From: Zygnema cylindricum
Taxonomy: Eukaryota > Streptophyta > Zygnematophyceae > Zygnematales > Zygnemataceae
Length of the DNA stretch: 64,000 nucleotides
NCBI GenBank assembly: GCA_037447655.1
Contig: JBBHKE010000085.1
Location: 1-64,000, forward strand
Direction: 5' to 3'
Below are positions 1 through 64,000 of this stretch, in pieces. The translations under genes were made by a program, and so were the position numbers. Under the pieces are notes generated by a model. That model searched no databases. It was given only the letters and a program-made list of their open reading frames with translations, and was not told the origin of the DNA. Position 1 is the first letter of the stretch, and each line of letters begins with the position of its first letter.

Positions 1-175
1 TCAAGTCCTTCAAGTGGCAGTTATATTTTGCAGAAAAACTGTACCGGAAGATCTGCCTGTCTCCTTTAGCTGCAGCAGGCAGCCATGGCTGTCTGCAGGT
101 CCTCAGTGACTGCGACAAGTATGAGGGCTGCAGTAAGTCCACAAGAGAGACTACAAAATACCTCTCTTTTCAACA
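1..175 (-). repeat. copia LTR fragment, cut by the window edge
   Basis: Positions 71-130 closely resemble the LTR segments at 13855-13960 and 19215-19310 (same order: GCAGCCATGG, then CAGTGACT, then GACAAGTATG). The block ends in TTTTCAACA at 175, which is the LTR start (TGTTGAAAA) read on the minus strand, as at 7250. It is therefore the first part of a minus-strand family-A/C1-type LTR whose remainder lies left of the window. Whether it is a solo LTR or part of a full element cannot be told here. Confidence 0.6.
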
Positions 176-284
176 ATACCAAGTTTTTTCTTTCCCTATA
201 AATCTTTTCCTTATATATATTAACGCTATTGTCTCACTTATTCTTCCTTGTACTCCACACCCAAAATGTTATATATGGAGTGAT

Positions 285-1070
285 ATGTTGTTTATATTGA
301 TTTCTCCCTATACACTTGTCGCCCTCTCTCTCCCTCTCTCACTCAATATCTTTTCCCACTCTTCTGTAGGAGTTTGTTACCGTACCGGGCCGAAAGGTTG
401 GAACGCCAAGACGGTCTTCCCGCAATGGATTGCCAAACCGAGGTCATACCAAGGAGACCGTGATAGGCGTGAAAAGGTTATATTTGTGGACAATTGTGGC
501 AGTCACAATATGTCCGAGAAATTAAACACCCCTTTACGCGCAAAGAGAACAACACCAATTTTTTCCTTTCTGTGCAACGCATTTAGTGTAACTTGTCGAT
601 TCCTTTGTAATTTCTAAAATCAAAGAGGTGTGGTCAAAAAATGGGAATATTGGAAGATGAAGGGGGTAGAGAGCCACAAGTGGTCCTTACCTAGGGGCTA
701 GAAATGGTCTGGTAAGTTAGTTGGACCGGGTAAAGCCTTTTTCTTAACATTGGCACGCGATTCGATACGAGAGGTGAACGAAATAAAGGACAAAAATGGC
801 ATGGGATATGCACGAAAGGCGATGATCTAATGTGGATTGTCATTAAATGATGGCAAATGGGAGGAGAGCATGCTTACTCAAGAGTTGGAAGTCATAATTA
901 TGAAATGGCGAAATCATTTCGATGGAGACGAGGTGCCACCTCTTTCGGCTCCTGCACGAGATTTACTCTAACTCTTTCGAAAGGCCGACATTCAAGATGA
1001 TGAACTCAATCATGATGAAGACTTAGAGGAATACAGTGATTATGAGGCTTTTTTTAGAGATGTGGTTTAA
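285..1070 (+). pseudogene. Possible pogo/Tigger-type DDE_1 transposase relic
   Basis: A reading frame at 360-600 encodes GWNAKTVFPQWI followed about 20 residues later by KVIFVDNCGSHN. This resembles the DDE_1 (pogo/Tigger/jerky) layout in which a W-x-F-x-x-W helix precedes the second catalytic Asp in a (L/F)xDNC(P/G)xH motif. After a stop at 615-617, further fragments in shifting frames continue to about 1070, ending in an acidic tail (DDELNHDEDLEEYSDYE), which is common at pogo transposase C-termini. The first catalytic Asp and the third acidic residue were not located. Several stops break the frame, so no functional protein is expected. The family assignment rests on short motifs only. A polypyrimidine tract ending in TAG just before the block may be an old splice acceptor. 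Confidence 0.4.
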
Positions 1071-1359
1071 TTAGGAGTGGTTGTATAATGGATAACGGGC
1101 CGTTTGCATAACTTTATACTCAACGTGTGGATTTTTTTTTATTTTTAATTTTAGTTTTTTTTTATATAGGTTAATATATTTACTTTTATTTTACTGCAAT
1201 ATGCAGTATACATTGTATTTATTTCTTTGACGTTGAATATCATATATCCCTCTTCCATTTTTTTGTTTTCATAATGTTTATGATACCTGAATGACCAAAA
1301 ATTTGGATGAATTTTTTTTTTAATGATGGTGTAAATTCATATCTGTGTTTGGAGTATCA
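1071..1359. other. AT-rich spacer
   Basis: T- and A-rich sequence with several homopolymer runs. No coding potential, RNA gene or repeat termini were recognised. Confidence 0.5.
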
Positions 1360-1364
1360 TACTC

Positions 1365-1945
1365 CCATTCAGCGACGACACATTGTGGTCGCCCATTGGC
1401 CGAATGTGAAATACACTATTCAGTGACGACACACCATCGTCGCTGGATGGAAGAAATTATAGTATGACATAAATAAAGCAAGGATAAGACATATAGTGAT
1501 ATGAAGTAGAGAGACCATGTGAGAGAAAAAGACAGAAAAAAAATGGGATAGAGACAGATAGGAAAAGAGAGAACCATGAAGCTGGATTTTAAAGATGTTA
1601 AAAAAAAGTGTGAAACATAAAAACACAAGTCGGAGAATATGAAGACTAGATGGACGGATAGTGTTGTGTTGACATAGTGTCGATGCTGAGTGGTGAAAAA
1701 TGTAACGTGCCATTCAGCTCCGAGGAATTCTCGTCGTTGACTGGCAAGATAGAAAAACATACCATTCAGCGACGAGACAGTTTCGTCATTGAGTACCATA
1801 AGACTTTGTTTTAACACAGTGTCGGTGCTGAATGGTGAAAAATGAAACATGACATTCAGCACTGAAAAATTCTCGTCGTTGACTGACAGGATTGAAAAAC
1901 ATACCATTCAGCGACGAGACACTCTCGTCGTTGAGTACCAAAAGA
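1365..1945. repeat. Tandem repeat with CGTCG-rich inverted hairpin motifs
   Basis: Units of about 140 bp starting near 1676 and 1818 share the order GCTGA(G/A)TGGTGAAAAATG, CATTCAGC, AATTCTCGTCGTTGACTG, AAAAACATACCATTCAGCG, GAGTACC. Each unit ends in an inverted repeat (CAGCGACGAGA facing TCGTCGTTGA) at about 1768-1796 and 1908-1937. Diverged half copies sit at 1370-1450. The reading frames on the minus strand across this block are products of the repeat and look non-coding. Confidence 0.7.
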
Positions 1946-2569
1946 GAGAGAGAGATTGACAAAAAAAAAAGAGATTGACTGAGATAAAATAAATAATAAA
2001 ATGAAAAATGTGACAACTAGAAAAAAAGAGATTGAGAAAGAACAATCACATGTGTGACAACCAAAATAGTTAACAATGCCCACGCACTTCATCAAGTGTA
2101 TCGCTTAACATTTACAAAACATGGAGAATTAAAATCACAACACCCGTCTTTTGCAACAACATGAAAATGAATTACAATTATAAATATATTACAATAATAC
2201 ACTTGGAAATAAATTCAATCCTTTTCGCCTAAGAATGACAAAGAGGTTCACCATAAAAAAACTACAATATGTACAACCAACCTATTTTTCAAACTTAAAT
2301 AAAATATTAGTCTACATGAACGAAATGTACATCGCCCATAAAAATTACCGTTTGTAACAAATGATATTCTAATAACCTTCTCTAACTCATGTAAAAATGT
2401 GTTTGGAAGTACTAATATTAAATGGAGTAATGAAAACTCCATGACATTCCCACAATCCGTGCATGTGTTCCTCCCTCACAATCAACTCACTGAATAAAAT
2501 GTTGTGCCTACAAAAAAGAAAAAAAACAACAACGCAGTTAGTTAATAAAATTAGTGACATTAATGTGTA
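1946..2569. other. Intergenic, no recognised feature
   Basis: AT-rich sequence with short GAGAGA runs near 1945. No gene, RNA gene or repeat terminus was recognised. Confidence 0.4.
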
Positions 2570-3260
2570 ATTTTAAAGGGGGAGTAAATGGGAGAGGGAG
2601 AAAGGGGAGTAAATGAGAGAGGGAGAAAAGGAAAGAGAAACCACATGATTTTGAGTGTAGGGAAACTGAAATGGGAGAGGAAGAGGGAGATCGAAGGCTA
2701 CAAAGTACGACAATTTGAACGGGGGAGGGAGAGTAAAAGGGAGATGATGAGGGAGTAGGAAAGGAGGCAGCTTGAGAGGGTGAGGGAGAGGGGGAGTATG
2801 AGGTAAAGGATGAGAGTGAGATAGTTTGAAAGGGTGAGAGGGAGAGGGAGAGGGGAAGGGAGAGGGAAAAGGAGAGGGAGAGATAAAGGGAGATCGAGGG
2901 AGGGAGATAATGCGGCAAATGAAGAGGGCGAAAAGGAGAGGGAGAGGGAAAGGGAGAGGGAGAGGTAGAGAGAGTATGGAAAGGAGAGGAAAAGGGGAAG
3001 AGAGAGATAGCAACAGATCGAGGGAGTGGGGATTGGGAGAGAAATAGGGGAAGAGAGATAGTGCGGCAGATTGAGAGGGTGTGAAGGAGAAGGAAAAGGA
3101 AAGGAAGAGGGAATGTGAGAGAGTAGAGAAGGGAGAGGAAAAGGGAGTGGGAGAGGGAGGGGGAGGGAGAGGGAAAGGGAGAAGGAATTGAAATAGATTG
3201 AGAGGGAGAGAGAGAGGTAGAGGGAGAGGGCATAAACAAGAGGGAGCACATTTTAAAAAA
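2570..3260. repeat. Long GA-rich (homopurine) tract
   Basis: About 700 bp made almost entirely of G and A on the plus strand, built from imperfect GGGAGA and GGGAAA units with few interruptions. The long open frames on the minus strand are Ser/Pro/Leu/Phe low-complexity artefacts of the repeat. Such mirror-like purine tracts can adopt triplex structures. Confidence 0.9.
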
Positions 3261-4295
3261 CTTTAAAAAAGAAAAGAGCGAGATCAGCATAGGTAGGTTC
3301 GGATGAAAAGGGAGCGTGAAAGAGGGGTGGAGGCAATGAAGAGGTAAATGGAGTGACGCGCCATATATAGAGGGTGAAGGAGCTGCCACATGCGACCTCA
3401 AATCCATGGAAACGAAATGAAGGTGGCGACGGTATTTTCGCCTTTTCTTCATGAAACGAATGAGATCTATTCGTTTGCCAAAAAGACGGCGCAGCGTGAG
3501 ACCCCTAAAAAAACAAAAACAAATGGATGGATGAGATTTGTTCAATAAGGGATCCATTTTTCTGTGGATTGTCCGCATTTGGCGTTAAGCTGTCCCAAAT
3601 ATCATCAACGCCAAATGTTGTATTTTTATTCTATTTTTTTTAATACATTAATTGTAATTTGTGGTCCATTCTCACTTCGACCCCTTATTAATGTATACAT
3701 TAATTTTAATTGGGAGTGAAATCACATATACACACCATATTAGAATAAACATTTACGCTATATTCGTTCGTTGCACCGAAATAGAGAACATATTGACGCT
3801 AATTGGTCAAAATAGATGTTATAGTGATAATATAAACTAAACAGGAAATAATCACATGAAGCAAGAGCACGCAGTTTTAAAACGGTTTATGCGGACGTGT
3901 AAAATAAAATCAGTTCACTTCTTTAACTGTAAGATCATGACTTAGCACATGCGAACATATTTTACGTTCACACTGCAAAACAGGCGATAATAAGAGATTG
4001 TGTGCGAACGAAATTTTTGGCGACGAGAGTGAACCCATTTTTTAGCGCACGCTCATATACATGCGCGTATAATTTATAATTAATTTTGAATATTTTCAAG
4101 TAAAAAGGTACTAATTTGTACAGTCTGACATCATCCGTACACCACACTAATTATATATTGTTGTACTTTCGGTCTTGACGCTATTTTGTATGGAACCTCA
4201 ATTAAAGTCAAGGAAAAATTAAAATCACGTATACTATTTTTGGAAAAAAATCAAAATTTTAAGAACCCAAACTAGTGTCGTTGACACTAATAACG
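3261..4295. other. Intergenic, no recognised gene
   Basis: Mixed, mostly AT-rich sequence. The stretch ending at 4308 (ACACTAATAACGATGCGCAG then TGTAG) resembles the terminal repeat described at 5226-5252 and may be the end of a related TIR element; no partner end was found. Confidence 0.35.
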
Positions 4296-4301
4296 ATGCG
4301 C

Positions 4302-4534
4302 AGTGTAGTTTACAGAAATCCGCGCGTTACCGTACTTAGCTGTATCCCATATTTTGTTTTTATACACAAAACAACATTAATCTTGTCAATTCTCTTCGAA
4401 GTTATGGGAGGAAACACTGTAGTTTACACAAATCCGTGCGTATCCGTACCTAGCCGTATCCCATATTTTGTTTTTATACTTGAAACAACATTAATCTTGC
4501 CAATACTCTCCGAAGGTCTGGGAGGTAACACTGA
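4302..4534. repeat. Two-copy tandem duplication, about 119 bp unit
   Basis: Copies at about 4302-4415 and 4421-4532 share GTAGTTTACA, AAATCCG(C/T)GCGT, GTATCCCATATTTTG, ACAACATTAATCTTG and GGGAGG(A/T)AACACTG in order. They translate to an internally repeated peptide, but the frame is open only because the unit length keeps it, and no known domain is visible. I regard it as a non-coding duplication. Confidence 0.75.
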
Positions 4535-4632
4535 CCGTCGGATATTCTTTTGCGAGGAGTTCGCTTCATTTTTCTCTGTAGCTGACAACGTACCGGTAAG
4601 AGGTGACGTACCTTTAAAAGGTGGGTTGGCAG

Positions 4633-5252
4633 CTACACCACGAATCGTAATTAGAGTAATGAAAAAATTAGAGTAAAAAAACCAAAAAAAACAATTAGAG
4701 TAATGATCCCTAATTTATGTGATAGAACTTTTTCACAGAGAAAGTTTACTCTAATTTATTTAAGTACTCTATATTGGGTTATGTCGGCAATAAATATCCG
4801 CGCTGGAATTATGAACACTAAATTACGTAGAATTACAAAATCTGTCAGTCCGTATAGTTTTGACGTCATTATGACGCTATTATTATTTGTCGCGCTGAAT
4901 GTCAGTTAATGTTCACACTGACGACGATGCTGTCGACGGACGACAGTAATGCGAACGATTATTTTTCGATGTGATTGATTTTCTGTTAAGTGCGATTTCA
5001 CGTGCGAGCGCGATTCTATTAAATCATTATTTGTACCTTTTTACTTAAAAAGTAAAGTTTTGCACGGTCAAAGGACGTCTGTACTCCACACTATTAAAAA
5101 CGAACTTGTATTACAATTTTTTACACTAATAAAACTTATCTAAATTAGAATACTGAAGAAATTAGAATCTTTTACTCTATTTGATGTCATAGAGTCGAAA
5201 TTTCGAGCGACCGAATTAGAGGAATTTACTCTAATTACGATTCGCGGTGTAC
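4633..5252. mobile_element. Candidate non-autonomous TIR element (MITE-like)
   Basis: The left end at 4633-4659 (CTACACCACGAATCGTAATT...) is the inverted complement of the right end at 5226-5252 (...AATTACGATTCGCGGTGTAC) with about two mismatches over 27 bp. The 620-bp interior has no plausible transposase. No clear target-site duplication was found. Sequence just outside both ends is also partly repeated (CATTTTTCTCT near 4568 and 5285), so this may be an element inside another repeat. Confidence 0.45.
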
Positions 5253-5744
5253 AGAACAAAATAAATCGCGAGGCGTTCGATTCATTTTTCTCTCTATAGT
5301 AGCTGACAACGTACTTCACGTACTTCAGAGGTCGCAAAAGTCAAAATTTTACATAACTGAAACCAAACGTTTTTTTTTTCAAAATCTGAGTAACCGACCC
5401 CCGACCGGGTTATATCACGCTCCAAAATTGTTAACCGTTAACCGACCGGCGTTTACGAAAATAAAATTCAACCAAACGCGACTAGCCGTGCCCGCGCGTA
5501 GCCAAAAAAATACAAAATTACAACGTTCATTGTTATTAGCGTTAATGTACTTTGCAATAATGTACGACGTATGAATAAGCCAATAATTACGATTTGTTGT
5601 GTTCCCTAAGATTTGCGAAATGAAGTGTTACTACCGTGTCAAATTTGCGACGCTAATCATGATGTCACGTACTTCCACAATACCAAAGAGTACAAAGTAT
5701 AATAATGTTGGATTGTATGGACAGGTACAAAATTTTCATTTTTT
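5253..5744. other. Intergenic repeat-like sequence
   Basis: Contains a segment near 5385-5480 rich in AACCG motifs that resembles the 5745-6000 repeat. No gene was recognised. Confidence 0.35.
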
Positions 5745-6000
5745 TTGGTTTTTTGGTTAACTAACCATAACCGACTTTATTTTTTTTCTGGTGAATTAAC
5801 CGACCACAACAGCCCAGCCCCCAAAATTTGGCAACCGAATTCGTTCCAGATCCGGCGCGTGCGGTCGGTTAACAGTCGATCACGGTTTCGGTTAACCCAC
5901 CGCAACCGCCCGGCCCCCAAAATTTGGCGACCGAATTTTTTCCGGATCCGGCCCCGGGCGGTCGATTAACGGTCGGTCATGGTTTCGGTTGATTGTTTGC
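5745..6000. repeat. Tandem duplication, about 100 bp unit, (A)ACCG-rich
   Basis: Two copies share GCCC(C/A)GCCCCCAAAATTTGG, CCGAATT, GATCCGGC, CGGTCG(G/A)TTAAC and CACGGTTTCGGTT or its close variant. No coding content is credible. Confidence 0.7.
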
Positions 6001-6347
6001 GACCTCTGATGTACCTGTAAGAGGTGGGTTGGCAGCTACAGAAAAAAACAAATCAGGACACCCTGAACGATTTAGTTACGTGTCATGATGGAAAACCAAC
6101 GAAAAATCACAAGATTTGCACATAGTATGAACCTTTCAAATTTCAACTGAAAAAAAAAAATCTCGAGTCGGTCTTTCAGTGCACTATTTTTAGCAACGCT
6201 TTTTCGTCACACAATTTCCGGCAAACGATTTTTGTCATTTTCAAAAAAATAAGAATTTAAAAAAATGAGTTGGCGTGAAAGATTGGCGTTTGCAAAAAGT
6301 ACAAAAGTTGGTCGTATTATGACCTGGTAACGCAGTTACATGGTACG
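6001..6347. other. Left flank of the nested retrotransposon stack
   Basis: Unassigned AT-rich sequence. It is contiguous in the pre-insertion genome with 35147 onward. Confidence 0.5.
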
Positions 6348-6352
6348 CAAGT
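6348..6352. repeat. Target-site duplication of C1, left copy (CAAGT)
   Basis: CAAGT directly abuts the LTR end (TG on plus) at 6353. The identical pentamer abuts the other LTR at 35142-35146, 28.8 kb away, which defines the outermost element. Confidence 0.85.
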
Positions 6353-7250
6353 TGAAATTTTGTGGTCTCCATTATCCCACAGAATGAGCAGCCTATGTAA
6401 AGCCTCTAGGATAATATTTTCCCCTTCCACTTTCCCACTGAATAGGTTCCGTTCAAGCACACAAATACCCTAACTACCTTCACATCTGTGAGGACAATAC
6501 TCCCCTAAGTCAAACGCAAAAAAAATCACTGAATTTGCTCCCCTGAGCAGTAAGTTATGGCTGGCCAAAGATGGCCTATAAATACAAAAGGTCACCAAGA
6601 GAGTGGCGCCTCAAACACGCTAAGTCCTTAAACTTCTACTCAAAGCTACCTACTACTGTACCCTAGACCAATCAAAAGAGTGTATAGTACAATAAGGTAC
6701 AGTGGTCGATTGTACTTATTGTACAGCCATTGTACAACATGGCTTTTTGGTTGACACTTATCAGCTTGGGAGCCATCGTTCCTCCTCCCATCTTTTCCGA
6801 CGATCAATGATGTGGCGCCACGTGGCACAACGCGCCGCTATGTCCGAAAGCCGCCAAAGATTCATTTGGGTCTGGTGGCGGCGATGACGTCTGTCCGATC
6901 ATATATGTTACATGGTTAGATTCGCGTCCGCGAGCGCTGTTGTCTATATGTGTTGCTTCGTCAATTTGGTCTGTTTGATTGAAAGTGACGTTGAGTAACG
7001 TTTTAAATAAATATCGAACCACATATGTGTATCGTTTTGTTAACGTCTTAATAGACAACGCGTACGTCCACATTGTAGGCCATAGACTAAGGATCAAATC
7101 GGTCTGGGGCATCATTTTGGTCATCTTTCAGTATGTCTACCTGTTTGCCTGTTTCTTTCTGACTATGGGGGTAGCAATTGTGACTCTCTCACTCTCTCTT
7201 CTCTCTAGAGTCTAAATTAAGAAGTGAACATTAATTACTTCTTTTCAACA
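6353..7250 (-). repeat. C1 3' LTR
   Basis: On the minus strand it starts TGTTGAAAAGAAG at 7250, directly after the purine tract AAGGGGAG (7251-7258), and ends in CA at 6353. It shares 6730-7250 with the remaining 5' LTR at 34641-35141. It carries a hairpin at 6687-6724 and a TATA-like TATTTATAGG at about 6575-6584 on the minus strand. An AAGGATCAAATC segment near 7088 resembles the tRNA T-arm-like block of the C2 LTRs. Confidence 0.88.
6687..6724 (-). promoter_or_regulatory. Conserved LTR hairpin upstream of TATA
   Basis: GTACAATAAG, a bulged G, then TACA pairs with TGTACTTATTGTAC across a 9-nt loop. The same architecture with compensated base changes occurs in both C2 LTRs (13350-13386 and 18710-18746), and a 10-bp version is in the family-A solo LTR (11879-11908). 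In each case it lies about 100-120 bp upstream of a TATA-like box, so it is probably a U3 element; protein binding is inferred, not shown. Confidence 0.6.
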
Positions 7251-7261
7251 CTCCCCTTAAT

Positions 7262-10200
7262 TCTTAGTCAACTTTTAATTTAAGTCCACAATTTTCTCTG
7301 CAATAAATCAACTTAGGGGAAGGCACTGGTTTTGTCATCATGTCTGCAATCATCTCTTTAAGACTTTTATGAACCAGTTTAATTGTCTTATTCTCAACCT
7401 TCTCTCAGACAAAGCTTAGTCTTTTATCCATATGTTTATCTTTGAAATGGTGTTTTGGATTTGCTGCGATAGAGATTGCAACTTGATTATCACAAAAGAC
7501 ATTCTGAGTCCCAGATTTCATAAACCCAAGTTTTTCGAGTAGAGATTTTACCCACATTAATTCTTTGGTGGCAGCACAGGAAGCCATGTACTCAGCCTCC
7601 ATAGTGGACTGAGCAACTACTTTTTGTTGTTTGTTTCTCTAACAACATGCATCAAATCTAATTTGCAACACATATCCAATTGTACATCGGCTTAAAGGCA
7701 CATCTCCATAACTGGCATTCACTCCAAGTGGTGATGTCAGTGTGCTCCCCTCCCAAATGTAACCATAATTCCCTTGTTCCCACCAAATATCTCATCACTC
7801 TTTTGGTTGCTTCCCAGTCTCTTTTTCAAGGTTCATTTAAACTTCTACTTAAAACACCTACAGCTGCAGCTATGTCGGAACGTGTACAATTCATAAAGTA
7901 AATCAAACTGCTTACAATTTGCCGATAACAAATTCCTTGCATAAACCTCTTTTTTTCCTCATCCATCTCATCATTCAAAATCAATATCCTTCGCTTTTCA
8001 CTCCCCTCCGATACTTTTTCAAATCCATGGGAGTGATACACCCATTTGCTTTCTCCATTTGAAACTTTTCTAGCATATTACCGATAACTTCTTTCTGAGT
8101 GAGTCTTATAATTCTATTCCCCCTATCCCTCTCTAGTAGAATTCCCAAATTGTACTTTGCTTCACCAAGATCTTTCATGTCAAACCGACTTCTCAGATCT
8201 TTTTTTAGTTTGTTAATCTTATCTAAGAACTTGCTTAAGACTAACAAATCATCAAGATATATAGCAATAAATATCACTCCATTCTCATCTTCAAATAGAT
8301 ATATGGAGTGATCCAAACTAATTCTGATACACCCCAAAACGGTCAAAAAATCGTCCAACTTTATATTTCATTGTCGACGGGCTTGCTAAAGGCCATAAAG
8401 TGATTTTATCAGTTTGCATATTTTGCTTTCTTCTCCACTTTCCACGAATCCTTCCGGTTGCCTCATGTAGATTTCTTCTTCCAACTCACCGTGTAAAAAG
8501 GCGGCCTAAATATCCATCTAGTGTATTTCCATATCCTCAACTGCGGCTAAACTTAAGAGGATTCTAACAGAAAGGAATCTAACTACGCGTGCAAAGGTTT
8601 CTTAATAGTCTATTCCTTCATTCTGAGTATAACTTTTAGCAACCAACCTAGCCTTATATCTTTCAATGGTATAATCTGGGTTTAGTTTAAGCTTAAAAAC
8701 CCACTTATACCCAATCAGTTTTTTGTCCGGTGGACAATCTACCAACTCCCATGTATTGGCTTCCATGATAGAGGTCATTTCTTCATTGATGGCAGTGATC
8801 CACTGGCTGCTTTCTGGGGTATTTTTAGCCTCTAAGTATGTTTGTGGTTCTTCTGGGTGAGACATCTTTGTGAGTTGATTATTTACATGTCTTTTTTGAA
8901 GCCGTTTACTGCTTCTTCTTCCTCATTCAAAATTAGATGCTGGTATGGAAGCATCGTCGGGTTTCGTTTAGGAAGATTTTCATCTCCCCTTTCTTCCAAT
9001 TTCGGAGTTTGATCAAGTTCCTTGTCGGTTTCCACTTCGTATTCTGGTGTTACCTCGGATGTTGTCTTTTCCTCCTTCCCGTCTACAGATTTTTCATTCT
9101 CCCTGTCTTCCTTCTCTTCATTTCCAAAGTCAAAGTCAGAATACTCACCCGATTCAAATCTGATTTTGACTTCTTTGTTATATTTGAATGGACTGATAGA
9201 CTTTATTTCATTCATCACCACTATGTGTTTTACCAAAACGATATCTCTCTTTTTCAAGTCATACACTCGATATCCTTTTGTGCTCTCATCATAAAAACAA
9301 GATATCCTGGTTTCCCTCTTCCTTCTAACTTCCATTTAGTCTTATCAGATTCCAAACTGTAGACTTGACTTTTGAACACTCTCAAACTAGACAAATCTGG
9401 TTTCCTTTCGTCCACCTCTCATACAGAGTTTCCTCCTTATTTGCTGAAGTTATGACTCTATTTTGATGAAGTTAGCATAGTTCATAGACTCTGCCCAAAA
9501 CTGCAATCCTATCCAATTATCAGTTAACATATTTTTAGACATATCTCCAAAAGTTCTATTTACTCTTTCTGCTACTCCATTCTGTTTCGGATTATAAGGA
9601 ACCGATTTTTCATGATGGATTCCTTCTTCTTTCAAAAATTCTTAAAATTACCTTGAGGTGTATTCTTTCCCATTATCACTTCTTATCTCTTTTATTGAGG
9701 TTTCATGTAATTTTTCACTCCATACTTTGTATTCTTTGAAACATCTTAGTACCTCTGACTTATGTCTAAGAAAGTATACCTTAGTGTATCTAGACCAATC
9801 GTTTGTAATGGTTAGCATCCATCTTTTCCCCCCATGTGAAGCATACCTAGCTGGTCCCCAAACATCAGTGTGAACTAGATCTAATACTTTCTCTCTTCTA
9901 AATATGGTTGCCTTTGGGAATGGGAGTTTATGAATCTTCCCTTGGGCACATCCACTACAATCTTCTAAGATCTCATCATCTCCAAACTGAATTCCATTCA
10001 CTATTTCCTTTATCGTGATTTTCTTTAATCTATCTAGATGCACATGACCCAACCTCTTGCGGCGAAGCATCATATCACTTTCACACAAGTAGAGAACACT
10101 CTTTTCATTGCAAAGTACAATTTTGAACATTCTTTGACTACCTTTATAAGCTATGAAATAAACCTCATTATTAAAGCTAACTGTGAAGATTCCTTTCTTA

Positions 10201-10814
10201 GTTCTTGTTTCGAACTCTTTTTCATCTAGAATAGTAATACAAACAAGATTTTTGCTAAGACGTGGAATGTAAAGAACATCTGAGAGTGTTACAATTGAAG
10301 CCTTTCCATCAACTTCAACTTTTAAATCAAACGATCCAACAAGACTTGTGGTTTCTACTCTACCATCTGTGTACTCTATCTCAAATGCTAAAGTTTTCCT
10401 CAATTTAGTAAACCACCTCTTATCTTTGCACATATGCATTGAGGCCCCCGATTCTATGATCCACCCATCCTCAGGTGGATCCCTCTTACCTCCGAAAGCA
10501 CACTTCTGTCTCCTTGGAATGTCGCCATTCTTCATAGTGGTTTTTGGATTAAAGAGAAGCTTCTCAAGCTCCTCTTCCAATTCGGTTACTTCATCTTCTT
10601 TCTCGTCATGAACCTGAGTGAGAAAAATATTTTTCTTTCCTCCATCTCTTGAGGGACCTTGTCCATCTTTCGGTCCAAAATCGGCAAGTTTAACACAATC
10701 AACCATATAATGTCCCGGTTTCTTGCAGAAGTGACATAGTCCACCTCCTCTCCCTTGTTGGTCAAATCTGCCACCTTCTTGTCTTCTTCCTCCAAAGTTT
10801 CGATAGGTATCCTT
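7262..10814 (-). pseudogene. C1 gag C-terminus and pol (PR-INT-RT-RH), broken
   Basis: In translation order on the minus strand: a gag zinc knuckle CHFCKKPGHYMVDC at about 10695-10738; protease with GWIIESGAS near 10445-10470, where the catalytic Asp of D-S/T-G is replaced by Glu; GAG-pre-integrase RLGHVHLDRLKK; integrase HHCC and core with LVHTDVWGPA, RSDNGKEYTS and QNGVAERVNRTF (about 9540-9990); reverse transcriptase with YKWVFKLKLNP (about 8700) and the box IYLDDLLVLS (about 8240-8262, YLDD where copia usually has YVDD); RNase H end with CDNQVAI and HHFK near 7440-7500. The longest open piece is 9648-10706. Stops and frameshifts at about 9640, 9440, 8870, 8600 and 7980 break the polyprotein. 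It would be made as one polyprotein with gag in an intact copy; this copy cannot be active. Confidence 0.9.
10810..10814. repeat. TSD of B solo LTR, left copy (TCCTT)
   Basis: TCCTT precedes TGTTGTTTTTAG at 10815 and recurs at 12605-12609 directly after the LTR end CAACA. Confidence 0.85.
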
Positions 10815-11201
10815 TGTTGTTTTTAGAAAGCTTTAGTCCTCTTTATGCCTCAGCTGTGAGAGAGAGCTGTTCAGGGCTTAAGCTATTTTTGGTTGAGTTT
10901 GGTTCAGTACTTACCAAAATTAGTGTGACAGTGAAGTTGGGAGTTCACGGTTCATTCACACTTGGGACACGTGTCGTCACTTGGGAGAATGCGTGAGTAT
11001 GTTCTCCGTGGACGTACGGAAATTCGGCAGGACCACTGGACTTCGTGAAGTCAATTCTACGGTGCCAAATCCTCTAATCGGACCGCTGACAGCCGCCGCC
11101 AACAAATAGTGACGAGGCGTGACTAGATCATTATCACTTTACGTTGTCTGAACTTCGGTGTAAATATTTGTGATAGAATGTTAGATGTACGGCTGGAATG
11201 C

Positions 11202-12248
11202 TGTTGAAATTTATAGATTTCTAGAGTATTTTCTAGGTTTAAATATATTTTTATAAAAGGAAAAAGAAAAGGACGGACAGCCTGCCTCCACCTCCGCTCT
11301 CTAGCCCCCATACTTGCTGTAGTCACTGAAGGAAAGAGAGAGAGGTTGATCCATGGCTGCCTTAGTTCAACAGACAGCTATTTTTAGTAGGTTACTAAAA
11401 ATATACTTGACGGACCAGAGATTTGATCCCGGTACCTGCGGTTCGTCAAATCGACCGGTAGCGGTCAGCTTTATCCTAATAGACTAGGACCAATGCTAAG
11501 TGCTATGGTATGTGATAGATATATATTTAGTTCGAAAGGATAAAGTTCATTTAACTAAAACTGTTTACGGCGTACATATATACAGTTTTATAAAGTACGT
11601 CGTACGACGCTAATTCAAAACGGATATCACGCATTTTATTTCTACATCGGAACAAATATCGCGCAAGTATTTATTCCGGCCAAGATTACGTTTCGCATAT
11701 AATCCAACGGCGCACATCATCGCCAAAATCCCGGAGTGGTCACTTTGGCATTTAGTGACGTGGCATCACCTGGCGCCACGTGGGGAGACATCATTCGGTC
11801 GCGGGAATTCCGAGGAACGTACGGATGAGTGGAAAGTATACACGCGTCCACTTATGGCCTTGTCGTACAGAGGCCGTATAGAAAGTACATCGGCAGTAGT
11901 ACTTTCTAGTACTATACAGTTTTGTGATTGGTTCGTACAGGCAGTAGATAGGAGCTGTGAGAGGGAATTAGGAAAAACTAGGACTTAGGAAAATTTAGGT
12001 AGATAGTCCTCTCTCTCAGAGAGTTTGTATAAATTGGCATCTTTGCCACCCTATAACTTATCGCCTGGTTGGCCGTTTTCAGTGATTCTTTTTTCTACGG
12101 ACTCAGGGGAGTCCAGGCTACACAGGGGTAAAGTCAAATTGTCAGTTTGCCTTCTTGGGCAGCAGTGGTTGTGGCTTAAAGTGGGTTAGTTAAATACTAT
12201 CTAGAGGCTTCCTGTATTCTGTGGTCCAATGGAAGACACAGAAATGCA
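11202..12248 (+). mobile_element. Family-A solo LTR nested in the B solo LTR
   Basis: It starts TGTTGAAATTTATAG and ends GAAATGCA, flanked by TSD AATGC at 11197-11201 and 12249-12253. The uninterrupted target is visible in the B copy at 31440-32285 (GTACGGCTGGAATTCC region near 31800). It contains the hairpin TAGAAAGTAC/GTACTTTCTA (11879-11908), TATAAAT at 12028, and a tRNA-like block in antisense at about 11407-11500. Its LTR start resembles those of C1 and C2, so it belongs to the same clade. Confidence 0.88.
11407..11500 (-). other. tRNA-like block inside family-A LTR
   Basis: On the minus strand a TAGTCTATTAGG segment fits the Pol III A-box pattern (10 of 12). About 50 nt downstream lies GGGATCAAATCTC, a degenerate B-box/T-arm. 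It is followed by TCCGTCAA, which pairs with TTGACG(G/A)A upstream like an acceptor stem. The cloverleaf is incomplete, so this is tRNA-derived rather than a tRNA gene. It lies antisense to the LTR. Confidence 0.45.
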
Positions 12249-12609
12249 AATGCCTCCGTACAGATTAGTGTAGTTTCGGTGTATAAAAGTAGGACTTAGT
12301 GAATTTGATTTTTAGGAACAAATGATATGAAAACTGTACACTCAGTTTTATGTAATTTCATTTCTACATATCTCACAGAATTGTGAGCGGAATTGAATGA
12401 AATTTTGTGTGTCTGTTACTTTGTATGTTATCTAAATTGTGGCAAATTTTCAGGACATTTGGAGCATTTTTCTGAAATTTATAGTCTGTCAAAGTTTCTG
12501 TTCAGCCATCGGTATTTGTGGAAGCTTCCTCTCTTGATTTGTTCTACGATGACTACTGCTGCATCTTCTTCATCTTCAGTACCAGCACTTCTCTCAGAAC
12601 AACATCCTT

Positions 12610-12840
12610 TCCCTTTTCCTCATCACACTTCTGCCAATCAAATCCTGCATCTTATGCTTGAACACTCGGACTTCCTCTCTTTAGTTCTATGGTACTCTTT
12701 TTTACTAAAATCATCCCCACTGTATCATCCCAAGTCCAATTGCTATCACCTAGATCCTACAACAGATTAACTATATTCTCATAGTCTTCAGGTAGTTTCA
12801 TTATCAATGTATTTACTCTTTGTCTCTTTGACCATGAGTT
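12610..12840 (-). pseudogene. C1 gag, central fragment
   Basis: The minus strand encodes SWSKRQRVNTLIMKLPEDYENIV, then a stop, then DLGDSNWTWDDTVGMIL. This aligns residue by residue with the C2 gag at 17401-17850 (LMKLPDEYENIVNWVQDLPDSKW). It joins in frame to 10814 downward after removal of the B LTR (KGKDTYRNFGGRRQ junction), and to 34241 upward after removal of the D array (GLESKGNSW junction). At least two in-frame stops (near 12767 and 12655) are present. The function in the family is capsid/nucleocapsid. Confidence 0.8.
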
Positions 12841-12845
12841 ACCTG
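12841..12845. repeat. TSD of the D array, left copy (ACCTG)
   Basis: ACCTG here against ACCTT at 34236-34240, one mismatch. Joining the C1 gag at this pentamer restores the reading frame GAG AGC AAA GGT AAC TCA. Confidence 0.75.
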
Positions 12846-13349
12846 TGTTGTCCACAGCCTATTTCAGCCATGGATACTCACCAAACACCCACAAACTACC
12901 TCAAAAACAACTCTGTTTCAGACAGCATAGATTACTCCACAATCAACAAAATCACCTCAAACTATACCAATATACAGTATACCATAGACAATGTAAACTC
13001 CCAAAGTTACAAGTGCAACTCTGAGACCTCCATAGGTACTCAGAGTAGGCAGATTGCTAGAAGCCTCTAGGATAACCTCAGTTCTTTAAGCTTTGTCTAA
13101 ATATTGTTGACACCTTGAAAGAATACAGACTGACCAAATTGCACCTCTTAGAAGAGCTAACTCCCTGAGTCTGCCACAAAAAGAATCCTTGAATTTGCTT
13201 TCGTGAGCAGTTAATTATCAATGGTCGAAGATGACCCTTTTATACAAGAGCTCTCTAAGAGAGAGGCGGCTACCTCTAATTTTCTAAGTCCTAAACCCCT
13301 CTCTAAACCTCCTCCTACTAATGTACTGAGCCAATCAATGGAGTGTACA

Positions 13350-13386
13350 GTACAGAAAGGTACTTAGTCCGAAGTACTTTCTGTAC
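13350..13386 (-). promoter_or_regulatory. C2 LTR hairpin (3' LTR copy)
   Basis: GTACAGAAAG-G-TACTT pairs with AAGTACTTTCTGTAC, a 15-bp stem with one bulged G and a short loop, about 105 bp upstream of TATAAAAG (minus strand). Relative to C1, paired positions have changed together, which supports the stem or palindrome being the conserved unit. Confidence 0.6.
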
Positions 13387-13759
13387 GGTCATTGTACGAC
13401 ATGGCCAGAAAGACGACGCCTGCCATATCCGGGTTCGCCATAGTGTGTCCCGGAGATGCTGTTATCCAATGTCATGTTGCCACGTGTCACCTGTTGTGGT
13501 TATGACCGCAAACCGCCAAATCAACCATTGCGCGATGCCGACTTCTTTCTCCGTTGTTAGATTGATGTCGGCCTTAATTTATAGCCGTTTAAAATACAAG
13601 TACTACATTTCTGGAGTAATTCTATTTCAACTGTGTGTGTGTGATTGTGGTCAGTTTGTCAGTAAATCGAACTTCTCTATTTCGTCATCTTTAAGTAGTT
13701 ATCGTACCCTATATACTTCAGCATTGGTCTTGGACTACAGGGCAAGACTAACGGCTACT

Positions 13760-13802
13760 TTGACGGATGGTAGGTTCCAGGATCAAATCCTGGGTCCGTC
13801 AA
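13760..13802 (+). other. tRNA minihelix-like block in C2 LTR
   Basis: TTGACGGA (13760-13767) is complementary to TCCGTCAA (13795-13802) and encloses CCAGG-ATCAAAT-CCTGG, a 5-bp stem with a 7-nt loop like a tRNA T-arm next to an acceptor stem. The same block is at about 19120-19162 in the other LTR. It lies on the strand opposite to the element. It resembles the T-arm/acceptor part of the TRIM tRNA modules (CCAGG-TTCGAAC-CCTGG). No full cloverleaf is present. Confidence 0.5.
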
Positions 13803-14004
13803 TCGTTTTGGTAAGTTTGCCAAGGATCAACCTTCTGACTCTAGAAGCAGCATAGGCAGCCATGGGGCTAGCTTCCTCTCCAGCCTTCAGTAACTACGAC
13901 AAATATGGGGGCTAGGGAGAGAAGTTTGAAGCAGGCTGCCTCTGCTTTTTCCTGCTTCTATTTAAATCATTTAAATAACTTAGGAAATACCTTTAATTAC
14001 AACA

Positions 14005-14012
14005 CTCCCCTT
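14005..14012 (-). other. C2 polypurine tract
   Basis: AAGGGGAG on the minus strand, directly upstream of the 3' LTR start TGTTGTAATT: the plus-strand priming site of reverse transcription. Confidence 0.8.
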
Positions 14013-15580
14013 ATTTCCTATTCACTTTTAATTTTAAGTCCACATCTCTCTGTGCAAAAAATTAATTTAGGAGAAGGTACAGGCTTAGTCATCATGTCTG
14101 CCACCATCTCACTGACTGGTCTGTATTCTAGACTTATTATTTTGTTCTCCACCTTTTCCCTAACAAAGCTAAGTATGATGTCCATGTGTTTTGCTTTAAA
14201 ATGATGTTAAGGATTAGCAGCAATTGCAATTCCTGCTTGATTATCACAGAATATTTTCTGAATTCCACTTTTAAGATGCCCCAATTCACCAAGCAAGGAT
14301 TTGACCCACATCAATTCCTTCACAGCAGAGCAAGATGCCATATACTCTGCCTCCATGGTAGACTGAGCAATGACCTTTTGCTGCTTACTGCTCCAGCAAC
14401 AAGCACCATTCCCCACATACAACACATATCCAGATGTACATCTTCTCATCGGAGCATCCCCATAGCTGGCATCACTACAAGTGGTGATGTCAGTGTTTTC
14501 CCCACCCAGATGCAGCCATAGATCCCTAGTTCCAATGAGATATCTGAGGACCCTTTTTGCTGCTTCCCAATCCATTTTGGTAGGAGCATTCAGACTCCTA
14601 CTTAGCACTCCTACAGCTACTGCCAAATCTGGTCTGGTAAAATTCATAAAATATATCAGACTGCCCACTACCTGTCTGTATGTAACGGTCTGCATAAACT
14701 TTTTTTCGTCTGGACCTAGTTCATCATCTAGAATTAGGATGTCTCCTTCCTCACTCCCCTCACTTCCCTTCTTTAGATCCATGGGAGTCGTGCAACTGTT
14801 GGCTTTGTTCATCTGAAATTTTTCCAGCATGTTTCCAATTGCCTCTTTCTGAGTTAGTCTAATTATCCTCTTTTTCCTATCTCTCTCTACTTGTATTCCC
14901 AGAATATATTTAGCCTCCCCCATTTCCTTCATTTCGAATCTTCCCTTTAGATCTGTTTTTAGTTTGTTAATTTTCTTTAATGACTTACTTAGAACAAGAA
15001 GATCATCAACGTAAATTGCAATGAAAATGACACCTTCCTCATCTTCAAAAACATAAATTGAATGGTCTGAACTGATGCAAAAGTATCCCAGACTGGTAAA
15101 GAACTCATCAAATTTCTTGTTCCACTGTCTGGGCGCCTGTTTCAAACTATAGAGAGATTAGATCAGCCGACATACCTTACTTTATTCTCATTGTTCCACG
15201 AATCCTTCCGGCTGTCGCATGAAGTTCTCCTCCTCTAGTTCTCCATGTAGGAATGCTGTCTTTATGTCCATTTGGTGTATATCCATGTCTTCTACAGCTG
15301 CCAGACTGAGAAGTATTCGGACCGAGGGAAATCTGACGACCCGAGCGAAGGTTTCTTCGTTGTCTATTCCCTCTTTCTCAGTAAAACCTTTTGCCACTAA
15401 CCGAGTCTTATACCGCTCAATTATATTGTCCGGATTCAGTTTTAGTTTGAAAACCCACTTGCATCCAATTCGTTTTCTATCGGGGGGACAGTCCACCAGC
15501 TCCCATGTATCAGCCGCCATGATTGAAACCATTTCTTCATTGATGGTCGTCTTCCACCAGTTTCTTTCCGAAGAGTTCAT
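14013..15580 (-). pseudogene. C2 reverse transcriptase and RNase H
   Basis: The open piece 15188-15580 encodes the RT N-terminal part ([55 protein letters not shown]). After a broken stretch at 15146-15187, the open piece 14207-15145 encodes KQAPRQWNKKFDEFF, the catalytic box FIAIYVDDLLVLS (about 15000-15035), TRPDLAVAVGVLSRSL, and RNase H with CSDASYGDAP, AQSTMEAEYMA and CDNQAGIAIAANP. The conserved HHFK follows a stop just below 14207, and the C-terminal tail continues toward 14050 in the same region. It copies the element RNA into DNA and degrades the RNA strand. All visible RT motifs are intact, but the frame break at about 15150 and the terminal stop make this copy inactive as it stands. 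Confidence 0.9.
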
Positions 15581-15624
15581 TGCCTCTTCATATGTTTGAG
15601 TTTCAAATGGGTGAGATAGTTTAG

Positions 15625-17313
15625 TTACCTTGTTATTAACTTGTTCTCTTGAAGCCTTTTGCTGCTTCTTCTCCCTCCCTCAAAATCTGCGGCTGGAATA
15701 GATGGTTCTCGTGGATTCTTTCGATTCACCACGGCTTCTCCCCTGTCCCTCGGATCCATATCCGTTTCCACCACGTCTTCTGCTTGTGTCATTGGTGTTT
15801 CCAAGTTCAAGTCTTTCTGTGTCTGTTTTGAATCTGCGGGGATATCATCCGAACCTGCAAGAGTATCATCTTCTTGAAAACCAGGATAGTTAGGGAGATG
15901 ATCGTCATCAGAATTGTCTGACTCAAATCTGATTTTGACTGACTTTGAGGATTTAAAGGGATCTACTGACTTCCCTTCATCCATAGCTACTAGATGCTTT
16001 ACTAAAATTATATCTTATCTCTTTAGATCATACAATCTATATCCTTTTACATCCTCATCATATCCTAACAAGTATCCGGGTTTCCCTTTACGATCTAGTT
16101 TCTAGTTTGATTTATCTGTATCTAAACTGAAGACTTTACTGCCGAAAACCTTTAAGTGAGATAGATCTGGTTTTCGGCCGGTCCATTTCTCATATGGAGT
16201 TTGGCCTTTCACCGCCGAAGTTAAAATTATGTTTCTCAAATAATTAGCAAAATTTATAGCTTCTGCCCAAAATCTTTTTCGTATCCTTTTATCTGACAAC
16301 ATACTCCGAGCACTATCATTTAGTGTCCTATTCAATCTCTCGGCAACACCATTCTGTTCCGGGTTTTCTGCAACTGTCTTTTGATGTTGAACACCATCCT
16401 CCCTTAAAAACTCCTCAAACTGTTTAGAGGTATATTCCCCTCCATTGTCACTTCTTACTCTCTTTATTGATGTCTCGTGAAGTTTCTCGACCCATGCCTT
16501 ATATTGTTTGAAATACTCCGGAGTTTCTGATTTATTTTTCAGAAAGTATACCCGGGAGTACCGGGACCAATCATCAGTAATGGTTAGCATAAATCTTTTT
16601 CCTCCGGGTGATGGCACTCTCGCCGGTCCCCAAATGTCCGTGTGTACCAAATTAAGAACTTTTTCTCCTTTATAAGTTGCTTCCTTTGGGAATGGTAATT
16701 TGTGTGCTTTACCTTGAGCACACCCACTGCAATCACTCACCTTATCATTTTCCCCAAAGCGTATCCCTTCAACTACTCCCAATTTTTTCATTTCTTTTAA
16801 CTTTTCTAGATTCACATGCCCAAGTCTCTCATGCCACAACATAATATCATTGATACGAGCATAGTAAAGTTTGAGTTTTTCATTACTTAAAGCAAGCCTG
16901 AACATTCCTTGACTACCTTTCTCAGTAGTGAAATACACATTTTCCTCAAAGCTAGCTGTAAAGACTCCTTTTCTGGTGCTAGTTTCAAATCCTTTATCAT
17001 CTAATACAGACTTAGAGATAAGATTTTTGTTTAATTTCGGAATAAAAAATACATCGGAGAACGTAACTATTGAGATTTTTCCCTCCACTACGACTTTCAG
17101 ATCTACCGATCCTACATAAGTAGAGGTCACTACCCTCCCATCCCCATATTCAATCTCTATTGTAGGGATCTTTCTCAGCTTAGTAAACAGATGCTTATCT
17201 TTGCGCATGTGCATAGATGCACCTGAATCCACAATCCAACCTCCTTCACCTTTCAGTCCACCGAAAGCACATTTCTGCTTTCGTGGAATTTCGACTTCTG
17301 TTTTTGCCTCCAA
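15625..17313 (-). pseudogene. C2 protease and integrase
   Basis: The frame 16102-17313 (403 aa) carries: KCAFGG linker; aspartic protease GGWIVDSGASMHM with the catalytic DSG intact (about 17210-17245); GAG-pre-integrase LWHERLGHVNLEKLK; the zinc-binding part CSGCAQGKAHK; and the integrase core with HTDIWGPAR, RSDNGGEYTS and NGVAERLNRT (D, D, E-type catalytic positions recognisable). The C-terminal PYEKWTGRKPDLSHLKVFGSK motif follows (about 16140-16200). A short break near 16010-16100 separates a further piece, 15625-15984, the acidic INT-RT linker (KSVKIRFESDNSDDD). It processes the polyprotein and inserts the cDNA. The segment between 17314 and 17400 probably links to gag. Confidence 0.9.
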
Positions 17314-17400
17314 CTCCTCATCGAAGAGAAGTTTGTCGTCCTCCTCATCAGATTCCTCCTCGAGTACCTGTGTGACAAGTGTCTTCTTCTTCCCTCGTGT

Positions 17401-18372
17401 TTAACCCCCGGTCTGCCCCTCGTTTATCCGAAGCTCGGTCAGTTTGGTACATTCTGCCATGTAATGCCCGGGTTTCTTACAGAAATGACAAAGCCCCTTT
17501 GATCCCCTTGTTCCGGATTCATTGGATTGATTTTTCAGGTCTCCCCCTCCATGGCTTCCAAGGGGTTTCCATGAATTCTTGTTTCTCCAACTTCCTCCAA
17601 CCGCGAAGGCTTGTCCATTCATAAATCCCCTCCGAATTTCGATTGTATTCTCTAGGACAAGAATCATACCAACTACTGAATTCCATATCCACTTGGAGTC
17701 CGGTAGATCTTGTACCCAGTTCACAATGTTCTCATACTCATCGGGTAATTTCATGAGTAAGCAGTGTACCTTTGCCTTCTTGATTTCCACTTTTTCGGCA
17801 CACTCTAACTCCATGAAGAGTAAAGCGAGCTCATTGCAGAAATCGGGCATCTTCTCTCCTTTGTGAAAGTATCAATTGATCCTTTGGTCTGCTAGCTTCT
17901 GTTCCTGAATAGTACCGCTACGGTACATCTCTATAAGCGCATCCCACATATCAGATGCCCTTTCCACCTGCAAATGAGGACCTGTGGGTCCTTGTGTGAG
18001 ATGAGGGAGGACAAAAAACTTGGCTACCATGTTGTTGTAGTCCCAGGTATCGATATCATTCTCCTCATTCCTCGGAATAGGAGACATGAAAATAGATCTG
18101 TTGCTATAGGTGTGGATTTCTCTTTTTCTTTCCCTTTTTCCATCACGATGCTTTCTCCGTCTTCTGATTCCTCTGATGACGGTGGATCTGGTTTCCTACC
18201 AAATCTGCTTCCTCCAAACCATGGAGGAATAGCAAGACCGCATAGGGGCTTCACTCGCCCACTCACTATTCCCCAAAATCGTTTCTCATATAGGGCTCCC
18301 ATCATCATACTCTCCCAGTAGATGAACCCAGTCTCATTGAATATCGGCACCCTAGAGGGTGGGCCCATAACC
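17401..18372 (-). pseudogene. C2 gag
   Basis: The frame starts at the primer site (QVMGPPSRVPIFN from about 18375). It reads an N-terminal UBN2/copia-type gag with IYWESMMMGAL, shifts frame near 18060 to DIDTWDYNNMVAKFFVLPHLT (17872-18087), then shifts again into 17401-17850 (DFCNELALLFMELE, LMKLPDEYENIVNWVQ). It ends with the zinc knuckle CHFCKKPGHYMAEC at about 17455-17495. It forms virus-like particles and binds the element RNA. A TAG lies just upstream of the QVMGP start, so the LTR-encoded start seen in the B, C3/C4 and D families is lost or absent here. Confidence 0.85.
18360..18372 (-). other. C2 primer binding site, half-tRNA initiator-Met type
   Basis: GGTTATGGGCCCA directly follows the 5' LTR end (TTGCA). 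It is complementary to the anticodon stem-loop of eukaryotic initiator tRNA-Met (TGGGCCCATAACC), not to the tRNA 3' end. This is the half-tRNA priming known for Drosophila copia and Ty5. Confidence 0.85.
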
Positions 18373-19364
18373 TGCAACTATGAGACCTCCATAGGTACTC
18401 AGAGTACGCAGTTTGCTAGAAGCCTCTAGGATAACCTCAGTTCTTTAAGCTTTGTCTAAATATTGCTGACACTCTGACTGAATACAGACAAGCGAAACTG
18501 CACCTTTTGGAAGGGGTGACTCCCCTGAGTCTGCCACAAAAAGAATCCTTGAATTTGCTTTCGTGAGCAGTTAATTATCAATGGTCGAAGATGACCCTTT
18601 TATACAAGAGCTCTCTAAGAGAGAGGCGGCTACCTCTAATTTTCTAAGTCCTAAACCCCTCTCTAAACCCCCTCCTGCTAATGTACTGCGCCAATCAATT
18701 GAGTGTACAGTACTGAAAGGTACTTGGTCCGAAGTACTTTCTGTACGGTCATTGTACGACATGGCCAGAAAGACGACGCCTGCCATATCCGGGTTCGCCA
18801 TAGTGTGTCCCGGAGATGCCGTTATCCAATGTCATGTTGCCACGTGTCACCTGTTGTGGTTATGACCGCAAACCGCCAAATCAACCATTCCGCGATGCCG
18901 GCTTCTTTCTCCGTCGTTAGATTGATGTCGGCCTTAATTTATAGCCGTTTAAAATACAAGTACTACATTTCTGGTGTAATTCTATTTTAACTGTGTGTGT
19001 GTGATTGTGGTCAGTTTGTTAGTAAATCGCACTTCTCTATTTCGTCATCTTTAAGTAGTTATCGTACCCTATATAATTCAGCATTGGTCTTATACTACAA
19101 GGCAAGACTAACGGCTACTTTGACAGATGGTAGGTACCAGGATCAAATCCTGGGTCCGTCAATCCTTTTGGTAAGTTTGCCAAGGATCTGCCTTCTGACT
19201 CTAGAAGGAGCATAGGCAGCCATGGCTCTAGCTTCCTCTCCAGCCTTCAGTGACTACGACAAGTATGGGGGCTAGGGAGAGAAGTTAGAAGCAGGCTGCC
19301 TCTGCTTTTTCCTGCTTCTATTTAAATCATTTAAATAACCTAGGAAATACCTTTAATTTCAACA
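18373..19364 (-). repeat. C2 5' LTR
   Basis: Full-length partner of 13014-14004, with hairpin at 18710-18746, TATAAAAG (minus) at 18597-18604 and the tRNA-like block at about 19120-19162. Confidence 0.92.
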
Positions 19365-20991
19365 ACAACTGAATCCACCAAGGAATCTACAAGAAATAAG
19401 CTCCGGAGTTTCCCAAAAAATAGCTGACAACTTCTCAAACTAACCAAATAGACTTCTCACAATATTCTATAGAGATAATAGAACACACAAAAACTACACA
19501 CATATGATTTCTAGGTCATAGAATATCTTCAAAAAGTTCCACATTAAAACATCAATCAAAGTGATCACACCAACATGTCAAAGTTGCAGAAAAACAGTCT
19601 GCCATTTCTTTGATTAACTCAACTGTGATAATCAAAATAATCTCAGTTCTACAAGTTATACTCAGAGAGTTCACTACTGAATGTACGGAGGCATACCAGC
19701 CGTACGTTATCTACCACCTACCTAAATTATTGTGAGTATACCCGAATAATTCGAGGTATGTCAGGCTAACTAAATCAACACTCATAAACTATTTAGCAAA
19801 AAGACAAACCTCTGTTGTATAGAATATTTACACCGACACCTCCGCAAAGTCAACTTGCTTAGTCACTTGAGATCTTCTTATGAATCTCGTCCAACGACTT
19901 GATTCATATCAACCGCAGCTGCGTTGTTATATACCTGGATATATCCAAAAATAACCACAGCTTCGTCGCAGTTGCGTTGTCCTATTTAAAGTACACTTGT
20001 CTTAAATAAATGCGCTATACCGACGGCGCATATTTCAATGTTTCGTATATTTCAAATCAGATCGCTTTGCGATCCGCAGTCCATTTTTTATTCCTTGTTC
20101 ACGCCACTCAATAAGTCCCGTACTTCACTGTAATTTTATCCGTGCGTTCGCTCCCCCAATCCATGAATCCATTCGAACCTCCACATTAATAATATACACA
20201 TGAAATGTCGCAAGCATACAAAATGTCACGTACGCACGAAACTAACTTTTCAAAACAACACTCCGTTGAAAATTTAGTTTCGTGCACTCGGTATACAATA
20301 TGCAGAGTGTAAAGTGTTAAACGTCACCACTGCTTCCGCTACGTTGCTATGATGCGTTGATGTATTGTGAAGGAAACAACTTCCGCTGATTTACGACTGC
20401 TCTAGCTTTGTTGCTATAGTTTGACATCGCAGCTGCGCTGCCTTGTCATCACACTTGCACTGCTCTCCGCAGTTACGTACATCCCAATTTCTCCTCTCTT
20501 TCGCGATCCTCCAAGCAAGTCCGTACCAAATCACATAAACTATCGTCGACCGAGTACTCCCCTAATTTGTGTATATCTTGTAGTGTACTTATAGCTATAG
20601 TAAAATTTGTGTGTACGAAACTAAGTCTTCAACAACAATACTCCTCGGAGTCTTGGTTTTGTGCTCCCTGAGATACCCTTTCACATGCAACTAAATGCCC
20701 CTTATACATTTACTCCAATTTCAACTACCACTTACTATTAATGCATTTGTCCAAAATCTCTCCAAATATTTTTCACCCTAAACACACCATTGCTTCCGCT
20801 GTCTAGATGTAAGAGTACACTTTGTAAGGAAAAAAATATTTTCCAAGAGTGATAAAATTATGCAATTTTCTATGCTGCCATGCTCTGCTAGTCCAACATC
20901 CCAGTTGTGCTGATCATACACCGCATGCCTAGCACCTACTCTATTTTACCCTCAAATTTCCCCCTTTGAGTCCTCCATATAACTACTTTTT

Positions 20992-21213
20992 TCAATATTT
21001 TAATTTGATCATTTTCTGCAAGTGTTTTCTTCTACGGTTGGTCTTTCGGTATCTGTATCTAGTTTTCTTACGACATTCTGGTCTCTTCATAGAATTTAAA
21101 CTTTCGCCAATTATATGACCATTTTTGATCTCATAAATTTCCTTTATTAATCCCAATTTCTCAACAATTTCTATCGGTTCTTTACTAAGTTCATTAATTT
21201 TTAAAATTCGCAT
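20992..21213 (-). pseudogene. D interior 1, small basic ORF
   Basis: A 73-residue frame ending in a strongly basic tail (RKKTRYRYRKTNRRRKHLQK). The same segment in interior 2 (about 30440-30700) is recognisable but broken by indels. It could be a nucleic-acid-binding C-terminal part of a longer D-specific protein. No family was recognised. Confidence 0.35.
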
Positions 21214-21382
21214 ATTTTTCCACTTTTGATGTTAATTCCCCATTTTGTGTGAATTTACCATTTTCTCTTTCATCACCTTTTCTTTGCCCTTGTCCAAATT
21301 CTGTTTTCATTTTAGAGTTCTCTATATCTAAAGAATATTCTACAGCCAATTTTGCTTCTCTTACTCCCCTTTCTTCAAGAAT

Positions 21383-21595
21383 TTATTCTCCGTTTAAGTC
21401 ATTTTCACACACCAATCTATCACAAGAAAGAGTCACACAAACCGAGTCTTTTTCACTCTCTTCTCTCACCACACTATCTTCGGTGTCAATAATTTTTCCA
21501 ATCCCTTCTACTTCTCCTCTACCTTTAGTTACCTTGTCCTTTAGTAAGTTTGTGTCATTTACCAATCTGTCATAGGAAATATTTTCAATATCCAA
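21383..21595 (-). CDS. D interior 1, acidic ORF of unknown function
   Basis: A 70-residue frame (MDIENISYDRLVNDTNLLKD...) that is also found in the second D interior (30714-31052) with most residues kept and a longer open continuation. It contains an internal repeat (YDRLVNDTNLL / CDRLVCENDLN) and is rich in Glu, Lys and Asp. No known domain was recognised. It lies downstream of gag on the same strand, where copia elements would have pol. Here a stop (TAA) ends it after NGE, while interior 2 continues with REEILEKNGVREAKLAEEYS. It may be part of a gag-fused D-specific protein. Confidence 0.4.
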   Translation of the reverse strand: MDIENISYDRLVNDTNLLKDKVTKGRGEVEGIGKIIDTEDSVVREESEKDSVCVTLSCDRLVCENDLNGE

Positions 21596-21639
21596 ATCCT
21601 TTTTCTGTCACCTCTTTCTCCTCATTTCGAACAACATAG

Positions 21640-22490
21640 AAGGTCGGTTACTAAATAAATTCGTCAACAAAAGTTGGATGCCTTTTGTCATCGGTCAAGT
21701 CTTGTCTCTCACTCATGAAACCACTTGATTCTCTTCTTTTTGAAGGTTGAACCATGTTGTTGTCCCATCCATTTCTAAAATTTCCTGTGACACATGCACT
21801 TTTGTAGAATGAACATACCCTGAAAGTATGTCCTAAATCATTATAGTAAGAACTAGTCTAAGGTCGATCTCCGAACTAACTATTACTCTTACTTTTCTGA
21901 AACTGAGACATAGATTCCTTCATATTTCTCTCACTTGATTAGACCTTTCTACTAGCCTTTTCATCTAGAAGAAATCTTCTTGCTACAGCTAAGCTCCAAT
22001 CCTTTTTATCAATTAAAGTCAATCGGTGTAATGCATTCTTATATTCTTTAGGTAGGTTTCTCATTAACAAGAGAGCTTGTTGAGCATCTGTGAAGTTTCC
22101 TTCTGCCAAATCATTTTCTACAAATAATACTTGTAGATCAATACATTGCTTCTCCCTACTTCCTCCTACATATTTGTATTCAACTATTTTGGTAACATTA
22201 CTAAGCCAATGATATTCAAAAGTCTTTGTATACGTACATTCTAAGCACTTCCATAATTCAGCTGCACTTTTAAAACTTATGTATGACATTACCAGTTTCT
22301 TAGTCAAGGAGTTCTTGATAACCCTTAGACACTCATGATTTTTCTTTTTCCATCCATTTGATGTTTCAGCCAAAGTACCATCCACCACATCCATTAGCTC
22401 CATCATCTCGAAGTAGCTCTCGAGCACACACTTCCAGTAGTGATATTTAAACCATTAAATATGGGAAGCCATGGGCGTGGGCCCATAACT
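21640..22490 (-). pseudogene. D interior 1 gag
   Basis: Starting in LTR2, the frame MADIGYGQQVMGPRPWLPIFN reads across the primer site. It shifts frame once near 22440 into 21939-22427, which carries ESYFEMMELMDVVDGTL, WKKKNHECLRVIKNSL, ISFKSAAELWKCLE, DAQQALLLMRNLPKEYKNALHRLTL and WSLAVARRFLLDEE, a copia-type (UBN2-like) gag core. Downstream, the zinc-knuckle region reads YNDLGHTFRVCSFYKSAC; the first two Cys are mutated. A fragment HPTFVDEFI ends near 21655. In this family it would supply or mimic capsid protein for a non-autonomous element. Pol is absent. Confidence 0.7.
22478..22490 (-). other. D primer binding site
   Basis: AGTTATGGGCCCA follows the LTR2 end GGACAACA. It is the same half-tRNA initiator-Met site as in C2 with one mismatch at the first base, and it also encodes the residues VMGP of gag. 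Confidence 0.75.
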
Positions 22491-23931
22491 TGTTGTCCAT
22501 AGCCTATATCAGCCATGGATACTCAAGGAAACACCCACAGACTACCCCAAAAACAGTTGTGTTTCAGACAGCACATATTACTCCACAATAAACAAAATCA
22601 CCTCAAACTACACCAATATGCAGTATACCATAAACATTGTAAACTCCCAAAGTTACAATTTAATCAACCAAGGAATCTAGAAGATATAAGCTCCAAAGTT
22701 TCCCAAAAACAGTTGACAACTTATCAAACTAACCAGGTAGACTTCTCACATAATTCTATGGAGATATCAGAACACACAAAAACTACACACACATATAGAT
22801 TATGGATCATAGAATATCTTTACAGAGTTTCACATTAAAACATCAATCAAACTGATCACACCAATAGGTCAAAGTTGTAAAAATTCAGTTTGCCATTTCT
22901 TTGATTAACTCAGCTATGATAATCATAAATATCTAAGTCGTACAAGTTATACTTAGAGAGTTCACTACTGATTTTACCGAGGCATACCAGCCGTACGTTA
23001 TCTACCACCTATCTAAATTATTGTAAGTATACCCGAATAATTAGAGGTTTGTCAAGCAAACTAAATCTACATTGATAAACTAATTAGCAAAAAGACAAAC
23101 CTTTGTTATATAGAATATTTACACCGACACCTCCGCAAATTCAATTTGGTTAGTCACTTGAGATCTTCTTATGAATCTCGTCCAACGACTTGATTCATAT
23201 CAACCGCAGCTGCGTTGTCACATACATGGATATATCCAAAAATAATCGCAGCTTCGTCGCAGCTACATTGTCCTATTTAAAGTACATTTGTCTAAAATAG
23301 ATGCGCTATACCGACGGCGCATATTTCAATGTTTCGTACATTTCAAATTAGATCGTTTCGCGATCAGCCGTCCATTTTTTATGCCTGTTCACCCCAATTA
23401 ATAAGTCCTGTACTTCACTTTAGTTTTATCCGTGCGTTCGCTCCCCCAATCCGTGAATCTATTCTAACCTCCACATTAATAATATACGCATGAAATGTCG
23501 CAAGCGTACAAAATGTCGCGTACGCACGAAACTAACTTTTCAAAACAACACTCCCCTAATAATTTAGTTTCGTGCACATGGAATACAATATGAAGCGTGT
23601 CAAGTGTGAAACGTCACCACTGCTTCCGCTACGTTGCTATGTTGCGTTGCAGTGTTGTGACGCTAACTGGTTCTGTGGATTCACAACTGCTCTAGCTACG
23701 TTGCTATAGTTTGACATCGCAGCTGCGCTGCCCTGTCATCACAGTTGCACTGCTCTTCGCAGTTGCGTACATCCCAATTTTTACCTCTCTTTCGTGATCC
23801 CCCAAGCAATTTTGTACCAAATCACATAAACTATCGTCAACCGAGTACTCCCCTAATTTGCGTACATCCTGTAGTGTACTTATGGCTACATTAAAATCTG
23901 TGTGTTTGAAACTAAGTCTTCAACAACAATA
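22491..23931 (-). repeat. D array LTR2 (shared by both D units)
   Basis: A complete LTR: TGTTGTCC at the low end, CAACAACAATA at the high end, followed by CTCCCCC (purine tract GGGGGAG on minus). It serves as 5' LTR of interior 1 and 3' LTR of interior 2. Confidence 0.85.
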
Positions 23932-24149
23932 CTCCCCCAAAGACTTGGTTTCGGGCTCCCATGAGATACCTTTTCACATGCAACTAACCGCCCGTTATAC
24001 ATTTACTCCAGTTTCAACAGTCAATTACTATTTTTGCATTGGTCCAAACTCTCTCCAAATATCTTTCACCCTAAACACACCATTGCTTCCACTGTATTAA
24101 TGTAAGAGTACACTTTGTAAGGAAAAAAATATTTTCCAAGAGTGATTAA

Positions 24150-25063
24150 TGTTGTTCTACGACCACTGGAGCAGGTGGAGCAGTAGCAGTAGTAGTAGAA
24201 GTAGACATAATTCACTCACAAAAGCTTATCAAGAATCCAATCAAGCAATTGTTTTTCTACAGCTCACCAAATCTGACACAAAGGTCGAAACTACTTCTTA
24301 CTATACCACAGTATAGAATATCACAAAGACTGACAACTCCCAAAGTTTCGGCCCTATTGATCCAACTTAAATCAAGATATGCAACTCAGAGATTTCCCAA
24401 AAACAGTCTGCAAGTCTGAATACATCAAATGTTCTAAGTCCTGAGTCTTATACTCGAAGTGAGTTTCTACTCCTAGTTTTCCAATTATATAATGTTGTAT
24501 CTGCGATACAAAGGTTCCTGAGAGATACGTCCAATATCCTAACTGCCACTAAGATCTAAGTACTCATATTCATGATAAAGCTAATTCTGCCAATGTACAA
24601 ACAGTATTACTGAGGGGTCAATACAATTACTTCCCGCCGGCTTAGTTACTATTGTCTAGATGAGTTCATCCAGGTGTTGCGAAAACACCTACTAGCAAAT
24701 CACTATGAATCTCGTCTATTGACTTGATTCAGATCAACCACAGCTGCGTTGTCTTGTTGCGAAACATATTCATCGTCACCGCAGTTTCGTCGAAGCTGCG
24801 TAATCCTGTACTGAATAACCGCAGCTGCTTTGTCCAATCTGCGTTGCACTTGCTTTGTCCCTTCTGCGTCGAATCTCCTTTGTCCCATCTGCTTCGCAGC
24901 TGCTTAGTCTCGTTCAATGTGTGACATGCACATATGGATGTAGGTGCCATTCCAAAATACCTGTTCTGTACTTAAGTGACGAAGCGTGTCATTTACGCTA
25001 TATTTTACTGTCTTTCTACTGTCACAGTGATTTACTGAGACTTAAAGCTTTCCAAAATCAGCA
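24150..25063 (-). repeat. C3 3' LTR
   Basis: From TGCTGATTTTGG (high end) to GTAGAACAACA (low end). The last 77 bp encode MSTSTTTTATAPPAPVVVEQ, the LTR-borne gag start. The GCAGCTGC/TTTGTCC repeat cluster lies at about 24740-24905. Confidence 0.88.
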
Positions 25064-25070
25064 ATCCCCT

Positions 25071-26760
25071 AAAGCTTTAGAATCGGTGTATTAGCGCAGT
25101 TGCGATGTCAAGAAGCGCAGCTGCGTTGGTGTAGTAGCGCAGTATAGCAACATAACAACGCAACAAATTTACCTAGTCCCACTGCATCCCAATGTAGGAC
25201 TTAGCGCAGTATGGCAGCATAGCAACGTTGCAACTCAGCTAGCCACTTTGTCCCACTACAACCCTACATTACTTCAACTTAACTGTAGGAAGAGCTCTGA
25301 TGAGCATATAAGCAATCATTTTTGCATATGGCAAATAGCATAATTTAATTACTCGAGAAAACAATTTTTCTCTTACAAAGTGTAATCTTACCTCCATGTG
25401 CTTACTCTTGAAGTGGTGACTGGGGTTAGAGGCAATGGCAATGGCAGCCTTGTTATCACACCAGATCACCTGTGAGCCATCTTGCATGTATCCCAATTCT
25501 TACAATATGGATTTCACCCATAAGAGTTCTTTGAGAGCCGAGCTTTTTGCCATGTATTCTGACTCCGTTGTCGGTTGTGGCGTAACCTTTTGAAGTTTGC
25601 TGCTCCAGCAGCAAGTCCCGTTCCCAATCTGCACAACGAATCCCGCGGTGGATTTTCGGCTTGGCAAGTCGCCATAGCTTGCATCACTCCATGTTTGGTG
25701 CTTCACTTCTCCTCCACCTAGTGTGAGTTTGAGGTCTTTAGTTCCTGCCAAATACTTTAAGACTCTCCTTGCTGCATCACGGTCAGATTTTCTAGGATTT
25801 TCTAGACTTCTGCTCAGTACCCAAACTGCTGCAGCAATATCAGGACGCGTACGGTTCATGAAATACATTAAACTTTCCACTATTTGACTGTAAGGTATTA
25901 GTGTCATAGGAACATCTTCCCCTGACTCTAAATACTCACTAACAATAACACCCGGTTTTGTCTCTTCTCCCTCTAACTTCTGTCGAAACTCTATTGGAGT
26001 TAGACACCCTTTTGCCCCGCGCATTTTATACTCATCTAACATGTTTCCAACAGCCTCCTTTTGAGTCAATTTTATTAATCTCTTATTTCTATTCCTTTCT
26101 ACCTGAATACCGTGAATATATTTCGCCTCACCGAGGCCTTTCATCTCAAACCGTGAATTTAAGTCAGTTTTGATTTTATTAATTTCAGCCATTGATTTGC
26201 TAATTAGTAGTAGATCATCTACATACACCGCAATACACACTATCATATCCCCACCCTTTAGAACGTAAACAGAATGATTAGAGCTTATCTTTTGAAATCC
26301 TAGGCTAGTTAAGAATTTGTCAAACTTCAAATTTCATTGCCTAGGGGCCTGTTTTAGATCGTACAGAGATTTTAACAATTTGCATACTAAGTGCTCTTTT
26401 CTTGGCTTGGCATACATTTCAGGTTGCTGCATGTAAATATTCTCTTTTAGATCTCTATGTAAGAAGGCCGTTTTTACATCCATCTAATGTATTACCATAT
26501 CTACTATAGATGCTAGGGACACCAAGATCCTAACCGTCGGAAATCTTACAACCGGAGAAAATGTTTATTCAAATTCAATTCCTTCTTTTTGATTATACCC
26601 CTTTGCCACAAGCCTAGCTTTATGTCGTTTAATGGTGTTATCGGAATTTAACTTCACCTTGAATACCCATTTGCTGCCGATCGCTTTTCGGTCCGGAGGA
26701 AGATCCACAAGCTCCCATGTTTGAGCTTCCATGATCGACTTCATTTTGTCGTTAGCTGCC
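25071..26760 (-). pseudogene. C3 reverse transcriptase and RNase H
   Basis: Upstream fragments near 26480-26730 encode the start of RT (AQTWELVDLPPDRKAI, KWVFKVKLN). The open piece 25500-26330 carries KFDKFLTSLGFQKISS, the catalytic box VCIAVYVDDLLLISKS (about 26205-26250), FEMKGLGEAKY, TRPDIAAAVWVLSRSL, then RNase H (WSDASYGDLPSRKSTAG, CCWSSKLQKVTPQPTTESEYM). After a stop at about 25498, 25269-25496 holds WCDNKAAIAIASNPSHHFKSKHMEVRLHFVREK. The YVDD box is intact; RNase H is split by the stop. Below 25265 the sequence is a repeat of GCGCAGT(T/A)-type motifs leading to the purine tract. Confidence 0.85.
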
Positions 26761-26829
26761 TCGATCTAGTGATGTCGTTTTGGTGATGAGAAGGACTCCC
26801 GAATGGTCAGAGGCTCCCTTGAGGTCGCA

Positions 26830-28450
26830 GATTAGGCAAATTGGGAGTTTGCTCGCAGCCGGCTACTGGACCGTCTTCCCTTGGAATTTTGAGGTTGAAA
26901 TCGTTGAATCCCTCGCATTTCTCTGTTGTTTCTGTGTAGAATTTGTAGGATTTGAATTCTAGTCACCGGGTTAAAACTGAACTTGTGGAGGAACTTGGTT
27001 AGTTTCAGACATCGGTGATACCACCGAAAGCCTGTGCATCTGTGTGACAATCTCTTGTGTGCAGTCTATAATGTTATACTCTTGTATTTTTTGCTGCTTT
27101 TGTTGCTCTTTCATTTTAAATAAATCTATCGAGTCAAGCTCATCCTTTACAATAATATTCTTTGCTACATTTTTTTTCTGTGTGTCAAATACAAAGACTT
27201 TGTACCCTTTGGAGTGATCATCATACCCCAACAAAATACCAAGTAATCTTTTCGCTTCCATTTTCCATTTGTCTTTAGATGTATTTAAAACAAAGCATTT
27301 GCAACAAAAGACTTTGAAATGCCTAACATCCGATTTTCTACCAGTCTAGATCTCATAAGGATTAGTCTCTAACGATCTTGACCCTATTTTATTCTTTATA
27401 TAAACAACACTATTTAATGCTCTTGCCCAGAATTTTGGATCTACGTCCTTATCTGTAAGCATTCACCTAGAGCTCTTTGTAATAGTTTTATTTAGTCTTT
27501 CTGAAACCCCATTTTGTTCCGGTGAATATAGAACGGTAAGCTGATGACTAATTCCCTCCTTAATTAGGAAGTTTTCAAACTCTTTTGACATTTATTCGTT
27601 GTCGTTCTACGATCTGAGTTCCAGAATCGGCAGATCATGTAGTTTCTCCACCCATACTTTGTAGTGTTGGAAGTGGGTGAAGACTTCACTATTGTCCTTC
27701 AAAAAGTAGAATTTAGTAAACCTTGAAAAGTCATCTGTAAACGTAATCATATATTTTACCCCCCCGGCAGATGGTACCTTTGCAGGGCCGAATACATCAC
27801 AATGAATTAGTTGCAAAAGTTTAGTGGACCGCTGTTCAAATTCATGAGGAAACAGTAATCTGTGTATTTTTCCTAGTGCACGGCCATCACACACGTTTTA
27901 GCCGACTGAATTGAAATAGTGACTCCTAATTTACCAACATGTACCATTTTTTTCAATCTGTCATACTTCACATGGCCTAAACTCTTATGCCACAGCTCAT
28001 CTAAAGATAATGCATCGGAATACAAAACACCATTTTCTTTATTATCGAGCATATCTATTCGATACATTTTGTTGGTATCTCTAGTGCCTGTGACCGCAAT
28101 ATTTCCATTCTTGCTAACAACCTGCCGACCATTTTTCAAATTGACCTCAAATCCTTTACTTTCTACAAAAGAAGTTGAAAACATTTTTTTATTGAAATCC
28201 GGGACAAAGAGAACATTATGAAGAGTTCTCTCAACTGCCTTTCCTTAAGTATCAACTAGCAATGAAACATCACCTAGAGCACGTGTCTGTACAATCATAC
28301 CTTAAGCATAGTAGATATTTTTCTCGGGTGTGGATTTTAAATTTTTGAAAAATGCCTTGTTCTAGCACATGTGTGCCGACGCTTCTGTATCCATTATCCA
28401 TCCATTGTTTTTTGCACCCTCCATTGTTTCTGCCATAGCTAATAAGTCCT
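26830..28450 (-). pseudogene. C3 protease and integrase, degraded
   Basis: In minus-strand order: a protease remnant near 28375-28420 (GWIMDTEASAHMC, with the DSG motif changed to DTE); 27873-28184 with VESKGFEVNLKNGRQVVSK, YRIDML and the GAG-pre-integrase LWHKSLGHVKYDRLKKMV; 27607-27894 with LIHCDVFGPAKVPSAGGVKYMITFTDDFSRF from the integrase core; an NEYMSKEFENFLI-like segment near 27555-27600; then 26971-27261 with LLGILLGYDDHSKGYKVFVFDTQKK, the integrase C-terminal domain. Multiple stops and frameshifts exclude function. Confidence 0.8.
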
Positions 28451-29375
28451 AAGTCCTCGTCGTTCTCGTCAGAGAGTGTCAGAGATTCATCGTGGTAAGA
28501 TGAAGATGCCGAGAATAGTGCATTTCCTCGAGATGTAGATCTTGTGAAGCCTTGATTTTACCGGTTTTGTTGCCATCCAGGCCTGTACAAACCTGTTTCG
28601 TTAGCTCTCTTAAGCTTAGGACAGAACTTACATCCATGACCTTTTTCATTACAATAAAAACAGCCATTGAAAGACTATATATTCCCTCTCAGATTAAATT
28701 GTTTAAACTGATTCTGGTTCTGATTAAATTGATTTCTCTGCTGATCAAACTGATTTCTTTGTTGATTAAACTGAACCTTTTTGTCAAAGTTTGTGTTAAA
28801 TGCCTCTACCTATCTTTGTGCGCTTAGAATTTTGGAATCAACTTCCTCCTCTAATATCAAATTAATAGCTAACTGTAAAGTCCAACTAGATTAATCTTTT
28901 TGTTTTAGCATATCAAACGTTGCTTTCATAGTATTAGGAAGACCCCTCATTAGTAATGCAGTTTGTTAAAACGAGGAAATGATCCACCTGCAGAAGTATG
29001 AGAGTCTATTAGAATTCGAAACTTGTTACCATATTCGGCCATTGTGCCGCTCGTGTATTTGTAGTCCCAAATTTGTGTAGCCAAAAATAGTTCTTTTTGG
29101 ACATTAGCCTTTTCATAATCATCTTTAAGAGATTCCAGATATCAATCACCTTTTTCATTTTTATACGAGACATAGCCAATTCTTTTTAGATATAGAATTT
29201 TAGAATAGATCGAGCTTGCGAATTTTTCTTTGACCAAGATGCATCTGTTTTTGCCAGGAAACCATCCTAAATATCCAAAAGATTAACATTTTCGAATTGT
29301 GTTTCCACCATATCCGCCCAATAAACATATTTTTCCCTCGAGAAGGTAGGAATTCTTGATGACAGGCCCATAACC
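28451..29375 (-). pseudogene. C3 gag, degraded
   Basis: The zinc knuckle CFYCNEKGHGCKFCPKL is at about 28600-28668 within 28479-28667. Upstream, fragments matching the copia gag core (LMRGLPNTMKATFDML-like near 28910-28950, DIWNLLKDDYEK near 29110) can be followed to the primer site at 29364-29375. Several in-frame stops are present. Confidence 0.65.
29364..29375 (-). other. C3 primer binding site
   Basis: GGTTATGGGCCT directly after the LTR end GAACAACA; matches the half-tRNA initiator-Met type with one mismatch at the last base. Confidence 0.75.
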
Positions 29376-30307
29376 TGTTGTTCCGCGACCAAACCTCCAT
29401 GACCATTGGAGCAGGTGGAGCAGCAACAACAGTAGTAGATGTAGACATAATTGACTCACAGAAGCTTACCAAGAATCCTTCCAAACAGTTGTTTTTCTAC
29501 AGCTCACAAAATAAGACACAAAGGTCCAAACTGCTTCAAACTATACCACAATATAGAATATCACAAAGACTAACAACTCCTAAAGTTTAGCCCAATTGGT
29601 CCACTATGCATCAAGATATGCAACTCAGAGGTTTCCCAAAAACAGTCTGCAAATTACACAATCTGGAAGTCGCGATACATCAAATGTTCTAAGTCTTGAG
29701 ACTTATAATCGTGGTGAGTTTCTACTCCTAGTTGTCATATTACATAATGTTGTATTTCCGATACAAACGTTTTTGAGAGATACGTCCAATATCCAACCTG
29801 CCACTAAGATCTAAGTACTACTAATCATGCTAAAGCTAATTTTGCCACTATACAAATAGTAATACTCAGAGGTCAATACAATTACTTGCCGTTGGCTTAG
29901 TTAATGAGTTCATCCAGGTGTTGCAAAAACACCTACCAACATATCACTATGAATCTCGTCCATTGACTTGATTCAGATCAACCACAGCTGCGTTGTCTTG
30001 TTGCGAATCATATTCAACTTCACCGCAGTTTCATCGCAGCTGCATCGTCCTATACTAAATAATCGCAGATGCTTTGTCAAATATGCGTCGCAGCTGCTTT
30101 GTCCCATCTACGTCGCAGCTGCTTTGTCCCATCTGCTACGCACCTGCTTAGTCTCGTTCAATATGTGACAGGCACATGTGGATGTCGGTGCCATTCCAAA
30201 ATACATGTTCTTTACTTAAATGACGACGCGTGTCCTTTACGCTATATTTTATTGTCTTTCTGCCGTCACACAGATTTAGTGAGACTTAAAGCTTTTCAAA
30301 ATCAATA
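29376..30307 (-). repeat. C3 5' LTR
   Basis: Partner of 24150-25063. The terminal TG has become TA (TATTGATTTTG). The gag start MSTSTT is encoded from 29448 downward but has drifted out of the family frame before the LTR end. The GCAGCTGC/TTTGTCC repeat cluster is at about 29985-30150. Confidence 0.88.
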
Positions 30308-30713
30308 ATTAAATTATACAATTTTCTATTTGGCCATGTTGCGCTAGTCTGACATCGCAACTATGCTGATCATACACCGCAGGCGTAGCAGCTGCTCTAT
30401 TCTACCCTCAATTTCCCCCTTTTAAGTCCTCCATATAACTACTTTTGTCGATATTTTAATTTGATCATTTTTTGCAAATGTTTTCTTCTACGGTTGGTTT
30501 TTCTGCACATGTTTTCTTTTACAGTTGGTCTTTCGATATTTTTATTGTGTTCTCTTACGACATTTTGGTCTTCTCATAGAATTTAAACTTCCGCCAATTA
30601 TATGACCTTTTGCGCTCTCATAAATTTCCTTTCTTAGCCCTAATTTCTCAACAATTTCTATCGGTTCTTTACTGAGTTTAGTATTTTTTAAAATCCACAC
30701 TATTTTCCACTTA

Positions 30714-31052
30714 TCATGTTAATTCCCTATTTTGTGTGAATTTACTATTTTCTCTTTCATCATCTTCTCTTTGCCTTAGTCTAAATTTTGTTTTCAGTTC
30801 AGAGTTCTCTATATCTAAAGAATATTCTTCAGCCAATTTTGCTTCTCTAACTCCATTTTTTTCAAGAATCTCTTCTCTGTTTAAGTCATTTTCACACACC
30901 AATCTATCACAAAAAAGAGTCACACAAACCGAGTGTTTTTCACTCTTTTCTCTCTCCACACTATCTTCGGTGTCAATAATTTTTCCAATCCCTTCTACTT
31001 CTCCTCTTCCTTTAGTTACCTCGTCTTTTAGTAAGTTTGTGTCACTCACCAA
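30714..31052 (-). CDS. D interior 2, acidic ORF of unknown function
   Basis: A 112-residue frame homologous to 21383-21595 but open for longer: VSDTNLLKDEVTKGRGEVEG, CDRLVCENDLNREE, then VREAKLAEEYSLDIEN and a Glu/Lys/Arg-rich tail that is probably coiled coil. The two copies differ mostly by substitutions and keep the frame over the shared 70 residues. No family was recognised. It lies between gag and the 3' LTR of a pol-less element. Confidence 0.45.
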   Translation of the reverse strand: MVSDTNLLKDEVTKGRGEVEGIGKIIDTEDSVEREKSEKHSVCVTLFCDRLVCENDLNREEILEKNGVREAKLAEEYSLDIENSELKTKFRLRQREDDERENSKFTQNRELT

Positions 31053-31212
31053 TCTGTCATAAGAAATATTTACACTATGCGAATCTTTTTTCTGTCACCT
31101 CTTTCTCTTCATTCCAAACAACATAGAAGGTCGGTAACTAAATAAATTCGTCAACAAAAGTTGTATGCCTTTTGTCATCGGTCGAGTCTTGTCTTTCACT
31201 TATGAAACCACT

Positions 31213-32829
31213 TTATTCTCTTCTTGTTGAGGGTCGAACGAGGTTGTTGTCCCATCCATTTCTGAAATTTTGTGTAACACATGCACTTTTGCAGGATGGA
31301 CATACCCTGAAAGTATGTCCTAAATCATTACAGTAAAAATAATTCTTAGGTCGATCTCCGAACTCACTATTACTCTTACTTTTATGAAACTGAGATATAG
31401 ATACCTTCATATTTCTCTCCCTTGATAAGACCTTTCTACTGTTGTTCTAAGACAACTGCTGGCACTGAAGATGAAGAAGATGCAGCAGTAGTCATCGTAT
31501 AACAAATCAAAAAAGGAAGCTTCCACAAATACCGATGGCTGAACAACAACTTTGACAGACTATAACTTTCAGAAAAATGATCCAATTGTCCTGAAAATAA
31601 ATTTATCACAGTGTAGATAGCATACAAAAGAACACTCACACAAAACTTCAATGAATTCTGCTGACAGATCTGTGAGATATGCAGAAATGAAATTATATAA
31701 AACTGAGTGTACAGTTTTCATATCATTTGTTCCTAATGAATCAAATTCACTAAGTCCTACTTCTATTCACCGAAACTACACTAAGATGTACAGAGGAATT
31801 CCAGCCGTACATCTAACATTATAACACAACAAATACTGTGAGTATACCTGTGTACTGAAGGTATGTCATAAACCACATTCTGAACACTAAACAACTAATT
31901 CACTACATACAAAATCCTGTTCTACCAAATATTTACACCGAAGTTCAGACAACGTAAAGTGATAGTGATCTAGTCACGCCTCGTCAGTATTTGTTTGGGG
32001 CGGCAGTCAACCGTCCGATTAGAGGATTTGGGACCGCAGAATTGACTTCACGAATTCCCGTGGTCCTGTCGCATTTCCCTACGTCCACAGAGGACATACT
32101 CACGCATTTCTCTCAACTGACAACGCGTGTCCCAAGTGTAAATGAACCGTGAACTCCCAACTTCACTGTCACACTAATTTTGGTAAGTACTGAACCAACT
32201 CAACCAAAAATAACTTAAGTCCTGAACAGCTCTTTCTCCCTCACAACTGAGGCATAGAGAGGACTAAAGCTTGCTAAAAACAACATCTACTAGCCTCTTC
32301 ATCTAGAACAAATCTTCTTGCTATAGCTAAGCTCCAATCCATTTTATCAATTAAAGTCAATCGGTCTAATGCACTCTTATATTCTTTAAGTAGGCTTCTC
32401 AGTAACAAGAGAGCTTGTTGAGCATCTGTGAATTTTCCTCCTGCCAAATCATTTTCTACGAATAATACTTGTAGATCAATACAGTGTTTCTCCATACTAC
32501 CTCCTACATACTTGTATTCAACTATTTTGGTAACACTACTATACTAATGATACACAAAAGTCTTTGCATACGTACATTCTAATCACTTCTATAATTCAGC
32601 TGCACTTTTAAAACTTATGTATGACATTACCAGTTTCTCAGTCAAGGATTCCTTGATAACCCTTAGACACTCATGATTTTTCTTTTTCCATCTATTTGAT
32701 GTTTCGGCCGAAATACCATCCACCACATCCATTAGCTCCATCATCTCGAATTAGCTCTCGAGCACACACTGCCGGTAGTGATATTTAGATCCATTGAATA
32801 TGGGTAGCCATGGGCGTGGGGCCATAACT
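31213..32829 (-). pseudogene. D interior 2 gag, interrupted by the B solo LTR
   Basis: 32291-32829 matches the interior-1 gag core (DAQQALLLLRSLLKEYKSALDRLTL, WSLAIARRFVLDEE). 31213-31434 carries the knuckle region YFYCNDLGHTFRVCPSCKSAC, where one more Cys/His ligand is preserved than in interior 1. The B LTR at 31440-32285 separates them. The gag N-terminus, with a mutated primer site at about 32816-32829 (GGGGCCATAACT), is next to LTR3. Confidence 0.65.
31440..32285 (-). mobile_element. Family-B solo LTR in D interior 2
   Basis: 846 bp, TGTTGTTTTTAGCAAGC (high end) to GAACAACA (low end), TSD TCTAC at 31435-31439 and 32286-32290. The empty site is visible in interior 1 near 21940 (CCTTTCTACTAGCC). 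The gag start MTTAASSSSSVPAVVLEQ is encoded at 31440-31497 (minus), inside the LTR. Confidence 0.92.
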
Positions 32830-34235
32830 TGTTGTCCATAGCCTATTTCAGCCATGGATACTCACGGAAACACCCATAGACTACCTCAAAAACAGTTATG
32901 TTTCAGACAGCACATATTACTCCAAAATCAATAAAATCACCTCAAACTGCACCAATATGCAGTATACTATAGACATTGTTAACTCCCAAAGTTATAGCTT
33001 AATCGAAGAAGGAATCTAGAAGATATAAGCTCCGGAGTTTCCCAAAAACAGTTGACAACTTCTCAAACTAACTTGGTAGACTTCTCACATAATTCTATAG
33101 AGATAACAAAACAGACTGAAACTACACACACATATAGTTTCTAGAACATCGAATATCTTCACAAATTTTTCCATCAAAACATCAATCAGAGTGATCACAC
33201 CAACAGGTCAAAGTTGCACAAAAACAGTCTCCCATTTCTTTGATTAACTCAGTTGTGATAATGAAAATAATCTAAGTCCTACAAGTGATACTTTGAGAGT
33301 TCACTACTCAATGTATGGAGGTATACCAGCCGTACGTTATCTACCAGCTACTTAAATTATTGTGAGTATACCAGAATAATTCGTGGTATGTCAGGCTAAC
33401 TAAATCTACACTGATAAAATATTTAGCAAAAAGACAAACCTCTGTTGTATAGAATGTTTACACCGACACCTCCGCAAAGTCAACTTTATAAATCACTTGA
33501 GATCTTCTTATGAATCTCGTCCAACGACTTGATTCATATCAACCGCAGCTGCGTTGTCACATACCTAGATATATCCAAAAATAACCGCAGCTTCGTCGCA
33601 GCTACGTTCTCCTATTTAAAGTACACTTGTCTTAAATAGATGCGTTATACCGGCGGCGCATATTTCAATGTTTCGTACATTTCAAATTAGATCGTTTCGC
33701 GATCCGCCGTCCATTTCTTACTGCGTGTTCACACCACTCAATAAGTCACGTGCTTCACTTTAGTTTTATCCGTACGTTCGCTCACCCAATCCGTGAATCC
33801 ATTTGAACCTCCACATTAATAATATACGCATGAAATGTCATAAGTGTACAAAATGTCGCGTACGCACGAAACTAACTTTTCAAAACAACACTCCTCTGAA
33901 AATTTAGTTTCGTACGCAGCGTGTCAAGTGTCAAACGTCACCACTGCATCCGTTGCGTTGCTATGCTGCGTTGCAGCGCGAATTGCTTCCGCTGATTCAC
34001 AACTGCTCTAGCTGCATTGCTATAGTTTGACATCGCAGTTGCGCTGCTGTGTCATCACAGTTGCACTGCTCTCATATCCCAATTTCTCCTCTCCTTCTTG
34101 ATCCTCCAAGCAAGTCCGTACCAAATCTCATAAACTATCGCTGACCGAGAACTCCCCTAATTTGCGTACATCTTGTAGTGTATTTATGGCTACAACAAAA
34201 TCTATGTGTACAAAACTAAGTCTTTAACAACAATA
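32830..34235 (-). repeat. D array LTR3 (outer 5' LTR)
   Basis: Colinear with LTR1 and LTR2 from TGTTGTCC to CAACAATA, with a short deletion near 33910. It is followed directly by TSD ACCTT (34236-34240) and C1 gag. Confidence 0.85.
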
Positions 34236-34240
34236 ACCTT

Positions 34241-34640
34241 TGCTCTCTAGTCCTCCAAATAATGCTCGTAAGGCATTGCAATAATCATTCATACTTCCTC
34301 TCTTGTAAGTATAAGCTGAAATCTTATTTTTTTGCCAGTTGTGGCTGCTGCTGCAATGACCCACTCTTGTATTTGTTTACAAGAGATACCCAAATCTGAG
34401 AGGAAAGACCTAAAATGCATAAGAGGAATGGCAATACCTTTCACTTCACTTTTGAGAATTAAGAGCTTAGCAACCTTGTCCTTATAGTTCCAATTTTCAT
34501 ATTGTGAACGTTCAGTTTGACTCCCTATCACTATTGTTGGTGGTGTTGCTGTCAGCATCGTCCTTGATTATTTCTCTTTCCATGATTATTCCCTCCCCTT
34601 CCCCGTCATCCTTCGTGAAGGTGGCTGATATTTTGGTAGC
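34241..34640 (-). pseudogene. C1 gag, N-terminal fragment
   Basis: Encodes YENWNYKDKVAKLLIL, ISAYTYKRGSMNDYCNALRALFGGLESKG in shifting frames, parallel to C2 gag (DTWDYNNMVAKFFVL, DFCNELALLFMELE). A stretch TKDDGEGEGIIMERE near 34570-34610 parallels SEESEDGESIVMEK of C2. The true N-terminus, primer site and U5 are missing, fused by deletion to the LTR at about 34640. Confidence 0.7.
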
Positions 34641-35141
34641 TTTTGGTTAACACTTGTCAGCTTGGGAGCCATCGTTCTTCCTCCTATCTTTTCCGGCGTT
34701 CAATGATGTAGCGCCACGTGGCACAACGCGCCGCTATGTTTGAAATCCACCAAAGATTCACTCGGGTTTGGTGGTAGCGACGACGTCCGTCCGATCATAA
34801 ATGTTACACGGTTAGATTCGCTTCCGCGAGCGCTGTTGTCTATATGTGTTGCTTCGTCAATTTTATGTGTTTGATTGAAAGTGACGTTAAATAACATTTT
34901 AATTAGGCATCAAACCACATATGTATATCGTTTTGTTAACACCTTAATGGATAAGGCGAACGTCCACATTGTAGGCCGCACACCAAGGATCAAATCCGGT
35001 CTGGGGCATCATGTTGGTCATCTTCCAATCGCTTGCCTATCTGGCCTGTTTCTTTCTGACTATGGGGGAAGCCATGGTGACTCTCTCTCTTCTCTCTAGA
35101 GTATAAATCAAAAAGTGAATATTAATTACTTTTTTTCAACA
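34641..35141 (-). repeat. C1 5' LTR, truncated
   Basis: Matches 6735-7250 of the 3' LTR (GGAGCCATCGTTC, CGCCACGTGGCACAACGCGC and so on) and starts TGTTGAAAAAAAG at 35141. It is followed by TSD CAAGT (35142-35146). It contains an AGGATCAAATCC tRNA T-arm-like segment at about 34986. Confidence 0.85.
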
Positions 35142-35146
35142 CAAGT

Positions 35147-35773
35147 GAAGTTTTGAAATGAAATTTACTGGGTTGAAATATTGTTTTGAAGTGAAATTTG
35201 TTGGTGTGAAATTTTTTAAGGATATTCAATATCGGATCGTACCTTAAGTGGTGCCACTCAATTTATCACACGTGGCTGTCTTCGTGATGGAACATCGACT
35301 CAAGGTAACATTCTATTACAGGAAAAGTGGGGTTCGCTATTGGACGTCGTACGTTTTTGTACAACGTCATACATAGCCGTACCAGAATTTTTATTTTGTC
35401 AAGATGAAACATCGTTACTAGAAAGCTGTTGAGAAGCTCCAATGATGTAAGCGTAATTCCTGACTACTGGATATTTCACTTTTTGAGATCCGCGAAGCAA
35501 TTGCGCACATCATCTGTGGGACGAAACTCTCCTCGCGAAGAGTGTTGTGTCCCACTGGTCGTGTACTATTGGTACACGTGAAAAAGTAACAAAATATCTA
35601 CTTTGAACATGCGATCACAATCGTACCCGTCGTACAACCAATGTGCCGTCTGCCACGCTGGATGGATGCAGGTCAACCGGCCGACCACCAACGGACAACT
35701 AACCAGCAACCCACCGACCCACCAAAAGTATTCTACTCTCCTCTTACTATTAACTAACCATAGTTTGACAATA
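35147..35773. other. Right flank of the C1 stack, no gene recognised
   Basis: Mixed sequence continuous with 6347 before C1 inserted. Short open frames here lack any recognisable domain. Confidence 0.4.
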
Positions 35774-35803
35774 CTAGAAAATCAACGCCCGTTACACGGG
35801 CAT
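35774..35803 (-). mobile_element. Helitron 3' terminus (minus strand)
   Basis: On the minus strand GCCCGT-GTA-ACGGGC (35787-35801) forms a 6-bp hairpin followed 9 nt later by CTAG (35774-35777) and then T: the standard Helitron 3' end (hairpin, CTRR, host T). A same-family terminus in the other orientation lies at 51852-51881. The element body should extend rightward and was later cut by C4; its 5' TC end was not located. Confidence 0.65.
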
Positions 35804-35962
35804 GAACCGTGTCCTGTTTTATCATGTCCTTTTATCATGCCAGTTTATCAAGCCCATTTCTAATGCCTGCTACACGCGCATGGACCGTGTACTGTTTATC
35901 AAAACGTCTTAGTAATATTGTACTATTTAAGTCTTTCGTACTGATATTTGTAGGTGATGTTA

Positions 35963-36193
35963 TGTTGGATTGGCACGTGAAGCCGGTCCAATACGGGGTA
36001 GAATATGGAAATATCCATACTCGAGCCGCCCGTAATAAATGGGTACGGACCCGCCAGTCTCAACATCGGGCCGGGTAGCTCAGTTGGTAGAGCTCGTGTA
36101 CGGCTAACGAAAGGTCCCAGGTTCGAACCCTGGCCGGCTCAATTTTCCCAAGTGTGGGACATGCCGAATCCCGGATTTCTAGGAAATCTAACA
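35963..36193 (+). repeat. TRIM1 5' LTR
   Basis: 231 bp. By eye identical to the 3' LTR from the start to CATCG (36068) and from AAAGGTCCCAGG (36110) to the end. The 41 nt between (36069-36109) are replaced by a different sequence. Confidence 0.93.
36068..36141 (+). ncRNA. tRNA-like module, 5' LTR of TRIM1
   Basis: Acceptor GGGCCGG (36068-36074) pairs with CCGGCTC (36134-36140) with one G-U; the D arm GCTC-AGTTGGTA-GAGC is canonical (A box TAGCTCAGTTGG). The T arm CCAGG-TTCGAAC-CCTGG (B box GGTTCGAACCC) is canonical. The anticodon arm is weak (TCGT/ACGA), and there is one extra nucleotide between acceptor and D arm. AATTTTCC with a TTTT stop follows directly. It looks like a Pol III unit, but the poor anticodon arm argues against a decoding tRNA. 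Confidence 0.75.
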
Positions 36194-36207
36194 TGGTATC
36201 AGAGCCA
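36194..36207 (+). other. TRIM1 primer binding site
   Basis: TGGTATCAGAGCCA immediately after the 5' LTR, complementary to the 3' end of plant initiator tRNA-Met. Confidence 0.93.
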
Positions 36208-36241
36208 GCGGGATTGCGGATGGTTTGACCGGCTTTCCCGT

Positions 36242-36250
36242 GAGGGGGGG
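36242..36250 (+). other. TRIM1 polypurine tract
   Basis: GAGGGGGGG directly before the 3' LTR TGTTGG. Confidence 0.85.
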
Positions 36251-36479
36251 TGTTGGATTGGCACGTGAAGCCGGTCCAATACGGGGTAGAATATGGAAAT
36301 ATCCATACTCGAGCCGCCCGTAATAAATGGGTACGGACCCGCCAGTCTCAACATCGAGCTGGTGGCACAGTGGTAGTGCGTTCGCAGCTGAAGTGAAAGG
36401 TCCCAGGTTCGAACCCTGGCCGGCTCAATTTTCCCAAGTGTGGGACATGCCGAATCCCGGATTTCTAGGAAATCTAACA
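36251..36479 (+). repeat. TRIM1 3' LTR
   Basis: 229 bp, partner of 35963-36193, differing only in the 39-nt tRNA segment 36357-36395. Confidence 0.93.
36356..36427 (+). ncRNA. tRNA-like module with full cloverleaf, 3' LTR of TRIM1
   Basis: 72 nt fold as a complete cloverleaf: acceptor GAGCTGG/CCGGCTC (7 bp, one G-U), T8-G9, D arm GCAC-AGTGGTA-GTGC, anticodon arm TTCGC-AGCTGAA-GTGAA (5 bp, one G-U), variable AGGTC, T arm CCAGG-TTCGAAC-CCTGG, discriminator A. By position the anticodon would be CTG (36388-36390), but U33 is replaced by G, so a working decoding tRNA is unlikely. AATTTTCC supplies a TTTT terminator. The A box is TGGCACAGTGG and the B box GGTTCGAACCC. Confidence 0.8.
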
Positions 36480-36779
36480 TGTTATTTTCAAAGTTTTGTC
36501 CTCACTAGATAGAGCTGTGAGGGAAGACTTAACACTAAAAATATTTTTTGATAAGTTAGATGTAATACTTACCTTAAATAGTGTGACATTGAAGTATTAC
36601 TCTAGAGTATTTTGTACGGTCATATAAGACACGCGTCGGCATTTTAGATAACTCAGAAAATGCGGAATGGACCTCGACACATGTCGCCTATAGAACGGAT
36701 AACCTCGGTAGATCGGGGGGACGCGAAATGAACCGGATATCCAGGAACACAATTGATCTGTCACTCAGGAAGATGAGTC

Positions 36780-38444
36780 TTTGACCTTCAATGAGCAAGA
36801 AGACTCGGATTAATTTGCCATGGCAATAGCAATGGAGGGCTCAAAGGACGCCGGATGGATCATGGACACAAGGGCATCGACCCACATGTGTTGGAACAAG
36901 GGGCTTTTTGCCAATATGCAGACAACACCTGCAAAAAATATCTACTATGCTTGTGGCATAAGTGTCCAAACTTGTGCTCAGGGTGATGTTTCATTGCTGG
37001 TAGATGTAGGAGGAAAGTCTGTAGATAGGACAATTCATAATGTCTTATATGTTCCAAACTTCAAAAAAAATATGTTTTCCACTTCTTTAGTTGAAAGCGA
37101 AAGATTTGAGGTCACTCTTAATGGGGTTACGCAGGTTGTAAGCAAGCTAGGAAAAATAGCAATGATAGGAACTAGAGATGTAAGCAAAATGTATTGCATG
37201 GACGTGGCTGATTGTAAGGAAAATTATGTTCTCTACTGTGGTGTAATATCTAAAAATAATTTATGGCATAAAAGGCTAGGACTTGTTCACTATGACAGTT
37301 TAACAAAAATGGTTAAAGCTACGAAAGTAAAGGGTGTTTCTCTCACAGATCACCCAGTCAAAACTTGTGATGGCTGCTCTTTAGGAAAGATACTTAAACT
37401 GCCTTTTCCACAGGAATCGGATCATAGATCTACAAAAGTCTTGCAGTTAATTCACTCGGATGTTATGGGACCTGATCAGGTGCCCTCTGCTGGGGGGGTT
37501 CATTTTATAGTAACGTTTACAGATGACTTCTCAAGATTCACTAACGTTTACTTCATGAAGAAAAGAGTGAAGTGTTCGGACACTTCAAACACTACAAAGT
37601 TTGGGCGGAAAAACTGCATGGTGTTCCGATTTTGGAACTCAGAGCGGACAATGGAGGAGAGTATATGTCAATAGAATTCAAAAAAATTCTCCTAGATGAG
37701 GGTGTAAGTCGCCAGCTCACTGTTCTTTACACTCGTTCGCAAATTGGTGTTTCAGAAAGATTAAACAGAACCATTACAGAATATGTTAGATCTATGCTAA
37801 CAGATAAAAATATAGATTTGAAATTTTGGGCTGAGGCCCTTAACTGTGCAGTTTATATCAAAAATAAAATTGGTTCTACGTCTTTCAGTACTACACCCTT
37901 TGAACTTTGGACAGGTAGAAAGATTGATATTTGTCATTTCAGAGTTTTTGGAAGTAAATGCTTTGTTTTTAACACCTCACCAAGCACATGGAAAATGGAA
38001 CCAAAGGGTTTACCGGGTATCTTTATGGGGTATGATGATACTTCAAAATGCTACAGAGTATATATTTTTGATAAGCAAAAAGTAATTGTGTCTAGAAATA
38101 TTATTATAAAGGATGAGGAAGTTTTAGCAGATTTATTTAGCATGATAGAAAAACAGGCTGAGGAAAAGTCACAAGAATATGTTATTTTTGATACACAGAT
38201 AAAAGTTTATTTTCCAGTTGTTCGGCAACCTCTTGCAGATCGAGTGTCTTTCGATCCTCATGTTCCTCTTCAAACTCAGATGGAGCAAGCTGGACCGGTC
38301 CAAGAGCAGCAGCAACAAGTCATAAGACCAACGAGGAACGTCAGGGATCCATCGGTCTCCGCCTCAAAATTTTCGGGGGAAAGGAGATGTAGCAGCGGTC
38401 TACAATCTGGATCACACTTTGCAAACTCTGCTAACCCGAGATAA
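36780..38444 (+). pseudogene. C4 protease and integrase
   Basis: 36820-37674: protease GWIMDTRASTHMC (DSG changed to DTR), then VLYVPNFKKNMFSTSLVESERFEV, GAG-pre-integrase LWHKRLGLVHYDSLTKMVKA, CDGCSLGKILKLPFP, and integrase core with LIHSDVMGPDQVPSAGGVHFIVTFTDDFSRF. A frameshift near 37570 moves the frame to 37572-38444: ELRADNGGEYMSIEF, RLNRTITEYVRSML, FELWTGRKIDICHFRVFGSKCFVF, GIFMGYDDTSKCYRVYIFDKQK, with an acidic/Gln-rich linker at the end. The integrase is mostly readable across the single shift. The protease active-site change and missing gag make the copy non-autonomous. Confidence 0.87.
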
Positions 38445-38459
38445 CCTCAGACTATTCGG

Positions 38460-40023
38460 GAAGCCTTTTCTTCACCCAAATAAAAACACTGGATTGAGGC
38501 GGCAAACGATGAAATGAAGTCCATAATGGAAGCTCAAACGTGGGTGTTGGTTGATCTTCCTCCGGACCAGAAAGCCATCGCCAACAAATGGGTATTCAAA
38601 CTGAAACTAAATCCGGATGGCACCAATGAAAGATACAAAGCGAGACTTGTGACGAAAGGCTACAATCAAAAAGAAGAAATTGACTTTGAGGAGGCTTTCT
38701 CTCCGGTGGTAAGGTTTCCAACTGTCATAATTCTATTAAGTCTTGCTGCAATTGAAAACATGGAAAAGCATCAAATGGATGTTAAAACAACTTTTCTTCA
38801 TGAATAAACTTGAAGCTTGAAGAAACTATTTATATGAAGCAACCAGAAATGCGTGTAGAGAAAGGAAAAGAAAAACTAGTCTGTAAACTAATGAAATCTT
38901 TGTATAGGCTGAAATAGGCCCCTAGACAGTGGAACCTGAAGTTAGATGAATTCCTCACTAAATAAGGCTTTAAAAAAATCAGTTCAAATCATTCTCTGTA
39001 TGTTCTGCAAAGGGAGGATGGTGTACATTATATTGTTGTTTATGTAGATGATCTGCTGCTTATTAGCAAATATAGGGATGAAATAAATCGCATCAAGAGA
39101 GCCTTAAGGTCCAGATTTGAGATGAAAGACCTCGATGAGGCCAAATACATTTTAGGGATACAAGTAGAGAAAGATAGAAATAAAAGACAGATCATGTTAA
39201 CTCAAAAGGAGACTATTGGTTCCATGCTTGAAAAAATTGATATGAAAGAGGTAAAAGGATGTGTCACTCCTATGAAGTACAGACACAAATTCAAAGGAGT
39301 TGATTTTGATTCTGGTATTCTAGTTGATGAGAGCTTAGAGTCAAGGGAGGAGGATTTTGTGGCCTCAAAACCATACAGACAGGTAGTTGGTAGTCTCGTC
39401 TTCTTTATGAACTGCACGAGGCCCGATATAACAGGTGTTGTGGGAGCCTTAAGTAGAAGTATGCAGAATCCAAAATGGGCAGACTGGGAAGCTGTAAAAA
39501 GAGTTCTGAGGTATCTGGCAAGGACCCGGAATCTTAAACTTGTCCTTCGAGGAGGGGATGTCAAGCTGCAAACCTGGAGCGATGCGAGTTATGGCGATAT
39601 GCCCTGCAAGAAATCAACCACTAGTTTTGTCTTGCATATTGGAAACAGAACCTGCTGTTGGAGCAGCAAACTCCAGAAGGTCACCGCCCAATCAACTATA
39701 GAGTCATAATATATGGCAGCAAGCGCTGCCCTCAAGGAACTCCTATGGGTAATGGCACTTTTGCAGGAATTGGGACACATGCAAACTGGTCCTCAAGTCA
39801 TCTGGTGTGATAACCACGCAGCTATTGCCATTGCCTCCAATCCCAGCCACCACTTCAAGAGTAAGCACAAGGATGTCAAACTGCATTTTGTCCGAGAAAA
39901 AGTGCTTGCCAAAGTCATAAAATTGTGCTACATACCTGATTAAAATATATGGTTACAGATATGCTAACAAAAGCTCTACCTGCACCTAAATTATATAGTT
40001 TTGCAGAAAGGTTATTGGGCTAA
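38460..40023 (+). pseudogene. C4 reverse transcriptase and RNase H
   Basis: 38514-38807 encodes the RT start (AQTWVLVDLPPDQK, NKWVFKLKLNPDG, FSPVVRFPTVIILLSLAA, HQMDVKTTFLHE). Stops at about 38805-39000 interrupt it, but the catalytic box VVYVDDLLLISK is readable at about 39034-39070. 39122-39709 carries MKDLDEAKYILGIQVEKDR, CTRPDITGVVGALSRSM and RNase H WSDASYGDMPCKKSTTS; a single TAA at 39707-39709 interrupts it. 39713-39943 continues with WCDNHAAIAIASNPSHHFKSKH. The tail MLTKALPAPKLYSFAERLLG ends at 40021-40023, 24 bp before the purine tract. Motif residues are preserved; a few point stops and indels disable it. Confidence 0.87.
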
Positions 40024-40047
40024 GTGAATAATTAATTCTAAAGCTTT

Positions 40048-40054
40048 AGGGGAG
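40048..40054 (+). other. C4 polypurine tract
   Basis: AGGGGAG directly before the 3' LTR start TGTTATTTTC. Confidence 0.8.
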
Positions 40055-41017
40055 TGTTATTTTCAAAGCTTTGTCCTCAGTAGATAGAGCTGTGAGGGGA
40101 GACTTAACACTTAGAAAATTTTGTGATACGTTAGATGTAATACTTACTTTAAATAGTGTGACACTGAAATATTACTCTAGAGTATTTTGTACGGTCATAT
40201 AAAACACGTGTCGGCATTTTAGATAACTCAGAAAGTGCGGAATGTAGCTTGACACATGTCGCCTATCGAATGGATGACCTCATTAGATCGGGCGAACGAG
40301 AAATGAACTGGATATCCGGGAACACAGTTGTAAAGGGCAAATACCTGATGTCGGATTTTATCAGGTTAAAGGTTGAGGTTCGAGTGGGGACCACAGGTGA
40401 CGAGATGCCCCGTAAGCACCCCAAATATCCGTACGAAATCACCAAAGCAGATTCGACATACTAGACGGATGATGACCAAGCAAGCAACATTTTGAGTACG
40501 GAGTCAGATTGTAAATACCTGATGAAATATTTTTTGTTGCTTAGTGCTTTATCAAATAGTGTTTCACTATTTAGTTTTTAGGGTAGTTGCAATTAAGTTT
40601 TTGGAAGTACATTAGAGTACCTTGTCGTACTACAGCACAGTACTACTATTCAAAGTAGTGTCACCTGATTGGCTAATGAGCACTACGAGCTCACTCAGAG
40701 TATAAAGTTTAGGACTTAGAATTATTTTGGTATCCGGTTTTGGGAATATGGGAAATTAAAATGCATTTTTTGGGAAACTTGCATATCTCATATCTTATGG
40801 TTTACTTGGTCACTTATGCTGAAATTTTGGGAATTACCAGTGTATGTGCTAGTCTGTTTATGTGCCAATTCTAAGGGTAATTGGATATGTGAATCTGGAT
40901 TTACAGTGTGTCAAAAGGTGCTGTTTGTGAGGGATTTTTGTAAAGCTTCTGCTTAAGTATGTCTACTTCTACTACTACTGTTGCAGCTCCACCTGCACCT
41001 GTTTTCATAGAACAACT
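40055..41017 (+). repeat. C4 3' LTR
   Basis: About 963 bp. The last 59 bp (ATG at 40959) encode MSTSTTTVAAPPAPVFIEQL, again a gag start inside the LTR. The expected terminal CA reads CT. GGTGC follows as probable TSD. Confidence 0.82.
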
Positions 41018-41640
41018 GGTGCAACCCAAATCAACACAACGATTGATGGAAAATCGAGCAAATATTTACGACACGAAATCGTATTTGTTGAAAAAGACGG
41101 CTAGCTTTTAAACTGCCAGCATCCTATAATCGGACGGTCACGAACGAATGATTGACGGTTGAAGGCTCTTTAGTGCACTTGGCGGCTTTCATTTTTATTC
41201 ATTGACAAGTTCGAGCAGCCAAGATCTGACGCTGAAGAACGATTGCCGAGGGTGCACTTTGAAAGTTACGTGTTTGTTGACGTTAGGAAAGAGACAAAGT
41301 TACCCGTTTGCCGACGTAGGTCGAGGGACAACGTTACCCGTTGGTTGACGTTGGCCGGGGGACACGCTATTTACGGGTGTAAACGGACAAAAAGTGGGCT
41401 TATTTATAGGTTTTCAAACTGACGACCAAAGGTCTAAAATTTGTGTAAAAATTTTGCCACGTCTTTTCTATATTCTAATTTTCATTTCCAAAATCGAAAT
41501 TCGTCATTCTGTACCAAAATTTCAAATCCAAATCCAGAATTCAAATTTTGTGGCAAACATTTCGACGAATTCAAAACTTAAAAACAAAAGATAGAGTTAC
41601 GTTTCACAATATTAGAGGCTCTCTACCTATATAGGACAAC
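41018..41640. other. Flank of C4 with a 34-bp tandem repeat
   Basis: Unassigned sequence containing three 34-bp units at 41262-41295, 41296-41329 and 41330-41363 sharing AA(A/C)GTTAC(C/G), GTT and GACGT. No gene was recognised; AT-rich after 41400. Confidence 0.7.
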
Positions 41641-41734
41641 CAAGATTAACCACATTACTGAACTAAACAGGTGGTGCATTTCCACTGTATATTTCAAAAT
41701 ACTTGTTTACATCATTTTTTTTTTAATAATATGA

Positions 41735-43010
41735 TGGTTTTCCCAGGTGGGAGCTATAACATTTTTGCCTATTACTCGGGCATTCTATCTCACACAATAC
41801 CTACTATTCTTGTAAACAGACCTCTGTGTGTTCGGAGAGCACATGAACGACAACATACCATCCTTGAAACGAATGAAAATGGCCGCAAGGGGGATCTTAC
41901 AAACATTGAAGGAGGAGGCATCAACGACAAAGACACCAATGCAACAGGTGATACATTCAAGGTTTATATTTTGTTTATGTATGTTTTTGTTTGTGTTTAA
42001 TCTGTTAGGGTTTTACTTTATTTGTTTCTATTTTTGTTTTTGGTGTAAGTTTGTTTTTAGTTTATTTATTTTTTCTATTTTGCTTCATATGTTTCTATTT
42101 TTGTTATCTTTTTTTCATGTTTTCCTCTTGTTTTCCTTCTCATTCTTCTTTTATTTCTCCTTCTATTTCTCCTTCTCCTTCTTCTTCTCTTTCACTTTCA
42201 TTTTTTCCTTCTCATTCAATTCGTGTTCTTCGGCTCCTATTCTATGCATACTCTTCTAATTTAAGTTTTCTATCTTTTTAATCTTCATCGTTTATTTTTC
42301 TTGTATGAGGAGGCATCATAAACAAAGACCCTAATGTTTCTTGTAAAGGGTTTGATTTTTATTTATGTTTGTTTTTTTTTGTTTTTGCTTCATATGTTTT
42401 ATATTTTTTTTTCTGTTATTGATGATTTCCTCTCCTTTTCCTCCCCCTTGTCTTTTTATATCACCTTTTATTTCTCCTTCTCCTTATTTTTCTCTTTTAC
42501 CCCTTATTTTTTCTTTTCCTTCGATTCATCTTTTCCGACTCTTATTCTACAGATATTTGTTTAATTTACGTATACTCTTCTTCTAATCTTCATCGTCTAT
42601 TCTTATTGTAGGAGGAGGCATCACGAACGAAAACCCTAATGCATCACATGTTATTTTTAGAGTATGCATCACATGTTATTTTTAGAGTTAGTTTTTGGTT
42701 TATGCTTGTTTTTGTTTATTGTTTTTTTCTCTTTTGCTTCTTCTGTTTCTATTTTTGTTTTCTATTTTTTATGATTTGCTCTCTTTCTTCTTCTCCTTCT
42801 AATTCTCCTTCTCCTACTTCTTCTCTTTCACCCGCTATTTTTCTTTCTCCTTCCATTTATCTTCTTCGACTCTTCTTCTATGCCTATTTTTGCAATTTAG
42901 GTCTACTCTCTTTCTAACCTTAATACATCTACTCTCCTTCTTATCTTTATCGTCTATTTTTTTTGTAAGAGGCATCACGAACCTAATGCAACATGTGTTA
43001 TTTTTAGTGT
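41735..43010 (+). repeat. Exon-like block repeated in tandem with long pyrimidine spacers
   Basis: A short block GAGGAGGCATC(A/T)... followed by AACGA(C/A)A and ACCAATGC- or CCTAATGC-type sequence recurs at about 41913, 42309, 42612 and 42968. Repeats two to four are preceded by a long T/C tract ending in TGTAG, TGAG or GTAAG, like 3' splice acceptors. The first copy lies at the end of a possible exon (PSLKRMKMAARGILQTLKEEAS) starting after TTTTCCCAG at about 41746. It may be exon duplication in a degenerate mobile-element gene. No known protein was recognised, and Ser/Phe-rich frames in the spacers are not coding. Confidence 0.45.
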
Positions 43011-43314
43011 TTTTTTTGTTTATATTTATTTTTGTTTAATTTTTTTTTTCTGTTTTACTTCATTTGTTTCTATTTTTGTTTTTCTGTTTTTACATTTTCC
43101 TCTCCTAGTCCTTCTCCTTCTATACATATTCCTCTAATTTACGTCTACTATCCTTTTAATTTTTTTCGTATATTTTTATTATGTTATTCTTCTGTTTTTC
43201 TTAATTCTTCTTTTTCTTCTCTCCTCAATATATGTACGTATATATATACAACTTTCTTTAATGGTTTTTTTTATCATTTTCACGTATTTTTCTGTTTCGC
43301 TTTTTGATCTTGTA

Positions 43315-43470
43315 GGTGGTCGTAATAATAAAATTTCGCAAAACAAAGGTGGAAAATCCAAACACACCCGTATTGCCAAAAAACAAACACCAAAAATCGA
43401 TAGCCAAGGAGTGGGGAAAAGGGGTAAAAAAAAGGGAGAGTCAACTAAGGGTAACGACCAGAAATCTTTC
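43315..43470 (+). pseudogene. Possible exon of an unrecognised gene
   Basis: After a long pyrimidine tract and TTGTAG, about 140 bp of more balanced composition encodes a Lys/Asn/Gly-rich peptide (KHTRIAKKQTPKIDSQGVGK). It ends at AAGGGTAACG, a possible donor. It may belong with the 41735-43010 block. No family was recognised. Confidence 0.25.
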
Positions 43471-43499
43471 ATTTTTGTTTTCTTGTTATCATTTTAATA

Positions 43500-43860
43500 T
43501 ATTTCAATTTTAAAAAGATTTTTTTCAATTTACATAATTTTTTTTTTTTTTTTTTTTCATTTTTTTTTTATTTTTGTTTTTTTAAAAATAAAAAAAAAAA
43601 AAAAAAAAAATTTAGATGAATTAAAAATAAATAAAATAATAAATAATACATATATAATAGAAAAATTAAGTAAACAAAAAAAAATGAAAAAAATATATAT
43701 ATATACATATGTTAAACAGAAAGGTTAAGCTTTTTTTTTGAGATTTTACTTTTTATCTTTCGCATTTTTGCTATATATATATATATATATATTTATCTCT
43801 CTCATATTTTCAATGTATCGTTTTTTGTCTTTCTTCATTTTATCTTTTAACCTCATTTTT
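43500..43860. repeat. Homopolymer and TA microsatellite tract
   Basis: Long T and A runs (43538-43610) and a (TA)n run at about 43771-43792. Confidence 0.85.
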
Positions 43861-44809
43861 TTTGCATATCGTGACGAAAGAATGAAAGGATGAGGACGTG
43901 ATTAGTCTTTAAAAGCTTGAGACGATGGGGAAACCATGTGGAATCGGAAATGCCTCGACATCCGTGTTGACAAAATCGAAAGAATAAGAAGATGAGAAGG
44001 AGAAGATGACAACGTGACAGGTTTCAAAAACAAAAACAACTCGTTGGAGGTGTATAAAGAACCCTAAAAAAACCAAAAACCAAAGAGCGAAAGTGGGATT
44101 CGATAAAAATAAAAAATGAAAAAACAAAAAATATTAATATTATTTTACTTATTTGATACGGCGATGGTTCGAGAATGGGATCCGCAGTTACAGATGAAAC
44201 AATAAGACCATACGATGTCGGCTAACTGTGTTAAAACAAGAAGAGGAAAGAGGACTAAACAAAAAGGTAAGACAGATTGGTAAAAACAGATCTAAGCAAA
44301 AAAGTTGTCAAATATGAAAAAATAGAAGTTCAAAAATGAAAAAGAGAGAATAGGAAGGGCCAAGAAAAAAAAAGCAATTGTCGTTAACAACGATGAGAGG
44401 AAAAATGACGAAAGATATCATTGAATACGTCAAACTAAAATATCACTAAAGACGTAAAACTTCTACTGAAAATGAGATTCTTTCTTTAATGACACACGAT
44501 TCCCAAATTGATGTATTTCCGTTTAACCCCGCAAGCAGGTTGAGATCGTTTAACCCCGTAGCTGGCAAATCCAGATCGACCACATGATTAAACAGATTGA
44601 AGACATGTTGGAAGACGGGAGACAACTAAGCAGGATGGAAGAGATGGATACGTTGACTTTCATCCTAAGCAGGTCGAGAAACACTAAATAAGGGGGGACA
44701 GACTTGTTGGATTGGCACGTGAATGCCGGTTCAATACGGGGTATAATATGATACGTCACACTCGAAGCCGCCTAAATCAAATAGGTACGGACCCGCCAGG
44801 CTCTACATC

Positions 44810-44881
44810 GAGCTGGTGGCACAGTGGTTAGTGCGCTGACAACTCAAGTCAGAGGTCCCAGGTTCGAGCCCTGGCCCGCTA
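44810..44881 (+). ncRNA. tRNA-like module, 5' LTR of TRIM2
   Basis: D arm GCAC-AGTGGTTA-GTGC, anticodon arm CTGAC-AACTCAA-GTCAG (5 perfect pairs; anticodon position CTC, U33 replaced by A), variable AGGTC, T arm CCAGG-TTCGAGC-CCTGG. Acceptor GAGCTGG/CCCGCTA has two mismatches. TTTT follows at about 44884. Confidence 0.75.
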
Positions 44882-45106
44882 ACTTTTCCTTCACTTTTCC
44901 CTTGAATATGACATACCGAAACCCAGATTTCACGGAAATCAACATGATATCACACCCAGCGGGATTGCGGATGGAGTGACGGGCCTTCCCGTGAGGGGGT
45001 CTGTGGGATTCGCACGCGAATGCCGGTTCAATACAGGGTAGAATATGATACGTGACACTCGAAGCCGCCTAAAAGATATAGGTACGGACACGCCAGGCTC
45101 TACATC

Positions 45107-45179
45107 GCGCTGGTGGCACAGTTGTTAGTGCGCTGACAGCTCAAGTCAGAGGTCCCAGATTCGAACCCTGGCCGACTCA
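45107..45179 (+). ncRNA. tRNA-like module, 3' LTR of TRIM2
   Basis: Acceptor GCGCTGG/CCGACTC (two mismatched pairs), D arm GCAC-AGTTGTTA-GTGC, anticodon arm CTGAC-AGCTCAA-GTCAG, T arm CCAGA-TTCGAAC-CCTGG, discriminator A, then CTTTTCC. It has the same type as the TRIM1 3' LTR module (A box TGGCACAG). Confidence 0.75.
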
Positions 45180-45235
45180 CTTTTCCCTATTATGGGACAT
45201 ACCGAATCCCGAATTTTATGGAAATCAACAAGACT

Positions 45236-45900
45236 TTCTTTTTTGATCCGAAAAGAGGCCGAGATGAAAGATAAGTTAGAAGCTAGAAAAATGATTCATT
45301 TTTTTTTGTTGTTGTTATTGGGTTTTTTTTTTGTAGTGTCCTTACTTCTAAATCTTTATTATCGTTAAAAAAAAAATTATTAGCACAATACAAAAACAAT
45401 AAAACAAAAAAATAGAAAAAAAATTTAGCACAATGCTAAAATAACAAGAAAATGAAAAAAATATGCATAGCAAAAACCCTAAAACCTTAAACAATCAAAA
45501 AATAAAAAATCATTAAATTAACTAAAAAAGCGTTTATAAAATAAAGATATAAAACCGAATAATAAATAAAACAAGGTGCTTTAACCGTAACATTGGAAAA
45601 AACCAAACGCTTTCATAAACAAAACTAAAATCAAATATAAAATATTAAACCACAAAAATAATTAAAATATTTGAAAGAAAATATTTATCACACTTTCACG
45701 ATGATATTATTTAAAATCTTTCACTTTATCTCTTTTTTTATTTCTTGACTATTTGATTTCATTTCAACGCGCGTGTTTTGTTCTTATTTTAATGAGTCTC
45801 ACTTTCGATTTTGGCGGATATGTTTTAAAGATGCGGAATAGATTTTGAGCGAGCGGAGCTTTTATATTATTCTCTTTTTTTTCATTTTGTTTTTTAACCT
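45236..45900. other. AT-rich low-complexity spacer
   Basis: A- and T-run dominated; parts recur at 47320-47800 and 49090-49330. No gene was recognised. Confidence 0.6.
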
Positions 45901-46972
45901 CATTTTTCTTCTAAATCGTGATGAAAGAAGGAAAAGATGAAGATGTGACAAGTTTTTCAGAGTATGAGACGATGGGGAAACTGTGTAGAATCGAAAATTG
46001 TCTCAGCATCAGCGTTGAGACAGTCGAAGAAAAGAGAAATTAGAAACCTAAATACCGAAATAGGATGCAATAGAGAGAGACGGCGGTGGTTCGGGAATGG
46101 GATTCGCGGTAACAAAAGATGCGTTTATGAAAAAAATAGACTATACAATGTTGATAAACTGTGGTGAAACCTGGAAAGAGAAAAAAATCTTAAAAAAAAG
46201 TACGCCTGATTGGGAAAAACAGAAGGTCAAAAAATGAAAAAGAGAGAATAAGAATAGCCAAGAAAAATGAGCAACTAGCGTTAACAATTATTGGGAAAAA
46301 TAGAAGATCAAAAATGAAAAGAATAAAATAAAAAGGGTGAAGAAAAAATGAGCAACTAGCATTACCAACGGTGAGAGGAAAAAAAACATAAGATATCACT
46401 AAAGACGTCAAACTAAAATATCACCGAGGACCTCAAATTTTCTACCGAAAATGAAATACTTTCTTTAATAACACACAATTTTTAAATTGATATTTTTTTA
46501 ATGACACACAGTTTCTAAATTGGTCCATGTTTAACGCCCTAACTGGCAAATCTTGATCACCCACATTATTAAACAGGTTAAAGACGTGCTAGAGAACAGA
46601 GGGCGGCTGAGCGGGATAGAAGAGACACCCAAATCACCCGCATTATTGAACAGGTTAAAGACGGAGCAACTAGCGTTACCAACGGTGAGAGGAAAAAAAA
46701 CATAAGATATCACCGAAGACGTCAAACTAAAATATCACCGAGAACGTCAAATTTTCTACCGAATATGAAATACTTTATTTAATGACACACGGTTTTCAAA
46801 TTGATATTTTCCTTAATGACACACGATTTCTAAATTGATGTACCCCCGTTTGACGCCCTAACTGGCAAATCCCCCGCATTATTGAATAGGTTAAAGACGT
46901 GCTGGAGAACGAAAGGTGACTGAGCGGAATAGAAGAGACACATACGACGGCTTTAATCCTGAGCAAGCTGAG

Positions 46973-47205
46973 AACCACTAAATGCAAGTCGAAAAACCAC
47001 TAAATAAAAGAAGAGGGACCCCTTTTTTTGATGACCGAGAACCACTAAATGCAGGCCGAAAACCACTAAATGAAAAGGGGGAGATCCTATTTTTGGTGAG
47101 GAAAAAATTCGATCCTGAGCAGGCGAAAACCACTAAATGCAAGCGCAGGACCACTAAATGAAAGTGGAGAACCACTAAATGAAGACCGATTTCCACTAAA
47201 TGAAA
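46973..47205. repeat. Dispersed short array, CCACTAAAT(G)
   Basis: Eight copies of CCACTAAAT within 230 bp (near 46975, 46998, 47042, 47063, 47130, 47151, 47172 and 47193), most preceded by GA(A/G)AA or GGA and followed by GNA. Spacing is irregular, about 20-67 bp. Confidence 0.7.
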
Positions 47206-47340
47206 GGGGGGAGATCCCCTTTTCTAATGAGGGGAAAATCCGAGAACAGGTCGGGATGAAAGATAACTTAGAAGCTACTACTCGGGATGAAAGATAAGTT
47301 AGAAGCTACAAGAATGATTCATTTTTTTTTTGTTGTTGTT

Positions 47341-48624
47341 GTTAGTTTATTTTTCTTTTTTTATAGTATAATTACTTCTAAATCTTTTCTATGGTAAAAA
47401 TAAAAATTAATTAGCACAAAACAAAAACAAAAAAATCAAAAAAATAGAAAAAAAAACCTTAAAAAAAACTTTAAAAACTAACAAAAGTTAATAATAATAA
47501 AAACAAATCATTAAAATTCACTAAATAAAAACATTTATAATTAAATAAAAATATAAAACTAAAACAAAAAAAAAGTTCACCATAATATTGATAAAAAAAC
47601 AAAAAACTTTCATGTTAAACAAAAAACTAAAGAAAAAAATATAAAAACCTTAAAAAAACTCTAACAAACTAAAAAAAAAAAAATAATAATAAAAATAAAC
47701 CTTAAAATACTAAAAAAAAAAAAAAAAAAACATTTACCACACTCTTTCACTTTTTCATTTTTATTTTTTTCTTTTTCTCTCTTTTGATTTCACCTTGTTT
47801 TTCTATTTTATCTCTTTCAATTTCTTTCTTTTAATTCCATTTTATTTAATTTCACCCTTTTTTTGTGTTTTTTTTGTTTTTTTGTTTTTTTTTTCTATTT
47901 ATGTCTCTCTCTTCGTATTCTGATTTTTTTTGTTTTTCCTTTAAATGTTTTTTTTATATAATTTTTTTTCTCTCTTTTTATCTTTTTTTTAATTAAAAGC
48001 AATAAATTTTTAATTATGTTCTATATCAACTCTATAAAAAAATCACCTTTAGATTGCTCATTAGAATAGAATATAATAACATACATATATAATGAAAAAA
48101 AATATATATATGGAAAAAAAAACATTAAAAAAATTCACCTTTGAATTGCTCATTTCAAATTCTATAAAATAATTGTATGAAATCCTCATTTTTTCTCTTT
48201 TTTTTTATATATTGCAAATAAAAATCATTTAAAAAAATCACCTTAACCTTTAGATTGTTCATTTGAATACAATAAAATAATTGTATGAAATCTTCGTTTT
48301 TTCTTTTTTTTTCTCTTTTGTCTCTTTCTTTTAACAAGTCGTTTGATAAAAATGATGTAGTTTATTTTTACATTTTTCAAAAACTATGTTTTATCTTTCT
48401 TTTAACAAATCATTTTTTTTTCTCTTTTATTTCTCTCTCTTAATAAATGGTTTGATGGAAGTCATTCAATTATTTTTACATTTTTCAAAAACAATATTTT
48501 TAATCTTTCTTTTAACAACTCGTTTGATTAAAGAGAAGAAAGAAAAAGCAAAAATGAGAATTCAAAATAGAAATTCAAACACAAAAAAAACATAGAAAAA
48601 AATGCTAAAAAATGCCTTTTAAAA

Positions 48625-48681
<57 letters not shown>

Positions 48682-48703
48682 TTTCGACATTTAAAAAATG
48701 GTA

Positions 48704-48740
<37 letters not shown>

Positions 48741-50040
48741 TTTCGACATTTAAAAAATGGTAAAAAAAGAAACAAAACAAAAAAAACATTTAAGTAATTT
48801 GAAGTGATAAAATTCCTCCAATATTTTTCGCCACATACGAGATAAAAAAGATTGGCGAAAACAAGAGAAAAAATAAATGAACTTACCCATTCAAGTTTAG
48901 TTATAACACAAGAGAAAAAATAAATAAATCTTTGTAGCTTATCTAATTTTTTAGTGTTTGCAAAATATGGCTTTCAGTAATGATTTAGTTTTGTGGCATC
49001 TTTCGTACTTTATGCATTGCCAATTTTTTATTTCTACCCGCGATGTTTTTTTTAATCTCTGTGCATTTTGTCGTGAGAAAATGATGAATCTTTTTTATCC
49101 TAAAAAAACAGTTTATTAGCACAATACAAAAAACAAAAAAAACAAAAAAACAAAAAAAAACCCTTAAAAAACTAAAAAAAAGTTAATAATAATAATAATA
49201 AAAAAAAAAATCAAATAAATAAAAACATTTATAATAAAATAAAATTATAAAACTAAAACTAAAACAAAAAAAAACTCATCTTTCACTTTTTATTTCTCTC
49301 TTTTGATTTCACCCTGTTTTTCTTTTTTATCTCTTTCTCTTTCTTTCTTTTAATTCCATTTTATTTAATTTCACCCTTTTTTTTAAGTGTTTTTATTTTT
49401 TTTGTTTTTTTTATCTCTTTGTGTCTCTCTCCGTATTTTGCATCTTTTTGTTTTTCCTTTAAATGTTTTTTGTAAGTCATTTTTTTTCTCTCTTTGTCTT
49501 TTTTTGTGTATTCTGTTGTTTTTTTATTTTATTTATTTTTTATCTCTCTCATTTTTTCTATTTATCGTTTTCTTTCTTTCTTCATTTTATCTCGTAACTT
49601 CATTTTTTTTGCTCACTTCATTTTTTACCCCCGTGTTTTTAACTCTAATTTATTAAAAATCAAATTAAGGTTTATCAAGAATTGTTAATTCAAATTTAAA
49701 AAATAAAAAAAAGTGACGTAATCCGATCAAGGGTAAAAGAGAGAGGGGAGAGAGTTGTAAATGTTATCTCTCTCTTTTTTTTTTTCTCTCTCTCTCTCTC
49801 TCCCTCTCTCTCTCATTCCACCCTCTTTTTTTCTCGTGCACCCTTTTTTTTCTGTCTTGTTGTCTCGCTTCCTACCACATTTTTTTGTCTAGCTACCTAC
49901 CACATTTTTTTTTCTTTATCTTTATAGATGTTTTTTTTTTTTTTGTCTTTGTTTATCTCGTTGCTTTTTTTTTTTCTTTTTTCTCTCATTTTATAAAGGG
50001 CGGAGAGAGTATATTTCCACCCTATTTCCACCCCATTTCC
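47341..50040. repeat. Low-complexity AT and pyrimidine region with TA microsatellites
   Basis: About 2.7 kb of A/T homopolymers and TTTC/TCTC tracts. (TA)n runs are at about 48629-48669 and 48707-48734; each is followed by the same segment (TTTATATTTTCGACATTTAA), showing a local duplication. A second duplicated segment (TAAAATAATTGTATGAAATC) is near 48166 and 48271. A T/C tract fills 49755-50000. No coding content. Confidence 0.8.
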
Positions 50041-50475
50041 ACCCTAGTCTAAACGAGGCTTAAATAAGGTGTTTTCAATAAAAGAATGAAAAGGTATTTC
50101 AGAGGCTAAACTAGCATGCTTTCGGTGTACGAATGAGTAGTTATTATTGTCATTTACTAATACAGATGTTAAATCCGTAAGTTAAACCTAATAAAAAAGT
50201 GCAGTCAGATCCGTTAGTAAAACATCACGACAAAAAAAAAATGAAGTAATGGTGTAAATGTATAGTTATAATCACATAATTTATAAGTCCCCAAAATACT
50301 TAATACGCGATTTACTATGACCACACATTTTGGTATTCCTTTCAATTGTAAAAGATCTCGTTTTTAATGGCAATAACAATTGCGCACGTAAATTAGTGTC
50401 CCATAGAAAAAAAATGTGTAATTTTCGTGATTCGTGACAATGATGGATTTAAAAGCCAAATAAAATTTTCCATAC
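50041..50475. other. Intergenic, no recognised feature
   Basis: AT-rich unique-looking sequence without a gene, RNA gene or repeat end that I can identify. Confidence 0.4.
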
Positions 50476-50704
50476 ATATGCTTACAAAACCCCAACATGA
50501 TTTTAACAAATTGATATTTCCCCTGAATCGTATATTGAGATATAAAATGAGAAACTAATATAGTTTACCATATATTGTTGTCACTAGTGGATATGCTTAT
50601 AAAACCCCAACATGATTTTAACAAGTTGATGTTTCCCCTGAATCATATATTTAGGCATAAAAGGAAAAACTGTTATGGTACCATATATTGCTGTCACTAG
50701 TGGG
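50476..50704. repeat. Two-copy tandem duplication, about 116 bp unit
   Basis: Both copies contain ATATGCTTA, AAAACCCCAACATGATTTT, TTTCCCCTGAATC, ACCATATATTG and TGTCACTAGTGG. Confidence 0.8.
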
Positions 50705-50944
50705 CATTTGTGAATATCCTCTTCGCTCGAGCCATTGTTTATTGTTCAATTCAACATTACCCACTTCCCCTCCTCCCTTTTCTCCTCTCTCTGTATGTAT
50801 CCACTCCTTTCTTACTCACCCCCCTTTTTTCCCTCCCTCCAAACCATTGTTCAACCATTTTTCAATAAAACACCCTTTTGTCAATACAACACTAACAAAG
50901 TGAACGAAGTAACCTGATTTTGACGGTTTTTACGTGTTTACGTT

Positions 50945-51840
50945 CAATATAAATACAAATCATAGCTCAAATGTGCAAAAATAATTTAAAACTTTATATG
51001 TTGTTTGTTTATATCGTGCTCGTTTAAATCGTACACTCGTAGCTAAAATGTGCAAAAATAATTTGAAACTTAAAATGTTGTTTGTTTAGATCGTACTCGT
51101 TTAAATTGTACATTCTCCATACAAATTATAGACATTTGCTCGTTTGCCTGTACATTTTTTAAAGTAGGCCCAGTCTATCCGTCTACACGTCTGTACCAAA
51201 ATGTAACGTTTGCCCGGTCTATCTGTCTACAAGTGTGTACCAAAACATAACGTTTGCCCGGTCTATCTGTCTACAAGTGTGTACCAAAACATAACGTTTG
51301 TCTGTCTATCCCTCGGGCGACCTCACCAATCAGGTAGCTTTGTCCTTGGGGCGACCTCACCGATCACGTAACTTTTAAAGTAGGCCTGGTTCGTCAAAAG
51401 TGGCGCAAAGTGTGTAAATGTCTCATTTTAAAGTAGGCCCGGCTCGATCGGGTAAAGTTTAAAGTAGGCCCAGTTTTTCAAAAGTGACACAATTTGTGTT
51501 GATGTCCAGTTTTAAAGTAAGCCCGGTTCGTCGGGCAATTTCATCGTCTGGGTAGTTTTTAAAGTAGTCCGGTCTGTCCGTATGCACGTTTGTATGGAAA
51601 CGTCTGTCAGTTTGTCCCTCGGCCAAACCTCATTGATCGGGTAACTTATAAAGTTGGCCCGGTTTGCCAAAAGTGACGTAAATTGTATTGATGTCATGTT
51701 TTAAAGCCGACCTTGTTCGTGAAAAGTGGCGCAAAGTGTGTAAATGTCCCTTTTTAAAGTAGGCCCGGTTCGTGAAAGTGGCGCAAATGGGCACAAGTGG
51801 CTTAAGTCGTTCATTTTTGTGTAATGGGCATGATAAAACA
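50945..51840. repeat. Array of diverged direct repeats in the Helitron body
   Basis: Two copies of a 90-bp unit (AATGTGCAAAAATAATTT...GTTGTTTGTTTA, about 50970 and 51048). Then repeated CCGGTCTATCTGTCTACAAG units (51213, 51258 and a variant at 51172), then many copies of TTTAAAGTAGGCC(C/T)GG-type units with AAAAGTG(G/A)C to about 51800. It abuts the Helitron terminus at 51881, so it is probably the body of that element. Confidence 0.65.
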
Positions 51841-51851
51841 ACACACTGTCC

Positions 51852-51881
51852 ATGCCCGTGTAACGGGCATTGAATTACTAG
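51852..51881 (+). mobile_element. Helitron 3' terminus (plus strand)
   Basis: ATGCCCGT-GTA-ACGGGCAT forms an 8-bp hairpin (51852-51870), followed by 7 nt and CTAG (51878-51881), then host T. It shares GTCCATGCCCGTGTAACGGG with the terminus at 35774-35803 (GTTCATGCCC there). The 5' TC end was not located. Confidence 0.7.
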
Positions 51882-52609
51882 TAGGAATAAATTTCAGGGC
51901 AATGGTGTTTTTCGATTGTTTTCTCACATGTATGTTATATATTGAACAACACATTTAAGAGTATCTTAAAGGATGGCGTGATCAAGTTCTCTTGCCCCCA
52001 ATTAAGAGCACTTTAGAGCCACGTTTACACTTTTTTAAACATTGTAGTCGAGAAAGACCGAAGTGTCAAAAAACATAAGTGTGTGAGTGAACCTACCATA
52101 TCCACATCAATTACGAAATCTGCCATGACAAACTCGTTAATTAAAAATTAAGATAAATAGTCTTTTAGTTTGTAACCTGCAACAAATATTATTATTACTC
52201 TTGTAATGAGAATAACCCCAATTGCCAAAAACATTTTTTTGATGGCCATCCTTTTGACAGAAGTCACTACTATCATGAAATGAGATAAACCACTAGTTAA
52301 GTTGTCAGTTGGATAGAACAAACATGGCGTAGACTTCAAAACATTAATCCCAACAACATTTCCCAAAAGGCGCTAATGAGTACCTGTGAAAGATGGAGGG
52401 AAACAATTTTCGCACACGTCACTTTTGTTGAAAGCAAACGCTGACGTCATCAGTTACAGAAAAGTCCAAGAACCCGGAATACATTACAGTAGTCAAGCTG
52501 ACGGCGTTGGACTATGCTTCGACAACCAAGTTCTGACTGTTTAAACGTTTATTACTTGCCACTGTGAGCCAGCAGTGAGGCTGCTCCACTTTCGCTTCTC
52601 TCGGGCTCC
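51882..52609. promoter_or_regulatory. Upstream region of the BolA-like gene
   Basis: No gene seen. It contains the palindrome TGACGTCA at 52442-52449, a bZIP-type site, about 165 bp upstream of the start codon. No convincing TATA box was found; the core promoter is not resolved. Confidence 0.35.
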
Positions 52610-55600
52610 ATGGCCGCCCAACGCTGCTTCTGCTCATGGCAACCAGTAGCTGACGTGTCATATCCGGCGCCGTCGAACAAACCATTGCTCGTGCAGACAC
52701 AAGTGGCTCTACGGACTATTTTTTTGTCAGCTGTGCCACGTGTCAGTTTGTGTCCTAGAGATGACAAAGCTGTCAGAAGAGTACACGTGCGAGCCTTAGA
52801 GGTTTCCGGTCCAGGAGCCATTGATTCTCCTCTGATGACAGCCATGCGCGAGAAGGTACGGTGCTGAGGAAAGCGACAAGACGCTTCATTAACGCGTTAT
52901 TATCCTTTTTTGTCCTTATTACAGGTTTATTGTACATTTTTGTTTCCTATTTTCAAACAGAGAATTATTTTTTACATGTAGCGGTAGTAGAGAAAACGCA
53001 GTTTATTTGACTGAATTCCTAGCTGGCATTATTTTTCATGGAAGAAAATGGCAGTGGAATGTGTAGTTTGTTCAAACACACGGCTCACTTTTACCGATGG
53101 AATGTGGAACACATTTTTGCTCGAAGTAAACACATTTTTTTTTTCTTTTATTTTGCTCAAAGCTTTCTGGAATGGATATAGACATGAGCTGCGTGCGTCC
53201 AAAAAGGTCCTGTTTTGTTTTAGAGTTAGTGAATTATCCGCACTAACTCTTTATTAGATCCGAATGTAGTAACTTGTGTGTTGCCACGTGGTACATTATG
53301 GGCCACTTAACTAAATAGTGTGATTCACATTAATTTGTTTGAGATTGGTTCAAAAAGACACTCACTCGAATTAGAGCGATTAGCTCTAATAATAGCGATG
53401 GGCCGTGTAGTGTGGCCTGCTCTTGTCATAAGTATTTATTTTTTACAATTGGCAAAGTATTGTTGATTTTCTCAATGCCAGTCTTACCAGCAAGTGCAAG
53501 TCAGCAACTCTTGTAAGTGTTAAACTTGTTATGTCTCTCATGTCTGGTGACAGATTTGTTTTCCGTTGACCTGGTCAACCTTAATTAGCATTGTTTAAAC
53601 AGTTCAGGCGGATACTGAGTACCATTCTTTTATTTTTGCCAGATTATGGCCGCTTTGGAAACTCAGGATGTGGTCGTGACCGATGCACAGGGGGATGGCC
53701 GACATGTCAGGTGAGGTCAAAATTGTATTTCTGTTTTAGGTCTGGAGTGAGTATGACCATATTTTATCGAGGAACCCAATTTTCATTTGCAACTAAAGCC
53801 TATCTGTACGAAAAGCAGGAGAGTTTTTGTCTGAATTCTCCACAAATGGCACGCGGTTACTTTTGTTTATACAAAAATCCTGAATTCACCAAAATGTTCA
53901 ACATGTGTCGACTACACGGTGAATCACTATTAGAGGTAATAACTAATAACACTTTATTGGTGCCCCTAAATTCTAGCCCTTGAGCCTAAAATAATGTCAG
54001 CAACACTAGTTGTTTTTTTCTTAACTCTAATTTTTTGGACGGTTCAGAATTAGCCGTATGATTCCGAACTGAATTAGAATTAATAACCCCAGTATAAATA
54101 ATTTATTTTCTCTAATAGTGATTTATGGTTTAATCAGCTCGATGGGTTTACCCGCTGATTTACGTGCCTTTCTTCATTTCTTTGTTCCTCAATCACAACT
54201 GCATATTGCCCAAATTTACCATCTCTATATATGATTATATAACAAACATCCAATTACAACTAAAACAGTACGAAGCCTCAACCAATTTACTAAAGCTGGT
54301 CGGTGCATTTCCTGGCACTGAGTTTATCTTTTTAATTGCAAATACTAAATACCCTATATATCATTCTATCAGTTTCAATGGTCAAATTTTCATTCTAAAC
54401 TTTATTCTTGTACAAATTTTGTGTTTATTACCGCTTTTTTTTTTTTGAAAGCATGCTAACTATTCATTTACCTTTCATCCATTTGTATTTAGCATATATT
54501 AGCTTTTGGTTAATATGCATCTATTAATAAACAATTATGAGTGAGCTTTCCAATGTGTGGCACATGTAGCTTTTAAACACTAGTCTTTCAATCTAGAGAC
54601 AAAGTAAAATACTTTTGAACTGTTGGTACCAGTTTCATTTGTGGTATTACGAATATGATTTGAAGTGGTTTTATTTTGTATCCATGCAGTTGCTATCCTA
54701 GCACACTCAACATGTTTATTTTCTCAAATAGCCTAGTACTAAAGAAATGTCCACTGTAGAGGGGACACAGGAATTGAAATTCATAGTATGTCCTGTTGTT
54801 GAGACCTTCGACACCCCATTTGCAAAACAGCAGGGCTATTCTCCCTTACCTTGTTGGTAATCTCTTGTTCGTGTTTTATTGGTCATGTTACCTGTCTTTA
54901 CCATTTCTTTGAAGTTGATAAAAAAAAGGTAACATGACCAATATAACGGGTAACATAACCAAGAAAACAGGGAATATGACCAAAAAAACGTGACCAGAAG
55001 TTGTGTCAGTGAGAATAGGCCCAGTGTACAGTGACGCAAAATTATGTCCTTCACAGCTATTGGAGTGTATGTATATTATGCCTGCTTCACTTTGTATTTA
55101 TTTCAACTGTCACCTGTGTGATAGGACTCTTTACTCTTGGAGTAATTGTAATATTACAGAAGCCCAATAATGGTATTAACCTTATTATTACTAGTGACTT
55201 TTTAGCTGTAATTACCTCTGCTTTTCCCCAAAAAAAAAAAAAAAAACCATAGATCAGAAGTGTGAAAACGCGTGCACACGCTAAATCTGATAACCTCGTA
55301 TCAAATGCGTATTAGACCTGAAAAACACATATATTATGCATATAATACGGTGCTACCAGGTATAGTGTTTGCACGCATTTTTGCACTTTGGATCTATGTG
55401 TTAAACGTTTTGTGTATTTCGCAATTTAGTGGTTTTAGGTGTGTTGCTGGTCTCTGTATAACTTTCCATCACTTGGACGGAACTTGAGGCTGGTTTGTGT
55501 AAGTCATTGGTAATGCCTCAATTGTTCCAGTATGATAGGGTAATTACTCTGTAGAAGGCTTACCCTCGTTTTTCCTACTGTTTTTTGGGTATTTTTACGT

Positions 55601-56189
55601 ACGAATACTCTGAAAATGTACGGTTTACCCACAATGTCAGGGCACATTTCTTTAATGTAACTACCCTATGAAGAGCCAATGAAATCCTTGCAATGTGGCT
55701 GTTCTTTCTGTGATTCAGTTACATTTGTGGTACACCGTGAATCGTCATTAGCACTTAGAAACGTATGAGGACTTGCTAAAATTTATATTTCCGGTGCAAA
55801 TAGCGTCGACAATTTTGAACCACAAAGAGAATTACCCTTAACAAGATTTGTGTTCAGAGGGCAAACAAGACCAGGATGGAATTAGTGTTATCAACGCTAT
55901 TAGCGATTTAAGGTGTAGATAGATGTGGATGTCTGGTTTTCCCTTCTAAACATCGGTTATAGGAAGTTTGGGGTGGTCACATCCTAAAGTAGCTCTGGAC
56001 TATGTACTCTCCTTGTTCACCTTTGTTTTGTATGTGTGTGGCAGTATCGAGGTTGTCTCTCCTCTCTTTGAGGGGAAAAGAAGTGTGGAACGGCAACGCT
56101 TGGTCTATAAGGCGATTTGGGAGGAGCTTCAAGACGTCGTCCATGCGGTCGATTCGATGACAACAAAGAGTCCCTCGGAGGTTTCTTGA
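52610..56189 (+). CDS. BolA-like protein, probably organellar
   Basis: Three exons: 52610-52855, 53643-53710 and 56045-56189 (stop TGA 56187-56189), all with GT-AG introns of 787 and 2334 bp and consistent phases; 152 aa. Residues 1 to about 60 are rich in Ser, Ala, Val and Arg and poor in acidic residues, as in a plastid or mitochondrial transit peptide. The BolA domain follows: [10 protein letters not shown] at the end of exon 1, GDGRHV across the exon 2/3 boundary, then [21 protein letters not shown] and [11 protein letters not shown] in exon 3. This matches the plant BOLA1/BOLA4 type, small partners of monothiol glutaredoxins that share a 2Fe-2S cluster through the conserved His. The start is the first ATG in frame with the domain. 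Which of the paralogues it is cannot be decided here. It converges with the NOL10 gene. Confidence 0.88.
54878..54941. repeat. Inverted repeat in BolA intron 2
   Basis: ATTGGTCATGTTACCT (54878-54893) and its exact complement AGGTAACATGACCAAT (54926-54941) form a 16-bp stem with a 32-nt loop. Two diverged echoes of the right arm follow to about 54980. Confidence 0.7.
55734..55918. mobile_element. Possible small MITE in BolA intron 2
   Basis: The left end GTACACCGTGAATCGTCATT resembles, in inverted form, the right end ATTAGCGATTTAAGGTGTAG and the TIR of the element at 4633-5252 (CTACACCACGAATCGTAATT). The match is imperfect and no TSD is clear. Confidence 0.35.
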
Positions 56190-57806
56190 CTAAGCTCTTC
56201 AATTTTGGTCGGGTAGAAGGATTTGTACATTTTCCATTTGTGATGCAAGGTTTTGGTACTCTTTTTGTCTGCGAATTTTAGGTATTTAAGTGAAGTATAA
56301 TCATTTTGTCAAAACTTGCTTGTGCTACATTTCAATCCCATTGACGAAACCCACGGCCTGTGAAAATTAGCGTTCACTGTTAATGTTACAGTTTGTTTTT
56401 TTTTTTTTTTTTCGGCTTGTGTTTCAGCGTGTGTACATGTCTATTAGATGAGAAGTCTTGTACTGTTGTCACTTCCAAAAGCTATGTTGAGTCTGGTATT
56501 CTGCAGGTTAGGTGGGAGACAAAATATTTGGGTCGATATCAAGACATACCAGGCTTAAGTGGATATACAATTGGCCGATGGATGTGACAGTTAATCGAGT
56601 ATAGCAGTATGAAATGCAGGAAAGGAAGGCTGGTCTCTTGTTTGTCATTCATCTTGCACGGGCATATGTTACAGCACTCTAATTGTTGTAGCCTGTGACT
56701 ACTTGTTTGCCGTATATGTGCCTGCTTCTTCTTCTTTTTCTAGATCTTTTTACATTTAGCGATATACATTGACTAAATAGGTATAATGTCATTCATGTGA
56801 TATGTTGTGATATGATATCACTTTGTTTCTTAACATATGAAATAGACTGTGGAAGAAAACAGCCCTGAACTTATCACTGTATCGTTCTTAGTTCCTTTTC
56901 TCAGATACCAAATTAGAATGGTCATCCAAAAAACTCACGACCACACGCAGCTGTTATGATTCTCTGTGTCTTTTTAAAATTCACTAATCTCCATGATTTG
57001 GACCAGGCACCTTAGGTGACTCCCTTGTTTTGTATTACACTATTGTTGAAAAAGGGAACATGGCCGCGATAATGAAACATTTACACTTTAATTTCTACGA
57101 TATTGGAGAGTTACCTAAAAGGTCGATGATAGGAATGACCATAGTTCCAGGAGAACCCTGTTATTAGCACAATTACGAAAGATAATGTTTCCATCCTTTG
57201 TTTGACATACACTTTTTCTTCCATTTCTACTAAAACCATATTGACAACCTGTTCCCGGTCTCCCTTGATATCTCTGCTGAACTTAACTGAGTTGCTTTCA
57301 GTGAGTTTTGTGTTCTGTTGTTTGTTTGGTTCAGTTTCAATAAGATATTGTTGATCTTGCCACCAGTTTGGAGTTGTCGCTCTATTTGGTGTATTGCGTT
57401 AGACTGCCCTTCCCTCTCTGTTCCCTTTCTTATACATCAGAGCACCAACCAAACTGTTGATAGTCAAAAATCATAATGCCCACACATAAGAGTGAAGTTC
57501 CACCTGAACAGAATGCACTATGGTACACTGTGGTAAGTGATATTGCCGCAACTAACTTTTTCGTATGCCATATATCATAAACTTTTTGCTCAAACCAGCC
57601 CAACATAGTGCATTTTGTTACGGTGGATCTTCCCTCTAAGTGAAGTTCCAATAGCTTCGTAGGCCGGAAAAAAACATATTGTGCAAATACAACAAACATC
57701 CTCGTTCAGTCAACACATTCAGTGATCACAGAGAGAGACACTTGCCATCTACCGTCACGAGGACACCATTGCAAAAACGGAACATTCCTTAATTCTTTCA
57801 TGCTGT
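56190..57806. other. Intergenic between convergent genes (3' UTRs)
   Basis: Holds the 3' ends of the BolA gene and of NOL10. Short frames at 56393 and 57430 show no recognisable domain. No RNA gene or repeat was identified. Confidence 0.5.
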
Positions 57807-57985
57807 TTAATCTCTCGACCTTGACGAACCTCGCCCCCCGCCTCTCCCTCTCCCACCCCCCCCTCTCCCCCCACGACCCCTCCCTCCACCTCCACCTCCT
57901 CTTCCTCCCCCTCCCCTCCCTCCCCCTCCCCTTCCTCCCCCTCCCCTTCCTCCCCCTCCCCTTCCCCCCCTTCCTCTAAAACCTC
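57807..57985 (-). repeat. RGG-coding GGRGGRGG repeat of NOL10
   Basis: A pyrimidine-rich (CCTCCCC)n-like tract on plus encodes about 50 residues of Gly/Arg repeats ending GSSRSRD. RGG tails bind RNA and are arginine-methylation targets; this one replaces the basic tail of the animal protein. Confidence 0.85.
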
Positions 57986-60900
57986 CCCTCCCTGGACTCC
58001 TATCCCCAGGCAGTCCTAACGACTTCACACTCCTCCGAGCCGGATACTTGCCACTCTTTTCGTCCGTATCCCTACCGCCAAACCTTTCTCTTTCTCCGAA
58101 AGACTTTGGAAGAAGTTTAAACTCTCGGCTTCCCCCGACTCTCTTTACCTCTCCCCCCTGTTTCTCTGAAACTGCCGCGACTCTCTCCTCCAATGGTAAG
58201 CTTTGGACTTCTTTGAGGGACACATTATTTCGAAAAGCGGTCGCGTGAGCTTCATCTTTCGCCACATACAGCCTAAACACAGAAAAGACAAAAACAATCA
58301 ATAATAATTACCCAAAATAACCGCCAATCGGCAAAAAATTATAAAAAGGATCAAGGATCAAGGATCTGTCTCTAACTTTTAAACCTCAGCGAACAGTTGG
58401 ATGAACATAGAACATATCTTCGGATGCCCAGAAATCTATCCCTCAGATTAATGCCGTGAGAGGTGTACTGAAACTGACCATATTTAACGCCTTATTCTAA
58501 TTGTCAAGAGTCACATATTTCCTGCTATAACATCAGTGCACGGTTCAGAAAACTTTTGAAACTGTGACATCCAATAGACCTGGAAAAGAACCAATCAGAA
58601 AGGAGTTGACACAACACTTTTTCAGCCACAAGGTTCCCTCTCCATTCCAAAGCCACAGATCAAAAGGTTCCAGAAGTATCACAAATGCCTACCTCGGTTC
58701 ACTCCCTCGACTCTTAGAAGCCATAGCTCCATTTCTGGCATCTCTATTGTCCTCGGACCCATTCCCCTCGTCATCTTCTTCATCGTTTTCATCTTCCTCT
58801 CCATCATCTTCATCGATAAGGTCAAAATGCTCATCAAGATCTGGTGTAGGTTTTCCCACCTTCCGGGTGGAACCGTGGAGTGCCTTGTATTCGTCTGATT
58901 GGTCGTTAACTGTAAAAGCCTGGTATATGACGAAGGAAAAAAAAAATGACATTCGTAGCCAACGTGACAGAACAAGATACAAACAGGACAACCTTCCTGA
59001 ATGACGACTTAAGACAAAGAATACAAGGCATACGTGTTACAACAATAACTTGATAGAGCGAATATTCATTTCAAACTTCTCGTTTTTTATTCATAGGACA
59101 ACAGCATGTCTTCCTTTTATCGAAGTTTCAAGGTCCTGGTTATTAAGATATTGAGATCAGGCATGGGCTTTAAACTATGCTGTTTCATCCGGAAAAGCGT
59201 CATATATCTGATAAAAAGCATACGCAATAACTAGAAAGAAAAGGCTGGAGATAGAGTAGAAACTAATGCAGTCTAATTCCATCAAAAAATCTGGCTGACA
59301 ATTTGATTCATTTCCACAGAGATGGATGATCTTCGCAATATCCAGTTTAGAACAAAATGATTGGGAGAGGATACATACGCAGACAGCTATAAGGAAAAAA
59401 ACAAATAAAAAACACTTATGGGCTATATAACAGATGCAGGTAAACTAAAAAACCTCTCGCCAGTTTAGTCAACAGGTAAATAGGAATACGACCAGTAGAA
59501 AACAGGCCTTTCATGCAAATTGAGGAGCTTCCACACCTGATCTGTGAACAACGCCGAGAAACGTTCATCCATCAAAGTGTTCAAGGCAGTCCCCTTCTTC
59601 TTCCTCTTCTTTGAAGGATTCTTATCATCCTCTCCCTCCATAGTCCCTTCCGGAGTTTCTTCCGCCATGAGTCGGGCAGCTAATTCTGCATTCACTTTGG
59701 GAAGTTTGCGTTTCACCTGCAAAGTCCATCAACCAGCTTTCAGAACATTATTTTTCAAAGAAGTGACCAAAAAAACTTAGATACAGAAGTCCAAGAGAAG
59801 TTTCATACAAGAGCAAAACAGGTCAGGCAGAGGTGTTGACATAAACCGTGACACAAGAACCACAAAATTTTAGGAGTTTGTTTAATTATTTTGGGAGTTG
59901 GAAGTAAAAAGAGGTCAAATGAAGACATTGTGATGAATACGAACCGTAATGCGAGAAGCCCTTTCAGCGTCCATCTTTTGCTCAATACGTTTCTGACGAT
60001 AGACCTCATATGCGAAAGGATCGGTCATCACTTTTGCCTGTTCAAAACCTCACTAAAACATCAATTTCATGAATTGACAGAGATGTCATGTCAATGGAAA
60101 GACCACATTTCCAGGAAAGGCCAAACCCAAAACTGTATCCATCAACTTTGTCGCAAGCAAAAAAAACATCAATGTTACAAGCAGTAGAGAACATGCATTA
60201 CAGAGAAAAAGGATGTTGGAAGAAAATGACTTGCCTTGTGGTAAAGACGAGCATCGATAAAGAATCCATGCATGTAAGCTCGAAGCAAATTTGAACCAAG
60301 GAGGCTACTCAGATTTAAGCGGTCTAATTCTTCTCTGGTCACAAATTTGAAATCCTCATATACCACGGTTTCTCCTGTCTCTTCCATTTCTTCCTGTCGC
60401 CCCTCCCACAGACACGTTCTTCAGTCCACACCATTCTCTACAACTGATTTCCAATGGCTTATTAAGGTGCCTAGATTATCTCAAACATAACTTCATCACA
60501 TTACATTTACTCAAGGCCTCAATTTTGTTGTGGAAAGACTTCAAGGGAGCCTCAAACAGAATGGACCTCTCTCAGTATATATTTTCGTTTTCTGAGTCAA
60601 TAAATACAGCCAAGTACATCCTCAATTAACATCAGCAGATTATCATTCAATCATCTGTATCCTGAGTCCCTGTCAACCTCCTTATGCACGAATGGTTCTC
60701 AACAACTCGGTAGATAATAACTTAGGATGCTTTATGTACCGTGAGGTTATCCAGAAACGAGCACCAGCGAGGTGCAGGGCCCAACGCGGGAATAAAAAAG
60801 CTTTGCATTTTAGGCATATCAAGCGCCATCAAAATCAAACCACTGCCCTTAACAGCACAAACGTCGTTGATGCCACCTCCTCCTGGCTCGACACTAGTCA

Positions 60901-63900
60901 GGTTGTTTCCCTGATCCAGAACACATAAATAAAAAAAACAGGTTCAGTTTCCGTTCCTGACTTTGAGTTTTGGTCTGCATTGGAAAATCCATGTTCACTC
61001 CAGGGCCTTCTTATGCCCGTAAATCCTCACTGGGCGACAGAGTTAGTTCTTACGACTAGTGTTTAACAGAGTACCCTTTCTGCAAACTTGCAAAACAAAG
61101 GCAACAGTATGACATAAGAACATTAGCTTCATACTACATACCGTGACGGGATCCCAAATCTTAACAATTTTGCTGTCGGAAGTGATCAATTGCCTCTGAG
61201 CCTGCGTCACAGTCGAGTGCCATTTAATGTCGACAATGGGACTCCCATACCTGCGACCACAAATATGAGTGTCTCAACCGGTATCCAAAACTTTATATTT
61301 TAAACCATCTCTACAAATCACACCTGTGAAATTGCAGTCACAACATGTACCACATCGCCTTATCCCTCTTCCATCTACACTGAATCAATCATACAGAGAA
61401 GATATAGTTTGTTTTTGCTGGAAACCGGCTTCTTGCCCTACCTTTTCTGACTTTAGGGGAGCAGTACTTCTGTCTACTGGTTTACAAGGTAACCCTTCCT
61501 TGTTTGAAATTAGAATAAAGGCGAGAAAATAAACAAGCCCGTCTCGTATGCTCACATTGGGTTTGAATTGCAGATAAAAAGTATGTCAAGTTGCTAAAAT
61601 CAAATGAATACAATACCTGCCTGTGGTCATAATATACATACTCTCATAACCAAATTGAAAGGTCTATTGAATAAAACCATTTCTTTTTTATGCACGTCCG
61701 CAATCTTAGTGCTCTTGGTAGGTTAGACATGTTCAATAAGCGGCAAAAACCATAACATTAAAAAACTGATCGGTCCTGAAATGCAACAAATAAAATGTCC
61801 TGTCAACAAACTTCAAAACCCAACATTCAGCCAAAATCAGGAAAAGGACATTCAGCAGGTCAAATCAGAGTTACATACATGTGGTCTTTAGTCCTTAACG
61901 GTGAAGTTGAGCGTAGATCATAGAGCAAAACCTGCCACAAGAAGGTGATGTAAACCAACTTAATGCAGTTGCGAAAGAAAATTTTACTTTTTCTTCCCAG
62001 ATAAACAACAAAACTAAGTTTCCAAAGTTTTAAGAACCAGTCCTCCCCACATTGTCTTTGAAAATATTAGAAGCGTGAGGAAGAGAGCACATCTCAAACC
62101 ACTTGAATATTTCTTGTTTCCCAAATTTAAATGGAATGTTCTTTTACTGCGATAATATATGGCAATCCAAAGGCTATTATCGTTTGTTATTCACAAGTAC
62201 ACGTCAGCCTTTTCTAGCTCATGGTACAATAGCTGATAAGAGCTATTCCAAGCAAAAATAAAACGAAATGCAATGACATTGCCTATTAATGGAATTTCTT
62301 TCACATCACAACAACAATTCTAGGATTCCAAAACATATCAGTTACACCGTCAATGTTTCTTCCACTCCAACAAGAAACACGATGATTATGGATGGTAAAC
62401 ATTCAGCAAAACTTACAACGATGTTGATATCGACGACAAACATGTGTCCAGCATTCAAGATATGTTCAAGATGGCTTTACCTGACCGCCGCTGGTGCCAA
62501 CCGCTACTTGCATCGAATCGGTATCCTCAAAACGTATTGCTGTCACTTCCTGTGAATGCAAATAAGGTTCCAAGCAACAAAATGGACTGTGACTCATAAC
62601 TACATTACTCAGTAAAGCAGTCACTACATCAGAATATAGCATATTATCAAAATGTTTTTGGCCTAAACATGATGCAGATTTGTATGAAGAAAGGCTTAAT
62701 GTATGTCGTCCTGCTCAAGCAACTTAAGTCACTGAAGCCGTCTGATAACATACTACATTTCAACTGGGGAAAACTGAACACCCAATCTAAACATTGAAAG
62801 CCAGGAATTGCAAAATAAGTAGTTTGCAAAACAAAATGTTCAAGTAAATATGCAATTCCTCTTACTTGGTCCCCCATATTTGCCGAACCGACAGCATCAA
62901 TGCGAGCTACCGCTCTCTTTTGTCGTTGATCAAAAAATTCAACTGCCCCGTCCTCTCCTCCACACGCTAAAAGGCCAAAAACTGGGCTTTACCACACACC
63001 TCCAGCACCCCTTTCCAGTTCATCATAATGGCCTTAGAAAGATTGAGGACAATACATCAACAGTTCAATTGTGTTCACAAAAAGTGTTGCCATATAGCCA
63101 CTAGGACTGCCGAAATAGATACGACATAAAATCATAGCTATTTTACAATTGAATCAGTAAATTCGTAAATTAAACCGTGATGATGCAATCATAGTATATT
63201 GAAAATTGCAAGAGGAAAAACTGCTGTTTGTTGCAAAATTGGCCATGTGATACGTTGACATCATAATTTTCACATCCACACTAACATGTCACAGAGGGTG
63301 TATTTGCCTAATCCTAAATGCTACGAGCAATGCATCAGATAAAAATCAGTTTTGGCAACCAATTTCAAAGTCACATTTCTTTGTACAGGTGAAAGGTTCT
63401 TGGGCTCTCATTCCCACACCATCCTACCATGACCCGCACATAACTTTCTGTTATTTTACAGCCAAATTGTCCATACATAATCATGAGAATGAAACACAGC
63501 TTGACTGGCCAGACAAGGGTTGGACGCTGTCATGTAAGCAGTTGACTATCATTCAAAACACGGATTGGCAAGAAGAGATATAATAAAGGTACCTCCTTCC
63601 AATGACATTGATCCCTGGCGACCGTGTCACAAGAGGTGGCAAAAACTGTCCCTGAAACAACCGAGTCATGCATAATTTTGTATTAGAACAAGTAAATTAT
63701 AATGACTACAACCAAATATTTTGTCGTATAATTTCCGCATAAAACGTTGTTGCGACCTTTATACAAACAAACTTTGGAAAGACATGAAATGCTTTTACGA
63801 TATCAACAAATTAATGTGACCCATATTCCACATAGTTATGCAAAAAGCTGATACTGCATAAAATGAAACCATGCATTATTCGTTTTTTAAGACCACCGAC

Positions 63901-64000
63901 AAAGTATACACAAACTCAAGTAAATGATTTTGCTTTTATAAGAGAACATCACATGCCTGTTCAAGATTCAGTCGATACACTTCTGGGGATGAGGCCGCAA
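57807..64000 (-). CDS. NOL10: NOL10/ENP2-type WD40 nucleolar protein, 3' part (12 exons)
   Basis: Exons on the minus strand: 63957-64000 (partial), 63593-63651, 62866-62986, 62481-62549, 61879-61931, 61142-61250, 60740-60910, 60235-60393, 59945-60037, 59537-59716, 58693-58919, 57807-58272 (stop TAA 57807-57809). Phases agree throughout and give 582 codons in the window. Landmarks: EVYRLNLEQ; WD40 blades with VEFFDQR, VAVGTSGGQVLLYDLRS, KIVKIWDP; LGPAPRWCSFLDNLT; FVTREELDRLNL; RAYMHGFFIDARLYHK; DPFAYEVYRQKRI; KLPKVNAELAARLMAEE; MDERFSALFTDQAF; an acidic Asp/Glu stretch; LYVAKDEAHATAFRN; and a long Gly/Arg-rich RGG tail. All match the order in human NOL10 and yeast Enp2, a 90S/small-subunit processome factor for 18S rRNA in the nucleolus. 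The N-terminal part lies beyond 64000. Confidence 0.95.
60038..60234 (-). other. GC-AG intron in NOL10
   Basis: The exon ends CACAAG and the intron begins GCAAGT, the optimal GC donor context; the acceptor is TTGAACAG. Splicing here keeps the reading frame (…RLYHK | AKVMTDPF…). Confidence 0.85.
63652..63956 (-). other. Second GC-AG intron in NOL10
   Basis: The exon ends GAACAG and the intron begins GCATGT; the acceptor is GGTTGTTTCAG. The join LNLEQ | GQFLPPLV matches the family (LEQGRYLNPL in human). Confidence 0.8.

Follow-up and report, generated by a model that had tools for sequence, protein, structure and literature searches.

The 64,000-nucleotide window (the whole stretch of Zygnema cylindricum DNA that was analysed) holds a 517-bp TRIM of the Helenus (TRIMp3) kind at 35963-36479, and the 5' LTR of this element is a mosaic: a family-A LTR in which 40 nt of the tRNA-like unit are those of another family, B. 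Probably--and this is the reading adopted here--the element was mobilised in trans, its tRNA-like unit is likely a Pol III promoter, and the patch in the 5' LTR was left by a reverse transcriptase that switched template to family B and then back to family A. Helenus designates TRIMs whose LTR contains a tRNA-derived unit, for which the available part of the original description gives fungi, animals and one plant as hosts (Kojima 2024, PMC10886601). Its publication in 2024 puts out of date the earlier note on this DNA, which knew of no established tRNA counterpart to the 5S-bearing Cassandra elements.

The element and its two tRNA-like units

As read in the window sequence, the TRIM is structurally complete, just as the earlier note had claimed: LTRs of 231 and 229 bp, a 57-bp interior, the TSD TGTTA, a primer site and a purine tract are all present. 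It has the traits of Helenus as well: a short, non-coding body with two LTRs, PBS and PPT; a 5-bp TSD (TGTTA); and, in each LTR, a tRNA-derived sequence with A and B boxes (the sequence found by ARAGORN and Rfam, the boxes by eye). The primer binding site TGGTATCAGAGC, which we take to be of the initiator-Met type, recurs exactly in 9 of 53 family-A interiors of 40-90 bp; the commonest form, TGGTATCGGAGC, accounts for 35 of the 53. The TRIM has inserted at the outer border of a Copia LTR; the other LTR of that pair, at 40055, shows the TSD bases too but no insert. (The Copia element, 36480-40330, is degraded; its LTRs, at 36480-36755 and 40055-40330, are 90% alike, and the TRIM sits in its 5' edge. 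Elsewhere in the window, 57807-58307 on the minus strand is an exon like that of ENP2, a ribosome biogenesis protein, and has a long tail of glycine and arginine.) A nuclear HSP70-14 exon is nearest to green plants, as befits a streptophyte genome: its best match is at 81%, and named plants are at 66-76% among the 120 rows listed, candidates being limited to proteins of fitting length; the rubisco large-subunit family gave no match.

Features of the window element and of a second Helenus copy (positions in the window)
Feature	Position	Strand	Basis or detail
Left TSD TGTTA	35958..35962	.	sequence; same letters at 36480-36484
5' LTR, 231 bp, chimeric: family A with family-B patch	35963..36193	+	LTR comparison
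Hybrid tRNA-like unit, 5' LTR (first half from B, second from A)	36068..36141	+	ARAGORN; Rfam 33.7 bits at 36069-36141
40-nt patch, identical to nt 1-40 of the tRNA-like unit in several family-B copies	36069..36108	+	sequence comparison
TTTT, possible weak Pol III terminator, 5' LTR	36143..36146	+	sequence
Primer binding site TGGTATCAGAGC	36194..36205	+	sequence
Interior, 57 bp	36194..36250	+	element comparison
Polypurine tract, adjoining the 3' LTR	36240..36250	+	sequence
3' LTR, 229 bp, pure family A	36251..36479	+	LTR comparison
CAA, -7 to -5 of the 3' LTR tRNA-like unit	36349..36351	+	sequence
Family-A tRNA-like unit, 3' LTR, full cloverleaf	36356..36427	+	ARAGORN; Rfam 53.6 bits
A box TGGCACAGTGG	36363..36373	+	motif by eye
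B box GGTTCGAACCC	36406..36416	+	motif by eye
TTTT 3' of the 3' LTR unit	36429..36432	+	sequence
Right TSD TGTTA, opening 5 bp of a Copia LTR	36480..36484	.	sequence; Copia LTR comparison
Second, older Helenus copy, group A2, TSD AGACT	44705..45230	+	tRNA-like units at 44810 and 45107

ARAGORN calls one tRNA in each LTR, and both units exceed the Rfam gathering score of 29 bits (33.7 in the 5' LTR, 53.6 in the 3' LTR). The full cloverleaf that had been ascribed to the 3' LTR copy is borne out: all 21 of its pairs form, counted on identical family-A letters. The earlier description of each LTR as carrying an A box, a B box and a TTTT stands as written for the 3' LTR; in the 5' LTR it stands for the B box and the TTTT, the A box there being that of family B. 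A 66-bp probe made from the 3' half common to the two LTRs matches those two LTRs and nothing in 100 shuffles. The CAA ahead of the 3' LTR unit is a motif that precedes many plant tRNA genes, according to the accessible portion of PMC11700998. The unit is most likely an internal Pol III promoter--a putative one, and the text at hand of PMC10886601 says of the Helenus units generally that a promoter role needs experimental validation. The TTTT of the family-A 5' LTR could end transcripts early.

Three other identities have been discarded. The TSD, the LTRs and the existence of family copies rule out a stray pair of tRNA genes; LTRs, PBS, PPT and the 5-bp TSD rule out a SINE; and Cassandra is ruled out by the lack of any 5S match, tRNA being the sole Rfam family found, whether gathering scores are applied to the window or an E limit of 1 to the element.

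A family-B patch in one LTR

The 352.8-Mb genome (2,689 contigs) was searched with the element, which yields at least 53 matches, the window and overlapping matches inside arrays included (40 of 1,174 candidates scored). The earlier note had called for copies with TSDs to be counted: of the further family-A loci, 39 were read, and 30 of these have an exact 5-bp TSD. Among the 39, the tRNA-like unit is at the same LTR position in every one, with a deletion inside the unit of one LTR at L047; the suspicion that the block might be found in the window copies only can be laid aside, the more so as groups A2, B and C carry it in the same place. Six loci (L009, L011-L014, L016) have LTR pairs without a single difference. 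The TRIM is young, recently active and present in many copies. Six family-A loci have more than two full LTRs, and in all six an exact TSD encloses the entire array, as expected of single integration of a concatemeric cDNA; L010, an array of two full and two partial LTRs that is one of the 39, shows no TSD at the places tested. In another array, L043 (TSD GTCCG), the first interior consists of an A-run and the 3' part of a C interior. At L076, family-A LTRs stand in a row, mostly without interiors between them, their units 243 bp apart.

Set against this family, the window copy is odd in one particular, which the earlier reading had overlooked. All 13 differences between its LTRs fall in the first 41 bases of the tRNA-like unit and none in the other 188, a clustering with a chance of about 3e-11 if differences are independent and evenly spread. 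LTR pairs were compared at 35 of the 40 family-A loci (five being omitted as repeats of the identical LTR pair of L009): the 34 other elements have at most three LTR-LTR differences in that part of the unit, so the patch is one case in 35. A probe of the 5' LTR unit has at least 40 matches in the genome (40 of 830 candidates scored), of which the window alone is at 100%, the next being at 92%; the 30 of these that were cut out and read are all family A or family B, some of the loci also having C.

The patch begins at its left junction with the first base of the B unit and one extra G, and ends within the 3' side of the anticodon stem. In the resulting hybrid the D and T stems are intact, and the anticodon stem has 3 of 5 pairs (B's own has 4 of 5); the acceptor stem has 5 of 7, or, by eye, 7 of 7 with the extra G included.

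Why should one LTR be patched and the other left pure? The textbook pathway of reverse transcription generates two identical LTRs, so that a patch in one of them requires either an unusual, late template switch or a later repair. The main rival of template switching is the second of these: the same Helenus element, altered once integrated, a family-B copy serving as template for gene conversion or repair synthesis. That a single LTR is changed would follow from it directly, and there are B copies that could have donated the exact 40 nt. What makes it unlikely in our estimation is the scant homology available for ordinary conversion--A and B have only ACATCG in common at the left junction, while AAGGTCCC, which they also share, lies beyond the right junction--together with the B/C composite loci described below. 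An assembly error, the true copy being pure family A, is very improbable: the family is high-copy, which speaks for it, but mis-joins need long words in common, and 9 bp is the longest exact word found in both the A and the B LTRs that were compared.

Four groups, their cores and their mixtures

The genome holds four Helenus groups: A, its relative A2, B and C. The older A2 copy in the window has LTRs that differ at 26 places; Rfam recognises both of its units (42.6 and 36.9 bits) and ARAGORN the one in the 5' LTR only. (It lies in a region, 42000-51500, that is AT-rich, with many short tandem and dispersed repeats.) A search with A2 gives at least 44 matches, counting the window, from 40 scored candidates out of 863. 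Family-B elements have an LTR of about 246 bp and an interior of about 61 bp; across the copies read, LTR lengths are 222-247 bp. Leaving out incomplete units, the hybrid among them, the collection comprises 104 distinct tRNA-like units: 37 of A, 42 of A2, 20 of B and 5 of C. Part of the unit's 5' half is duplicated in LTRs of two A2 loci, L098 and L103.

The unit occupies the same LTR position in all four groups, and the primer site is closely similar across A, B and C; U3 and U5 are little alike, except between A and A2. A passenger private to the window element is ruled out by the three other groups. The broader version of that idea, a SINE or stray tRNA copy riding in an otherwise ordinary TRIM, can hardly be right: a SINE insertion has been proposed as the origin of such LTRs (Kojima 2024, PMC10886601, in the part available), and some ancestral event may match it, but a shared placement across four groups with little resemblance in U3 and U5 (A and A2 apart) argues against a passenger.

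Core and flanks do not tell quite the same story. The flanks of A and A2 agree at 78-83%, those of A and C at 57% (U3) and 58% (U5), where shuffles give 49 and 47% (z = 3.2 and 2.8). Against the commonest A core, the cores of three of the five C copies match at 68 of 72 positions (94%) and the other two at 63/72 and 62/76; the commonest A2 core matches at 65/73 (89%), and the decayed A2 core of the window at 85%. In the core, then, A is closer to C than to A2 for three C copies only, and the case for core exchange is weaker with the commonest A and A2 cores at 65/73 rather than 85%. The discordance, a modest one, suggests either an earlier exchange of cores or strong core conservation.

The same ambiguity attends the base pairs. 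When a single typical unit from every group is compared, together with the hybrid, compensatory change of the kind that the earlier note asked for is seen between A and A2: two double changes and one compatible one-sided change, none broken, all of them in the anticodon stem; it is a contrast of single typical units and, because the cores have apparently been exchanged or strongly conserved, it is not clean proof of selection on the fold. In the one C LTR inspected for it there is no TTTT within 30 bases 3' of the unit, though one occurs elsewhere in U5, so a Pol III terminator is not conserved there. C LTRs at L054 and L064 have TATATAAAA upstream of the tRNA-like unit, a candidate upstream promoter element that may act with the internal one or in its place.

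Families B and C have been joined outright. In L064 and L073 a B LTR precedes an interior and an LTR of C; L064 is flanked by a 4/5-bp duplication (AGATT/AGATG), and no flanking duplication is seen at L073. L054 and L055 are more elaborate: an LTR with U3 of B, the core, and U5 of C, then C interior, C LTR, B interior and B LTR, the switch in the core falling at AAGGTCCC, which B and C have in common. They have their left flank in common, and their contigs agree at 99% over about 2.2 kb before diverging towards the end of the composite; the two look like duplicated or allelic copies of one insertion event. L055 is flanked by GGGAG, inside a GGGAG repeat. Across the genome, exact junctions at the primer site from a B-LTR end to a C interior number three, two of them L064 and L073, and those of a C-LTR end to a B interior also three, one of them L054; reversed-pattern controls number zero. 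(These counts cover mixed B/C patterns only, and the loci read are the three just named.) Composite loci of this kind, in the same genome as the patch, point to events of the reverse-transcription type and stand against repair after integration.

Probable exchange between families and the wider Helenus record

Template switching could have worked in the following way. An autonomous element, probably Copia, would supply the proteins that move the non-coding TRIM in trans; we infer the Copia partnership from the primer site and from a TSD of 5 bp. If RNAs of several families were packaged in one particle, the growing strand might pass from one family to another where both agree: either the primer site or the tRNA-like core would do. 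1) Passage at the primer site would generate the order B LTR, C interior, C LTR. 2) Re-priming at the primer site would generate tandem arrays. 3) Passage in the core would generate an LTR with U3 of B and U5 of C. 4) The patch in the window would record a brief excursion onto a B template in the course of 5' LTR synthesis, with a return to A. Primer site and tRNA-like core would thus serve as joints for the exchange of pieces between co-packaged families. That the core seems a preferred joint may reflect no more than its being the stretch most alike between the LTRs.

A bolder proposal is offered tentatively, as a possibility in which we place rather little confidence: the core is the R region, so that the RNA would start on or beside the first base of the core and end just past it. 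It would then be the joint at which unrelated TRIM families within one particle trade U3, U5 and half-cores, new Helenus families would arise by shuffling, and the patch would be the 5' end of a family-B RNA, its extra G an untemplated base added at the end of the template.

How much of this is new? Groups A, A2, B and C are new groups of a known kind, while chimeras between families at the tRNA-like core have not been found described in the open-access literature searched. The elements share with published Helenus, as far as the available part of PMC10886601 goes, small size, a tRNA-derived unit carrying both boxes in either LTR, a PBS and a PPT, a 5-bp TSD in plants and fungi, and several families per genome. 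They differ from the sole plant representative listed there, that of Selaginella moellendorffii (120-bp LTR, 85-bp interior), in LTRs of 222-247 bp and in having LTRs chimeric between families. Tandem arrays are on record there for one zebrafish Helenus family, so that those seen here are not new in kind. The terms chimer-, template switch-, hybrid and exchange are absent from that paper's main text. Helenus is also mentioned in a 2026 meeting report (PMC12859917, in the part available).

Comparisons farther afield, each limited to the accessible portion of its source, run similarly. Cassandra also has a Pol III-type unit in the LTR, a very short interior and tandem LTR-interior arrays (PMC7215508), but its unit is 5S rRNA, in place of the tRNA of the window element. 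The template-switch complexes of grasses (Sabot and Schulman 2007, PMC1950507) are likewise TSD-flanked structures with three LTRs, read as products of reverse transcription; their outer LTRs are alike, whereas some of the outer LTRs here come from different families. Tandem LTR-retrotransposons of rice also form TSD-flanked arrays with internal LTRs in common (PMC11899658), but these are LTR retrotransposons generally, more often gypsy, and the portion at hand mentions no tRNA-like unit in the LTR. A survey of plant TRIMs lists none in Physcomitrella patens (PMC4717578, in the part available). Searches of the open-access literature, judged for the most part by their listings, yielded no report of LTRs chimeric between TRIM families, and none of tRNA-bearing TRIMs in mosses.

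Several young Helenus groups inhabit a single streptophyte genome, where the available text of PMC10886601 lists a single plant. Predictions of tRNA genes for this genome will take in mobile copies. The start and end of the Helenus RNA are unmapped in that same text, and natural chimera junctions of the kind described here could help to place them.
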